A stretch of DNA of 51,299 nucleotides from Phycisphaerales bacterium (GTDB lineage Bacteria > Planctomycetota > Phycisphaerae > Phycisphaerales > SM1A02): contig JAPKCC010000009.1 of the NCBI GenBank assembly GCA_028823105.1, positions 1-51,299 on the forward strand, written 5' to 3'. Made by a program: the position numbers and the translations under genes. The notes under the pieces were generated by a model. It did not search any database and was not told the DNA's origin. It saw only the letters and a program-made list of their open reading frames with translations. This document shows, piece by piece, positions 1 through 51,299 of the stretch (position 1 is the stretch's first letter; each line of letters begins with the position of its first letter).

Positions 1-570
1 CTCGCCGGTCCCTCGGGGTGTGGAAAGAGCACCCTGCTCCTGCTGGCCGCCGGGCTGCTCGACGCCGAATCGGGGGAGATTGAGCTCGCCGGAAGATCGA
101 TCGCCAATGCTCGCGGCGGCCGTCGGGATGCCCTTCGTGCCGACCGGGTTGGCATGGTGTTCCAGACCCACCACCTGCTCCCCGGATTCACCGCGCGTGA
201 GAACGTCTCGGTGCCACTTCTCTTCGGAGGGGTTCGGCCTGCCCAACACGCCGCGATCGCTGATCCACTGCTCGACCGGCTGGGCATCTCCGACCCACTT
301 GTTCGCGTCGATCGGCTCAGTGTCGGGCAGCAACAGCGGGTGGCGATTGCTCGAGCGCTGGTCGGTGGACCCGCCGTGGTCTTCGCCGACGAACCCACGG
401 CGGCGCTCGACCCGGAGAACGCCGCGAATGCCGTCTCGCTTTTGAAAGACATCTGTCGCGAACGGAATGCCGCCCTCCTCCTTACCAGTCATGATCCTGG
501 ACTCGAGTCGGCGTTCTCGCGGGTGGTTCGATTCGAGGAACTGGCACAGACCTCGGAGGCCGTCGGATGA
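1..570 (+). CDS. ABC transporter ATP-binding protein, LolD/MacB type (5' end outside window)
   Basis: This is the nucleotide-binding subunit of an ABC transporter that would power the FtsX-type permease encoded next. The frame is open from base 1, and the first residues are already the Walker A motif (GPSGCGKST), so the start lies upstream of the window. About 189 codons are present. The Q-loop is seen in MVFQTHHLLPGF, the signature is the slightly variant LSVGQQQRVAIARAL, Walker B is VVFADEPTAALD, and the switch histidine is in LLLTSHDP. LolD-type ATPases are about 220-230 residues, so only some 30 residues are missing. The stop overlaps the permease start (ATGA), indicating translational coupling. 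The subfamily rests on the FtsX-type partner; the exported substrate is unknown. Confidence 0.93.
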   Translation, partial: LAGPSGCGKSTLLLLAAGLLDAESGEIELAGRSIANARGGRRDALRADRVGMVFQTHHLLPGFTARENVSVPLLFGGVRPAQHAAIADPLLDRLGISDPLVRVDRLSVGQQQRVAIARALVGGPAVVFADEPTAALDPENAANAVSLLKDICRERNAALLLTSHDPGLESAFSRVVRFEELAQTSEAVG

Positions 571-1973
571 CCGATCTCAGGCTCATTCTGAAATCATTGA
601 TGGCGCGAGCCACTTCGACCGCGGTCACCTGTCTTCTGATCGCCATCGCGGTCGCGTTGCTCCTCTCGATGCTTTCTCTCCGGGAAGCAGGCAGACGTAG
701 TTTCACCCGAGGCGTCGGGAACGCGCATCTCGTGGTGAGCGGGGACTCAAGTCCGTTGGTCGCGGTGCTCAACGGGCTCTTCTATGCGAACCCGCCACGG
801 GCGGCGCTGCCGGAGTCGAAGGTCATCGAGATCACCACGAGCTTTCCGTGGGCCTGGGCGATCCCGACCCAGCTCGGCGATTCGTTCCGGGGATTTCCGG
901 TCATCGCGACGACGCCTCAGTTCCTCAAAGACTTCGAGCCGGCTCCTGGGGAGCCTTGGGTCTTCGCAGACGGAAGAAACATCGAGCGTCCCTTCGAGGT
1001 CGTTCTCGCGAGCGGCGTCGCTCGTGCCACTGGGCTGGGGATCGGTGATCGACTGCACCTCACGCATGGCATGGGCGTCGGCGGGTCTCCCCCCCCACGG
1101 GCTCCGGCCAGGCAGGAGTCCCAGGTCGTTTCGGTTCCTGGACCCATGGTCGATGAGGTCAATGAGGTCATGGAGGTCAATGAGGTCATGGAAGATGACC
1201 ACCATGGCCACGTGCACGCCGACGGCGGCGAGCACGTGCACGACGAAGTGGTCTTCGAAGTGGTCGGCGTGCTGGCACCGAGCGGCACGCACCATGATCG
1301 GCTCGTGATCACCGAACTTCAGGGCGCCTGGTTCATCCATGCGATCGACCGCCGCGAACTCGCGGGTCGGCCGGCGCCAGGCTCGGTCGAGCAACTTGAG
1401 GAAGCCGATCGGCTGATTACCGGGATCCTGCTCCGGACGCCGGTTCGGGCGGGGCGGAGCAGTGCGGCCATTCTCCAAGGCGCCTTTGATCGCTTGCGCA
1501 GGGACCCATCCATCACGGTGGCCTCCCCCTCGACGCAAGTGGATCGACTCTTCGGAATCGTCGCGAGTCTCGATGCCGTTTTCATCGCCTTGGGTGCGGG
1601 GATCCTGCTCTCCGGCGTGATCTCGGTGATGCTGGTCCTCTGGAATTCGATGGAACTTCGACGTCGGCAAATCGCCGTGCTGAGAGTCCTTGGTTGCCCG
1701 CAGCGACGGATTCTCGGTCTGGTACTGACGGAGAGTGCAATCATTGGTCTGGTTGGCGCGATCGCAGGCGGCTTGCTGGCGGTCGGCGGCGCCTCGCTGG
1801 CCGCTGGTCTTTTGGCGATCCGAACCGGCGTGGTCGTCTCGCCGAACGTTGATCCAAAGGCGGCGGTCCTCATCGCGGCGGGCACCGTCGCATTGGCGGC
1901 CCTGGCAGGCGTCGCACCGGCCATCAAGGCCTATCGCACCCCGGTCGCGGACAATCTCCGGCCGTTGGATTGA
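567..1973 (+). CDS. FtsX/MacB-type ABC permease with histidine-rich loop
   Basis: Inner-membrane permease partner of the preceding ATPase, 468 residues. A membrane segment lies near residues 15-35 and three more hydrophobic segments fill the last 150 residues (about 330-460), the FtsX/LolCE layout with a large periplasmic domain between. The periplasmic part carries a cluster of six histidines at residues 212-225 (motifs DDHHGHVH and EHVHDE), followed by THHDR about 35 residues later, which looks like a metal-binding loop. Just before it, residues 195-209 are encoded by a 9-bp tandem repeat read as EV-NEV-MEV-NEV-MED. Family membership is clear. A metal-linked role is inferred from the His loop and from the DUF3299-like gene downstream. 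Confidence 0.88.
   Translation: MTDLRLILKSLMARATSTAVTCLLIAIAVALLLSMLSLREAGRRSFTRGVGNAHLVVSGDSSPLVAVLNGLFYANPPRAALPESKVIEITTSFPWAWAIPTQLGDSFRGFPVIATTPQFLKDFEPAPGEPWVFADGRNIERPFEVVLASGVARATGLGIGDRLHLTHGMGVGGSPPPRAPARQESQVVSVPGPMVDEVNEVMEVNEVMEDDHHGHVHADGGEHVHDEVVFEVVGVLAPSGTHHDRLVITELQGAWFIHAIDRRELAGRPAPGSVEQLEEADRLITGILLRTPVRAGRSSAAILQGAFDRLRRDPSITVASPSTQVDRLFGIVASLDAVFIALGAGILLSGVISVMLVLWNSMELRRRQIAVLRVLGCPQRRILGLVLTESAIIGLVGAIAGGLLAVGGASLAAGLLAIRTGVVVSPNVDPKAAVLIAAGTVALAALAGVAPAIKAYRTPVADNLRPLD
1151..1195 (+). repeat. 9-bp tandem array inside the permease gene
   Basis: Five consecutive 9-bp units: CGATGAGGT, CAATGAGGT, CATGGAGGT, CAATGAGGT and CATGGAAGA. Because the unit is a multiple of three, the array stays in frame and adds acidic/hydrophobic triplets just before the histidine-rich loop. 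Its word content (GGTCA, TCATG) resembles the intergenic arrays elsewhere in this window. Confidence 0.85.
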
Positions 1974-2069
1974 GTCGCTGGCCACGGTGGGAGCAACCAA
2001 GCATCGTCTCGGAAGTACGATGATCGACCATCGGTCTTTTGTGGGCCGGTCTGGAGAAGCCAAGATCTC

Positions 2070-3161
2070 ATGAGATTCATCTGGGCGATCATCGCCGGCC
2101 TCTTTCTCGCTGCAGGCGTGTTGCTGTTTCGTTCGCCCGACGCGGCGCGGACGTCGCCCCCGGCGAATCCCGCCCCCACCTCCGACGCCGACGTTGATTC
2201 GCCGTCGCCGGTTGATCGAATCTCAAGTCTGGCGTCAACTGCGGACGTCGCGTCGCCTGAGGCGACCACCGCCACTACCGCAATCACCGCCACCGCCAGC
2301 ACGGCGGCGGTCATCGAGCCATCGAGCCTCCCTGAGGCCATCACGCCGCAAGACCAGTCGGTCACCGAGTTGACACATGTGCTCGTGGCCGGCGACACGC
2401 TTCAGTCCATCGCTCGACGCCGCTACGGCGACGAACGTCTCTGGCGAAAGATCGTCGATGCGAACCCGGATCTCGCCGCGGGAAAACTCGAACTGGGTGA
2501 CACCATCGAATTGCCGCCGTTGGAGTCGATCGAGGTGGTTGATCCCGCGGCATCCTTGATCGCCGATCTCGATGCCGGCCGGTCCGCGCGGCCGGCGACC
2601 TCGACTGACGCCGAGCCGATCGAGGTGGCTCCAGAAGCACCGAGGCTCGATCTTGGCCTCGATCGGGAGATCCTCGATGCCACGGTCGTACCCGGTGATC
2701 TCGTCCGGCTCGCCGACGATCGGTTCGTCGCAGACGGCGAGTTCACCATTCGTGGCAAAGGCACCCGCGAGGCACCGTACCGCGTGAGTTGGGAACTTCT
2801 AGCCAGTGCCGCGGATACCTACCGACCAAGCCTCGGCGAGCGAGCGATTCCACAGCGGATCGCCGCGTTGGATGGCGCGTGGATCCGGATCGACGGATAC
2901 GTCGCATTCCCGCTTGGTGGCGAGGAAGCCACCGAAATTCTCGTGATACTCAACCAGTGGGATGGTTGTTGCATCGGCGTGCCCCCAACGCCATATGACG
3001 CCATCGAGGTGGCGCTTACCAACGCGGTGCCTCGGTCCCAACGCCACGCCATCTCCTTTGGCACACTGGTGGGAAGACTCCAAGTCTCCCCGTACCTCGT
3101 CGAGAACTGGTTGGTCGGCCTCTATCTCATGGACGATGCCGAAATCAGTCTCGAACTCTGA
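2070..3161 (+). CDS. LysM protein with C-terminal DUF3299-like domain
   Basis: A 363-residue envelope protein. Residues 1-22 form one hydrophobic anchor or signal (IIAGLFLAAGVLLF). A Thr/Ala/Pro-rich linker follows to about residue 100. A LysM domain then spans about 103-150 (HVLVAGDTLQSIARRRYG through the motif LGDTIELPP), a fold that binds N-acetylglucosamine in peptidoglycan. The last 140 residues resemble the DUF3299 family, with the core LNQWDGCCIGVPPTPYDAIE after a GYVAFPL strand. It lies about 95 bases after the ABC permease. As I recall the literature, a DUF3299 gene sits beside an ABC ATPase/permease pair in the zinc-starvation-induced PA4063-PA4066 operon of Pseudomonas aeruginosa, so a linked role is plausible. 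The LysM fusion would fix the domain to the cell wall. The DUF3299 call is from motif memory only. Confidence 0.8.
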   Translation: MRFIWAIIAGLFLAAGVLLFRSPDAARTSPPANPAPTSDADVDSPSPVDRISSLASTADVASPEATTATTAITATASTAAVIEPSSLPEAITPQDQSVTELTHVLVAGDTLQSIARRRYGDERLWRKIVDANPDLAAGKLELGDTIELPPLESIEVVDPAASLIADLDAGRSARPATSTDAEPIEVAPEAPRLDLGLDREILDATVVPGDLVRLADDRFVADGEFTIRGKGTREAPYRVSWELLASAADTYRPSLGERAIPQRIAALDGAWIRIDGYVAFPLGGEEATEILVILNQWDGCCIGVPPTPYDAIEVALTNAVPRSQRHAISFGTLVGRLQVSPYLVENWLVGLYLMDDAEISLEL

Positions 3162-3197
3162 ACGATCCTCCACGCCTCCTCATCGGAATCAACCGAA

Positions 3198-4940
3198 ATG
3201 CTCATTCCGCTCCTTCTCGCCTTCGGCCCACTGCAAACCGCACCGCCTTGGGATGGATACCTCGATGACACCTCGTTGTCGACCCGTCTGCAAGGCTGGA
3301 CGACGGCCTTCCCGGAACATGTCCGGGTCGACGCATATGGCACCAGCCGAGAAGGTCGTCCGCTGATGGTCGCGACCCTCGCGGGCGATCTGGCCACCGC
3401 CGGGTCGAAGCCAGCGATCCTGGTGGTCGCGGGGCTCGACGGCCTTCATCCCGCGGGAACGGAGTATGCGGTTCGAATCGCCGAACTGTTGCTGGCCGAA
3501 CACTTGGAATCACTTGGTGAAACGACGATCTACGTACTTCCCATCGCCAACCCCGACGGGATCGCCGCCAATCGTGGCAAGGTGAACTTGGGCCGGCGCG
3601 GGGTGAGTCGTCAGGTCGACGGCGATCGAGACGGCACCATTGATGAGGATGGTCCGCGCGATCTCAACGGTGACGGCGTGATCTCGCAGATGCGCTGGCT
3701 TGATCCGCCGCTCTCCAGACCAGCCACGCACCTTCCCGACCCGGCCGAGCCACGGCTCATGAAGACCCCCGACCGTGCCAAGGGCGAAGAGGCGACGCAC
3801 GTGATGATGATCGAAGGCGTTGATGAAGATGGCGACGGTCTGGTCGCCGAAGACGGTCCCGGAGAAGTCCGGCTCGATCGGAACTTCCCCCATCTCTGGC
3901 AGGAGCATTCGGTCGACGCCGGCCCCTACCCGCTGAGTGAGCGGGAGTCCTTGGCGATCGTCGAATTCGTGCTGGCTCATCCAAGAATCGTGGCCGCGGT
4001 CGTCTACGGACCGAACGACTCGGTGGTGGCGATTCCCCCAAGTGACAAGAAGGATCAGACGAACCAGACTCCCCTGGGCATCGATGCCGGCGACAAGAGT
4101 CTCTACACGAAGATCTCCGAGGCGTACGCCGAACACACTTCGCAAAAACGAGCGTCCAACGACGGTGATGAGGGCGGACTCCATTCCTGGCTATACGCGC
4201 ATCGCGGTATTCCCACTGTCTCGAGCAACGGATGGGGTCGTCCGGATCCGACCGCACCGGAAGAAGTCGCGCCGGTGGAGGCTCCCGAAGAAGACAAACC
4301 GCCGGTCGAGGCCGACGGGGGCACCAAAGATGCCGAGACCGAAGAGGTAAAGAAAGAGGAACCACCGAAACCTGCGGACGCTGAAGCGGCCGGCTGGCTG
4401 GCCTGGTCAGATGTGGATCGCGATGGAAGTGGCTTTGTCGAATGGCAGTCGTTCGAGCACCCCACTTTCGGCACCGTCGAAATCGGTGGCATGGTGCCGG
4501 GCTTCAGGTTGAATCCCCCGGCGGACCGGCTGGATGAGATCGCACGCGAGCAAGTTGCCTTCCTTGTCGCCTTCTCGGCGATGCAGCCGGACGTTTCGAT
4601 CGAAGGACCGGAGGTCGAAGCCGTCGGCCACGGAACCTATCGCGTCCGGATGGCAATGGTGAACGCCGGCGGTATGCCGACCCGGACCTCGATGGCTCGC
4701 CGCAACCGGGCGATTCGTCCGATTGTCGTTCGGCTGGAGCTCGAACGGGATCAGATTCTTGACGGTGCGCCCGTCAATCGCATCGACGGGCTCGACGGCG
4801 ATGGCGGACGGGCGACCCTGGACTGGGTCATCCGGCCCAAAGCGAATTCCGTGAGGATTCGGATCGACGATCCGCTCACCGGGGTTCGGACGATCGAAGT
4901 TCCCTTGCCGCAGCAAGGACCAGAGGGAGACGCATCGTGA
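3198..4940 (+). CDS. M14 carboxypeptidase homologue lacking the catalytic residues (pseudoenzyme)
   Basis: A 580-residue probable exported protein with a short hydrophobic N-terminus (MLIPLLLAFGPL). It aligns by eye along its length with the intact M14 enzyme encoded next. Shared features are the PIANPDG strand, two acidic DxDxDG loop pairs (around residues 140-165 and 210-225), the LDRNFP substrate-site motif and a conserved C-terminal beta domain. Every catalytic position has changed: the first zinc His is Gly82, the zinc Glu is Pro85, the third zinc His is Gly271 (VVYGPND), and the catalytic Glu is Gly345 (SSNGWG). A Pro/Glu/Lys-rich insert (about 353-395) and an EF-hand-like DVDRDGSG stretch follow. 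Its stop overlaps the next gene's start (GTGA). It is probably a non-catalytic binding partner or regulator. An alternative metal site using His84/Glu89 cannot be excluded. Confidence 0.83.
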   Translation: MLIPLLLAFGPLQTAPPWDGYLDDTSLSTRLQGWTTAFPEHVRVDAYGTSREGRPLMVATLAGDLATAGSKPAILVVAGLDGLHPAGTEYAVRIAELLLAEHLESLGETTIYVLPIANPDGIAANRGKVNLGRRGVSRQVDGDRDGTIDEDGPRDLNGDGVISQMRWLDPPLSRPATHLPDPAEPRLMKTPDRAKGEEATHVMMIEGVDEDGDGLVAEDGPGEVRLDRNFPHLWQEHSVDAGPYPLSERESLAIVEFVLAHPRIVAAVVYGPNDSVVAIPPSDKKDQTNQTPLGIDAGDKSLYTKISEAYAEHTSQKRASNDGDEGGLHSWLYAHRGIPTVSSNGWGRPDPTAPEEVAPVEAPEEDKPPVEADGGTKDAETEEVKKEEPPKPADAEAAGWLAWSDVDRDGSGFVEWQSFEHPTFGTVEIGGMVPGFRLNPPADRLDEIAREQVAFLVAFSAMQPDVSIEGPEVEAVGHGTYRVRMAMVNAGGMPTRTSMARRNRAIRPIVVRLELERDQILDGAPVNRIDGLDGDGGRATLDWVIRPKANSVRIRIDDPLTGVRTIEVPLPQQGPEGDAS

Positions 4941-6727
4941 ACCAGCATGGAATTACAGACCGTCTGTGTCATCTCGGCCTCGGCGTAGTCTTCGCCCTCC
5001 CGTTCGCAGCGGCTTCTCGCTCCGCGAATGCGCAGCAGCAGATCGAGGCCGAGGTTCCGATCGCCTTCAATCGCTTCTACGACTACGACGATCTCTCGGC
5101 GACCATGGCGGTTCTCGCCGCCGCGCACCCGAAACTTTGCTCGATCCACTCGATCGGAACGAGCGAACAGGGACGCGAGATGTGGCTGCTGACCATCAAC
5201 AATCCCGAGACCGGGCCGGATCTCGCGAAGCCTGCCATGTGGATCGACGGAAACGTCCACGGCAATGAGGTTCAGGCGGGTGAGACCGTCCTCTACGCGG
5301 CCTGGTATTTGCTCGAAGGATATGACGAGGTCCCCGCGATCCGCGAGCTCGTGGACGCGAACGCTTTCTATCTGCTTCCCTCGGTGAACCCCGACGGCCG
5401 CGCGGGCTGGTTCCGTGATCCACACACCCCGAACTCGAACCGAACCGGTCTGCGACCGACCGACAACGATGCTGATGGCCTGCTCGACGAGGACGGTCCG
5501 GAGGACCTCGATGGGGACGGGCACATCGGCCGCATGTGGCGGCCGGATCCCAACGGGACGCATCGTCGCAACGAACGTGACCCGCGGATTTTCGAACGGG
5601 TTCCCGCGGTGCCGGGCCCTGACGGGCGCATCATGCGTGGAAAATGGTCGATGGCCGGAAGCGAAGGCATCGACAACGATGGAGATGGTCGGATCAACGA
5701 GGATGGTGAGGGCGGCTACGACATGAACCGCAACTGGCCGAGTGACTGGCAGCCCACGCACGTTCAGCGCGGTGCGGGGACGCACCCGTTCAGTTATTCC
5801 GAGACCCGAAACGTCGGCGACTTCATCCGTGCCCATCCCAACATCGCCGCGGGCCAGAGTTATCACAACACCGGCGGAATGATCCTCCGCGGCCCGGGTA
5901 CGCCCTACGAATCCGGCAACTATCCTCGCGCCGATCTCCGGGTCTACGACGCCCTCGGCGCGGCGGGCGAGGAGCTGCTCCCCCACTACCGATACATGGT
6001 CATTCATTCGGATCTGTATCCCGTCCACGGAGGGTTCGTGAACTGGCTCTCCGAAGGACTCGGCATCGTGAGTTTTACCAACGAACTGTGGTCGGAGAAA
6101 CGAATCACGCAGAACGGTTCCAACGGCCTCGCCGACGAGGCCGCGAGAATGCGATGGCAGGATCGAGTCTTGTTCGGCCAGACCCACAGCGACTGGACCG
6201 AAGTCGATCATCCCGAATTCGGAAAAGTCCTCGTTGGCGGAGGTACCAAGTACTCCCGTCGGACTCCGCCGCCGTTCATGCTCGAAGAGGAGGCTCACCG
6301 CAACTTCGCCTTCACGATGTTTCATGCTTCGGAGATGCCATCCCTCCGGCTCAACGAGATCATCACCAAGGACCTCGGTGACGGCGTCTGGCAGGTTGAC
6401 CTGGAGATCGCCAACGATCGGATCATTCCAACCCGTCTCGCGCATGCGGCATCGAACAGGATCGGGTTGCCCGATTTCTTGAGTTTCGAGGCGGGCGAGG
6501 GAACAGAGATCCTGCTCGCAGGGCCGGCGACGAATCGATTCGCAAAGACCTTCGACCCCGTCGAATTCAAACCGGAGCGTTTGAAGGTCGAGGCTGGGAT
6601 CAAGGGTAGGAGCATCTCGACCTTCCGGTACATCTTGGCCAGCGATGGCCCGCCGACCGGGACGTTTCATTACCAAGCGACGAAGGCGGCCGATATCACG
6701 ATTCCGCTCGAAGTCGTGGTGGAATGA
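4937..6727 (+). CDS. Secreted M14-family zinc carboxypeptidase
   Basis: A 596-residue exported metallocarboxypeptidase expected to trim C-terminal residues of peptides in the periplasm or outside the cell. The start is GTG, overlapping the previous stop, with GAGGGAG a few bases upstream. A Sec signal peptide runs to about residue 33 (cleavage near SANA-QQQ). The active site is complete: zinc ligands His108 and Glu111 (GNVHGNE), third ligand His310 (SYHNTGG), substrate-site motif DMNRNWP, and catalytic Glu383 (FTNELW). Two acidic loops (DNDADGLLDEDG, DNDGDGRINEDG) look able to bind calcium. The last 140 residues form an all-beta extension shared with the upstream pseudoenzyme. The two genes are almost certainly a duplicated, co-translated pair. 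The exact peptide substrate is not predictable. Confidence 0.9.
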   Translation: MNQHGITDRLCHLGLGVVFALPFAAASRSANAQQQIEAEVPIAFNRFYDYDDLSATMAVLAAAHPKLCSIHSIGTSEQGREMWLLTINNPETGPDLAKPAMWIDGNVHGNEVQAGETVLYAAWYLLEGYDEVPAIRELVDANAFYLLPSVNPDGRAGWFRDPHTPNSNRTGLRPTDNDADGLLDEDGPEDLDGDGHIGRMWRPDPNGTHRRNERDPRIFERVPAVPGPDGRIMRGKWSMAGSEGIDNDGDGRINEDGEGGYDMNRNWPSDWQPTHVQRGAGTHPFSYSETRNVGDFIRAHPNIAAGQSYHNTGGMILRGPGTPYESGNYPRADLRVYDALGAAGEELLPHYRYMVIHSDLYPVHGGFVNWLSEGLGIVSFTNELWSEKRITQNGSNGLADEAARMRWQDRVLFGQTHSDWTEVDHPEFGKVLVGGGTKYSRRTPPPFMLEEEAHRNFAFTMFHASEMPSLRLNEIITKDLGDGVWQVDLEIANDRIIPTRLAHAASNRIGLPDFLSFEAGEGTEILLAGPATNRFAKTFDPVEFKPERLKVEAGIKGRSISTFRYILASDGPPTGTFHYQATKAADITIPLEVVVE

Positions 6728-6749
6728 TCTTGAGGCGGATACAGGCGTC

Positions 6750-8015
6750 ATGGTGAGTCGGGAACAGATTTCGATCGCGATCATTGGTGCCGGTGCGGCG
6801 GGGCTGATGGCGGCGATACATGCCGGTCGATCCTCCGAGGGACGGCTCGGCCCGATTGTGGCCTTTGATGGGGCTCGAACTATTGGGGCGAAGATCCTCG
6901 TGGCGGGCGGTGGGCGTTGCAACGTCACTCATCATGAGGTACTCCCCGAGGACTACGCGGGCTCGAGCAGAAACGCGATCCGAAAAGTGCTTCGCGCCTA
7001 TCCAGTGGACGCGGTGATCGCTTTCTTCGAAGCAGAAGGCGTCACGCTCAAGCGGGAGGACACCGGCAAGCTCTTTCCGACGACGAACAAGGCGAGAACG
7101 GTGCTTGACGCGCTGCTCCGCTCGGTCGAGAACGCCGGTGCCGAAGTGCGACACCCCGCTCGCATCGACTCGATCGATCCAGTACCCGATGGCTTTCACA
7201 TCCAGGGCGACGAGCTTGACGTTCATGCGGAACGGGTGATTCTCTGCACCGGTGGAAAAGCGCTTCCAAAGACGGGGTCCGACGGGCTGGGGCTAGAAAT
7301 CGTTCAGCGACTGGGACACTCGGTGACCGCCGCGATCCATCCGGCGCTGGTCCCGCTACTCCTGCCCGAAGGCGATGCGGTCTGTGAGCTCTCAGGGATC
7401 GCGGCACCGGTGACGTTGTCGATCCGCACCGGGGCCGGCCGGCCGATCGCGGCGTATTCCGCCCCCATCCTCTGCACGCACTTCGGCGTCTCCGGGCCTG
7501 TTGTGCTTGATGCGAGCCGGTATCTCCTCGCCGCTCGTGCCGCGGGCGAGGCTGCCGAGGCATACGTCGACTGGCTTCCGGATGAGGATCGCGGCGAGTT
7601 CGAGCGTGCGATGCTCTCCTCGTCCGGGCAGGTGACTTGCCAAGGAATTCTCCGAGGTCGATTTCCGGAGCGGCTCTTGCGGATGCTTCTTCTCGCGGGT
7701 GGGGTCGACGCTACGGATCGCGTTCGAACCCTCACCAAGGTTCAACGAATCGGTGTGCTTGAGGCGTTGTTCAATCATCGCCTCGACGTGGTTGGTGATC
7801 GTGGGTACACCTTCGCGGAAGCGACCGCGGGAGGCGTTCCGCTTTCGGAGATCCGGCTCGACTCGATGGAATCCCGCATCGTCCCGGGCCTCCATCTCGC
7901 GGGTGAAATCTGCGACGTCGATGGTCGGGTCGGCGGGTTCAATTTTCAATGGGCCTGGGCGAGCGGGTTCCTTGCCGGACGAGCCGCGAGCCGCCTCGCT
8001 GCCCAGACCTCCTGA
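6750..8015 (+). CDS. Flavoprotein of the YhiN/HI0933 (BaiN-like) family
   Basis: A 421-residue NAD(P)/FAD-dependent oxidoreductase of the HI0933-like family, often annotated as aminoacetone oxidase family; the physiological substrate is uncertain. The Rossmann motif IGAGAAGLMAA begins ten residues in. The family hallmarks GGGRCNVTH, CTGGKALPKTGSDGLG, THFGVSGPVVLD and the C-terminal GGFNFQWAWASGFLAGR are all present, and the length is usual. I chose the ATG at 6750 because it puts the dinucleotide-binding motif at the normal distance from the N-terminus. An in-frame extension to 6645 would overlap the M14 gene. It follows that gene by 22 bases, so it may be co-transcribed, although no functional link is evident. 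Confidence 0.9.
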   Translation: MVSREQISIAIIGAGAAGLMAAIHAGRSSEGRLGPIVAFDGARTIGAKILVAGGGRCNVTHHEVLPEDYAGSSRNAIRKVLRAYPVDAVIAFFEAEGVTLKREDTGKLFPTTNKARTVLDALLRSVENAGAEVRHPARIDSIDPVPDGFHIQGDELDVHAERVILCTGGKALPKTGSDGLGLEIVQRLGHSVTAAIHPALVPLLLPEGDAVCELSGIAAPVTLSIRTGAGRPIAAYSAPILCTHFGVSGPVVLDASRYLLAARAAGEAAEAYVDWLPDEDRGEFERAMLSSSGQVTCQGILRGRFPERLLRMLLLAGGVDATDRVRTLTKVQRIGVLEALFNHRLDVVGDRGYTFAEATAGGVPLSEIRLDSMESRIVPGLHLAGEICDVDGRVGGFNFQWAWASGFLAGRAASRLAAQTS

Positions 8016-8063
8016 TCAGCACGGGAGAATGGTCAGGCAAGTAGCATGCGACCCACGAAGAAC

Positions 8064-8137
8064 GGGCTGGTAGCTCAGCGGTCCAGAGCCCCCGACTCAT
8101 AATCGGTGAGACCCCGGTTCGAATCCGGGCCGGCCCA
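8064..8137 (+). tRNA. tRNA with CAT anticodon (elongator Met or Ile2)
   Basis: The cloverleaf is complete: acceptor 8064-8070 with 8130-8136 (one G-U pair), D stem GCTC/GAGC, anticodon loop CTCATAA at 8096-8102, five-base variable loop, and T arm CCCGG-TTCGAAT-CCGGG. The discriminator is A8137 and no CCA is encoded. The first anticodon-stem pair is a C-T mismatch (8091/8107). It is not the initiator: position 1 pairs with 72, and the three G-C anticodon-stem pairs typical of initiators are absent. Elongator Met and lysidine-modified Ile2 both carry CAT and cannot be told apart here. Confidence 0.92.
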
Positions 8138-8160
8138 TCTCTCGCTCTTCGTCCGGTCGT

Positions 8161-10416
8161 TCAGTTCGACTTCCCGGCATCCCGCCGTCGCCGCTCACGA
8201 GAGAGTGAATTCTTCAATCGAACCGCGTTGCCGATGACGGAGATATCGCTGCAGGCCATCGCCCCGGCGGCGATCAATGGCCCCGAGGTTCCCAGCAAAC
8301 CGAATGCGGCGGCCGGAATCGCGACGCTGTTGTACACGAAGGCCAGGAAGAGGTTCTGTCGGATCGTGGTCAAGGTCCTCCGGGCCAGATGGATCGCATC
8401 TGGTACGGCTTCCACGCGATCGGGAGGAACCACCACGTTGGCGGCTTCGATGGCGGTACCCGTGCCGCCAGCCATGGCGATGCCCAGGTCGGCTCGGGCC
8501 AGCGCGGCGGCATCGTTGATTCCGTCTCCCACCATCGCGGTGTTCGGCCCGGCCGCCTCGATGGCCTTCAACTTCGACTCGGGAGTCGCCTCGGAGGTGA
8601 TCTCGTGCGGTTGAAGGCCTAGTTTCTCGGCGATTCGCTCGGCGGAAGCTTGACGATCCCCGGTCAGCATCCCGACTTCAAGGCCCATGGAGCGAAGCCT
8701 CGCAATGGCTCGCGCGGCGTCCGGACGGGGCTCGTCATCGATCAGGAGCCTGGCCACGAGTTCACCGTCGATCTCGATCCGGCAACTGGCATCGGGATCA
8801 CGACCGACTCGGACCGCTCGCCCCTCGACAGTCGCCGTGACGCCCTCCCCGGGAATCGCGGCGAATTCCGTGGCCCGGGGCGGAATGATGCCACGTTGTT
8901 CCGCCGCCATCGCGATCGCCCTCCCGATGGGATGTTCGCTTCCCGCCTCCGCCGCGGCAACGGTGCGAAGAACAGATGCCTCGTCGAACGCGTCGTTCAC
9001 GATTTCGATCGCGACCACTCTGGGCCGTCCGAGGGTGAGCGTCCCGGTCTTGTCGAAAATCACCCGCGACAACCGTCCCGAAGCCTCGAGACTGGCGGCA
9101 TCCTTGACCAGAATGCCACGACGGCTTGCTTCGCCGGCCCCGACCATCACCGCCATCGGGGTCGCCAGGCCGAGGGCGCAAGGGCACGAGATGATCAGGA
9201 CGGTGACTGTGCTCACCACGCCGGTACTCCAGTCACCCATCAGCAGGCCCCAGCAGAGCAGCGTGGCCACCGCGATCGAGAGCACGGCAGGAACGAAGAT
9301 CGAGGAGACCCGATCGGCGAGGCGCTGGATCGGCGCTTGACTGGATTGCGCCTGCTGTACCAGTTCGGCGATTCGAACCACCGTGGTGTTGCGGCCGTCA
9401 ACGATGGCTTCGAGAACGAGCCGGCCGGTGCCGTTCAACGTCCCTGCCACCACTGGATCGCCGGGCGACCGATCCACGGGAATCGGTTCGCCGGTCACCA
9501 GTGACTCATCGAGTTCACTTCGACCTTCGACAATGAACGCATCGACGGGGATCCGGCCTCCCGGTCGTACCTGCAGACGGTCGCCGACTTCGAGATCCCG
9601 ACTCCGAACTTCGGTGATCAGGTCATTCGAGTCGAGCCGTTCGGCGACATCGGGTTGGAGCTCGAGCAATTCCCGCACCGCGGTACCCGCGTGAGCTGAC
9701 GCCTTGGCCTCGAGGAAGTGACCGAGGCTGATGATGCCGAGGAGGGCGGCGGATTCTGCGAAGTACAGTGGCAGCGGCATCCAGGCTTCGGGGTTGACCA
9801 GCACCCGCTGGGCGACGAAGACCACCAAGCTCCATACGAACGCGGTGGTCGCACCGATCGCGATCAGTGTGTCCATGTTCGTGCCGCCTCGTCTGGCCGC
9901 GGTCCAGGCGGAGGCATAAAAACCACCACCCGCGAATCCCAGAACGATCGAGGCTCCGAGAAGCATGACCCACGGCACCCAGGATTCACCGTGGGCACCA
10001 AGTGTCCAGTGCATCACTTCCAGAGGAATCCAGATACCCAATCCGATCATCGCCCGGCGTCGCCACATGCCGACGGTCCGCGACTGCGCCAGTTCCATTC
10101 GAGAGCGGGTCTCCGCCAGATCGATTCCCGGTGGCAGATGTTCGCCGTCGAACCCCTGTCGCTTGATCGCGTCGAGAATCGGGAGCGATCCGGCTTCACC
10201 CTGGATCACCGCGAGTCCGGTGGTAAAACTCACCGTCGCCTCCCGAACCTGAGGCAGTTGGAGCAATGCCTTCTGAAGATCGGTGGCACATCCGGTGCAG
10301 TGCATTCCCTCGATTCGATATCGGGAGGGCCCCTCGGCCTCTTGGGCGGGCCCGTTTGCCACGGGTATGGCCGGTTGATGATGGGAATGTGGGGTTGGGT
10401 CGAGTTCGTCAGCCAT
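8161..10416 (-). CDS. copA: Copper-translocating P1B-type ATPase
   Basis: A 751-residue inner-membrane heavy-metal ATPase expected to export Cu(I). In order it has a His-containing N-terminus (PTPHSHH), one HMA domain with GMHCTGC (Cys40 and Cys43), paired membrane helices, the actuator motif TGEPIPVD, the transmembrane metal site SCPCALGLATP near residue 410, the phosphorylation motif DKTGTLT near 453, the nucleotide-domain SEHPIG, and the hinge GDGINDAAALA near 630. Length and single HMA domain fit CopA-like pumps. It stands alone on the minus strand between a tRNA and the secA region. I saw no CsoR or CueR gene and no clear copper operator upstream. Confidence 0.95.
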   Translation of the reverse strand: MADELDPTPHSHHQPAIPVANGPAQEAEGPSRYRIEGMHCTGCATDLQKALLQLPQVREATVSFTTGLAVIQGEAGSLPILDAIKRQGFDGEHLPPGIDLAETRSRMELAQSRTVGMWRRRAMIGLGIWIPLEVMHWTLGAHGESWVPWVMLLGASIVLGFAGGGFYASAWTAARRGGTNMDTLIAIGATTAFVWSLVVFVAQRVLVNPEAWMPLPLYFAESAALLGIISLGHFLEAKASAHAGTAVRELLELQPDVAERLDSNDLITEVRSRDLEVGDRLQVRPGGRIPVDAFIVEGRSELDESLVTGEPIPVDRSPGDPVVAGTLNGTGRLVLEAIVDGRNTTVVRIAELVQQAQSSQAPIQRLADRVSSIFVPAVLSIAVATLLCWGLLMGDWSTGVVSTVTVLIISCPCALGLATPMAVMVGAGEASRRGILVKDAASLEASGRLSRVIFDKTGTLTLGRPRVVAIEIVNDAFDEASVLRTVAAAEAGSEHPIGRAIAMAAEQRGIIPPRATEFAAIPGEGVTATVEGRAVRVGRDPDASCRIEIDGELVARLLIDDEPRPDAARAIARLRSMGLEVGMLTGDRQASAERIAEKLGLQPHEITSEATPESKLKAIEAAGPNTAMVGDGINDAAALARADLGIAMAGGTGTAIEAANVVVPPDRVEAVPDAIHLARRTLTTIRQNLFLAFVYNSVAIPAAAFGLLGTSGPLIAAGAMACSDISVIGNAVRLKNSLSRERRRRDAGKSN

Positions 10417-10534
10417 GTCCGCATGCTAGGGAAAGAAGGCCGCTTCCGACCTCTTGGTTGGGGAATCCAGGGTCCGGGAGCCGATGTAGCGACTACCAAC
10501 CTCAGCGATTGCCGCCAGTTCCGGCGTCATTGCC

Positions 10535-10564
10535 TTGCCTTCGCGCCTGAGTCGCGGATATTCT
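10535..10564 (+). promoter_or_regulatory. Candidate sigma70-type promoter for the small membrane protein
   Basis: TTGCCT (10535-10540) and TATTCT (10559-10564), 18 bases apart, each match four of six consensus positions and lie about 35 bases before the ATG at 10600. This is weak pattern evidence only. Confidence 0.25.
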
Positions 10565-10599
10565 TCACAACCCTCTTTGCATCAGGTCTCCGCCGACTT

Positions 10600-10935
10600 A
10601 TGAACCACCCCGCCTTCGAACGACGAGAATCGACCCCCATTTCCGCGCTGGCCGCGGTGCTGGCGGCGGCGATCGTCCTTTCGGTCGGGGGTGCCACGGG
10701 AAGTCTGGGTGGGTTCGCGCCTGCCGCGGTCGGGGCCGTCTTGATCGGCGGAATCGGGTGTGTCGCTGCGAACGCGGCCAACCCGCTCGCCGACGGGCGA
10801 ACCGCACCACGCATCCGACCGGTGACCAGTGCAGGTTCGAGTGATCACGAAGCGCACCCCGCAGTGTCGATTCTGCGAATGTCCGGTCCGTCGGGACCGG
10901 CCTCGGCGGATCTCCCGCCCCCTACGGTCGCCTGA
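10600..10935 (+). CDS. Possible small membrane protein
   Basis: A 111-codon frame starting at ATG 10600. Residues 13-52 are strongly hydrophobic and Ala/Gly/Val-rich (LAAVLAAAIVLSVGG, then AAVGAVLIGGIGCVAAN), enough for two membrane helices. The C-terminal half is polar and Pro/Ser-rich. There is no clear Shine-Dalgarno sequence and I recognise no family. The same frame continues open upstream, but that part is antisense to copA and is not credible coding. It could be a chance frame in GC-rich DNA. In its favour are a promoter-like sequence 35 bases upstream and the lack of any competing gene. Confidence 0.38.
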   Translation: MNHPAFERRESTPISALAAVLAAAIVLSVGGATGSLGGFAPAAVGAVLIGGIGCVAANAANPLADGRTAPRIRPVTSAGSSDHEAHPAVSILRMSGPSGPASADLPPPTVA

Positions 10936-10971
10936 CGATTCGGCGTCGGACTCGCTCCAAACGCCATCGAA

Positions 10972-11001
10972 TCGACTCGCTTCGACCAGGACCCGTATTT
11001 T
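10972..11001 (+). promoter_or_regulatory. Candidate promoter upstream of secA
   Basis: TCGACT (10972-10977) and TATTTT (10996-11001) are 18 bases apart in a locally AT-richer stretch, which would give a secA leader of roughly 90 bases. The -35 match is poor. It is listed because it is the only AT-rich element ahead of secA. Confidence 0.25.
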
Positions 11002-11099
11002 AGATTCAGATTCACCCACGTCTCGCGGCACACCCGTGAGTTCGTGCTCCGATCCCCCGCCGACCAACGTGGTGGATCGTTTCCCGAAAGGATTCCGCC

Positions 11100-14000
11100 A
11101 TGGGCGTTCCGTTCTTCGGCTGGGCTGCCAAAAGGCTCTTCGGTACTCGTAATCAGCGACAGGTCAGCCGTTACCTCGAGAAGGTCAATAGAGTCAATGC
11201 GTTCGAAGATAAGATGCGGGCGCTCACGGATGTGGAACTTCGAGCCAAGACGGGAGAATTCCGGACGCGGATCGTGGAAGGTGGAGAAGTCGCCTACGAA
11301 CTGATTCCTGAGATCTTCGCGGTCGCCCGTGAGGCGATGGATCGGGCAGTGGGGATTCGAAACATCTTTAATCCCGACGCCGGATTCGACCCCGCGACGC
11401 TCCCTGACGACGCTCGGCGACTCTTCGATGAAGTCAAGGCGGTGATCGACCAGACCGACCCGAGGCCTCCGGAAGGGGATCTGCTCGGCTGCGAGGAAAC
11501 AGTGCCTTCCTGGCAGTTCGTCGACATTCCGACTCCGCTCTACGACGCGGTGCGGGTCCTCTTTCCCGAGAGCAAGCCGCCCTTCCGCGCCCGTCCGTTT
11601 GACGTGCAGTTGATCGGTGGCACCGTCTTGAGCGAAGGTCGGATCGCCGAGATGAAGACGGGCGAAGGCAAGACGATCGTCGCCCCGCTCGCGTGCTATC
11701 TGGCCTGCGTCGAGAACAAGCAGGTCCATGTGGTGACGGTCAACGACTACCTGGTGCAGAGAGACCGTAACTGGACGTTCCCGTTTTTCCACGCCCTTGG
11801 CCTCACGGTCGGCGCCATCCATCCGTTCCACATGCAGTCGGGAGATCTGAAGAAGTCCATGTACGACTGCGACGTCGTCTACGGGACCACCGCCGAATTT
11901 GGCTTCGACTACCTCCGGGACAACATGAAGCTCCGCGCCGAGGATCAGGTGCAGAAGCGTCGGCAGTTCGCGGTGGTCGATGAGGTCGATTCGATTCTGA
12001 TTGACGAGGCGCGGACGCCGCTCATCATCTCCGGTCCCGCCCACTCGGTACGCCCCCGGTACGAGTTAGCCGATGGCCTGGCGAGGCACCTTGTCGAAAG
12101 TCAGAAGGAGTGGGCGGTCGCGGACGAAAAAGTCCAGTCGTGCGAAGTGCGGGTCTCCGGGCTTGAGGGTGATATCCGCAACGCACGCGACAAATCGGCG
12201 CTACCGCGCATGAAATCCGAAATCGAGGAAGCTCGGGCGGAACTGCCGCGACTGGAGGCGACGCGCGACAGATTCGTGCAGTTCTTCGAAGTTGAACTCG
12301 ACAAGAAGCAGGCGTCGTTGACGCATGAGGGGATCACCGAAGCCCAGCGGAAGGCGGGCGTCGGCTCCTTCTACGTCGGCGAGAACATCGACCTCCCCCA
12401 CCTGCTCGAGCAGGCGCTGCGGGCCCACGTGGTCTACATCGGCGATCGCGATTACGTGGTCTCCCCGGATGAGAAGGGCGAGTTGGAAGTGGTGATCGTC
12501 GACCAGAACACCGGCCGAAAGATGGTCGGGCGCCAATGGTCGGACGGGCTGCATCAGGCGGTCGAAGCGAAGGAAGGGGCTCCGATCAAGGACGAGACCC
12601 AGACCATGGCGACCATCACCATCCAGAACTTCTTCAAGATGTACGAGCGTCTTTCGGGCATGACCGGAACCGCGGACACCGAGGCCACAGAGTTCCACGA
12701 GATCTATCGTCTCGACGTGGTATCGATTCCGACCAATGTTCCCGTGGAGCGAAACGATGGGAACGACCTGGTGTATCTCAACGAGCGGGACAAGTGGGAT
12801 GCGATTGTCGAGGAGGTCCGCCGTTCCCACGAGGTCGGAATGCCGGTATTGGTCGGTACGACCAGTGTCGAGCGCAGCGAGATGCTCAGCCGCATGCTCA
12901 CCAAGGCCCATCGAATCCCCCACGAGGTGCTCAACGCGAAGCAGCATGAACGAGAAGCGGACATCATTCTCGGCGCGGGCGGCCTCGGGGCCGTGATGAT
13001 CGCGACCAACATGGCGGGTCGCGGTACCGACATCAAACTCGCGAAGATCACCCGTGCCGAACTCATTGATCATTGGAAGCGTGCGGGCATCTGTCCGAAA
13101 GAAGCGAACATCGAGATGCAGGACGAGCAGGTGATCGATCTCTGCTGGTTGCATCTCGCCCAGCGAAGCCTCGGTGTCTCGAAGAAGGACGCGGAGTCGA
13201 TGGATCCCGCGGATGCTCGTCGACGGCTGATGGTCGCCTGGGCGGTGGAACTCGCGTGGCAGGACGAAGTGAAAGCCGCCGGGATGTCGGTCGAGATGCT
13301 CGAAGAAGTGCTTGATTCGTCGGGAACCTGCCGACTTCACCGGCTCGGCTTCCACGACTCGGTGGAGTCGATGGGCGGTCTCCACATCATCGGAACCGAA
13401 CGTCACGAGAGCCGGCGGATCGACAATCAGCTCCGAGGTCGGGCCGGACGTCAGGGCGACAACGGCAGTAGTCGGTTCTTCCTCAGTCTCGAAGATGACC
13501 TGATGAAGATGTTCGCCGGTAAGAAGACGCTCTACATCCTCTCGAAGCTCGGCATGAAGGACGGGGACGCGATCGAACATCCGATGCTCTCCCGCTCCGT
13601 CGAGAACGCACAGCGAAAGGTCGAGGAGCGGAACTTTACGATTCGGAAGAACATCCTCGAGTACGACGAGCCTATGGAGCATCAGCGTCAGGCCTTCTAC
13701 TCGATTCGGCAGCCGGTCCTCGAGCATAAGGAGATCAAGGCGCGGATCTTCGAGTACGTCGAAGAATCAGCCCACGACGAGGCCGAACGTCTTCTGTCGA
13801 AGAGCTACCGAGCCCGGTGCATCAGCGAGTGGATTCATGAGCACCTCGGATTCATGGTCGACGCCGAGCGGATCCGCAAGAAGGATCGGGAGGATCTTCA
13901 CGCCTTGATCCGCGCCGACTATCTTGAAGAGGGCAGCGAAGTCGTCGCTAACACTTGCAATGAGTATCTGGCCGACGATCTCGACTCATCCGAGTGGGAC

Positions 14001-15260
14001 GTCGAAGGCTTCGCCCGGTGGGCGAAGACGGAATACGACGCGGAAATCGACCCCGAATGGCTTCGGGGCGCAGCGCGTCGTGAGGTCATCCACAAGGTCG
14101 AAGAGGCGCAGAGCCGCAAGATCGAGGCCTTCGACTTGTCGCCGTTGGACACTTATCTGGTGAACGACTACGGCGCCCGCGAACTGGTCAAATGGGCGAA
14201 CAGCAAATTCGATACCGAATTCGAGCCGGAGATCGTGTCCGGATTCTCGACATCGGGGGAAACGGCCGAGCGGCTTCTGGAAGCCGCCCGCGAGGCATAT
14301 CGTCGAAGAGAGATCGAGTACCCAATTGAGTATGCAGTGGACATGACCACCGCGAGCATGCCTTCGGATCCCCGCGGTGCGCTGGGGCAGTTCTGCACTT
14401 GGGCCAAGTCACGATACGAACTCAACTGGTCCGCTTCGGCGCTTCCGTCGACGGATCCGAAGGAGCTCCAACGCCTGCTCATCGAGCAGGCGCACAAGTG
14501 GGATGACGCTCGGATCGCCGAGCGGGCCGGCGAAGCCGTGAAGTCCGCGGGCAACGACGTCGAAGCTCTTGACGAGTGGTTCCAGCGGGAGTGTCTGATC
14601 CAGCTGACCGATGATGAGAAGGCGGATGCGGTTCGCGACGGCCTCGAGGTCTTTGCGAATCGGCGAATCAGCGAATTACTTCGGACCGAGCTCAGTCAGT
14701 TTGAACGCTGGGTCATGCTCCAGATTCTCGATTCGACCTGGAAGGACCATTTGCATTCGATGGACCAGATCAAGGACGCCATCGGATTCCGGGCCTTCAG
14801 CCAGAAGGACCCGCGAATCGAATTCAAACGGGAGTCGGCCCGACTCTTCGACGAGATGAAGGAGCAGGTCCGGGATCGACTCACGGATCTGGTGTTCAAG
14901 GGGCGTCTGCAGGCCCAGCCCCAGAAGCCCGCTGCTCCGGCATCGACGGCCGCCGTCCAGAAGACCGAGGCGGCTCGCCCGTCAGTGTCCGCAGCGGCGG
15001 CGATGATGGCGGAAGCGGCCGAGGAGGCGGATGCCGGGACCGAGGCGCAACGCCGCGACCTCGAGATCGCCGAGCGAGCCGGGGCGTCGCCGTCGGACAC
15101 CGGCGGGTCGAGGGTCAGCACGGCGACCAAGCCCAAGGCGGTCCCGGCCATCGGTCGAAACGAGATGGTCGGCGTGATTAATCCGGAGACTGGCAAACGT
15201 GAACAGATGAAATGGAAGAAAGCCGAGCCACTGGTTAAGAAGGGGTGGAAACTGAGCTGA
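11100..15260 (+). CDS. secA: Preprotein translocase ATPase SecA, greatly enlarged
   Basis: The ATPase motor that drives unfolded preproteins through SecYEG. It has 1386 residues against about 900 in E. coli. The core motifs are intact: Walker A MKTGEGKT (about 185), VVDEVDSILIDEART (about 290), SGMTGTADTEATEF (about 520), MAGRGTDIKL (about 638) and GTERHESRRIDNQLRGR (from about 763). Extra material sits in three places: a charged coiled coil of some 60 residues in the preprotein-binding region (about 331-415), about 75 extra residues in NBD2 (650-757), and a large insert before the C-terminal helices with three repeats near residues 969, 1028 and 1097 (FARWAKTEYD, LVKWANSKFD, FCTWAKSRYE). An Ala/Pro linker ends in KREQMKWKKAEPLVKKGWKLS-type basic residues instead of the usual Cys zinc finger. 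The start follows AAAGGA at good spacing. Confidence 0.95.
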   Translation: MGVPFFGWAAKRLFGTRNQRQVSRYLEKVNRVNAFEDKMRALTDVELRAKTGEFRTRIVEGGEVAYELIPEIFAVAREAMDRAVGIRNIFNPDAGFDPATLPDDARRLFDEVKAVIDQTDPRPPEGDLLGCEETVPSWQFVDIPTPLYDAVRVLFPESKPPFRARPFDVQLIGGTVLSEGRIAEMKTGEGKTIVAPLACYLACVENKQVHVVTVNDYLVQRDRNWTFPFFHALGLTVGAIHPFHMQSGDLKKSMYDCDVVYGTTAEFGFDYLRDNMKLRAEDQVQKRRQFAVVDEVDSILIDEARTPLIISGPAHSVRPRYELADGLARHLVESQKEWAVADEKVQSCEVRVSGLEGDIRNARDKSALPRMKSEIEEARAELPRLEATRDRFVQFFEVELDKKQASLTHEGITEAQRKAGVGSFYVGENIDLPHLLEQALRAHVVYIGDRDYVVSPDEKGELEVVIVDQNTGRKMVGRQWSDGLHQAVEAKEGAPIKDETQTMATITIQNFFKMYERLSGMTGTADTEATEFHEIYRLDVVSIPTNVPVERNDGNDLVYLNERDKWDAIVEEVRRSHEVGMPVLVGTTSVERSEMLSRMLTKAHRIPHEVLNAKQHEREADIILGAGGLGAVMIATNMAGRGTDIKLAKITRAELIDHWKRAGICPKEANIEMQDEQVIDLCWLHLAQRSLGVSKKDAESMDPADARRRLMVAWAVELAWQDEVKAAGMSVEMLEEVLDSSGTCRLHRLGFHDSVESMGGLHIIGTERHESRRIDNQLRGRAGRQGDNGSSRFFLSLEDDLMKMFAGKKTLYILSKLGMKDGDAIEHPMLSRSVENAQRKVEERNFTIRKNILEYDEPMEHQRQAFYSIRQPVLEHKEIKARIFEYVEESAHDEAERLLSKSYRARCISEWIHEHLGFMVDAERIRKKDREDLHALIRADYLEEGSEVVANTCNEYLADDLDSSEWDVEGFARWAKTEYDAEIDPEWLRGAARREVIHKVEEAQSRKIEAFDLSPLDTYLVNDYGARELVKWANSKFDTEFEPEIVSGFSTSGETAERLLEAAREAYRRREIEYPIEYAVDMTTASMPSDPRGALGQFCTWAKSRYELNWSASALPSTDPKELQRLLIEQAHKWDDARIAERAGEAVKSAGNDVEALDEWFQRECLIQLTDDEKADAVRDGLEVFANRRISELLRTELSQFERWVMLQILDSTWKDHLHSMDQIKDAIGFRAFSQKDPRIEFKRESARLFDEMKEQVRDRLTDLVFKGRLQAQPQKPAAPASTAAVQKTEAARPSVSAAAAMMAEAAEEADAGTEAQRRDLEIAERAGASPSDTGGSRVSTATKPKAVPAIGRNEMVGVINPETGKREQMKWKKAEPLVKKGWKLS

Positions 15261-15301
15261 CCTGGATCGGGTGGATGGTCATCTTCCGGAGGCTCGGCGA
15301 C

Positions 15302-15329
15302 TTGAAGACGGAGCGGGAATGGTTACACT
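15302..15329 (+). promoter_or_regulatory. Candidate promoter of tRNA-Lys
   Basis: TTGAAG (15302-15307) and TACACT (15324-15329) are separated by 16 bases. The mature tRNA begins seven bases after the -10 hexamer, so transcription would start at or within a base or two of the tRNA 5' end, leaving little or no 5' leader. Confidence 0.45.
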
Positions 15330-15335
15330 CTCCCC

Positions 15336-15408
<73 letters not shown>

Positions 15409-15490
15409 TTAGAAGCGGGGTTTTCTATCCCTCGAGTCAGGCCCAGACTCCTCGCGAGTGAAATGGCTTGGACAACGTCGAAAAAGAGCG

Positions 15491-15519
15491 CCCCTCGGCA
15501 TCTGCAGGATGCCGAGGGG
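15491..15519 (-). terminator. Rho-independent terminator for the 80-residue gene
   Basis: A perfect 12-bp stem (CCCCTCGGCATC at 15491-15502 with GATGCCGAGGGG at 15508-15519) closes a five-base loop. Read on the minus strand it is followed by CGCTCTTTTT, a typical U tract. It lies 26 bases beyond the stop of the minus-strand gene at 15546. Confidence 0.88.
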
Positions 15520-15545
15520 TGTGTTCATAGGAAGCCATCCGCGGT

Positions 15546-15788
15546 TCAGCGGATCTCCCCCACGTCGTCCTCGCCGTACTCCCAGGCCAGTTCCTCTCGA
15601 AGCCAATCGAGCAGGTCATTTCCGTCGACGGGTTGGCCCGGGTCACATTCGGCTCGGTAACTCGCGGCGGCTTCATAGGCGCGGACGACCAAGGCATCGA
15701 TCTCTTCATCTGTCGCGTGCTGCTCGACGTGAAGCACCAGCGTGGTGTCCGCCCAGCCGAACTCGATCTGAATCTTCCGTCGTTGCAT
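15546..15788 (-). CDS. Small acidic protein of unknown function
   Basis: An 80-residue soluble, acidic protein. It begins with a basic beta-like stretch (MQRRKIQIEF), continues with a strand/helix pattern (TTLVLHVEQHATDEEIDAL) and ends with a Trp-rich acidic tail (LLDWLREELAWEYGEDD). I do not recognise a family. Support for a real gene is the strong terminator directly downstream, coding-like residue use and lack of a competing frame. On its mRNA a GGAGGT sits 12 bases before the ATG inside the palindrome GGAGGTCCTCC, so the ribosome site could fold on itself. It stands alone between tRNA-Lys and a divergent tiny gene. Confidence 0.68.
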   Translation of the reverse strand: MQRRKIQIEFGWADTTLVLHVEQHATDEEIDALVVRAYEAAASYRAECDPGQPVDGNDLLDWLREELAWEYGEDDVGEIR

Positions 15789-15967
15789 CTATTAAGGAGG
15801 ACCTCCGAGCCGTGCACGTATCCGAGTACGTACCCGGCGGTCGATCGTACCGAAACATGTAAAAAAGCCCGCCAAGGGTGTCACGTCGGCTTGATCGGGC
15901 CCTACGGGATGCTGAATCCAAGGAACACCGCGGATGCCATTCCCACCCGATTAAGGAAGACCACACC

Positions 15968-16075
15968 ATGCTCCTCGACGACCTCACCATCGTGCTCTTC
16001 ACCTCCTGCTGCATTGCGATCTGTCTCGGCGGCTTCCAGATACTGGATCGACGTGGGGCATTCCAATCCCATTGA
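15968..16075 (+). CDS. Putative 35-residue membrane micropeptide
   Basis: A short frame beginning at ATG 15968, eight bases after AAGGAAG. It encodes an acidic start (MLLDDL), one hydrophobic helix with a Cys pair (TIVLFTSCCIAICLGGFQIL) and a short basic/polar tail (DRRGAFQSH). A single-helix micropeptide preceded by a good ribosome site in an otherwise empty gap is plausible. Homology is unknown, and a frame this short can arise by chance. Confidence 0.4.
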   Translation: MLLDDLTIVLFTSCCIAICLGGFQILDRRGAFQSH

Positions 16076-16228
16076 AGGGGTTTTTAGGGGGTACCTGAGC
16101 CTCGGAATCAGGTTCAAGGGACATGACAGAGAGACGCCCCATGCATTGTTGGGGCGATCCGGCACGGCGTGGCCATCCGGCCGCGTCGTGCCATTGTCGG
16201 AGAAGGGAAGGTTCCTGACGTTCCTGAC

Positions 16229-16237
16229 TGCTAGAAT
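16229..16237 (+). promoter_or_regulatory. Candidate extended -10 promoter for the FlgI-like gene
   Basis: TGCTAGAAT matches an extended -10 element (TGn plus five of six TATAAT positions) about 75 bases before the ATG at 16311. No good -35 hexamer is seen at 17 bases, which is tolerated for extended -10 promoters. Confidence 0.35.
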
Positions 16238-16310
16238 GCGATCTCGTTGGATACTCGAGAAAACTTGTCTCGAGGCCGAACCGACCTCGCCGTGATCTGG
16301 ATCCGAAACC

Positions 16311-18194
16311 ATGCTCAGATTTCGCTCGACTCGCCTGGTTGCCGGGCTGATGGATCGCTCCGTCGTCCCGATCCTCGCCCTTGGGATGGCCCTCGGGCTG
16401 ATCGGTCCAGGGTGCGATTCGTTCAGCATGATCGAGCGAGCCGACCCTGACAAAGCGGCGTCCAGTCTCGACCGCCGGAACTTCGAAATCGACGTCCAGC
16501 CCATGATGCGCGGGACGGTCGCCAGCGAAGCCGTGATCGCCGGCGAAAATCCGACGATCGTTCGAGGCTACGGGTTGGTGGTCGGGCTCCGAGGTACTGG
16601 AAGTCGACTCATGCCGGCGCAGGTTCGATCGTGGATGCTGCAGGAGATGGCACGACGTGGCGTCGGGAACACGGCGACCGGATTCGGGAACGTGACGCCG
16701 GAGAGCATGCTCGATTCAGAGGACACCGCAGTGGTAGTGGTCGAAGGGGTGATTCCTCCGGGCGGTGTGAAGGGCGGCCGATTCGACGTCCGTGTCTACT
16801 CCGCGCCGGGAACCGGAACCACCAGCCTTGAAGGTGGCAAGCTCTATACCACCGACCTCCGACCGGGTGACATCAGCGTCGGACCAAAGCAGGCCACGGC
16901 CCTGGCGATCTCCCGAGGCCAGGTCTTCATCAATCCGTTCGCGGAACCCGACGCGCGAAACCAGGATTCGGTCGATCGTCTCACCGGTCGAATTCTCGAC
17001 GGTGGCATCGTCGTCAACGACATGCCGCTCAAAATCCGCATGGCGGTTCGAAGTCACACTCGCACCATGGCGGTTCGCGATGCCATCAACTCACGATTTC
17101 CCCGCGAGCCTGGACAATCCGAAGTGACGGCACACGGCAAGAGCGGCGAAGAAATCATGCTCACGGTTCCGCCAACCCACCACGATGATCCAGGGCAGTT
17201 CGTGGAATTGGTAAAGCACAGCTCGCTGCGTCCCGAAGCGGTGGAAGCGACGGCGCTGGCTATTCGGCGCTCCTTGCTTGCCAATCCGGGCTTCGCACGC
17301 GACGCGACGCTTCGTTGGCAGGCCCTCGGGCCCAAGTCGATTCCCGTGATCCAGGATCTCTACGATTATCCAGAGGAAGGGCCACGACTGGCGGCCTTGA
17401 TTGCCGGGGCGGCCCTCGATGATGCTTCCGTCGCGTCTCATCTCATCAAGATCGCCAACAGCGGTTCGGTCGACGCAAGGCTTGCGTGCATCAAGATGCT
17501 TTCCGAGATGGGATCGAATCCGGCGATTCAGATGGGGTTGCGTCCTCTTCTGGACAGCAAGGACATCGACGTCCGGCTGGCCGCATTCGAAGCCCTGGAG
17601 AAGCGGAACGATCCGATCGTCGAGGCCTACGACATCGATCAGAAGTTCATCCTCAATCTCGTGCCCAGCAGCTCGCCGATGATCTACGTCGCGCAGACCG
17701 GAAAGCCACGGATTGTGATCTTCGGCGAGGCTCAAGAAGTCAAGCGGCCCATGTTTCTAGAGGCCTGGAGCAACCGCCTGCTCATGAAGGCGGATACCGC
17801 CGATGGTCGTCTCGAAATCTTCTATCGCGAGACCCCCGAGCTCCCCGCCCAGATCGACGAGGTGAGCCCAGACGTCGGCCAACTGGTGGCCTACTTCGGC
17901 CATCAGACCACCATCGAAGCCCCCGCTCCCGGAATCGGGCTCTCCTACGGGGAGACGATCGGGGCGCTTCATCAGCTCTGGCGACAGGGCTATCTCAGTG
18001 CCGAATTCAAGGCGGAGCAAGATCGGGTCCTTGCCGCAATCATCCGGGCGCAGAAGGTTGAATCGACCCCGGATCGACCCGAGTTCGAAAGCGATCTTCC
18101 GACCTCGCTGGAAGAAGATCCATTATTGTCCGAGGATCCGTCCACTATTCGGCTTGAAGCTCCCCGCAAGGGCGGTGATACTGTTCCTCGGTGA
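16311..18194 (+). CDS. FlgI-like lipoprotein with HEAT-like repeats
   Basis: A 627-residue exported protein, probably lipid-anchored: a hydrophobic signal runs to Cys35 (LGLIGPGC, a loose lipobox). Residues 60-320 resemble FlgI, the flagellar P-ring protein: VRGYGLVVGLRGTGS, then a GGRFDVRVYS stretch and TTSLEGGKLYTTDL. About residues 325-445 form alpha-helical HEAT-like repeats (VDARLACIKMLSEMG, IDVRLAAFEALEK). A further beta-rich region and a polar tail with repeated acidic/Pro motifs follow. No flagellar gene lies nearby and the gene stands alone. It is more likely an envelope ring or scaffold protein built on the FlgI fold than a true P-ring. ATG 16350 is an alternative start giving a shorter signal peptide. 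Confidence 0.75.
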   Translation: MLRFRSTRLVAGLMDRSVVPILALGMALGLIGPGCDSFSMIERADPDKAASSLDRRNFEIDVQPMMRGTVASEAVIAGENPTIVRGYGLVVGLRGTGSRLMPAQVRSWMLQEMARRGVGNTATGFGNVTPESMLDSEDTAVVVVEGVIPPGGVKGGRFDVRVYSAPGTGTTSLEGGKLYTTDLRPGDISVGPKQATALAISRGQVFINPFAEPDARNQDSVDRLTGRILDGGIVVNDMPLKIRMAVRSHTRTMAVRDAINSRFPREPGQSEVTAHGKSGEEIMLTVPPTHHDDPGQFVELVKHSSLRPEAVEATALAIRRSLLANPGFARDATLRWQALGPKSIPVIQDLYDYPEEGPRLAALIAGAALDDASVASHLIKIANSGSVDARLACIKMLSEMGSNPAIQMGLRPLLDSKDIDVRLAAFEALEKRNDPIVEAYDIDQKFILNLVPSSSPMIYVAQTGKPRIVIFGEAQEVKRPMFLEAWSNRLLMKADTADGRLEIFYRETPELPAQIDEVSPDVGQLVAYFGHQTTIEAPAPGIGLSYGETIGALHQLWRQGYLSAEFKAEQDRVLAAIIRAQKVESTPDRPEFESDLPTSLEEDPLLSEDPSTIRLEAPRKGGDTVPR

Positions 18195-18263
18195 TGATCC
18201 CGGCTCCAGAGCGTCGGTATCGGTTCCGCCCCCCGCGGGTCTTCACCGGCAAGCACCCGTCCG

Positions 18264-18321
18264 CCGCGAGCCTTCAGGTTCTCGAGGACGGCAGATAGCG
18301 GCTCGCGGTTCTCTCCGCGAG
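18264..18321 (+). promoter_or_regulatory. Competing inverted repeats in the smc leader
   Basis: Three segments compete. CCGCGAGCC (18264-18272) can pair perfectly with GGCTCGCGG (18300-18308). Most of the latter can instead pair with CCGCGAG (18315-18321) across a six-base loop. The two stems exclude each other, as in attenuators. No U tract follows the second hairpin, so any control would not be classical termination. The element ends 59 bases before the preferred smc start. Confidence 0.4.
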
Positions 18322-18380
18322 TCTAAATACTGCCCGCCATGGCATGGATGCGTGGTGGCGTCGACAGGAGGTCGAATTAC

Positions 18381-21300
18381 GTGCGACTTGCAAGACTCAC
18401 GCTTTGTGGATTCAAGAGCTTCGCGGACCGAACGGAGTTTTCGTTCGATGAGCCGATTATCGGCGTGGTCGGGCCGAATGGATGTGGCAAGTCCAACGTC
18501 GTCGATGCCGTGAAGTGGGTGCTTGGCGAACGTAGCGCGAAGAGCCTCCGCGGCTCCGCGATGCAGGACGTCATCTTCGCGGGCAGTGCGGCTCGAAAGC
18601 CGATGGGAATGGCGGAAGTCACTCTCACCTTCGAGAATCCCCGCCTCGAAGAACCCCGTTTCGAAGGACCCGAGGATCCGGAACTCGCACCCGACGTCGC
18701 GGCGGAGCTCGCACCCTCCCCGGTCCGCAACGAAGACCGGATGGACGACGACGAGATGGTGCTGGTCGGAGGTGACGGCACGGTCATCGATCGCTCAGGG
18801 GTCCGACATCGTCGTCTGCCGATCGATACCGACGAGGTTTCGGTGACCCGGCGACTCTACGCCGACGGTCGCAGCGAGTACCTCATCAACGATCGCAAGT
18901 GTCGCCTTCGCGACATCAAAGAACTCTTCCTCGATACCGGGGTTGGAACCAATGCCTATTCGATCATCGAACAGGGCAAAGTCGATGCGATGCTTCTGGC
19001 GAACCCCATGGAACGCCGGTCGATCCTCGAAGAAGCTGCGGGTGTGGCGAAGTTCCGTCAACGCAAACTCGAATCGACTCGCAAACTCGATGCCGCGGAA
19101 CGAAATCTCGTCCAGGTACGCGAGAAGCTCGCCAACACCGAGCGTCGCCTCCGCATCGTTCGCGGACAGGCCGAGAAGGCTGTGAAGTTCCGTTCCTTGG
19201 ATGACCGACGACGAAACCTCCGCACTTCGATCGCCCGAGATCAGTTCCATGAGTTCGACGAAGGGCTCAATGGACTCACGCGGCAACTTTCCAGTCTGGA
19301 GTCGGACCGACGCAACCTTGCCTTGGTCCTTGCGACACTCGAGGAACAGAAGCAGGCGGCAGAGATCGAGCGGCATCAGGTGCAGGAACGTCGCCACGAT
19401 CTCGAACAGCTCCGACTCTCCGAGACCAATCGCCTCGATCAGGCGCAGCAGCGAATCGAGCTAACGACTCGCCATCGTGATGATGCTGAGTCCGCGATCG
19501 GCGAAGAACGTCGGCGGATCGGCGAACTCGAGGTTCAGGTCGACGAACTGGGGCGTGAGCTCGCCGAAGTTGAGGCCAGGATTGATGAATCCGCGCAGGA
19601 AGCGGCTGCCGCAGAACAGAATCTCGCGGAAGAGACTCGAAGAAGACATGAATTCGAGACCGCCCGCTCCGAAGCGATCGCCACCGTCGATTCTTCGCGA
19701 GACGCGGTCTCCGCGGCCGATCGCGCTCGCATCCGGCTTGAATCAGCGGTTCGAGCCAGTGATGAACGAGAACTTGAACTGCAGGCCCGGCGCGGCCGGC
19801 TTGCCGAGAAATCCCGACCCTTCGCGACGGACCTCGATCTCCACCGAATCCAGCGAATCAAGGCGCGGATTCGAGTCGATGTCCTGACCGACGAGATCGA
19901 TCGTCTCGATGGGACGCTCCGGATGGAGGAGGATCGCATCGTTCGCCTGGACCATCGTCGCGCGGACCTGACCGGCAGAATCGCGGGCAACCGCGACGAG
20001 CGGACGGGCACCGAATCGCGGCGGCATCTCCTCCACGAGATGGCAACCGCAGGCGAAGGTGTCGGCGATGCCGTTCGCGATGTTCTCGCCTTGAAGACAG
20101 AGATCCCCGGAATCATCGGCACGCTTGCGGATCACATCGACGTTGATCGGTCGGATGCGGAAGCCATCGAAGCGGGCCTGGGCCCCCACCTGCAGGCGGT
20201 CCTCGTCGAGTCTTCCGCGGTGGCGGATGCGATTCGTCTTCGACATCCCGACCTGGATGGACGCGTCGAACTGCTTCCGATCAGTCGATACACGAATGCC
20301 GAGTCCAGCCTCGACGACATTGCATGCTCGGTCCAGGAGACGGAGACGTTCGTCTTCGCCGCCGATCTGGTTCGCGCCGACACTCGTCTTCGAGGCGTGC
20401 TTCAGCATCTCCTCGGCAACACCCTGGTCGTGGACACCTTCGACGAATGCCGCCGCCTCGCCCAACGAGGTGTGCCTCGCCGACTCGCAGCCCGGGACGG
20501 ACATGTCTTGGGGCGTCATGGCGAAATCATTCTGAGGGCGGCCGCGGGTCGCGAGGAAGGACACGGGCTTCTCGGCCGGAAGGCGGAACTCACAGAACTC
20601 GAGGGTCTTGGAGCCAGGCTGGAACTGGTTCGGGCCGATCTCGAGGCCGAGGCATCAAACCTCGACGCCGAACACGAGAGTCGCGGGGTCCGAAGGCGTG
20701 ATCTCGGCGAAGGACTTCGGAAGGCCCGGTCCGAAGAAGTCGAGCAGCGATATGCCATCGATCGCACGTCCCAGATGATCGACCGGATCTCTCGCGAGCG
20801 CGGCGAATTGGAGAGCGAGCTACGGGAGATCGTGGAACAGCTCACCACGATTCATGCCGAACGTCGACGACTCGATGGCGAGCGGGCCATGGCCATCGAA
20901 CATGAGGCATCGCTCACCACCGCCCTGCGAATCGCTCAAGAAGAACTCGAAGAGATCGGGGCCAGCGTCGAAGCCGCCGCGGAATGCGTGGCGGAGCACC
21001 GGACAGATCTGGGGCAGATCAACGCCCGACTTGAATCCACCAGACGGGAGCGGGCTCGAATGTCCTCCACCATCGAGGAATCGAACCGACAACTCGATCG
21101 CGGACGCACCCAGATTGGCGAACGCCAGGGCCGGATCGCGGAGTATGTTGAGACCATCGGTGCGGCGGAGATCGAAGTCGAGGCATCCTCCGCATCACTC
21201 GCCACGATGACCGATCGGTTTGCCGAGAACGGCACCGAGCTCACCTCGGCGAACGAAGCCGTGGAACACTCGGCGGTTTCGCTGGAGGCCGCCCGCGTCG

Positions 21301-22355
21301 AAGCTGGTCGGCTTGATCGAGACGCCCACGCGCTCGAGATGGCCCGCCGGGAGATCGAGATCAAACGCGAGAGTCTCGAGGAATCGATGTTTGAGGATCT
21401 CGGATTCGATATCGCCGGGCTTCTGGAGGCGCAACCGGAACTCCCGGAAGGTCCTGAAGGCACGCCTTTCGTTCGGGAGACCGCGATCGGGGAATCCGAA
21501 TCGCTCCGGGTTGAGATCAAGCGACTCGGCAACGTGAATCTCGATGCCATCGACGAACTCGAGGATCTCGAGGTTCGAAACGAAGATCTTGCCACGCAAC
21601 TCGAAGACATCGATTCCGCCCGCCTACTGCTGGGCGATCTCATCGAACGTCTCGACGCCGCATCTCGGCTTCGGTTCGAGGAGACCTTCAACCGAGTTCG
21701 CGAGAATTTCGCGGGTTCACAGGGCATGTTCCGCCGCCTATTCGGCGGAGGAAGTGCAGACCTCTACCTGCTTCCCGGCGAGGACGGAACGATCGACTGG
21801 CTCGAATCGGGAATCGAGATCCGGGCGAAGCCCCCGGGCAAGGAACCCAGAGTCATCAGCCAGCTCTCGGGTGGTGAGAAGACCATGACGGCCGTCGGCC
21901 TGCTCATGGCCATCTTCCAGAGCAAACCCTCACCCTTCTGCATCCTCGACGAAGTCGACGCCGCCCTTGATGAGGCGAACGTCGAGCGATTCTGCAACGT
22001 CGTCCGGCAGTTCCTCGACCAATCCCACTTCATCATCATCACTCATCACAAGCGAACCATGCAGGCCTGTGATCGACTCTTCGGCGTGACGATGCCGGAA
22101 CGCGGTGTGAGTCGTCGAGTCACGGTGAAATTCGATGAGGTCGGTCGTGACGGCAGACTGGCTGGAGACGCGGTCCGGCGAAGCGAGACTGAAGAGCAGG
22201 CTGAGGAATTCGGTACCGCCAAGCTCGATTCCGACGAGATGCAGATCGAGACCGAAGCGGTCGATCCTGCCACGCTCCTCGGCGGAAGGAAAGCCCCGGA
22301 GGCACCCATTCCCGAATCCTCCGGGAGTCGGCTCGCAGAAGCTTGGGACGACTGA
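18381..22355 (+). CDS. smc: Chromosome partition protein SMC
   Basis: The ATPase of the bacterial condensin that compacts and segregates the chromosome; about 1324 residues, long for a bacterial SMC (about 1180). I chose GTG 18381 because AGGAGGT (18366-18372) lies eight bases upstream and the product then begins [16 protein letters not shown], the usual SMC N-terminus; ATG 18339 would add 14 unlikely residues. Walker A is GPNGCGKSN (31-39). Two long charged coiled coils flank a hinge ([13 protein letters not shown] region). The signature is SQLSGGEK near 1160, and Walker B is [14 protein letters not shown] near 1187. About 55 acidic residues are inserted in the N-terminal head after AEVTLTFEN and before [13 protein letters not shown], and the C-terminus has an acidic tail. 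No ScpA or ScpB gene lies in the window. Confidence 0.95.
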
Positions 22356-22397
22356 TCAACATGATCAAAATGATCAACACGATCAACACGATCAATC
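22353..22397. repeat. 9-bp tandem array joining two convergent stop codons
   Basis: Five 9-bp units: TGATCAACA, TGATCAAAA, TGATCAACA, CGATCAACA and CGATCAATC. The first three bases are the smc stop (TGA, 22353-22355), and the last unit contains the stop of the minus-strand lipoprotein (TCA, 22392-22394). TGATCA reads as a stop on both strands, so both genes end inside the array. Confidence 0.85.
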
Positions 22398-23009
22398 CGA
22401 TTTGACCGCGAGTCGTTGGCGAAGTTCTGCATTGAGCCCGAGGAATCGCCGGGATAATTTGGAGAGTCGGTCGCGTCGTGCCGGATTCGGATCTGCGGAC
22501 GCAAGGCCTTCCGCGAGGGCCGCCACGTATCCGAGGGCCTTCTCCTGGGTCAGGAGTATTCGGAGTTCGAACGACGTCCCTCCGGAGAGGAGGAGGCCGA
22601 CGGTCTCTTGATTCCTGAGCCGGTTCCGGGCATCGATTTCAAGGATCGGAAGACCCGTGGTGCCGACCACGATCGGAGGGGCCATCGAGCGCATGGCCGC
22701 CAGATCCATGGAACCCTCGCTCGCCGCCGAAGAGATGTCCCGGAGGATCTCCTCGGTCGAGGGTGACGCGGATTTCAGCCCCAGGATGTCCGCCACACGA
22801 GCCTCGTCGGCCAGGAGGTCCATCAGCAGCGTGTATCCATGGTCGAGTCGGTGGTCCCCGGAATCCGGACCGGCGCCGTCAGGGCCTCTCAGCGGGGCCT
22901 GAAGGGTTGGGCTGCATCCCACGAACATCAGTAGCGAGAGTATCGCGACGCCCGTCCTGCGTAGGGCGGCGGCGTGGAACGCTGGAATGAGGCGGGGACG
23001 AGAACCCAT
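22392..23009 (-). CDS. Lipoprotein of unknown function
   Basis: A 205-residue predicted lipoprotein. From ATG 23009 it has a basic start, a hydrophobic stretch and a lipobox (LLMFVGC). An upstream ATG at 23075 would run into the HDAC-like gene and is less likely. The mature part is mostly helical with few motifs: a Leu/Asp-rich segment (YTLLMDLLADEARVADILGL), a short beta region (PPIVVGTTGLPILEIDAR) and a basic C-terminus. I do not recognise a family. It lies 31 bases after the HDAC-like gene on the same strand and may be co-transcribed. Its last codon and stop lie in the 9-bp array. Confidence 0.7.
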   Translation of the reverse strand: MGSRPRLIPAFHAAALRRTGVAILSLLMFVGCSPTLQAPLRGPDGAGPDSGDHRLDHGYTLLMDLLADEARVADILGLKSASPSTEEILRDISSAASEGSMDLAAMRSMAPPIVVGTTGLPILEIDARNRLRNQETVGLLLSGGTSFELRILLTQEKALGYVAALAEGLASADPNPARRDRLSKLSRRFLGLNAELRQRLAVKSD

Positions 23010-23040
23010 CGTCGGACGGTAGCACGCCGGACCGTTCGCG

Positions 23041-23958
23041 TCAGGAGGCCGCGGCGGGTGGTGCCCAGAATTCAACCGCGGCCCGGTGGGTCTCTGCGTG
23101 AAGATCTGCGGTCAGTTCAGGAGTGGCGGCGTAGCCACCCGAAAGCAGCAGCGTGACCGGCAATCCGCACCGATGAAGTTCCCCCAGCACGAATCGTTCC
23201 CGCTGTCGAAGCCCGTCTCTGGTGAGGGCCAGTCGGCCGTATCGATCGCCGAGCACCACGTCCACGCCGGAGAGGAGGAAGACCAGGTCGGGCCGGCTTC
23301 GATTCAGCACGTCCGGCAGGTGACCACGCAGCAGATCGAGGTACTCGAGATCACCGCAATGGTCCGCAAGTGGCACATCAAGATCACTGGGCGGCTTCCG
23401 CATCGGGAAGTTCCGGCCACCATGCATCGAGAAACTAAAGACGGAGTCATCGTCTCGGAAGCAGACCGCGTTCGCATTGCCTTGATGCACGTCGAGATCG
23501 ATGATCAGGGCTCGTCGAATCTCCTCTTCCCGCTGGAGGATTCGAATCGCCACGCCGACGTCATTGAGTACACAGAAGCCTTCGCCGTGATCCGGACACG
23601 CATGATGGGTTCCGCCCGCGAGATTCGCGCCGACGCCATCTTCGCGGGCGTTCCACGCGGCGAGCACGGTGCCCGAAACGGCTAACCGGGATCTTCGGGC
23701 GAGGGCTGGTGACCAAGGAAGGCCGAGCCGACGTTCTTCGGGAGGGCTGAGGGTCCCCAGTCGCAACTTGTCGAGGTATGCCGGGTCGTGCGCCAGTTCG
23801 AGATCCGACCAGTCGACCTCTTCGGGTGTCACGAGCTCGGCCGGTGCGATGATTCCTTCGTCAAGCAGGATTCGTCGCAAGGCGGAGAACTTCCGCATCG
23901 GAAACGGGTGGCCTTCCGGGAGTGGGATTTCGTAGTCTTCGTGATACGACGCGCGCAT
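23041..23958 (-). CDS. Histone-deacetylase/acetoin-utilisation family deacetylase
   Basis: A 305-residue zinc amidohydrolase of the HDAC/AcuC/AphA superfamily, expected to remove acetyl groups from lysines or polyamines. Hallmarks are GGTHHA (His118, His119, the catalytic pair), GEGFCVLND, the zinc ligands Asp156 and His158 (IIDLDVHQGNA) and the third ligand Asp233 (LLSGVDVVLGDRYG). The usual histidine of the GFDAH motif is replaced by Val here, as in some bacterial relatives. Length is typical. It lies 21 bases after the dehydrogenase gene in the same direction. Pairing a deacetylase with a TCA-type enzyme may be coincidence; bacterial homologues can act on acetylated metabolic enzymes, but that is not shown here. 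Confidence 0.9.
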   Translation of the reverse strand: MRASYHEDYEIPLPEGHPFPMRKFSALRRILLDEGIIAPAELVTPEEVDWSDLELAHDPAYLDKLRLGTLSPPEERRLGLPWSPALARRSRLAVSGTVLAAWNAREDGVGANLAGGTHHACPDHGEGFCVLNDVGVAIRILQREEEIRRALIIDLDVHQGNANAVCFRDDDSVFSFSMHGGRNFPMRKPPSDLDVPLADHCGDLEYLDLLRGHLPDVLNRSRPDLVFLLSGVDVVLGDRYGRLALTRDGLRQRERFVLGELHRCGLPVTLLLSGGYAATPELTADLHAETHRAAVEFWAPPAAAS

Positions 23959-23979
23959 TCGAGTCCTCTGCGGCCGGGA

Positions 23980-25017
23980 TCAGTCGAGACGACGAATCAG
24001 CGCGTCCGCGAATGCTTCGGTTCCGAGATCGCCACCCAGATCGCCCGTACGATCGCCTTCGCGAACCGCCGTGTTGTACGCAACCTTGATTCGTTCCGCG
24101 GCGATCTTCGCCGCAGGGTCATCGCTCCGAACGCTGATGTGGTTGAGCATCATGACGCCGCTCATGGTGATCGCGAGAGGGTTGGCGATGCCCTGGCCAG
24201 CGATGTCAGGTGCGGATCCGTGTACGGCCTCGAAGACCGCGTTGATTTCGCCGAAGTTCGCACCGGGTGTGACACCCAGACCGCCGACGAAACCGGCGCA
24301 CAGATCGCTGACCACGTCGCCGTAGAGGTTCTCGCAGAGAAGCATGTCGAATCGGCTGGGATCCTGCACCAGACGCATGCAGGCGGCATCGATGATCAGC
24401 TCTTCGTATTCGATGTCTTTGAATTCGGCTTCGTGAACCTCTTGGGAGCATCTGATGAAGAGACCATCGCTCTTCTTCAAGATGTTTGCCTTGTGGAAAA
24501 CGGTGATCTTTCGACGCCCGCGACTCCGCGCGTATTCGAAGGCGAACCGCGCGATCCGATAGGACGCCTTTTCGGTTGCGACCTTGAGGCTGGTCACCAC
24601 GCCCGGCGTGATCTCGTTTTCGAGTCCGGCGTAGAGGCCTTCCGTATTCTCCCGGATGACTACCAGGTCCACATCCTCATATCGCGTCTTCACGCCATCG
24701 ATGGATCGAACCGGCCTCACGGCGCCGTAGAGATCGAGGGTCTTTCGCAGCGCCACGTTGACCGAGGAGAAGCCGCCGCCGATCGGCGTGGTGCAGGGAC
24801 CTTTGAGGGCGACGCCAACCTTCTGAATGGCATCGATGGTCTCTTGAGGAAGAAGATCCGTGTGCCCGCGTTCGAGGGCGGTGACCCCGGCGTGGCATTC
24901 GATCCAGTCGATCGAGGAACCTGATCCAAGAAGGGCCGCGTCGATGATGCGACAGGCAGCCGCCGTGACCTCGGGGCCGATGCCGTCCCCGGGAATGAGT
25001 ACCGATCCGTGTTCCAA
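23980..25017 (-). CDS. Isocitrate/isopropylmalate dehydrogenase family, probably NAD-dependent isocitrate dehydrogenase
   Basis: A 345-residue decarboxylating dehydrogenase. The N-terminal LIPGDGIGPEVT, GPCTTPIGGGFSSVNVALRK, the RPVRSIDG segment, VVIRENTEGLYAG, the lysine segment ITVFHKANILKKSDG, MLLCENLYGDVVSDL and VHGSAPDIAGQGIANP are all as in NAD-type isocitrate dehydrogenases. The SSVNVALRK phosphate-loop segment favours isocitrate over isopropylmalate. I chose TTG 25017, which follows AGGGA at a good distance and puts LIPGDGIG six residues in. An in-frame ATG at 25173 would overlap the divergent gene's start. It would feed 2-oxoglutarate and NADH into central metabolism. NAD preference is inferred from resemblance only. 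Confidence 0.87.
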   Translation of the reverse strand: MEHGSVLIPGDGIGPEVTAAACRIIDAALLGSGSSIDWIECHAGVTALERGHTDLLPQETIDAIQKVGVALKGPCTTPIGGGFSSVNVALRKTLDLYGAVRPVRSIDGVKTRYEDVDLVVIRENTEGLYAGLENEITPGVVTSLKVATEKASYRIARFAFEYARSRGRRKITVFHKANILKKSDGLFIRCSQEVHEAEFKDIEYEELIIDAACMRLVQDPSRFDMLLCENLYGDVVSDLCAGFVGGLGVTPGANFGEINAVFEAVHGSAPDIAGQGIANPLAITMSGVMMLNHISVRSDDPAAKIAAERIKVAYNTAVREGDRTGDLGGDLGTEAFADALIRRLD

Positions 25018-25154
25018 TGGTGCGTCCCTGATGATCGAGAGGAGTAATCGAATCGAACCGGCCGTTCCGATCCAAGGCGACCGGCCACACGATGCGACAG
25101 GATACGGGACGCACCACGCGCCCGTCGCGTTGCGTCCTCGGCTACCGTGCAGGA

Positions 25155-26405
25155 ATGCCCGAGTCGAGATCACAATCGATCGATCTGGTGGTGGTCGGCG
25201 GCGGAATCGCCGGCCTCTGGATCCTCGATGCGGCCATTCGTGCCGGATTGTCGGCGGTATGTGTGGAAGCGTCGAAACTCGGCTCCGGCCAGAGCATCTG
25301 CGCTCAGGGCATCATCCATGGCGGCCTCAAGTACACCCTCAAGGAGCGAGACCTCTCGGCTGCGGGGCCGATCAGCGAGATGCCTTTGCGATGGACCGAG
25401 CTGGCTTCAGGAGATCCGAAGAACGGACCGGATCTTCGAGCCGCCGTAATGTCCTCGCCATGCACCTGGCTCTGGCGAACCGACACGCTCGCGTCCCGAC
25501 TGGGAATGCTCGGTGCCAAGGCGGCGCTTCGCACGAAACCGTCCACCGTCACCAAGGAAAAACGCCCTCTGCTCATCCGTGACGCTCCCGGGGCGGTGCT
25601 CCGGGTCGATGAGCCAGTCTTCGACACTCGCTCCGTGCTCGGGGCCCTGGCGGCAGCCCATGAATCGACTCTGGTCGCAGTGGACGGACCGGAAGGCATC
25701 GAATTCACCTCTCAAGGCGGCCAGGTGACCAGAGTCATTCTTCGACATGGCAAGGCGGCGGTCACCCTCGTTCCACGAGCGGTGGTGCTGGCGGCCGGAG
25801 CCGGCAATGAAGGCCTTCTGTCACGGCTCGGACTCGATGCCTCGATCGCCCAGCGACGTCCTTTGCACATGACGCTTCTTCGCGCCGCATCGCTGCCGGA
25901 ATTTCATGGTCACTGCGTGGACGGGAATCGAACCCGAGTGACGATCACCAGCGGGCGCGACGCAGGCGGACGAATTGTCTGGCAGTTGGGTGGCGATCTG
26001 GCAGAGACCGGCGTGGCTCGAGATCCAGCGGCACAGATCACCTTCGCCGCCGCGGAACTTCAGGCGGTTCTTCCATCGCTCGATCTCTCTGAACGACCCG
26101 ATGCAGCCTGGAGCACCTATCGGATCGACCGCGCCGAGCGCCGGACGCGGTCCGGCCTCCGACCGGACGACGCCGAGGTCCTCTCCCTTCACGACGGCAG
26201 ACTCCTGGTCGCTTGGCCGACGAAGTGGGCGTTGGCGCCGCGCCTCGCCGCCGCAGTGCTTGCCGCACTTCCGCCGGAGATCGCCGCCGAGCCCACACCC
26301 CCCGCCGACCTCACCGGCTTCACACCACCTGAGATCGCCACCTTTCCATGGGAGAACTGCACGTGGACCAGTCATCACGACGTCCGCTCGGCCGCACCGG
26401 CTTGA
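25155..26405 (+). CDS. FAD-dependent oxidoreductase (DAO/GlpD-like)
   Basis: A 416-residue flavoprotein of the DAO superfamily. It has the dinucleotide-binding motif VVGGGIAGLWILDAA at about residues 12-26 and GSGQSICAQGIIHGGLKY at the flavin edge, as in glycerol-3-phosphate and 2-hydroxyglutarate dehydrogenase relatives. VVLAAGAGNEGLL follows in the middle and the substrate domain is beta-rich. The substrate is not predictable. ATG 25155 gives the normal spacing to the Rossmann motif; its only Shine-Dalgarno-like bases directly abut the codon. It overlaps the aldo/keto reductase gene by 58 bases, so the two are likely co-expressed. It is divergent from the dehydrogenase gene across 137 bases. 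Confidence 0.82.
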   Translation: MPESRSQSIDLVVVGGGIAGLWILDAAIRAGLSAVCVEASKLGSGQSICAQGIIHGGLKYTLKERDLSAAGPISEMPLRWTELASGDPKNGPDLRAAVMSSPCTWLWRTDTLASRLGMLGAKAALRTKPSTVTKEKRPLLIRDAPGAVLRVDEPVFDTRSVLGALAAAHESTLVAVDGPEGIEFTSQGGQVTRVILRHGKAAVTLVPRAVVLAAGAGNEGLLSRLGLDASIAQRRPLHMTLLRAASLPEFHGHCVDGNRTRVTITSGRDAGGRIVWQLGGDLAETGVARDPAAQITFAAAELQAVLPSLDLSERPDAAWSTYRIDRAERRTRSGLRPDDAEVLSLHDGRLLVAWPTKWALAPRLAAAVLAALPPEIAAEPTPPADLTGFTPPEIATFPWENCTWTSHHDVRSAAPA

Positions 26406-27148
26406 ACCTGGCCCCGGTGGGGTTCGGCGCGTTCAAGATCGGAAGGAACGAAGCGACCAAGTACCAACGTTCCTACGACCTGCCGGATGATGCCGCATGC
26501 CAGTCGCTGCTCGACGAGGTGCTGGAGATGGGAATCAATCTGATTGACACCGCACCCGCCTACGGAACGAGCGAGGAGCGGATCGGTCGCCTCCTCGGAG
26601 GCCGGCGCGACTCATTCATCCTCTCGACGAAGGTCGGGGAGACTTTCGAGGGCGGTGTGGGCCGGTTCGACTTCTCCAGCATCGCCGTCGACCAAAGCAT
26701 CACTCGAAGCCTTGGTCGCCTCAGGACGGATCGCCTTGATCTGGTCTTCGTTCATTCCGATGGGGCGGACCAGGCAATCATCGACGATGGCGAGGTTCTG
26801 GAAACGCTGGCCCGACGACGCGAGCAAGGGGATCTGCGTTTCATCGGTTTCAGCGGGAAGACGGTTGCGGGTCATCTGAGCGCCATCAGGACCGGTTTGA
26901 TCGACTGCCTGATGGTCGAGTATCACGCCCTAGATGATTCTCAGGGCGAGGTCATCGAGGCCGCAGAAGCCGCGGGCATCGGCGTGGTGGTGAAGAAGGG
27001 GTTGGCGTCTGGTCAACTCGACCCTGCGATGGCGATTCCCCACTGCCTCCGTCCGACCGGCGTCGCCTCGGTGGTCATCGGATCGCTGACCGCCTCGCAC
27101 CTTCGCGCGAATCTCACGATCGCCCGCGGGGCGATCGCGGGGACCTGA
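26348..27148 (+). CDS. Aldo/keto reductase
   Basis: A 266-residue NADPH-dependent oxidoreductase with the AKR barrel. The catalytic tetrad is visible as Asp in LIDTAPAYGTSEERIG (with its Tyr), Lys in LSTKVGE and His in LVFVHSDG. The C-terminal coenzyme site is seen in VASVVIGS. ATG 26348 lies inside the end of the preceding oxidoreductase; GTG 26363 would shorten the overlap. Its stop (27146-27148) directly abuts the stop of the convergent gene (TGATTA), leaving no intergenic base. Confidence 0.9.
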   Translation: MGELHVDQSSRRPLGRTGLNLAPVGFGAFKIGRNEATKYQRSYDLPDDAACQSLLDEVLEMGINLIDTAPAYGTSEERIGRLLGGRRDSFILSTKVGETFEGGVGRFDFSSIAVDQSITRSLGRLRTDRLDLVFVHSDGADQAIIDDGEVLETLARRREQGDLRFIGFSGKTVAGHLSAIRTGLIDCLMVEYHALDDSQGEVIEAAEAAGIGVVVKKGLASGQLDPAMAIPHCLRPTGVASVVIGSLTASHLRANLTIARGAIAGT

Positions 27149-27640
27149 TTACGCGTTCGGATCGACGCCTTCGCTGCCCGGTGCGCCAGGTTTAAAATGC
27201 TCGAACATTCCGGGAAGCCGTTCGATCGGGATGCACCATCCCCCGCGATGATCATCGAAGAAAACCCCGAAGATCCCAGCCGACTGCAGCCCGGCGATGT
27301 GCCTGATCGCGGATTGGACGGGAAACGAGAGGATCGAAGGCTTGCCCACGATCGGGAGAATACCCTTCGCCAGCGCGTACTCGTGCGCTCTTCCCTTGGC
27401 GGTAAACGCCATCACGAATGGACGCTTGTCGATCACCACGGCGGCAGGCCGGACCGCGGGAAACTCACCTTGCCCGACGAAATACCATTTGGGCAAGGCG
27501 AAGGCGGCGCTCCAGAGTTCGTTCAAGTTCGCATTGTCGGTCCGACCGGCCAGTGCGAGTTCATCCATCCGGCTCGGAAGCAGGTCCGCCGCGAGTCGCT
27601 CTTGCTCGGTCGAAGGTGTGGGTGGCGTTTCTTCGCTCAT
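27149..27640 (-). CDS. Conserved-looking protein of unknown function (weakly SseB-like)
   Basis: A 163-residue soluble protein. It opens with a polar stretch and continues with an alpha/beta core: LWSAAFALPKWYFVG, RPFVMAFTAKGRAHEYA, then SFPVQSAIRHIAGLQSAGIFGVFFDD ending in a GGWCIPIERL strand. The order of strands and the 'value usable by the cell' style motifs faintly recall SseB N-terminal domains, but I cannot confirm this. It is the last gene of the minus-strand run starting near 37496 and overlaps the LysM gene by four bases (ATGA), so translation is probably coupled. A cytoplasmic role beside an envelope protein is unexplained. Confidence 0.7.
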   Translation of the reverse strand: MSEETPPTPSTEQERLAADLLPSRMDELALAGRTDNANLNELWSAAFALPKWYFVGQGEFPAVRPAAVVIDKRPFVMAFTAKGRAHEYALAKGILPIVGKPSILSFPVQSAIRHIAGLQSAGIFGVFFDDHRGGWCIPIERLPGMFEHFKPGAPGSEGVDPNA

Positions 27641-29055
27641 GGGATCACGATTTCCATGCCCACCTTCAGATTCCCGGGATCATCACCGATGATCGCCAGG
27701 TTGGCATCGTGGATCTCTTGCCAGCGAGATGCTTTTCCAAAGTACTCCAACGAGATATCGCTGAGCGTCTCCCCGGACTGGACGGTGTGGATGATCTCAC
27801 CGCCCGCCGCGGGATTCGCTCGTCTGATCGTCGAAGTTGAATTCTTCGGCGGCAGCTTGATGATCTGGCCGACCTGCAGACGGAGCGGATCCACGGTCGG
27901 ATTCGCCATCGCAATCAGTGATTGTTTCTGCGGGTCGCCGAACCAGCTCACGGCAATACCTTCGAAGCTATCGCCGGATTGGATCGTATAGGGGGTATAG
28001 GCGTCGGCTGGGAGGCCCGCCGCGGACGGTGCTTCTGCCACCACGGGCTCGTCGTCAGGCGTATCCACCACCGTACCTGGCCTCGCCATCAACTCTCCGC
28101 GAAGTCTGGTCGCGATCCACGTGGCGTGTTCGCGATCGAATCCGCCGACGATCTGGCCTCGGTTCTGAATCGCGATTCGAAGAGTCGGCGTCGAGATGAC
28201 TTCGCCATCGACGACCCAGGCGACGGTACCGCCGACCAGATTGAACGTCGACTCTCGAACTTCATCGACGGCGTCGGCCTCAAGCAGATACGCGACCTCC
28301 GGTCTGCCTTCCGCGTCTTCTCTGACGGTGGCGCCCGCGATTCGACCGTCGAGACGCAGCCCTCCCACCGAGTCATCACGAACCAGCAGGAATCGTCGCT
28401 CGGAATCCCCCGATCGGCGGGTTCCGACGACCAGTCCTTCAACCTCGCCGGATCCTTGAATCATGTTCCAGGGAGCGAGTGGAAGCCACAGGGTGCCTTC
28501 GGTGCCAGTGGGTCGTTCGTTGCCGACGGCAGTCTCAAGATTGGTCCGGGCCACGCTCTGATCAATCCGTCCATCATCCGAGGGGACCGCTGAGAAAAGA
28601 GATACACCTGTCTCGCGGACGCCGAGGCTCGGCCCGTAGGCTCTTGACAGTCCGGTTGGTGCGACGATCGCTTCCGCCTCCGGGGGGTTCGTCGCATCTG
28701 TCGCATCCGAGCCGGCACTATGCTCGTTCGTGCCTGGACCACGCTCCGTATCGATGTCGGGCGCTTCCGAAGATTCTTTTTCGGAACTCGTCGGGGTTGG
28801 ATCAACTCCGTCGAGCTGATCGGCCTTCACCGTCGGGGCGGCGACGATCGGGACAGAGGGTGTCGGTTCTGGTTCGCGGACGACCGGAGGCGTCGATGGC
28901 TCCGTCGTGATTGTGTCGAGCGCGGAGGACTCCGGCATTCGTGCGACCTCGTCCACGGCTGGCTCCGCTGGCTTCTCCAGCCGAGCGTAGTACAAGCCCA
29001 CTGCAACCATCGCTATCACGATGACCGCCACGGTAAATCGAACGCCACTGGACAT
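27637..29055 (-). CDS. Membrane-anchored protein with two C-terminal LysM domains
   Basis: A 472-residue protein. ATG 29055 is favoured because GGAGGA lies six bases upstream. One membrane helix (FTVAVIVIAMVAVGLYY) starts near residue 7. An acidic Pro/Ser/Thr-rich low-complexity region follows to about 130, then a beta-rich middle domain (WLPLAPWNMIQGSGEVEGL and on to about 340). Two LysM domains end the protein (YTIQSGDSFEGIAVSWFG; HTVQSGETLSDISLEYFG). It should sit in the inner membrane and hold peptidoglycan. The plan of helix, linker and LysM matches the protein at 2070-3161. It lies 124 bases after secDF with a hairpin between, so it may have partly separate transcription. Confidence 0.85.
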   Translation of the reverse strand: MSSGVRFTVAVIVIAMVAVGLYYARLEKPAEPAVDEVARMPESSALDTITTEPSTPPVVREPEPTPSVPIVAAPTVKADQLDGVDPTPTSSEKESSEAPDIDTERGPGTNEHSAGSDATDATNPPEAEAIVAPTGLSRAYGPSLGVRETGVSLFSAVPSDDGRIDQSVARTNLETAVGNERPTGTEGTLWLPLAPWNMIQGSGEVEGLVVGTRRSGDSERRFLLVRDDSVGGLRLDGRIAGATVREDAEGRPEVAYLLEADAVDEVRESTFNLVGGTVAWVVDGEVISTPTLRIAIQNRGQIVGGFDREHATWIATRLRGELMARPGTVVDTPDDEPVVAEAPSAAGLPADAYTPYTIQSGDSFEGIAVSWFGDPQKQSLIAMANPTVDPLRLQVGQIIKLPPKNSTSTIRRANPAAGGEIIHTVQSGETLSDISLEYFGKASRWQEIHDANLAIIGDDPGNLKVGMEIVIP

Positions 29056-29141
29056 GGTTCGTCCTCCAGGTTCGGTCGATGCCATCGACCTGGGTTCGTA
29101 TGCCCGGACGCCGTGTCACACGGTTTCCGAGCGTTCTAAGA

Positions 29142-29162
29142 GGTGATGCCCTCGGCATCACC
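29142..29162 (-). terminator. Hairpin after secDF, possible terminator
   Basis: GGTGATGCC (29142-29150) and GGCATCACC (29154-29162) form a nine-bp stem with a three-base loop, 18 bases beyond the secDF stop. On the minus strand it is followed by GGTCTTAGAA-like sequence with only a weak T run, so it may be a partial terminator or an mRNA 3'-end stabiliser. Confidence 0.45.
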
Positions 29163-29179
29163 GGTCAACGAACAGGACC

Positions 29180-32100
29180 TCAACCCGTGGTCAGCGACGT
29201 GGTCCGGGTCGAGGTTGCCGACTCGCTATCGGTGCTGGGTCCAGACCCGGTCTTGCGGGACCAGGTCAGCGGCGCGGCGATCACCACGGACGAGTACGTC
29301 GCGGCGATCAGGCCCACAAAGAATGTGAACGCAAACGGGCGGATCCCCGTTCCGCCGAGTGAATAGAGCACCATCGCCGAAGTGATCGTGGTACCACTGG
29401 TCATGATCGTTCGGCTGAACGTCTGGTTGATGGAGTTGTTCACCACATCAAGCGATGCATAACTCAGCTTTCCGCGGTTCTCGCGGATGCGGTCGAGAAT
29501 CACGATCGTATCGTTGAGCGAATAGCCGACGATGGTGAGCAATCCGGCGACCACGTTGAGATCGATTCGAATTTCGTCGAGGACCCGGACCCCGGCAATG
29601 CTCGTCTCGCCGATGACCAGACTCAACGCAATCGCTCCGAGGCAGATGCTGATGTTGAAGAGCAACGCGGAAATCGCGCAGACCGAGTAACGGAGCGAGC
29701 CGAACCGGAACCAGATGTAGACCAGCATGCCGAGCAGGCTGAGAATCACCGCCACGATGGCGCTGGCGGCGAGATTCTGCGCTACCTTCGGGGAGAAACT
29801 CGACTGATCGAGGCTTGCTTCTCGCGTCAACGCGGCCTGGATGAGTTCATATTCACGCTGCGCCAGCCCACGATCCCAAGTGTCCAACGCGACTTCGAAG
29901 CTGGAGAGCCCGTCGTCGAAGACCATGACCGCGATCGAGGAGAACGTGGAATCGTCCCCTGCGACGCCCGCTTTCTCGAGCCCCACCACTTCCATGTTTC
30001 GTCCGGCGGTATCACTGAAATCTGGCTGATTCCGCATGCGGAGGATCCGCTCGTCGACATCGACGAGCGTGATTGGCGGAACGATTCCGTCGATCACTAC
30101 GGCGACGCCGCCGCGGTACGCATCGACAGGCATCGTGACACCGCTTCGGCCGATCGACTCCCCGAGCGATTTCCGTTCAAGCGGGAAGGTGTGGCTGCTG
30201 TAATCGGGGTCCCCTTCGGCGTCGAAGTGGACCGGTTGGATCACCGCCAGGACGTCGCCAAACTGCTCGACCAATGCATTGACCACGTGGTCGGCGATGT
30301 TCTCATTGTCATCGATGCCCGGCGGGTTGGCGACCTTGACCTGGAAACTTCCCGCCTCGTTGTTCGCGGTCGTGGTCCCGATCGTCAGCACCGTGGCGTT
30401 GGACAACTGGGCGAGGATTCGATCTTCGGGATGCGTGTCGCCGATCTGGTGTACGCGGTCTTCGACCTCGCCGCGGGTGAGAAGCAGACGGCCGGTGAGG
30501 TCACGATCTGTTCCCGCGACCTCCCCGTCCTGCGCCGCCCGAGTGGTCATCTTGACACTGACCCCGCCCCGGAATTCGGTCTCCAGGACGTCGGAACCTC
30601 TCGCAAAGAACAACACCAGCGAGCCAACCGCCAGCACGGTGCTCATCACCAGGAGCGGGCCCCGGAGGGAGACCCAGTTGATCTTGGGTTCAAGGAGACG
30701 ATGGATCGAGGGGAACACGGTGGGAAGCATCGGGAGCGACTTCAGCCTGAACACCTCTGTGCAGATCGCAAAGAGGACTCGGCTGACGAAGAGCGATGTG
30801 AAGAGCGTCGAGAGCACGCCGATCGAAAGCGTGAGGGCGAATCCCTTCACTTCCGTCGCCGCGGTCTGATACAGGATGAAGCAGACGATCAGGTTCGTGA
30901 TATTGCCGTCGAGGATGGCGCTTGCCGCCTTGGCGAAACCAATTCGAATCGAATCGCGAAGGTCTTCACCGTTGTTGATCAGTTCCTCACGGATTCGCTC
31001 GAAGATCAGAACGTTGGCATCCACCGCCATACCCACGGTCAACGCGATACCCGCGAGACCCGGAAGCGTGAAGGTCCCGTCGATCATCGCCATGATTCCG
31101 AAGATCATGACCGCATTGATGAAGAGCGAGATGACCGCGATCAGGCCTGCTCCGAAGTAATAGAGCAGCATGATCACCGCGACGATGACCACCGAGATTG
31201 CGACCGCTCGAAGACCTCGAAGCAGATTGTCCTGGCCGAGCGCCGGTCCCAGAATGCTGGTTGAAATCGGTTCCGGACTGAGACGAGCTTCTAGGCTGCC
31301 CGCCGCGAGCACTCTGATCAAGTAGGTCACTTCGGCCTCGCCGAAGTTGCCTTGAATGATGCCTCTCGAGCCAATGGCGCTGTTGAGATTCGGCGCGGTA
31401 TAGACCTCGCCGTCGAGCACGATGGCCATCGGCTGGTTGATGTTCGGCGAGGTCAGTCGGCGCATCATCGAACCGCCGGCGCTGTCAAGACCGAATGACA
31501 CCGCGGGACGCCCGAGGTCATCGATGGTCTGGCTCGCCTGGCGGATCGCCCAGTTGTCGCCGCTGGTGTGCGTCATGCTCTTCTCGGGCGTGACGTACAA
31601 AAGGATGAATCGAAGACCGTCCTTCTCGTCGGCGACGAGGTTGTATCGCGACTGGAAGTATGCGACGGGATCGGCGATCAGGGCTTCGACCGACTCCGGA
31701 CGATCCTCGTCGGTCCACTGCTTCAGATCGTTGATCGGGAACCATTTGGCTACCGGAGAGTCAGTGCTGTTTGCCCCCCGCTCGGCGAGCTGTTCGCGCA
31801 AAAGCGTGATCGGAACGTCCAACGCCCCGGGTCGGACTGCGATTCGGAATTCGAGCACGCCGGCACCGCGAAGGAGCCGTTTGAGATCCTCGGGATCATC
31901 GAGGCCTGTTCGTTCCGCTTCAAACGCGGCATAGGCCGATGCGAGTGTGGCGATCTGGGCGGCGAGATGCGGAAATTCGAGTTCGAGCTCGGCGAAGGCG
32001 ACGGCCCGATCGCTGGTGGCGGGATCGAGGTTGCCATCCGCATCGCGGAGACGTGGCGTCCCTTCGAGGGCGAGGATGTTGAATAGACGATCGTCTCCGA

Positions 32101-32704
32101 AGGATTGGGAGAGAATCGTGTTCTGAAGTTCCTCAACCGTGATCTCGGCTCTGGCGATTCGATCGAGCAGTCCGTTGACTCGGATTTCGTCGACCGGATC
32201 GCCGGCCTGCGCCTCGGTCAGATCCGCCCGAGCGGCTTTCGCTTGATTCCATGCCGCCTGGAGGCGATCGAGTTCAGCCTTGCGTTTGCTGGTCCCGCCG
32301 TACTTCGCGGAGGCATCACCGGCGTCGAGCGCGGCATCCAGCTTGCTCGGACGAATCCGTGATACCGCCAAGAGCGCGTCGAGCGCATCTCGATAGGTCT
32401 GCTGCAACGCGCGAACCTGATCGTTGGGAAGCGGCATCACGACTTCGATGCGATCTCGTCCGACCGGTTGCATCCCGATGTCGAGAATGCCCTGCGGATT
32501 CACCCGCTGCTTGAGGACATCGATGGTCTGCGCGAGGACTTTGTCAGGCTCGGCCCCCTCGGCGATCTTCACGGAGTAGACCAGGCTGACGCCGCCTTGA
32601 AGATCCTTGCCGAGTCGAATCTTCTTCTGTGGCGGATAGACGGACCAGAGACAGACGCCGACGATCAGGCCGATCAGGACGAGCTTGGGAATAATGTTCT
32701 TCAT
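29180..32704 (-). CDS. secDF: Fused protein translocase SecD-SecF
   Basis: A 1174-residue inner-membrane protein that uses the proton gradient to pull preproteins out of SecYEG. The SecD half begins with a membrane helix and RLGKDLQGGVSLVY (about 31-44). A very long periplasmic P1 region follows with an all-helical charged stretch (about 100-260). Membrane helices carry motifs such as GIALTVGMAVDANVLIFERIREE. The SecF half starts near residue 680 with its own LETEFRGG motif (about 710), a periplasmic domain and final helices with VVAGLLTIVGYSLNDTIVILDRIREN. Both six-helix sets are present. The P1 region is longer than in E. coli SecD. It follows yajC after 105 bases containing a 9-bp repeat array. 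Confidence 0.96.
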   Translation of the reverse strand: MKNIIPKLVLIGLIVGVCLWSVYPPQKKIRLGKDLQGGVSLVYSVKIAEGAEPDKVLAQTIDVLKQRVNPQGILDIGMQPVGRDRIEVVMPLPNDQVRALQQTYRDALDALLAVSRIRPSKLDAALDAGDASAKYGGTSKRKAELDRLQAAWNQAKAARADLTEAQAGDPVDEIRVNGLLDRIARAEITVEELQNTILSQSFGDDRLFNILALEGTPRLRDADGNLDPATSDRAVAFAELELEFPHLAAQIATLASAYAAFEAERTGLDDPEDLKRLLRGAGVLEFRIAVRPGALDVPITLLREQLAERGANSTDSPVAKWFPINDLKQWTDEDRPESVEALIADPVAYFQSRYNLVADEKDGLRFILLYVTPEKSMTHTSGDNWAIRQASQTIDDLGRPAVSFGLDSAGGSMMRRLTSPNINQPMAIVLDGEVYTAPNLNSAIGSRGIIQGNFGEAEVTYLIRVLAAGSLEARLSPEPISTSILGPALGQDNLLRGLRAVAISVVIVAVIMLLYYFGAGLIAVISLFINAVMIFGIMAMIDGTFTLPGLAGIALTVGMAVDANVLIFERIREELINNGEDLRDSIRIGFAKAASAILDGNITNLIVCFILYQTAATEVKGFALTLSIGVLSTLFTSLFVSRVLFAICTEVFRLKSLPMLPTVFPSIHRLLEPKINWVSLRGPLLVMSTVLAVGSLVLFFARGSDVLETEFRGGVSVKMTTRAAQDGEVAGTDRDLTGRLLLTRGEVEDRVHQIGDTHPEDRILAQLSNATVLTIGTTTANNEAGSFQVKVANPPGIDDNENIADHVVNALVEQFGDVLAVIQPVHFDAEGDPDYSSHTFPLERKSLGESIGRSGVTMPVDAYRGGVAVVIDGIVPPITLVDVDERILRMRNQPDFSDTAGRNMEVVGLEKAGVAGDDSTFSSIAVMVFDDGLSSFEVALDTWDRGLAQREYELIQAALTREASLDQSSFSPKVAQNLAASAIVAVILSLLGMLVYIWFRFGSLRYSVCAISALLFNISICLGAIALSLVIGETSIAGVRVLDEIRIDLNVVAGLLTIVGYSLNDTIVILDRIRENRGKLSYASLDVVNNSINQTFSRTIMTSGTTITSAMVLYSLGGTGIRPFAFTFFVGLIAATYSSVVIAAPLTWSRKTGSGPSTDSESATSTRTTSLTTG

Positions 32705-32756
32705 GGGCAGGAGTCGAGTGAAACGAGGCGGGCGGAGTCGGGTTCGAGCGAGAAAG

Positions 32757-32801
32757 GGATCACAAGGATCTTTGGAATCAATGGGATCAATTGATCATGT
32801 G
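32757..32801. repeat. 9-bp degenerate array between yajC and secDF
   Basis: Five 9-bp units: GGATCACAA, GGATCTTTG, GAATCAATG, GGATCAATT and GATCATGTG. They fill much of the 105-base gap between two co-oriented Sec genes. Unit length and the GATCA word match the array after smc. Confidence 0.7.
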
Positions 32802-32809
32802 TGGCGAGG

Positions 32810-33244
32810 TCAGGAAGATTCTTCCTCGGGCTCGAGCACCTGCTGGACGGCATCACGAGCGAAGGTCATCCGCGTGTTGCTGCTCTCGTCCACCTTGAGA
32901 AGGATCGTGTCAGGCTTGATCTCGACCACGGCGCCGATGACGCCACCGATGGTTCGAACACGATCGTGCTTCTTCACACTGCTGATGAGCGCCTCTCGCT
33001 TCTTGCGTTCCTTTCGTTGTCCGAAGACGCTGAAGAGGATCATCACCAAGATGAGCGGGAGGAACATGAACATGAGAAGGCTGCTTCCACCTTCGCCGCC
33101 GGCGGCTTCGGTATCTCCACCGGTGGCGCCTTCCGCAGAGGTGGTGCCAGTCCCCTGTCGCCCAAGTGGTGGCGTGGCCTGCCCGAGGGTCAGGAGTGAA
33201 CCATGTGGGGAGGACAGGGAGACGAAGTTGATCGAGTCGATCAT
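32810..33244 (-). CDS. yajC: Preprotein translocase subunit YajC
   Basis: A 144-residue single-pass membrane protein that associates with SecDF. A Gly/Ala/Thr-rich N-terminal region of about 55 residues is longer than usual. It is followed by the YajC helix (LMFMFLPLILVMILFSVF), the basic GQRKERKKREAL stretch and the family motif KKHDRVRTIGGVIGAVVEI. E. coli YajC has 110 residues, so the extra length is all N-terminal. It overlaps tgt by four bases (ATGA). The tgt-yajC-secDF order is conserved across many bacteria. Confidence 0.93.
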   Translation of the reverse strand: MIDSINFVSLSSPHGSLLTLGQATPPLGRQGTGTTSAEGATGGDTEAAGGEGGSSLLMFMFLPLILVMILFSVFGQRKERKKREALISSVKKHDRVRTIGGVIGAVVEIKPDTILLKVDESSNTRMTFARDAVQQVLEPEEESS

Positions 33245-34509
33245 GATTGGGACAGACCTTCCGAGTCGGAATCAGGCCCCGGGCCGTCGCCATTTGACGG
33301 CACGCTCGATGGCCCCCCAAGGTCCGGAAATGGACTTTGAGCGGCATCGAGAACCGGCCAGCGGCCGGCGAGCGAAGACCAACAATCATCCCGGATCACG
33401 GTCCGAATGTCCAGCAGGAGCCGTTGGAAGTGCCGGAGGTTGTGAAGGCTGCAGAGGATCGGGCCGATCATTTCCTTCGCGAAGAAGCAATGGCGGAGAT
33501 AGGCCCGGCTGAAACCGCCGGCACAGGCGGGACAGTCGCAAGATGGATCGATGGGTGAAAGGTCCTCCCGAAACCGGGCGTGCCGGAGTCGGAGCGGCCC
33601 TGTGGAGGTGAAGACCGACGCCATACGCCCGTTTCGGGTCGGTAGGACGCAATCGAACATGTCCACCCCCGCGGCCACGGCCATGACGATATCCCGCTCG
33701 TACCCGACGCCCATGAGGTATCGAGGGCGATCCACGGGAAGCCGCGGCGCTGTGAATTCCACAACTTCTCTGATCTTTTCCGGTCCTTCTCCGACCGCGA
33801 CGCCCCCGATCGCATATCCGGGAAGGTCAAAACCACAGACCCCCTCGATGGACGCGGCTCGAAGATCCAGATCCGTCCCGCCTTGCACGATGCCAAAAAG
33901 CGCCTGCTCGTCCGGACGGGCGTGTGCTTGAATACACCGACCCAGCCAGCGGATCGTCCGTTCGTGCGCCTCTCGGAGTCGTCGCTCCCAGTCACGCGGC
34001 GTAGGGAGCTTCGCTCGCGGGCTTCCCGCGCCATGCTTGGCATGAGGCGATGGCGGGCAATCATCGAAGGCCATGATGATGTCCGCTCCGATGGCGTTCT
34101 GAACCCGCATCGACGACTCAGGACCGAGATGGACCTTTGCCCCGTCGACGAACGATCGGAAGGAAACGCCGTCTTCATCGATCGCATTCATGTCCGACAT
34201 CGAGAACGCCTGATATCCCCCGGAGTCGGTGAGTACCGGACCGTCCCATCTCATGAACTGATGGGTGCCTCGGAATCGTTCGAGAAGTTCGATACCCGGG
34301 CGGATCATGAGGTGATAGGCGTTGTTGAGAATGATCTCCGCCCCGACGCTTCTCACTTGCTCAGGCAGAACGCCCTTCATCGCGGCGGCGGTCGCGACCG
34401 GCATGAACGCCGGCGTGGCGAAGCGGCCATGCGGTGTCTCCACGAAGCCGGCTCGCGCATGATTCGTCGAGCATTCGGACTCGATCGTGAATCGAACGGG
34501 GCCGGTCAC
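33241..34509 (-). CDS. tgt: tRNA-guanine transglycosylase
   Basis: A 422-residue enzyme that swaps guanine 34 for preQ1 in tRNAs with GUN anticodons, a step of queuosine synthesis. The N-terminal GFVETPHGRFATPAFMPV, the first catalytic Asp in LTDSGGYQAFS, the nucleophile Asp in GVDMFDCVLPTRNGR, and the zinc site (CDCPAC plus the His in CSLHNLRH) are all present. It runs somewhat past the usual 375-380 residues. No queuosine synthesis gene lies nearby; its position ahead of yajC-secDF is the standard synteny. Its start overlaps the rhomboid gene's stop by four bases. Confidence 0.96.
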   Translation of the reverse strand: MTGPVRFTIESECSTNHARAGFVETPHGRFATPAFMPVATAAAMKGVLPEQVRSVGAEIILNNAYHLMIRPGIELLERFRGTHQFMRWDGPVLTDSGGYQAFSMSDMNAIDEDGVSFRSFVDGAKVHLGPESSMRVQNAIGADIIMAFDDCPPSPHAKHGAGSPRAKLPTPRDWERRLREAHERTIRWLGRCIQAHARPDEQALFGIVQGGTDLDLRAASIEGVCGFDLPGYAIGGVAVGEGPEKIREVVEFTAPRLPVDRPRYLMGVGYERDIVMAVAAGVDMFDCVLPTRNGRMASVFTSTGPLRLRHARFREDLSPIDPSCDCPACAGGFSRAYLRHCFFAKEMIGPILCSLHNLRHFQRLLLDIRTVIRDDCWSSLAGRWPVLDAAQSPFPDLGGPSSVPSNGDGPGPDSDSEGLSQS

Positions 34510-35747
34510 CGTCGCGAAACCTCACGGAGAACTTTCTTCTCCTTCGATGTCAGGCTCTGGAGCCCGTTCTTGTGGATTTTCGCGAGAATCCGATCGATTT
34601 CGGCGTCGGCGACCGTGCTGCCTGCCCCTTGGATCTTGCCCGCGCGGTACGCGGCGCCGCTTCGGCTGGTGGGGTCGTACCTTCCGAGGAAGTCGAAGAA
34701 CCCGTGAAGCGCCTGCGGATGCCGGATCAACCAGAACCCCGCGATGGCGCCGCCGATATGCGCCGCCTCACCTCCGGCGTTGTCGCGTCCGAAGATCACC
34801 GTGAACAAGGCGATTCCGACCATGCCGTACGCCAGCGTCGAGAGCCGCATGGGAATGATGAAGAAGAGGAGCACCCTGGCATTTGGAACCAGGAAGGCCG
34901 AGGCAATCACCACGCCAAAAACACCCGCGCTGGCGCCGACCAACGGCGTCCCCGGGTCGTTCATTAACAGGACGGGAAACTCCTTTCCCGTCAACTGAAG
35001 TACGGTCCAACCCGTGAAGTTCAGCAGCAAGTAAGACGCAGCGCCGGCCATGCCACAGAGCAGGTAGAAGGCGAGATATCTCTTGCCGCCCAAGAATTGC
35101 TCGACGAGGCTGCCGAAGAAATACAGCCCGATCATGTTGAAGAGCAGGTGGGTGAAATTCGCGTGCAGGAACTGGAAGGAGATGAACCTCCAGAATTCGA
35201 ATCCTCGGAGACCCCAGAAATTGTCGAGCTGCAAGAGCGCCGTGGCAGTGGAGAAGTAGCCGTAGACCCAGATCGGTCCGTTGATCACGACCTCTTCGAG
35301 GAGCTGAACTTGGCCCTTTCGGGTGTTCCCATCCTCGTCTCGACTCGTATACGTCCCCATCGCGGGGGCGAATCCGGTGGGTGTCGATTCGAGCACGGGC
35401 ACGATGTAGGACCCGCGCGGGTTCTTACCGAATCTGAAGGGCACGAGCCCCTTCGAACCATGCACGAAGACTGGCCACTTGCCTTCGGTGAGCTGCATCA
35501 GGGTCGGCAGCCGGAGTTTTCCGCGTTCGACGGGGTCCAGGACGGCGTTTTCGGGAAGGTTCGGGGCGACCGATTGTAGTGGCGCCATCGTGGGCGGTAG
35601 GAACTGATCAAGCACGAAAACGGCGACGCAGATCGTGATCAACCATCGATTGACCGACCACCCGGCGATTGCTGATCCACGGCCGACCAGCCGGGATGGG
35701 CCCCGACCGGTGGACGGTCTTGAATAATCTCGGTCGTAGATTCCCAT
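34506..35747 (-). CDS. Rhomboid-family intramembrane serine protease with large lumenal insert
   Basis: A 413-residue polytopic membrane protein. The catalytic serine is Ser273 (GASAGVFGV) and the histidine is His330 (AAHIGGAIAGF). The conserved WRFISFQFLHANFTHLLFNM segment precedes them. An N-terminal helix (about 33-50) is separated from the core by some 120 residues of soluble, beta-rich sequence, far longer than the usual loop. The C-terminal tail is basic and ends in KSLTSKEKKVLREVSRR-like residues, similar in style to the tail of the neighbouring M50 homologue. A protease cutting membrane or exported proteins fits its place among Sec genes, but its targets are unknown. Confidence 0.9.
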   Translation of the reverse strand: MGIYDRDYSRPSTGRGPSRLVGRGSAIAGWSVNRWLITICVAVFVLDQFLPPTMAPLQSVAPNLPENAVLDPVERGKLRLPTLMQLTEGKWPVFVHGSKGLVPFRFGKNPRGSYIVPVLESTPTGFAPAMGTYTSRDEDGNTRKGQVQLLEEVVINGPIWVYGYFSTATALLQLDNFWGLRGFEFWRFISFQFLHANFTHLLFNMIGLYFFGSLVEQFLGGKRYLAFYLLCGMAGAASYLLLNFTGWTVLQLTGKEFPVLLMNDPGTPLVGASAGVFGVVIASAFLVPNARVLLFFIIPMRLSTLAYGMVGIALFTVIFGRDNAGGEAAHIGGAIAGFWLIRHPQALHGFFDFLGRYDPTSRSGAAYRAGKIQGAGSTVADAEIDRILAKIHKNGLQSLTSKEKKVLREVSRR

Positions 35748-35826
35748 GGGAGGAGAAGTCTACCGGCCACGGGCACATCGTCGGGGCGTTGAGGCCGAAG
35801 TCGACGTTGTTTCCGTCGACATCGTC

Positions 35827-36906
35827 TCAAGGGGGTGACGTCGAATCATCCCCCGGTGGCTGCGCCCGTCGTCGCTCGGTCGCGTCCGCGAGGTGTTTTC
35901 GTTCGTTCGGGTCGAGCGCGGCGATGCCGTGCCGGGCGATCTTCTCCAGAATCCGGTTCAGTGACGCTTCCTCGCTGGCCAGTACTTCGGATCGCTGGAA
36001 CGCCGCATGCGACTCGGCAGCATCTTGTTCGGCGGCGTCCTGCTGGTCGAGGATGGCATCCAGCCGGATATCGACCACCTGGGCGTCCGCGCCGCCCACG
36101 ATCTCGCCGAGTTCCCGAAACCGCTGATGCGATCGTTGGAGCAATGCCGCCGAGAGAATGGCGATCAGCACCGGAACGAGGTTGAGACTGAGAATGCCCG
36201 CCACCGCCAACAGGATGGCGGTGGCGATTCCGACTCGATGGGCGGTCCGGCGAGACGCCGCTGGTCCCAGCCGCGGTCTCAGAATCGCCTCGAGCATCAA
36301 CTGGCCTCGGAACGGGGTCACCGGGAGCAGGTTCGCCACGCTCACCAGCGTCGCGGCGATACCGAAGAGGTAGAGGCCTTCCAGCCAGACCGATTCCGCG
36401 ACGCCCGGCGCATAGATGCCGGAAAAGGTGAACGGGTTGGGAGTCGGGGCAATTCCGGATCCGAGGTAGATCGCGGTGATCGCGAGGACGGCACAGAGCA
36501 TCGTCACGCCGGGTCCGACCATCGCCGCGATGAGGCTCTTGCGGCAACCGGGGGGCGAGACGCCGTTCTCGAGACCTCCGAGCGGTTGAAGGACGATCTC
36601 CGGGAGATCGCCGCCAAGACGTCGAATGACGATCATGGTCGTGACCTCGTGAATGAACACGGCACTACAAAGACCTGCGACGAAGAGGGCCGCGGGAACC
36701 GGTCCAAGGAAGAAACTCAGGTCCCCTGCAAACCAACCTGCTCGCACCAGAATGACCACGATGGCGGCCAGCAAAAGGGCATGAACTCGGATCATGGTGC
36801 CACCGAGCCGCAGAATCGGCACGGACCAACTAAGCGGATCGCCAAACTTCGGCGCCGCCCGGTGAGTCGGGAACGCCGAGAGTGGTCGTTCATCATCCGG
36901 CTTCAT
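35827..36906 (-). CDS. Site-2-protease (M50) homologue with degenerate active site
   Basis: A 359-residue multi-pass membrane protein resembling M50 metalloproteases: helices with IRVHALLLAA, then FIHEVTTMIVIRRLGG, VLQPLGGLENG and NLLPVTPFRGQLMLEAIL. In active members the first motif is HExxH and the last has LDG. Here only His86 and Glu87 remain; the second His is Thr90 and the Asp ligand is replaced by Arg200 (PFRGQ). Zinc binding is therefore unlikely. The C-terminal 100 residues are soluble with a helical, acidic region. ATG 36906 overlaps the NUDIX stop by four bases; ATG 36915 is possible. It could be a scaffold or binding protein for membrane clients of the neighbouring rhomboid protease. 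Confidence 0.82.
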   Translation of the reverse strand: MKPDDERPLSAFPTHRAAPKFGDPLSWSVPILRLGGTMIRVHALLLAAIVVILVRAGWFAGDLSFFLGPVPAALFVAGLCSAVFIHEVTTMIVIRRLGGDLPEIVLQPLGGLENGVSPPGCRKSLIAAMVGPGVTMLCAVLAITAIYLGSGIAPTPNPFTFSGIYAPGVAESVWLEGLYLFGIAATLVSVANLLPVTPFRGQLMLEAILRPRLGPAASRRTAHRVGIATAILLAVAGILSLNLVPVLIAILSAALLQRSHQRFRELGEIVGGADAQVVDIRLDAILDQQDAAEQDAAESHAAFQRSEVLASEEASLNRILEKIARHGIAALDPNERKHLADATERRRAQPPGDDSTSPP

Positions 36907-37496
36907 CGCGGCCATCGATCACCGTCTCGATCCTTCGCTCGGAAGAGATACCAGGCCGCGATGGTCTTTCCATCATCGATCCGACCTTCGAGAATCGCCC
37001 GATCGATCATGTCGGGCGTCATCCGGACCACCTCGATCTCCTCCCCGGGTTCCAGGCGCTGTGGAACTGCGGACAAATCTGTCGCCGCGAAGGCGTGCAT
37101 TCGTTCGTCGCAAAATCCCGGACTCGTGAAGTAGGCGGCGATCGGATCGATGCGACCCGCGTGCCGACCGATCTCCTCTTCAAGCTCTCGGCCAGCGGCT
37201 GCCAGCGGCGACTCTTGCGGTTCGAGTTTGCCCGCACAGAATTCGAGCAACATTCGCCCCACGGCGAGTCGACCGACTTCGACCATCAGAATAGATCCAT
37301 CCGCCTCGATCGGAATCACCGTGACCGCGCCCGGGTGGCGGACGACGTCCTTGCGAATCCGTCGCCCGTCAACCTCGAAGTCATATTGCTCGACGCGGAT
37401 CACCGGTCCTTGATGACAGACGACCCCTTTGGTGCCGAGGCCTGATGGGCGTCGGTCCCCGGAAGATCGGATTCCTTGTTCGTCGGGCATTTGCAT
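36903..37496 (-). CDS. NUDIX hydrolase (ADP-ribose pyrophosphatase type)
   Basis: A 197-residue hydrolase of nucleoside diphosphate compounds. The NUDIX box is complete: GKLEPQESPLAAAGRELEEE followed by IG, matching Gx5Ex7REUxEExGU. The upstream VRHPGAVTVIPIEADGSILMVEVGR and the later AYFTSPGFCDERMHAF segment fit the ADP-ribose pyrophosphatase branch. I chose ATG 37496, which follows GGAG by six bases; ATG 37490 is also possible. It is the first gene of the eight-gene minus-strand run and is divergent from the MlaF-like gene across 22 bases, so the two promoters must overlap the other gene's start. Confidence 0.9.
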   Translation of the reverse strand: MQMPDEQGIRSSGDRRPSGLGTKGVVCHQGPVIRVEQYDFEVDGRRIRKDVVRHPGAVTVIPIEADGSILMVEVGRLAVGRMLLEFCAGKLEPQESPLAAAGRELEEEIGRHAGRIDPIAAYFTSPGFCDERMHAFAATDLSAVPQRLEPGEEIEVVRMTPDMIDRAILEGRIDDGKTIAAWYLFRAKDRDGDRWPR

Positions 37497-37518
37497 CCTG
37501 TGCTCCAACGGGGATGAT

Positions 37519-38352
37519 ATGTCCATGATCGCTGATTCCGAAACCCAACTTCCTCCGATCACCTCGCTTCGGGGTGTTTGGAAGTCCTTTGATGGCCGCC
37601 CCGTCCTTCGTGACCTCGATCTGGACGTCGAGACGGGTCAATCCCTGGTCGTCATGGGGACCAGCGGATGCGGCAAGAGCGTGATGCTCAAGCACATCGT
37701 CGGCCTGCTCCGTCCCGATGCGGGTGAAGTCTTCTTCAAGGGAGCACGGGTCGATCAACTGAGTGAGCGTCACTTTACGCCGATCCGCCGGCAAATCGGA
37801 TTCCTCTTTCAAAGTGCCGCGCTATTCGATTCGATGACCGTTCGTGACAACGTGGCCTTCCCGCTCCTTGAGACCGGGCAGGCGGGGCCAGATCTCGAAG
37901 ACCGAGTACGCCGCACGCTGGATCGAGTCGGTCTCGCGGACAATCTTGATCAGATGCCCTCCGAGCTCTCCGGTGGAATGCGGAAGCGGGTCGGATTGGC
38001 CAGGGCGATCGTGCTCGAGCCGGAGATGATCCTCTACGACGAACCCACCACCGGCCTCGACCCGATCCGAGCCAACGTGATCAACGATCTGATCGTCCGC
38101 CTTCAACGGGAACTCAACATCACCAGCGTGGTCGTGACCCATGATCTCGATTCGGCCTTCCAGGTCGCCGATCGAATGGTGCTCCTTCATGACGGCCGGG
38201 TTCGCCTCGACGCCACCCCGGATGAAATGCGACATTCCGAAGATCCGGTGGTTCGGGCATTCTTGGAAGGGCGTGAGCTCATGCCACACGAGGCAACGCA
38301 CGAACCTACGCACGAGCACGAGCGGTCAAATCCTGCGAAGATGCCCACATGA
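37519..38352 (+). CDS. ABC ATPase of an MlaFEDB-type lipid transporter
   Basis: A 277-residue ATPase close to MlaF, which powers phospholipid movement between the membranes with MCE proteins. Walker A is MGTSGCGKS, the Q-loop is LFQSAALFDSMTVRDNVAFPL (typical of MlaF), the signature is LSGGMRKRVGLARAI, Walker B is ILYDEPTTGLDP and the switch is VVVTHDLDSAF. The C-terminal tail is rich in His, Glu and Thr (HEATHEPTHEHE). ATG 37519 or 37525 may start it. The stop overlaps the MCE gene (ATGA). No MlaE-type permease lies beside it. Confidence 0.92.
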   Translation: MSMIADSETQLPPITSLRGVWKSFDGRPVLRDLDLDVETGQSLVVMGTSGCGKSVMLKHIVGLLRPDAGEVFFKGARVDQLSERHFTPIRRQIGFLFQSAALFDSMTVRDNVAFPLLETGQAGPDLEDRVRRTLDRVGLADNLDQMPSELSGGMRKRVGLARAIVLEPEMILYDEPTTGLDPIRANVINDLIVRLQRELNITSVVVTHDLDSAFQVADRMVLLHDGRVRLDATPDEMRHSEDPVVRAFLEGRELMPHEATHEPTHEHERSNPAKMPT

Positions 38353-39353
38353 AGGATCGATACAGAGATGCCATCATCGGCATCGCGGCCATCGCCGGGG
38401 TTTCTGCGTGCATCGCGATGCTTCTCGCATTCGGCTCACTCCGCGAACTCGGTCGTGACGCATACGACGTGACGGTTCGTCTCAATCGCGCCGGTGGTCT
38501 TCGATATGGAAGCCAGATCACGCTCGACGGGGTGCCGATCGGCGTGGTTGATGCCGTGGCGCTCGAGCTGGGGGAAGCCAACCCTGTTCGAGTCACCTGT
38601 CGACTCGATGAATGGGTTCGGATTCCCGTTGTTCACATGGTCCAGGTCGAAACCGCCCTGATCGGTGGTGGAACGCGACTGTCAGTGCTTTCACTTGATC
38701 CCAACGGCGGACGCGCGGTGTTCATGCCGGACGACGTTCCGCCGCTCACGGGTAAGTTCCTGAGTCTGGACGAATCACTGATTCAGGCGCTCGACTCGAA
38801 GATGCTTCCAGTGACTGAGAGCTTCAAGGAAGTCGGCGCGCTCGCGGCCGTGTACGGCGATCTTGGCCGACGTCTGAACGAGATGGTCGGCGCGGATCCC
38901 GAGGACGAAGAGGGCCTGACGGCTTCGGTAGTACGGATCAACCGGACCCTTGCCGAAGCCGAGCGTGCCTTCAACATTGCCGGAGAATGGCTGGGCGACG
39001 AGCAATTGCGGGAAGACGCCAAGCAAGCGGTCTTCAAAGCCAATCTCTTTATCGAACGAGCGGCCGATGCCGCCGTGGCAGCCGGTGAACTTGCGACCGA
39101 ACTTGGCCGTGAAGCGCCAGCCTTCATGGCGCGACTCGCCATCACCGCCGACGCCGTTGACGCGACGCTGACAGAGGTTCGAAGAGTCATCAGGACGGCC
39201 GGCGAGGGCGAAGGCACGGTCGGAAAACTCCTCAACGACCCGGCCCTCTACAACGATCTGGACGATGCGGCTCGCAGGCTCGATGCGACGCTCGCGACGC
39301 TCTCCACGCTCATCGATGCGATCAAGGCCGAAGGCGTGAAGGTCGAATTCTGA
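38349..39353 (+). CDS. MlaD-like MCE-domain protein
   Basis: A 334-residue inner-membrane-anchored lipid-binding protein. One N-terminal helix (IIGIAAIAGVSACIAMLLAF) leads into an MCE domain: VTVRLNRAGGLRYGSQITLDGVPIGVVDAV. A long alpha-helical region of about 180 residues ends in the typical EGTVGKLLNDPALYNDLDDA motif. MCE proteins form hexamers that pass lipids to or from the permease. Translation is coupled to the ATPase. The gene is followed by a repeat-rich convergent gap. Confidence 0.9.
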   Translation: MKDRYRDAIIGIAAIAGVSACIAMLLAFGSLRELGRDAYDVTVRLNRAGGLRYGSQITLDGVPIGVVDAVALELGEANPVRVTCRLDEWVRIPVVHMVQVETALIGGGTRLSVLSLDPNGGRAVFMPDDVPPLTGKFLSLDESLIQALDSKMLPVTESFKEVGALAAVYGDLGRRLNEMVGADPEDEEGLTASVVRINRTLAEAERAFNIAGEWLGDEQLREDAKQAVFKANLFIERAADAAVAAGELATELGREAPAFMARLAITADAVDATLTEVRRVIRTAGEGEGTVGKLLNDPALYNDLDDAARRLDATLATLSTLIDAIKAEGVKVEF

Positions 39354-39380
39354 CCGACGCGATGGCCCACCCACCTGGGC

Positions 39381-39420
39381 CACGTCATGCCGTGTCATGC
39401 CGTGTCATGCCGTGTCATGG
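39381..39420. repeat. 10-bp tandem array
   Basis: Four units: CACGTCATGC, two copies of CGTGTCATGC, and CGTGTCATGG. It starts 27 bases after the mlaD-like stop. Confidence 0.88.
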
Positions 39421-39505
39421 TGAGGCCGAATCGAGCGAACGCTCAAGACGATCAAAATGTGGATGGGCGACTGGGCCGAATATTGAATCAGCGGCAAGAC
39501 TAGAA

Positions 39506-39551
39506 AAGGCGGGGCGTCGATGCATGCTGATGCATGTCGACGCCCCGCCTT
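39506..39551. terminator. Bidirectional terminator hairpin
   Basis: A 15-bp stem AAGGCGGGGCGTCGA (39506-39520) with TCGACGCCCCGCCTT (39537-39551) is continued inward by five more pairs (TGCAT/ATGCA) after a two-base bulge, with a GCTG loop. On the minus strand it is followed by TTCTAG after the stem's own TT, giving a TTTT tract. On the plus strand a weaker TTGTGTCT follows. It can end both the mlaFD and the ompA transcripts. Confidence 0.8.
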
Positions 39552-39560
39552 GTGTCTGCG

Positions 39561-39632
39561 TGTGCCTGATCTGCCTGAACTACTTGATCATCCTGATCAT
39601 GCCTGATCATGCCTGATCATGCCTGATCATGG
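39561..39632. repeat. 10-bp tandem array, GATCAT type
   Basis: Seven units that become more regular rightward: TGTGCCTGAT, CTGCCTGAAC, TACTTGATCA, TCCTGATCAT and three copies of GCCTGATCAT. Each perfect copy contains the palindrome TGATCA. Confidence 0.85.
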
Positions 39633-39724
39633 CGCACGTTCAAGCCAGCGGTTACCAAACCGGGCGCTTGGTCGGTGTCAACCGGCCCTGCCTCGGCCTT
39701 GGGTCGGCCCGATCGGTCGAGGGA

Positions 39725-40351
39725 TCATTCGTCGGTGACGATTGAAACTTCGACTCGTCGGCTCTTAGACTTGCTGCCAAGCGGCGAGTCAGGTCCGAAG
39801 GTCGCGTAACTGATCTCGTCGGCACTGAATCCCTGCGAGTCGAGATACGCGCCGACGGCGAATGCACGTTCAAACCCGAGGTGATAGTTCGACTTGAATC
39901 CCGATTTCTTGATCGGATCGGTGTCGGTAAAACCGGTGACGCGGATCTTCGCACTCGGATACAAGCGCTGGACCTCGTTGGCGATCTTCTTGAGCGTCGA
40001 CTTGGCGGCGGACTTCAATGAAGTTCGACCGGAATCGAAGAGCACGTCTCCGTCGATTCGGACGATCATCTCGCCCCCGGACTGGAAGACCTCGACACCG
40101 GGTCCGAAGTTGCCCACAGCGGGTTGCGCTTGAACATTGGCAGCCTGGTCATTCGCTTCATTCAACTGGAACTCAAGCTGCCGGCTCCGGGCTTGCGCAT
40201 CGTCCAGATCCTTCTGCGATGTCGTGAGGCTGTCCCGCAGTTCGCGGTTCTCCTGCATCAGCGACTGCTGGTTCATCTTTGCCTTGTTGTCACAACCGCC
40301 CATCGCCGTAATGCCTGCGAAGAGGGTGATCAGAAGAAGTCGTCCGTTCAT
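39725..40351 (-). CDS. OmpA-family (Pal-like) lipoprotein
   Basis: A 208-residue outer-membrane or periplasmic lipoprotein. ATG 40351 is preferred: GGAGG lies seven bases upstream and the product then begins with a signal and lipobox (LITLFAGITAMGGC). A coiled coil (about 25-75, rich in Gln/Glu/Leu) leads to a C-terminal OmpA domain: VLFDSGRTSLKSAA, VTGFTDTDPI, LGFERAFAVGAYLDSQG and SKSKSRRVEVSIV, which includes the Asp and Arg that bind diaminopimelate in peptidoglycan. It would tie the outer membrane to the wall. It stands 158 bases downstream of the prepilin peptidase gene. Confidence 0.9.
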   Translation of the reverse strand: MNGRLLLITLFAGITAMGGCDNKAKMNQQSLMQENRELRDSLTTSQKDLDDAQARSRQLEFQLNEANDQAANVQAQPAVGNFGPGVEVFQSGGEMIVRIDGDVLFDSGRTSLKSAAKSTLKKIANEVQRLYPSAKIRVTGFTDTDPIKKSGFKSNYHLGFERAFAVGAYLDSQGFSADEISYATFGPDSPLGSKSKSRRVEVSIVTDE

Positions 40352-40509
40352 ATCGTCGAAGCCTCCGCGTAATTCGTTCGGCATCGAAGCCGAAGGGTCG
40401 TCCATGACTCGGGAATCCCGTAAGAGGACTCCCGACGTGCTAGTTCCGCCGGAACACGCCCGATCAAACCACAGATCGGGGCCGGCATGGCGAGTGTATC
40501 GCCTACGGT

Positions 40510-41730
40510 TCATCCGGGCGGATTGAAGAGTGCCCGTTGAAGTTCATCCACAAAGGGCCGAGCGAAGATCACCACCAGGGTCGCCGCTGCCAGATGCGGC
40601 CCGTACGGGAGTTCCCGCCCCTGGCGTCGAACCAGCCTTGCGATCAACCGAGAAACGGCGATCCATCCCAAGGCCAGAAACGGGGCCAGGAAGAAGATCC
40701 GGATCGGATCCACCCATCCCAAGGCGGCCCCGATGGCCGCGAGAAGATGGACGTCGCCCATCCCCATTGCTTCGCGGCCGAATCCAAGCGTCCCCAGTAT
40801 CCGGACGCCCCAGACGAGCCCCCCACCCACGAACCACCCCAGTAGCACCGCCCCGAGGATTCCGAGCACGCGGGGTGGTGTGGTCTCGATGGAGATGACC
40901 ACGGCCAGCCCCCAGCCGATCAAGCCGCCCAACAGGATGGGCAGCAGGAAGGCGAGTTCATGCCGCATTTCCCGGCGGCCATGAGGATATTCCGCCAGAG
41001 GGTCATCCTCTTTCACATAGTCGTCGTAATCGGCGAAACTTCGACGAATCTTCCCGGAACGGAGCAGTTGACAGGCCACGATCGTGCCGAGGAGCCCTCC
41101 GAGGGTGATCAGGATCGTCGTCCAGTCCGCCAGTGGAAGCGGGAAGAGTGTTGGGTCGCTGATGCGAGTTGGGAGCAGTCCTTGGAGAAGCCATCCCCCC
41201 ACCGCCACGACGGTCATCGTCGTCGTGATCCCCGCGGGGATCAGGAAGGTCCGGGCGTCTACGAGCGTCGCCGCCACCAGCCCACTCACCAGCGTGACCA
41301 TCACGAGATATGCGGGCCAGGCACCGGCGAGCTGGGACCGAGTCCACCACGAACCACCGATATCGGTCATCCAGGTGTCGGCGGGAGGCCAGAAGAACGC
41401 GAAATACGTGACCGAGAAGAGGATGGCCACCAGCAATTCGATCGACGGGTACTGGATGCTGATGCTCTCACGGCATCGACGGCAGCGTCCTCGGAGCAGA
41501 ATCCAACCGATGATCGGAAGGTTTTCATGCCAAGACAGCCCCCACCCGCATTTCGGACAGCGACTCGGCGGGCTCACCACGCTTCGACCTTCGGGGAGGC
41601 GGTACGCGACGACGTTCAGAAAACTCCCGACACACGCGCCGAAGGCGAAGAGAAAGAACGCCGTCACGATCCGGGGCGACCAGATCAGAACCCACGTCGG
41701 GAGATCGGCGATGAGCGGCTCCGGAATCAA
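40510..41730 (-). CDS. Type IV prepilin peptidase (A24 family)
   Basis: A 406-residue membrane aspartic peptidase that cleaves and may N-methylate type IV prepilins or type II pseudopilins. The N-terminal domain has GACVGSFLNVVAYRLPEGRS and two Cys pairs (CPKC, CRRC) for the methyltransferase half. The catalytic GxGD is in AMGMGDVHLLAAIGAALGW. An additional soluble insert (about 240-275, with YDDYVKEDDPL) makes it longer than PilD (290 residues). No pilin or secretion ATPase gene lies in the window. It precedes ompA and follows xseB on the same strand. Confidence 0.9.
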   Translation of the reverse strand: MIPEPLIADLPTWVLIWSPRIVTAFFLFAFGACVGSFLNVVAYRLPEGRSVVSPPSRCPKCGWGLSWHENLPIIGWILLRGRCRRCRESISIQYPSIELLVAILFSVTYFAFFWPPADTWMTDIGGSWWTRSQLAGAWPAYLVMVTLVSGLVAATLVDARTFLIPAGITTTMTVVAVGGWLLQGLLPTRISDPTLFPLPLADWTTILITLGGLLGTIVACQLLRSGKIRRSFADYDDYVKEDDPLAEYPHGRREMRHELAFLLPILLGGLIGWGLAVVISIETTPPRVLGILGAVLLGWFVGGGLVWGVRILGTLGFGREAMGMGDVHLLAAIGAALGWVDPIRIFFLAPFLALGWIAVSRLIARLVRRQGRELPYGPHLAAATLVVIFARPFVDELQRALFNPPG

Positions 41731-41781
41731 GAAGATGACTCCGTGCGTCGACCGCTGCGACCATGCTGGTGAGCGGTTCGA

Positions 41782-42045
41782 CTAGGCATTCGAATTGGCG
41801 TCGCCTTCCACGTCGTCGAGGTCGACTTCCGCGATCTCCGCGGCGGCGGCATCGAGGATCGAACGGCATCTCGCCAGCAGGGATCGTCCTCGACCGTAGG
41901 CTTCCAGACTCTCCTCGAGCGGGATGTCGCCCTGTTCGAGCCGATCGATGATTGACTCGAGTTCCTCGGCCGCCGCTTCGAATCGAAGCGGTACCTCCGG
42001 ATCCGATCCTGATTCCGATTTCTTCTTGGTCTTGTTGGTCGCCAT
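41782..42045 (-). CDS. xseB: Exodeoxyribonuclease VII small subunit
   Basis: An 87-residue protein with the XseB core RFEAAAEELESIIDRLEQGD and then PLEESLEAYGRGRSLLARC. A basic N-terminal tail (NKTKKKSES) and an acidic C-terminus flank it. Several XseB copies coat the XseA coiled coil to make active exonuclease VII. It lies 45 bases after xseA. Confidence 0.94.
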   Translation of the reverse strand: MATNKTKKKSESGSDPEVPLRFEAAAEELESIIDRLEQGDIPLEESLEAYGRGRSLLARCRSILDAAAAEIAEVDLDDVEGDANSNA

Positions 42046-42090
42046 GTTTCGGACTCTAGCACGCCGCGTCAGATGACACGGTCGAATCTC

Positions 42091-43626
42091 TTATCCGGAG
42101 TCGGGATCTCCGGAGGGTCGGGTGACCTCCACGGAGGCGTCGAATTCGCCGGAAGCCAGTCTGGTGGTGACGACGTCGCCTTTGGCGAGCCGAGTGGTCG
42201 ATCGGATCGGCCGGCCTTCCCTGTCAAGAGTCAGCGAGTAGCCTCTGGAAAGGACCTGATCCGGGTTCGTGGAGGCGAGTCGTTGCGACGCGTGGTCGAT
42301 CCGAGTTTTCGACTCGGCAAGGCGGCCTTGGATCACCCGAGCAAGTCGGTCGGACGCCGCCGCCAAGGTCGTCGCGGCGACCGCCAGTCGACTCCGGGGG
42401 GCGACCCGTTCCAAGCCTGTCCCGTGCCGATCGAGCCTCGCCCTCCGAGTCGCAACCTGGCCTTGAATGGCGACCTTCAGACGACCTTCGAGATCATCGA
42501 GTCGTCGCTCATGCGGAATGAGAAGTCGGTCCGGCCGACGCAGGACCTCGTGCCGGGATGCGAATTCAAGCCGGGCCGCGGATTCGCCGCATCGGCGTTC
42601 GACGAGTAGCCGCATCCTTCCGCCGCGTCCCGCAAGAATGCCACGATGTTCGTTGGCGTCCGGCACCAGGGCCATCGCGGCTTGCGTCGGGGTTGAGGTC
42701 CGATGGTCCGCGACCAGATCGGCGATCGTCAGATCAGTTTCATGCCCGATCGCCGATACCAGCGGCACCGGACGTGGCCCCCCCGCCAGATGACGTTCGA
42801 CGGCGGCCCGACGCGATTCCTGAATCGCATCTGCCACCGCTCGCTCGTTGAAACACCAGAGATCCTCGAGGCTTCCGCCCCCTCTGGTGAGCACGATGGC
42901 GTCGACCCCGAGCGACGGCGCGACCGCTCGGGCCTTCCGGATGGCGGCGGCGATCCGCGGCGTCGCCAAGGTGCCCTGGACCGCGACATGGTGCATCAGG
43001 ATCTCGAGTCCCGGCCACCGCTGCCGCGCCGTCTCTTCAATGTCACGGCGGGCCGCCCCTTCCCGACTCGTGATCATCAGGATCCGTCTCGGAAAGGTGG
43101 GCAACGGCAACCTCGCCGAAGGATCGAAGTATCCAGCCGCCTCGAGATCCGACTTGAGTCGCTCGAACCGTCGATGCAGATCCCCTTCACCCTCTTCGCG
43201 AAGCTGATGCACGATCAGCGAAAGTCGCCCCCCTTGATCCCAGTATTCAAGCTGGCCCGTGGCGACCATCAGGCTTCCGACCACCGGGGTGGCGGTATCG
43301 GGATCGAGTCGGCGTCGCTGTGCGAAGAAAGAGCATTCGATCTTCGCCTTTGAGCCGTCCTTGAGTGAGAAGTACCAGTGATCACCCAGTCTGGCCGACC
43401 CCACTTCGCCGATCACCCGGATCTTCCGTCCGCCATCGATGGTGGACAGGGTTCGATTGAGCAGCGCGACGAGCTCGCGAACGGAATAGGGCTTTGGCAA
43501 ATCCGACTCGTCGCCCGTCGTCCCGGGCGGGCGGTCCCCCGCCTTCGACGTTTCATCACGCTCAGCGTGCACGAAGAGCATCGCATCGGAAAGGGATCGT
43601 TTCTTCTCGGAGGGCTTTGGGGCCAT
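42091..43626 (-). CDS. xseA: Exodeoxyribonuclease VII large subunit
   Basis: A 511-residue catalytic subunit that degrades single-stranded DNA to short oligonucleotides. A basic N-terminal extension is followed by the OB-fold (IRVIGEVGSARLGDHWYFSLKD), the catalytic domain with ITSREGAARRDI, DAIVLTRGGGSLEDLWCFNE and VSAIGHETDLTIADLVADHR (all family hallmarks), and then a long coiled coil and the C-terminal LSRGYSLTLDREGRPI. Length exceeds E. coli XseA (456) because of both ends. Divergent from recG across 47 bases. Confidence 0.95.
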   Translation of the reverse strand: MAPKPSEKKRSLSDAMLFVHAERDETSKAGDRPPGTTGDESDLPKPYSVRELVALLNRTLSTIDGGRKIRVIGEVGSARLGDHWYFSLKDGSKAKIECSFFAQRRRLDPDTATPVVGSLMVATGQLEYWDQGGRLSLIVHQLREEGEGDLHRRFERLKSDLEAAGYFDPSARLPLPTFPRRILMITSREGAARRDIEETARQRWPGLEILMHHVAVQGTLATPRIAAAIRKARAVAPSLGVDAIVLTRGGGSLEDLWCFNERAVADAIQESRRAAVERHLAGGPRPVPLVSAIGHETDLTIADLVADHRTSTPTQAAMALVPDANEHRGILAGRGGRMRLLVERRCGESAARLEFASRHEVLRRPDRLLIPHERRLDDLEGRLKVAIQGQVATRRARLDRHGTGLERVAPRSRLAVAATTLAAASDRLARVIQGRLAESKTRIDHASQRLASTNPDQVLSRGYSLTLDREGRPIRSTTRLAKGDVVTTRLASGEFDASVEVTRPSGDPDSG

Positions 43627-43673
43627 CCCCGTATGCTACGACCTGAACTCCCCTTCCACCGGCACCACTCCAG

Positions 43674-45785
43674 ATGACCTCACCGACCCCCTTCCAACCC
43701 GACGCAGGCATCGAAGTGGTGCCCGGGGTCGGTCCGCGGCTCGCGGCCGTGCTCGGTCGATTGGACATCGCGACGGTACGAGACCTCCTCGACCACATCC
43801 CGATGCGGTATGAACACGAACATGCCGAGGCGACGATCGCCGAAATTGAAGCCTCGCTCCCCGACGAGGAGGGTGCGGCCGCCAACGTCTCGATCCGAGG
43901 TGAGATCGCGGCGATCAAAGTTCCGCCCGGCCGACGACCTCGCATCGAGGTGACGTTGGAGGATGAGACCGGAACCGTGCAACTGGTCTGGTTCAACGCG
44001 CCCTGGCTTCGCAACAAGTTGCGACCGGGCCTGCGGATCGTCGCCGAGGGTCGAGCGAAGCGGTGGCGAGGCTATCTCCAGATCGGGAACCCGCAGTGGC
44101 GGGAAGAGGACGATGTCGACGAGACACCCGCGCGGGACGAGCGTCTCCGGCCGGTATATCCGGCGAGCGAGGACCTTCCGAGCCGGCGCATCGAAGAATT
44201 CGTGACGCGGATCCTGACCCCGGCGACCGACGTTCTCGTCGATCCGCTTCCGGAGACGATCCGTCAATCGCGGGTCTTGAACCGACTCGGCGAGGCGTAC
44301 CGTGGAATTCATCAGCCTGAGAGCCTCCGCGACGCGGCGAACGCGAGACGCCGCCTCGCGTTCGATGAACTTCTCCTTCTCCAACTCGGCGTGATGATGA
44401 AACGCCAGCACCTTCGCGAGACGATGAAGGCCGCGCCGCTGCCCATGTCCCCGGAGATTGAGCAACGGATTCTCAGTCGTTTTCCCTTTGAACTGACCCC
44501 GGATCAACGGCAAGTCTGCCACGAGATCGGCGCCGATCTCGCCCGTGAAGTTCCGACCAATCGGCTGCTGCAGGGCGATGTCGGCGCGGGAAAGACCGCG
44601 GTGGCGGTCCACGCCATGCTCTTGGCGGCCGCCCATGGGCATCAGTCCGCGATCATGGCACCGACTGGCATTCTCGCCGAGCAACACCATGCCTCGATCA
44701 GCCGGATGCTCGAGGGTGCGAAAGTCGAAGTCGGCCTGCTGACCGGATCGACGCCCGCTCGAGAGAAACGAGAACTGCTCGCTCGGATCGCCTCCGGTGA
44801 TGCGAAGCTCCTGATCGGAACCCACGCGCTGCTCTCCGAGGGAACCGTGTTTGATGATCTCGCCCTGGTGATCATCGATGAACAGCATCGATTCGGCGTC
44901 GAGCAACGATCGAAGCTTCGCCGCCCCAATGAAGCCGGCCGGGTTCCGCACGTGCTCGTGATGACCGCCACCCCGATCCCTCGAACGCTCTCGCTCACGG
45001 TCTTTGGCGACTTAGACGTATCGGTGATCCAACATCTGCCGCCGGGCCGAATTCCAACCGTCACTCGCGTGGTTCCCCCCTCGAAGGCCGCCGACGTCTA
45101 CGGATACCTCGCCGAACGGGTCGCGTCCGGCGAGCAGGGATTCGTCGTCGTCCCCGCGGTCGAAGAGTCCGAGATGGGGCTCGCCGACGTAGAGAACCAC
45201 CTGAAGATGCTCGCGGCCGGTCCGCTCTCCGGGGTTCGACTGGGCGCGGTGCACGGGCGAATGAGTCGAGACGAACGCGAGGCGATCATGGATCGATTTC
45301 GCGCCCGAGATATCGACGTCCTCGTGGCGACGGTGGTGATCGAAGTCGGGGTGGATGTCCCCAACGCCACCGTGATGGTGGTCGAGCATGCCGAACGCTT
45401 TGGCCTCGCCCAGCTTCACCAGTTGCGAGGTCGGGTCGGTCGCGGCGAAAAACGCGGGGTCTGCGCCCTGATCGGTGAACCCACCACCGACGAAGGGCGG
45501 CGGCGCCTGGAGGCCATTGGCGGGACCAACGACGGCTTCGAGATCGCCGAACTCGACCTGGGTATTCGGGGGCCCGGCGAACTCTTCGGGGCTCGCCAGT
45601 CCGGTCTGCCCCCCTTCCGGGTCGCTGACCTCATCAAGGATCTCGATCTGCTCCGCCTCGCCCGTCAGGATGCATCCGCCTGGATTGAACGGGACCATCG
45701 ACTGCTGGGGCCGGACGCCGTGGAGATGCGCCGGCTCCTGCTCGATCGTTACGGAGCGACGCTCGGCCTGGGCGACGTGGGTTGA
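43674..45785 (+). CDS. recG: ATP-dependent DNA helicase RecG
   Basis: A 703-residue branch-migrating helicase that remodels stalled forks and Holliday junctions. It has an N-terminal helix-hairpin region (VVPGVGPRLAAVLGRLDI), an OB wedge domain (VTLEDETGTVQLVWFNAPWL), Walker A LLQGDVGAGKTAVAVHA near residue 300, DEQHRFGVEQR near 402, ATPIPRTLSLTVFGDLDVS, VATVVIEVGVDVPNATVMV and QLHQLRGRVGRGEKRG. Length matches E. coli RecG (693). ATG 43674 is 47 bases from the divergent xseA start. Confidence 0.96.
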   Translation: MTSPTPFQPDAGIEVVPGVGPRLAAVLGRLDIATVRDLLDHIPMRYEHEHAEATIAEIEASLPDEEGAAANVSIRGEIAAIKVPPGRRPRIEVTLEDETGTVQLVWFNAPWLRNKLRPGLRIVAEGRAKRWRGYLQIGNPQWREEDDVDETPARDERLRPVYPASEDLPSRRIEEFVTRILTPATDVLVDPLPETIRQSRVLNRLGEAYRGIHQPESLRDAANARRRLAFDELLLLQLGVMMKRQHLRETMKAAPLPMSPEIEQRILSRFPFELTPDQRQVCHEIGADLAREVPTNRLLQGDVGAGKTAVAVHAMLLAAAHGHQSAIMAPTGILAEQHHASISRMLEGAKVEVGLLTGSTPAREKRELLARIASGDAKLLIGTHALLSEGTVFDDLALVIIDEQHRFGVEQRSKLRRPNEAGRVPHVLVMTATPIPRTLSLTVFGDLDVSVIQHLPPGRIPTVTRVVPPSKAADVYGYLAERVASGEQGFVVVPAVEESEMGLADVENHLKMLAAGPLSGVRLGAVHGRMSRDEREAIMDRFRARDIDVLVATVVIEVGVDVPNATVMVVEHAERFGLAQLHQLRGRVGRGEKRGVCALIGEPTTDEGRRRLEAIGGTNDGFEIAELDLGIRGPGELFGARQSGLPPFRVADLIKDLDLLRLARQDASAWIERDHRLLGPDAVEMRRLLLDRYGATLGLGDVG

Positions 45786-45816
45786 TCGGCCCGCGGATTC
45801 CCTACGATGCGTCCCT

Positions 45817-47571
45817 ATGAGCATGAATGAAGACATCGCGAAGATCTTCGAGGAGCTGGCGACGCTGCTCGAACTCACGGGTGCCAACGGCTTCCGAGTC
45901 AACGCCCACTCGAAGGTCGCCCGCGTGGTGGAAGGCCTCACCTCCGATCTGGGCGAACTGGCTCGGACCGACGACGCCATAAAATCACTGGAAGCGATCG
46001 ACGGCATCGGAAAGTCGAGCGCTCAGAAGATCGTCGAGTTCGCCGCGCAGGGGACCGTCACGGAGCTGGAGAAGCTCCGCGCATCGGTGCCTGATGGTCT
46101 TCGCGAAGTCATGAAGGTACCGGGGCTCGGTCCCAAGACGGTTCGACGTCTTTGGCAGGAGGCGGAGATCGAATCGATCGAGGATCTGGAAGCGGCCATC
46201 GACGACGGCCGGCTCGAGGCGCTGCCGCGCATGGGCCGGAAGACCATCGACAACATCCGAGAGTCCATTGATTTCATGAAGACCGCTGGCGATCGGCGAC
46301 GACTCGGCACCGCCATGCCGATCGCCGAGCGACTTGTGGCGGCGATGCAGGCCATCCCGGGGGTTCGGAAGGTCGCCTACGCCGGCAGCCTGCGGCGTGG
46401 CCAGGAAACCATCGGCGATCTCGATCTGCTGGTGACCACCACTGATCCGACGGCCGCGAGCGAGGCCTTCCGCACGCAATCCGGCGTGACCAAGATCCTC
46501 GTGGCCGGCGAGACGAAGTCATCGGTCCGACTCGAAGACGGCATCCAGGTTGACCTGCGGGTGGTGCCCGAGGAGGTCTGGGGCGCCGCGCTCATGTACT
46601 TCACGGGGAGTAAGGATCACAACGTCGCGCTTCGAGAGCGGGCGATCGGCCGAGGTCTTCGACTCAACGAATACGGCTTGTTTCCAGATGACGGCGAGGA
46701 TGGACCTCCCCAACAGCGAGGTGTGACCGCCATTGCGTCGGCCACCGAGACCGAGATCTACGAAGCGCTTGATCTGCCTTGGATTCCCCCCGAACTCCGG
46801 GTCGATCGCGACGAGTTCGACCTCGAGGTGCCCGACGACCTCATCACCGTGGACGCGATCCATGCCGAACTCCACAGCCACACCACGGCCAGTGACGGAC
46901 GCCTCACGATCGACGAGCTCGCCGTCGCGGCACGAACCGCGGGGCGAACAATCCTTGCCATCACGGATCACTCACGTTCCAGCGCCCAAGCCAACGGGCT
47001 CGACGAAGCCAGACTTCGCCGGCATGTGGAAGCGATTCGAGAAGCCGATGCACGGATCGAGGGGATCCGGCTTCTGGCAGGAAGCGAGGTCGACATCCAT
47101 GCGGATGGCTCCCTCGACTACGACGACGACGTTCTGGCCTTGCTCGACGTGGTGGTCGCGAGTCCGCATGCCTCGCTCCGGCAGGACCCCGCCGCCGCGA
47201 CCGCGCGGCTCTGCGCCGCGGCTCGACACCCGCTGGTCTCAATCATCGGGCATCCCACGGGTCGCCTCATCGGAACCCGTAAGGGCCTCGAACCGGACAT
47301 CGAGAAAGTCATCGCCGCCGCCATCGAGGGTGGGACCGCGCTCGAAATCAACGCGAATCCATATCGACTTGACCTCCGGGACATCCATGTCCGGGCCGCG
47401 GTCGACGCGGGGTGCCTCATCGCCATCAACACCGATGCGCACCGCGCCGAACACCTCGCGTTCATCCGATACGGCGTGATGACCGGCCGTCGCGGCCGAC
47501 TGCGGAACCCAGGCTGCGTGAACACCTGGCCCGACCAACGACTTCTCGACTGGCTCGGACGGAATCGATGA
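45817..47571 (+). CDS. polX: Family X DNA polymerase with PHP domain
   Basis: A 584-residue repair polymerase of the bacterial PolX type, acting in base-excision repair gap filling. It has an N-terminal 8-kDa-like HhH region (IAKIFEELATLLELTGANGF; IDGIGKSSAQKIVEFA; VPGLGPKTVRRLW), the nucleotidyltransferase motif GSLRRGQETIGDLDLLV near residue 190 with a further Asp in GIQVDLRVVP, and a C-terminal PHP domain from about 352 (HSHTTASDG, AITDHS, EVDIHADG, IGHPTGRL, NTDAHRAEHL), which in homologues gives 3'-5' exonuclease activity. ATG 45817 or 45823 starts it, 31 bases after recG. An in-frame extension back into recG is not coding. Confidence 0.95.
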   Translation: MSMNEDIAKIFEELATLLELTGANGFRVNAHSKVARVVEGLTSDLGELARTDDAIKSLEAIDGIGKSSAQKIVEFAAQGTVTELEKLRASVPDGLREVMKVPGLGPKTVRRLWQEAEIESIEDLEAAIDDGRLEALPRMGRKTIDNIRESIDFMKTAGDRRRLGTAMPIAERLVAAMQAIPGVRKVAYAGSLRRGQETIGDLDLLVTTTDPTAASEAFRTQSGVTKILVAGETKSSVRLEDGIQVDLRVVPEEVWGAALMYFTGSKDHNVALRERAIGRGLRLNEYGLFPDDGEDGPPQQRGVTAIASATETEIYEALDLPWIPPELRVDRDEFDLEVPDDLITVDAIHAELHSHTTASDGRLTIDELAVAARTAGRTILAITDHSRSSAQANGLDEARLRRHVEAIREADARIEGIRLLAGSEVDIHADGSLDYDDDVLALLDVVVASPHASLRQDPAAATARLCAAARHPLVSIIGHPTGRLIGTRKGLEPDIEKVIAAAIEGGTALEINANPYRLDLRDIHVRAAVDAGCLIAINTDAHRAEHLAFIRYGVMTGRRGRLRNPGCVNTWPDQRLLDWLGRNR

Positions 47572-47580
47572 CCGCTGGAC

Positions 47581-47663
47581 CATGAGTCCATGAGTCCATG
47601 AGTCATGGAATCCATCGATTCCATGACTCGATCCTTCGATGACTCGATGATTCGATGATTCGA
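47581..47663. repeat. 8-bp tandem array with dyad symmetry
   Basis: Three perfect copies of CATGAGTC (47581-47604) on the left and GATGACTC, GATGATTC, GATGATTC (47638-47661) on the right. The right units are near reverse complements of the left ones, so the block is an imperfect large inverted repeat around the hairpin at 47600-47629. Confidence 0.85.
47600..47629. terminator. Hairpin between polX and the lpoB-like gene, likely bidirectional terminator
   Basis: GAGTCATGGAAT (47600-47611) pairs perfectly with ATTCCATGACTC (47618-47629) across the loop CCATCG. It lies between two convergent stops. Neither strand has a clear T tract, so termination would be weak or Rho-assisted. Confidence 0.5.
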
Positions 47664-47681
47664 CCGACGACGCGCCCAAAG

Positions 47682-48260
47682 TCAGCCGCGGGAGTTCTTC
47701 GCGTTTCGAGTGCCCTGTTTCGTGACCTCTGCCTCGCCGCTCCAGGCATCGATGCTCTCGACGGTGTTCACCAGATTCAACTGGAACACGAAACTCGACT
47801 GCTTGGTTGATCCTGCGGAAGATCGAATTTCGAGAATCTTGCCGTTGATCACGAAGAACGGCAGCCGCGGAGCGTCGTCGCCGGCCTTGAAATCGCGGTA
47901 GTCGGCGACTTCGTTGGCGCGAGTATCACTGCTGGCGAATACGACCTTTCCGGACTGCGTCAGGGCGATCTTGATCTTCTGGGTCAGGAGGTCCGTGTCG
48001 ATCCGCTGTGCCGTGTCGTTCACCACTCTGGTGACTTCGATCCGCGCGGGCTTCATGGGGGCGGTCTCGAGGGCACCGCTCGCGAAGAGCTGCTGGAGGA
48101 CCTGATCGGCCGCGTTGGACCAGTCTTGAACATCGATCTGGTCGATCGACACGATCTTGTCCCGGTCATCCGTCACCACTCGGGCGGGCTGATTGCAACC
48201 CAAGATCGAAGGGAAGGTGATGGCGGAGAGAATGACGAAGAGAAGAGGCTTGGGATTCAT
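47682..48260 (-). CDS. LpoB-like penicillin-binding-protein activator lipoprotein
   Basis: A 192-residue outer-membrane lipoprotein. The signal ends at a lipobox (TFPSILGC). The body resembles LpoB: SNAADQVLQQLFASGAL, PARIEVTRVVNDTAQRIDTD, LLTQKIKIALTQSGKVVFAS and LPFFVINGKILEIRS. In Enterobacteria LpoB reaches through the wall to switch on the synthase PBP1b. It is the last gene of a four-gene minus-strand set, 19 bases after the YcfL-like gene, and this order recalls the E. coli ycfL-lpoB pair. Whether a PBP1b-like partner exists here cannot be seen. Confidence 0.85.
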   Translation of the reverse strand: MNPKPLLFVILSAITFPSILGCNQPARVVTDDRDKIVSIDQIDVQDWSNAADQVLQQLFASGALETAPMKPARIEVTRVVNDTAQRIDTDLLTQKIKIALTQSGKVVFASSDTRANEVADYRDFKAGDDAPRLPFFVINGKILEIRSSAGSTKQSSFVFQLNLVNTVESIDAWSGEAEVTKQGTRNAKNSRG

Positions 48261-48279
48261 GGTCGGGTTCCAGGCTGGT

Positions 48280-48657
48280 TCAATTGGCGTTGGTCAGAGT
48301 GAGTCGGAAGTCCGCCGCCCTCGGATCGCTGGCGGTTGCGGTCACGGTCGAGAAGGCGCCCGCGGCGACCTGCTCTTGACGATAGCCCGAAACCGGGCTG
48401 AAGAGCAATCGGCCCTCTGCATCGAAGAATTCGAACTTGTAGTTGAATCGGGAATTGAAGGGCTGGGTGTTCTCGACCTCGACGTCGACCCGGAGAAGAT
48501 CATCGCTCACCTTGGTCTCCCGGACCACGCGGACATTCGCATGCGAGGCGAGCCAGCCATCCTTCCGGATCTGCTGGCTACTCGTGACGGTATTGGCGTA
48601 GCAGCCGACCAAGAGGACGGACGCAACGAGGAGGGTTCGGGTGATTACTGGTCTCAT
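48280..48657 (-). CDS. YcfL-like lipoprotein
   Basis: A 125-residue lipoprotein: signal plus lipobox (LLVASVLLVGC), then one immunoglobulin-like beta domain (LLRVDVEVENTQPFNSRFNY, FEFFDAEGRLL, VAAGAFSTVTATASDPRAADF), the pattern of the DUF1425/YcfL family. It lies between the COG3014-like and LpoB-like genes. Its molecular role is unknown in E. coli as well; the conserved pairing with LpoB suggests a cell-wall function. Confidence 0.8.
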   Translation of the reverse strand: MRPVITRTLLVASVLLVGCYANTVTSSQQIRKDGWLASHANVRVVRETKVSDDLLRVDVEVENTQPFNSRFNYKFEFFDAEGRLLFSPVSGYRQEQVAAGAFSTVTATASDPRAADFRLTLTNAN

Positions 48658-48686
48658 GGTCGGATTCCTTTCGTGACGAATTCGGG

Positions 48687-50156
48687 TCAGGCGGCCACGT
48701 CGATCGGTGGATCTTCGATGAGCGGATCTGCGATCGGCGGATCTTCGAGCGGCAACAGCCCGTCGAGGGGAAAGACATGGATCGAAGCCGGCCCGCCAGC
48801 CCGGAGGCTCCGCAGGACGACCATCGAATTTCGATTCAATGGTACGTCGATCTCGTGGGCTCCCGTGGGACCGGCGAGTCGGATCCGCCCATCCGCCGGC
48901 GAGGGGATTCTCGCGACGGCGTAGTAGCGAGGCAGGGTCCGCCAGGTCCGAAGGTCGGCGATCGTCGTGGAATAGCCGTAGACGTTGGTCGCGACCATGC
49001 TCGCCAGAAGTGCCCAGCCGCTACCGGAATTCTCCGCGGTGAGGTTGGCGGCGAGCGACGCCGCCGCTTTGGTCAGGGCCGAGGCGATCGCGCGGCCGGT
49101 GATCAATGGAAGTTCGACCTGAAACTCGTGGGCGATCACGCTTCCCATGTCGCAAATGATCGCCGTTTGTGCGTTCTCGGTGTCGCTGGCGATCGTCGCA
49201 TGCGTCGCCGCACCCTCGACCTGTTGCAATTTTGGCAGCGCGATTCCAATGAACGGCATCTGGGGAATGAAGGCGGGGATTCGGAACGAGACCTCTTCCT
49301 TCTTCGGGGCAAACCCGCTCTCCAGCAGAAGCCAAACCTGAGGCGGCGACACCACCGACGACTCGACCATCGCCAGGTCAGACTCCACGGCGGGGTTCTC
49401 GCCGATCGTCCCGCGAACTCGACGGAGTAGGTCGATGGAGCGATTCTTATCCCCACCGTCAACGCCATCGACGTACAGGAAAATCGCGGTCAGCCAGTCG
49501 GTGAAAGGGTTCGTCCAGCCGTCGTAGGGTCGGAAGGTCCCCTCGAGTCCGTCGTAGGTCTCTCCATACTGCGTCTTGAACCCATCGCTTCCTTCGATCT
49601 TCGTGAGGTCGCCGTGGTCAGCTTCCATCTCTTGCCGGGCCTTGGCGATCCGGTCGGCAAAACGAGCCTCGGCGTCTTCTTGCGCGAACTGCGCTCGTCT
49701 CATTTCGACCCGTGCCGTTTCGAGATCCCCCATCGCCAGCATGTCGAGGGCCCGAAGCGTGGCGCACATCACTCGATCCGAGGAACTCCCGACGTAGTCG
49801 AGCGTGCGTTCGTTCACCGCGACCGCGGTGAGGATGTCGATGAAGGTCGGATCGTCGGGGTCCGATCCCCGTGTCATCGCCCCCCAGGCCCGACCGAGAC
49901 TCTCGTCACTCTGCTGGTACTCGCCGGCGATTCGCTCCACCGTGCCGAGTTCGAGGGCGTCGATCACCGTATTTCGATCGGTCCCGTCGGAGGCGACGCG
50001 CCGCGCTGCCACAGCCGCCTCGCTCCACTGGCCGGCTTCGAGCGCCGAGAGATATCCCTCGGCGCGATCGTTGTGGTTCGCACAGCCGATCCCTCCGAGT
50101 GATACCCCGACGAGCATCATGCTCGCGAAGAATCGTCTCTCTGGGTAAATCACCAA
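48687..50156 (-). CDS. COG3014-like lipoprotein with TPR-like N-terminus
   Basis: A 489-residue predicted lipoprotein (signal and lipobox ending GVSLGGIGC; an internal Met at residue 13 could also start it). Residues 30-200 are helical, TPR-like (YLSALEAGQWSEAAVAARRVA, LGTVERIAGEYQQSDESLGRA). The middle has YDGWTNPFTDWLTAIFLYVDG, and the C-terminal part is beta-rich with WRTLPRYYAVARIPSP. The last 20 residues are built from a degenerate repeat (PPIADPLIEDPPI) encoded by GGATCTTCGA-type words. COG3014 proteins occur beside ycfL/lpoB in several Gammaproteobacteria, which fits the layout. It overlaps the upstream gene by seven bases. Family call is from pattern memory. Confidence 0.72.
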   Translation of the reverse strand: MVIYPERRFFASMMLVGVSLGGIGCANHNDRAEGYLSALEAGQWSEAAVAARRVASDGTDRNTVIDALELGTVERIAGEYQQSDESLGRAWGAMTRGSDPDDPTFIDILTAVAVNERTLDYVGSSSDRVMCATLRALDMLAMGDLETARVEMRRAQFAQEDAEARFADRIAKARQEMEADHGDLTKIEGSDGFKTQYGETYDGLEGTFRPYDGWTNPFTDWLTAIFLYVDGVDGGDKNRSIDLLRRVRGTIGENPAVESDLAMVESSVVSPPQVWLLLESGFAPKKEEVSFRIPAFIPQMPFIGIALPKLQQVEGAATHATIASDTENAQTAIICDMGSVIAHEFQVELPLITGRAIASALTKAAASLAANLTAENSGSGWALLASMVATNVYGYSTTIADLRTWRTLPRYYAVARIPSPADGRIRLAGPTGAHEIDVPLNRNSMVVLRSLRAGGPASIHVFPLDGLLPLEDPPIADPLIEDPPIDVAA

Positions 50157-51299
50157 CGATTCCAGAAGGAATTCTGTCGTTCAATCACCGGCGCCTCGTC
50201 GGTGTCGACCTTGATGTCCTGCCGTTCTTGACGATCGATCCGGAATCCGCTCTGTCGTAGGAATTGTGCAAATCCGTTGATCCGCTCGACTTCGGCGGTG
50301 GTGAGCGCCGCGTCCTGCTTGAGTCCCTGGAAGATCGCCGCGTTTTCCAACCAGCGTGCACGCTCGGCCTTGGTCAGCTGAAGTCCGACCGAGATCCGTT
50401 GTGGTGCATCGGCGGTGCCGCCGAGTACGCGGATCTCCCGAGTCCAAGTTTCCGCGCCGGTTCGAGTGACCGTGAGGCGATGCGGCCCGCGATCGACCTC
50501 GACGCCGCATGGCGTGGTGCAGATCACGAACCCATCGAGCGCGATCTCCGCTCCCCCGGCGAGCACGGGGAGGCTCTCACCGGAAATGCCCCATCCACCG
50601 TCGGGATTCTGGACGATCTCCGGAACCGAGAGTCCGTCGAGAATGGCGTCGACCTGGAGATATCCCGCAACCGCCGGAGTCGTCACGCCGGAGAGCGTTG
50701 CCGCATCTGCTTGAAGTTGGTCGGCGATCATCTTTGCCGCATCCGAATAAAGACGACCTGCCAGAGATTCGTCGACCTGGACCGTCGCTGAGCCACCGCC
50801 ATCAGAAGCCATCGAGCCTACCCGGACGACGAAGTAGTCTCCGGCCTCTGCCGCGCCCGTTCCAGTCTCGAGAAGTCTCCAACCTCCCCGGAGCGTCGTC
50901 TCCTGCATGCTGGTTCGATTGCCCGATACTTCGACCCGGCGAATCGACTGGTCCACGGTCGCGAGATCGATGATGAGCACCGAGCGTGCGCCGATCGCCG
51001 CCGCGAGCCGTGCGATCGAGGCGTCGCCTTCGAGCGCTCGATCGGCATCCCCAGGTCGCATCGCGCGGATCACATCCGCGGGATCAACCGCTCGGAGCCC
51101 GATCCCGGAGACTGCACCGCCGACGTTTGCCGCCAGCGCCTTTGCCGCATTTTCCGGGAGACCCGGAACGTTCCCTTGCACCACCACCGCGACGGGGCCG
51201 AGCGCCGCAAGTGTCTCTTTGGGCGTCTTGGGTGCCTCTTTGGGCGCCTTGGAGGAGTTTTCTGGCCTCGCCTCGGGTGCGGCGGTCGGCGATGCAACT
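50150..51299 (-). CDS. Secreted protein with PEGA-like domain (5' end outside window)
   Basis: The reading frame stays open to the right edge, so the N-terminus is missing; a GTG at 51187 is not a convincing start because coding-like Pro/Lys/Glu-rich repeats (APKEAPKTPKE) continue upstream of it. About 382 codons are visible. After the Pro-rich linker comes an alpha/beta domain (VAVVVQGNVPGLPENAAKAL, ARSVLIIDLATVDQSIRRVEV), a helical part, then a PEGA-like beta domain (EIALDGFVICTTPCGVEVDR, GPHRLTVTRTGAETW) and a C-terminal helix region. PEGA domains often sit in envelope proteins. It heads the visible part of the COG3014/YcfL/LpoB set and overlaps the next gene by seven bases. Confidence 0.75.
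   Translation of the reverse strand, partial: VASPTAAPEARPENSSKAPKEAPKTPKETLAALGPVAVVVQGNVPGLPENAAKALAANVGGAVSGIGLRAVDPADVIRAMRPGDADRALEGDASIARLAAAIGARSVLIIDLATVDQSIRRVEVSGNRTSMQETTLRGGWRLLETGTGAAEAGDYFVVRVGSMASDGGGSATVQVDESLAGRLYSDAAKMIADQLQADAATLSGVTTPAVAGYLQVDAILDGLSVPEIVQNPDGGWGISGESLPVLAGGAEIALDGFVICTTPCGVEVDRGPHRLTVTRTGAETWTREIRVLGGTADAPQRISVGLQLTKAERARWLENAAIFQGLKQDAALTTAEVERINGFAQFLRQSGFRIDRQERQDIKVDTDEAPVIERQNSFWNRW

Follow-up and report, generated by a model that had tools for sequence, protein, structure and literature searches.

The 51,299-nucleotide window of Phycisphaerales DNA analysed here (contig JAPKCC010000009.1) encodes, beside a rhomboid protease, a homologue of site-2 proteases (S2Ps) that lacks two of its three zinc ligands. 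As judged from the sequences of its relatives, the zinc site has been lost repeatedly at this one locus, at least four to six times according to a tree of the S2Ps and about ten times according to a tree of the neighbouring rhomboids. Our preferred reading, which we put forward tentatively, is that an active S2P at this position gave rise to a pseudoprotease whose gene has been stably kept, and that the protein may act as a non-catalytic, rhomboid-associated scaffold for binding clients, with a buried ion pair taking over from the zinc.

An S2P homologue without two of its zinc ligands

The pseudo-S2P gene (35827–36915, minus strand, 362 amino acids, M50 fold) is orthologous by position and by sequence to S2Ps with an intact HExxH motif. 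It lies between a NUDIX hydrolase gene (36903–37562, minus strand) and an intact rhomboid gene (34506–35747, minus strand), just as the original prediction had placed it. The four-base overlap with the NUDIX gene that was also claimed holds when the pseudo-S2P is read from its second Met, an alternative start at 36906, but from the first Met (36915), which occurs in all relatives, the overlap amounts to 13 bases. Alignment to homologues places the stretches VFIHEVTTMIVIRRLGG and NLLPVTPFRGQLML in the columns of HExxH and (L/M/F)DG, the hallmarks of active S2Ps, both of which are absent from this protein as from all seven members of its genus that have the gene. HExxH is replaced by HEVTT (H89 E90 V91 T92 T93; 36637–36651, minus strand) and P(L/M/F)DG by PFRG (36304–36315, minus strand). 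Two of the three zinc ligands are lost in this way, the second His having given way to T93 and the Asp that forms the third ligand to R203, while H89 and E90 are kept; in 103 intact relatives H93 and the third-ligand Asp are both 100% conserved. The alignment thus bears out the reading of HEVTT and FRG as the marks of an S2P homologue that has lost two metal ligands.

The window protein scores only 23.4 bits against the Pfam M50 family (PF02163), for which the cut-off is 27.2; where the whole domain is matched in other members of the genus, the scores are 26.7–43.8 bits, four of them 30.5–43.8. Despite this sub-threshold score, its membership in the S2P superfamily, by both fold and descent, is secure from profile matches and from the predicted structure. 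With the family profile, 3B4R, an S2P of known structure, is hit at 8.6e-37 and SpoIVFB at 7.8e-11, and a Foldseek search with the AlphaFold2 model (pLDDT 87, pTM 0.81) retrieved 3B4R with an E-value of 1.1e-9 and a TM-score of up to 0.77, followed by SpoIVFB. Identity to intact S2Ps encoded in the same NUDIX-S2P-rhomboid-TGT order is 28–37%.

The gene was found in seven of the eight genomes of the window's genus (g1). The original prediction had suggested searching relatives for the same substitutions, and all seven genomes with the locus do share them, as HExx[T/N] together with an invariant PFRG. An apparent joint loss of S2P and rhomboid in the genus member G003 is uninformative, as the contig breaks inside SecDF. 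In all seven assembled genus loci the reading frames are intact, at 362–364 amino acids, across about 50% divergence, and HE, PFRG, GG, N195, P201 and the core of the C-terminal DUF6576 tail are fixed. Between close genus pairs, whose synonymous distances are about 0.7–1.2, the dN/dS of the pseudo-S2P is 0.14–0.22, values that are approximate since they were obtained by the Nei-Gojobori method. Compared with the rhomboid next to it, the pseudo-S2P changes at about double the rate (median dN ratio 2.2). The ratio of S2P to rhomboid dN is about 0.65–1.0 in many intact genera, but reaches 1.3–1.9 in the intact genera g7, g14 and g29, and it is raised in g1, g50 and g51. The low dN/dS and the intact reading frames, yet with protein change about twice that of the rhomboid, indicate that the gene is maintained under somewhat relaxed constraint. 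Loss of the catalytic residues together with purifying selection on the sequence supports its description as a pseudoenzyme under selection. Relatives with intact HExxH and LDG, combined with signs of recent decay here, had been named in advance as what would overturn this picture; distant relatives are indeed intact, but the genus shows no sign of recent decay, and intact reading frames, genus-wide fixation and low dN/dS rule out a recent pseudogene there.

The gene had also been counted as the second protease-like pseudoenzyme in the window. The other one is probably the first of two tandem M14 carboxypeptidase homologues (3198–4940 and 4937–6727, plus strand; 29% identical), in which the zinc motif reads DGLHPAGTE and HxxE is seemingly lost; the second homologue has HGNE.

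A conserved gene cluster and a tail shared with the rhomboid

The pseudo-S2P and rhomboid genes belong to a cluster on the minus strand, of which the NUDIX gene is the upstream member. Past the rhomboid it continues with a tRNA-guanine transglycosylase gene (TGT; 33241–34509), which overlaps the rhomboid gene by four bases, and a YajC-like gene (32810–33244), assigned by its position and its conservation in the cluster, and it ends downstream with a fused SecDF gene (29180–32704). The order NUDIX-S2P-rhomboid-TGT-YajC-SecDF recurs across the order, at loci L078–L117, in the majority of genomes from five or more families, and most S2Ps at these loci carry HEFGH, HEYGH or HELGH plus (L/M/F)DG. 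Since the cluster order is the same and the S2Ps elsewhere are mostly intact, the window gene can be regarded as orthologous, by position, to a protease that is intact. Coincidence as an explanation for the rhomboid neighbour was ruled out, the S2P-rhomboid pair being order-wide and ancient. When 251 genomes of the order were searched, the S2P was found in 188 (missing from 63) and the rhomboid in 244 (missing from 7). In 20 genomes where a rhomboid was found without an S2P match, the S2P is cleanly missing (loci L252–L271), and the rhomboid directly adjoins the NUDIX gene, or the next cluster gene where NUDIX was undetected. As these related genomes keep their rhomboid, the rhomboid in general does not need the S2P. 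Several of them are small, at about 2.0–2.8 Mb.

The rhomboid of the window (Pfam Rhomboid, 92 bits) has the catalytic Ser in GASAG and the catalytic His in AAH, and none of the 144 complete syntenic rhomboids lacks either residue, regardless of the state of the S2P (intact, altered or absent). Its model includes a stretch of about 120 residues (about 53–181), mostly beta strands, between the first helix and the catalytic core, which sets the protein apart from a minimal rhomboid.

The predicted structures of the rhomboid and of the pseudo-S2P end in the same helix-turn-helix, which in the latter is carried on a long helix. In the rhomboid this is a DUF6576 tail (34509–34604, minus strand; 42–46 bits) with predicted helices at residues 379–394 and 401–412. 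The corresponding tail of the pseudo-S2P (residues 314–343; 35887–35976, minus strand) comprises the end of the long helix and the hairpin helix, its predicted C-terminal helices spanning residues 278–329 and 336–351. It scores 21.6–24.9 bits against PF20216 (DUF6576), below the cut-off of 27.3, and four relatives score 29.6–31.7. The DUF6576 core, L..K....G...L...E...L, is found in the pseudo-S2P, with L323, K325, G330, L334, E338 and L342 fixed in the genus. The tail is kept in 33 of 33 altered S2Ps, and where DUF6576 is present in the window's genus it occurs exactly twice per genome, once on the rhomboid and once on the pseudo-S2P. Across the phylum, the DUF6576 proteins at all loci inspected were either rhomboid-like or S2Ps, with the one at L284 classed as rhomboid-like by its GPSGG. 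The sharing of a tail by unrelated proteases encoded side by side suggests that S2P and rhomboid may dock on one another or on a single shared partner. Our literature search for DUF6576 found no paper on it.

Two further observations concern these proteins. The rhomboid-like protein at L284 (523–1611, plus strand), encoded in a different family of the phylum, lacks any obvious motif for the catalytic His and is a candidate pseudo-rhomboid with a DUF6576 tail. In addition, an MGxxDRDY-like N-terminal motif, possibly a second shared signal of the S2P-rhomboid pair, is seen in 110 of 123 syntenic rhomboids, 30 of 103 intact S2Ps and 0 of 7 genus pseudo-S2Ps, and in 69 of 2277 other long ORFs (loci L078–L247).

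Repeated loss of the zinc site

We obtained 140 S2Ps with readable motifs, of which 137 bear the tail; 33 of these 137 are altered, a fraction that is no estimate of prevalence, as the sample was picked to include divergent matches. The altered zinc sites differ from lineage to lineage. The window's genus has HExxT with FRG, g26 has RExxR with LDG, g50 has HExxR with LAA or LTG, and g51 has HDxxR or QDxxR with AGG or PGG. In family f4, genus g33 has HEIGK or HEIGR with LDG or LDA, and in family f2 the genera g96, g107, g130 and g132 have RExxR or HEIGR with the Asp kept. RExxH, RExxG and KExxR, each with LDG, occur in genus g84 of f2, which also has an S2P with HELAH, so that a single genus holds a compact natural series of losses (L187, L188–L192). 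In g115, also of f2, the S2P at L202 (2665–3993, plus strand) has HDLGH with LDG, thus keeping all zinc ligands while the catalytic Glu is changed to Asp.

With the catalytic residues masked, the S2P tree calls for five or more changes between intact and altered states, four of which are forced by well-supported branches. A 52-sequence subset requires six, and on this subset, without a mixture model, the AU test rejects a single origin of the altered S2Ps (p-AU about 1e-26). The rhomboid tree, which provides an independent marker, requires about ten altered/intact changes. All altered S2Ps of the window's family are grouped by the S2P tree with 82% support, but this grouping may reflect long-branch attraction, since the rhomboid tree places g1 and g26 beside the intact g7 and g14. 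The retention of the gene beside a working protease and its independent, repeated losses of the zinc site suggest that the dead protein has a job other than cutting.

Each of the 32 ligand-losing S2Ps has an Arg or a Lys in at least one of the three ligand columns and retains an acidic residue at the E90 or the Asp position; in the window's genus the two are R203 and E90. A buried ion pair (R203–E90) instead of the zinc would be a natural reading of these replacements. For the His positions this argument is weakened by codon structure, because in GC-rich DNA a His codon readily becomes an Arg codon through one substitution; Asp-to-Arg and His-to-Lys take two base changes each.

Possible roles and relation to known systems

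According to the scaffold reading, the emptied zinc site would be held by the buried R203–E90 ion pair, not by metal, and the old substrate groove would bind transmembrane clients or stubs cut by the rhomboid. The pseudo-S2P could then bring these to its rhomboid partner or withhold them, and the matching C-terminal DUF6576 hairpins would dock the two proteins mutually or to a cytoplasmic partner common to both. In genera whose S2P is intact, it and the rhomboid would cut one after the other, and in the window's genus the rhomboid would cut alone. The original prediction had suggested that the protein, like iRhoms, might bind membrane clients and steer their fate; this gains some indirect backing from the order-wide adjacency to a rhomboid that is always intact and from the DUF6576 tail on both proteins, which the prediction had not noted. 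What weighs against the scaffold reading is the faster change of the pseudo-S2P relative to the rhomboid, as would fit relaxed constraint, and the retention of the rhomboid in 20 related genomes that have no S2P. Extended to Phycisphaerales as a whole, the scaffold reading would amount to a two-protease membrane module of S2P and rhomboid, tied by DUF6576, whose S2P half was repeatedly switched off via an Arg/Lys ion pair and turned into the rhomboid's client-binding subunit; we regard this wider proposal as possible but doubtful.

The serious main rival is a slow decay, in which these lineages no longer need S2P catalysis and their pseudo-S2Ps are long-lasting stages leading up to deletion. 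It draws its weight from the deletion of the S2P in several related genera and from g51, where altered S2Ps and clean NUDIX-rhomboid deletions exist side by side; it also fits with the absence of the S2P from 63 of the 251 genomes as compared with only 7 for the rhomboid, and with the raised dN ratio to the rhomboid in g1, g50 and g51. The gene would then be retained for a time only on account of the cost of a misfolded membrane protein or of its coupling to the operon. Intact frames of 362–364 amino acids in 7 of 7 assembled genus loci, at about 50% divergence and with a dN/dS of 0.14–0.22 between close pairs, speak against such a decay, as does the fixation of HE, PFRG, GG, N195, P201 and the tail core in the genus, and we consider it unlikely. 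We give a rather low probability to a non-catalytic role that has nothing to do with the rhomboid, for instance in keeping other membrane proteins stable or in assisting the Sec machinery encoded nearby. Such a role has a precedent in EGY3, which stabilises chloroplast proteins without catalysis, and the cluster does run on into YajC and SecDF; however, the DUF6576 tail links the S2P to rhomboids specifically, and the neighbouring TGT, YajC and SecDF are housekeeping genes of wide distribution. It is very improbable that the protein is still a hydrolase that works through H89 and E90 with an altered chemistry or a different metal site. These two residues are invariant in the genus, but two of the three ligands are gone, one of them now Arg, and other lineages have lost H89 too or changed E90 to Asp, so the residues that are left are not, as a rule, kept together for catalysis.

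One syntenic gene that turned from intact into dead on several occasions, beside a partner that is never dead, forms a natural series. It allows one to ask what a membrane protease does when it does not cut, and whether a basic residue can replace a structural metal. The locus further suggests that the DUF6576 tail connects two families of intramembrane proteases that are not related to each other.

The pseudo-S2P shares its core fold and aligned motif columns with MjS2P (PDB 3B4R) and SpoIVFB (8VJL), but these are active zinc proteases with HExxH and DG, and the aligned part of neither has a DUF6576 tail. Closer in kind is EGY3, a dead chloroplast S2P that has physiological effects and acts without catalysis (PMC9355673, PMC10978774). 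It is likewise a conserved S2P-family membrane protein without HExxH and with a non-catalytic role, and has been described as the sole pseudoenzyme with homology to the S2P family, restricted to plants (PMC9355673). EGY3 represents a single plant lineage, whereas the Phycisphaerales case is bacterial and involves repeated losses, and the parts of the EGY3 reports that we consulted describe no rhomboid partner gene or DUF6576 tail (PMC9355673, PMC10978774). Our literature search, whose coverage left out most subscription papers, found no earlier case of a bacterial pseudo-S2P. An S2P pseudoenzyme as such is thus already known, and what is new here is a bacterial one that arose repeatedly at one conserved locus beside a live rhomboid. 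The iRhoms, dead rhomboids that control rhomboid clients (PMC3149277), resemble the proposed scaffold in being dead homologues of intramembrane proteases acting on clients of rhomboids. They are eukaryotic members of the rhomboid superfamily, whereas the window protein has the fold of an S2P metalloprotease and is encoded in a bacterium beside a live rhomboid, so that the likeness is a functional analogy only. In Bacillus subtilis, the rhomboid YqgP acts as a substrate adaptor for FtsH independently of its own proteolysis (PMC7231995); there, too, an intramembrane protease serves as adaptor for another membrane protease, but the adaptor is an active rhomboid and its partner is FtsH.
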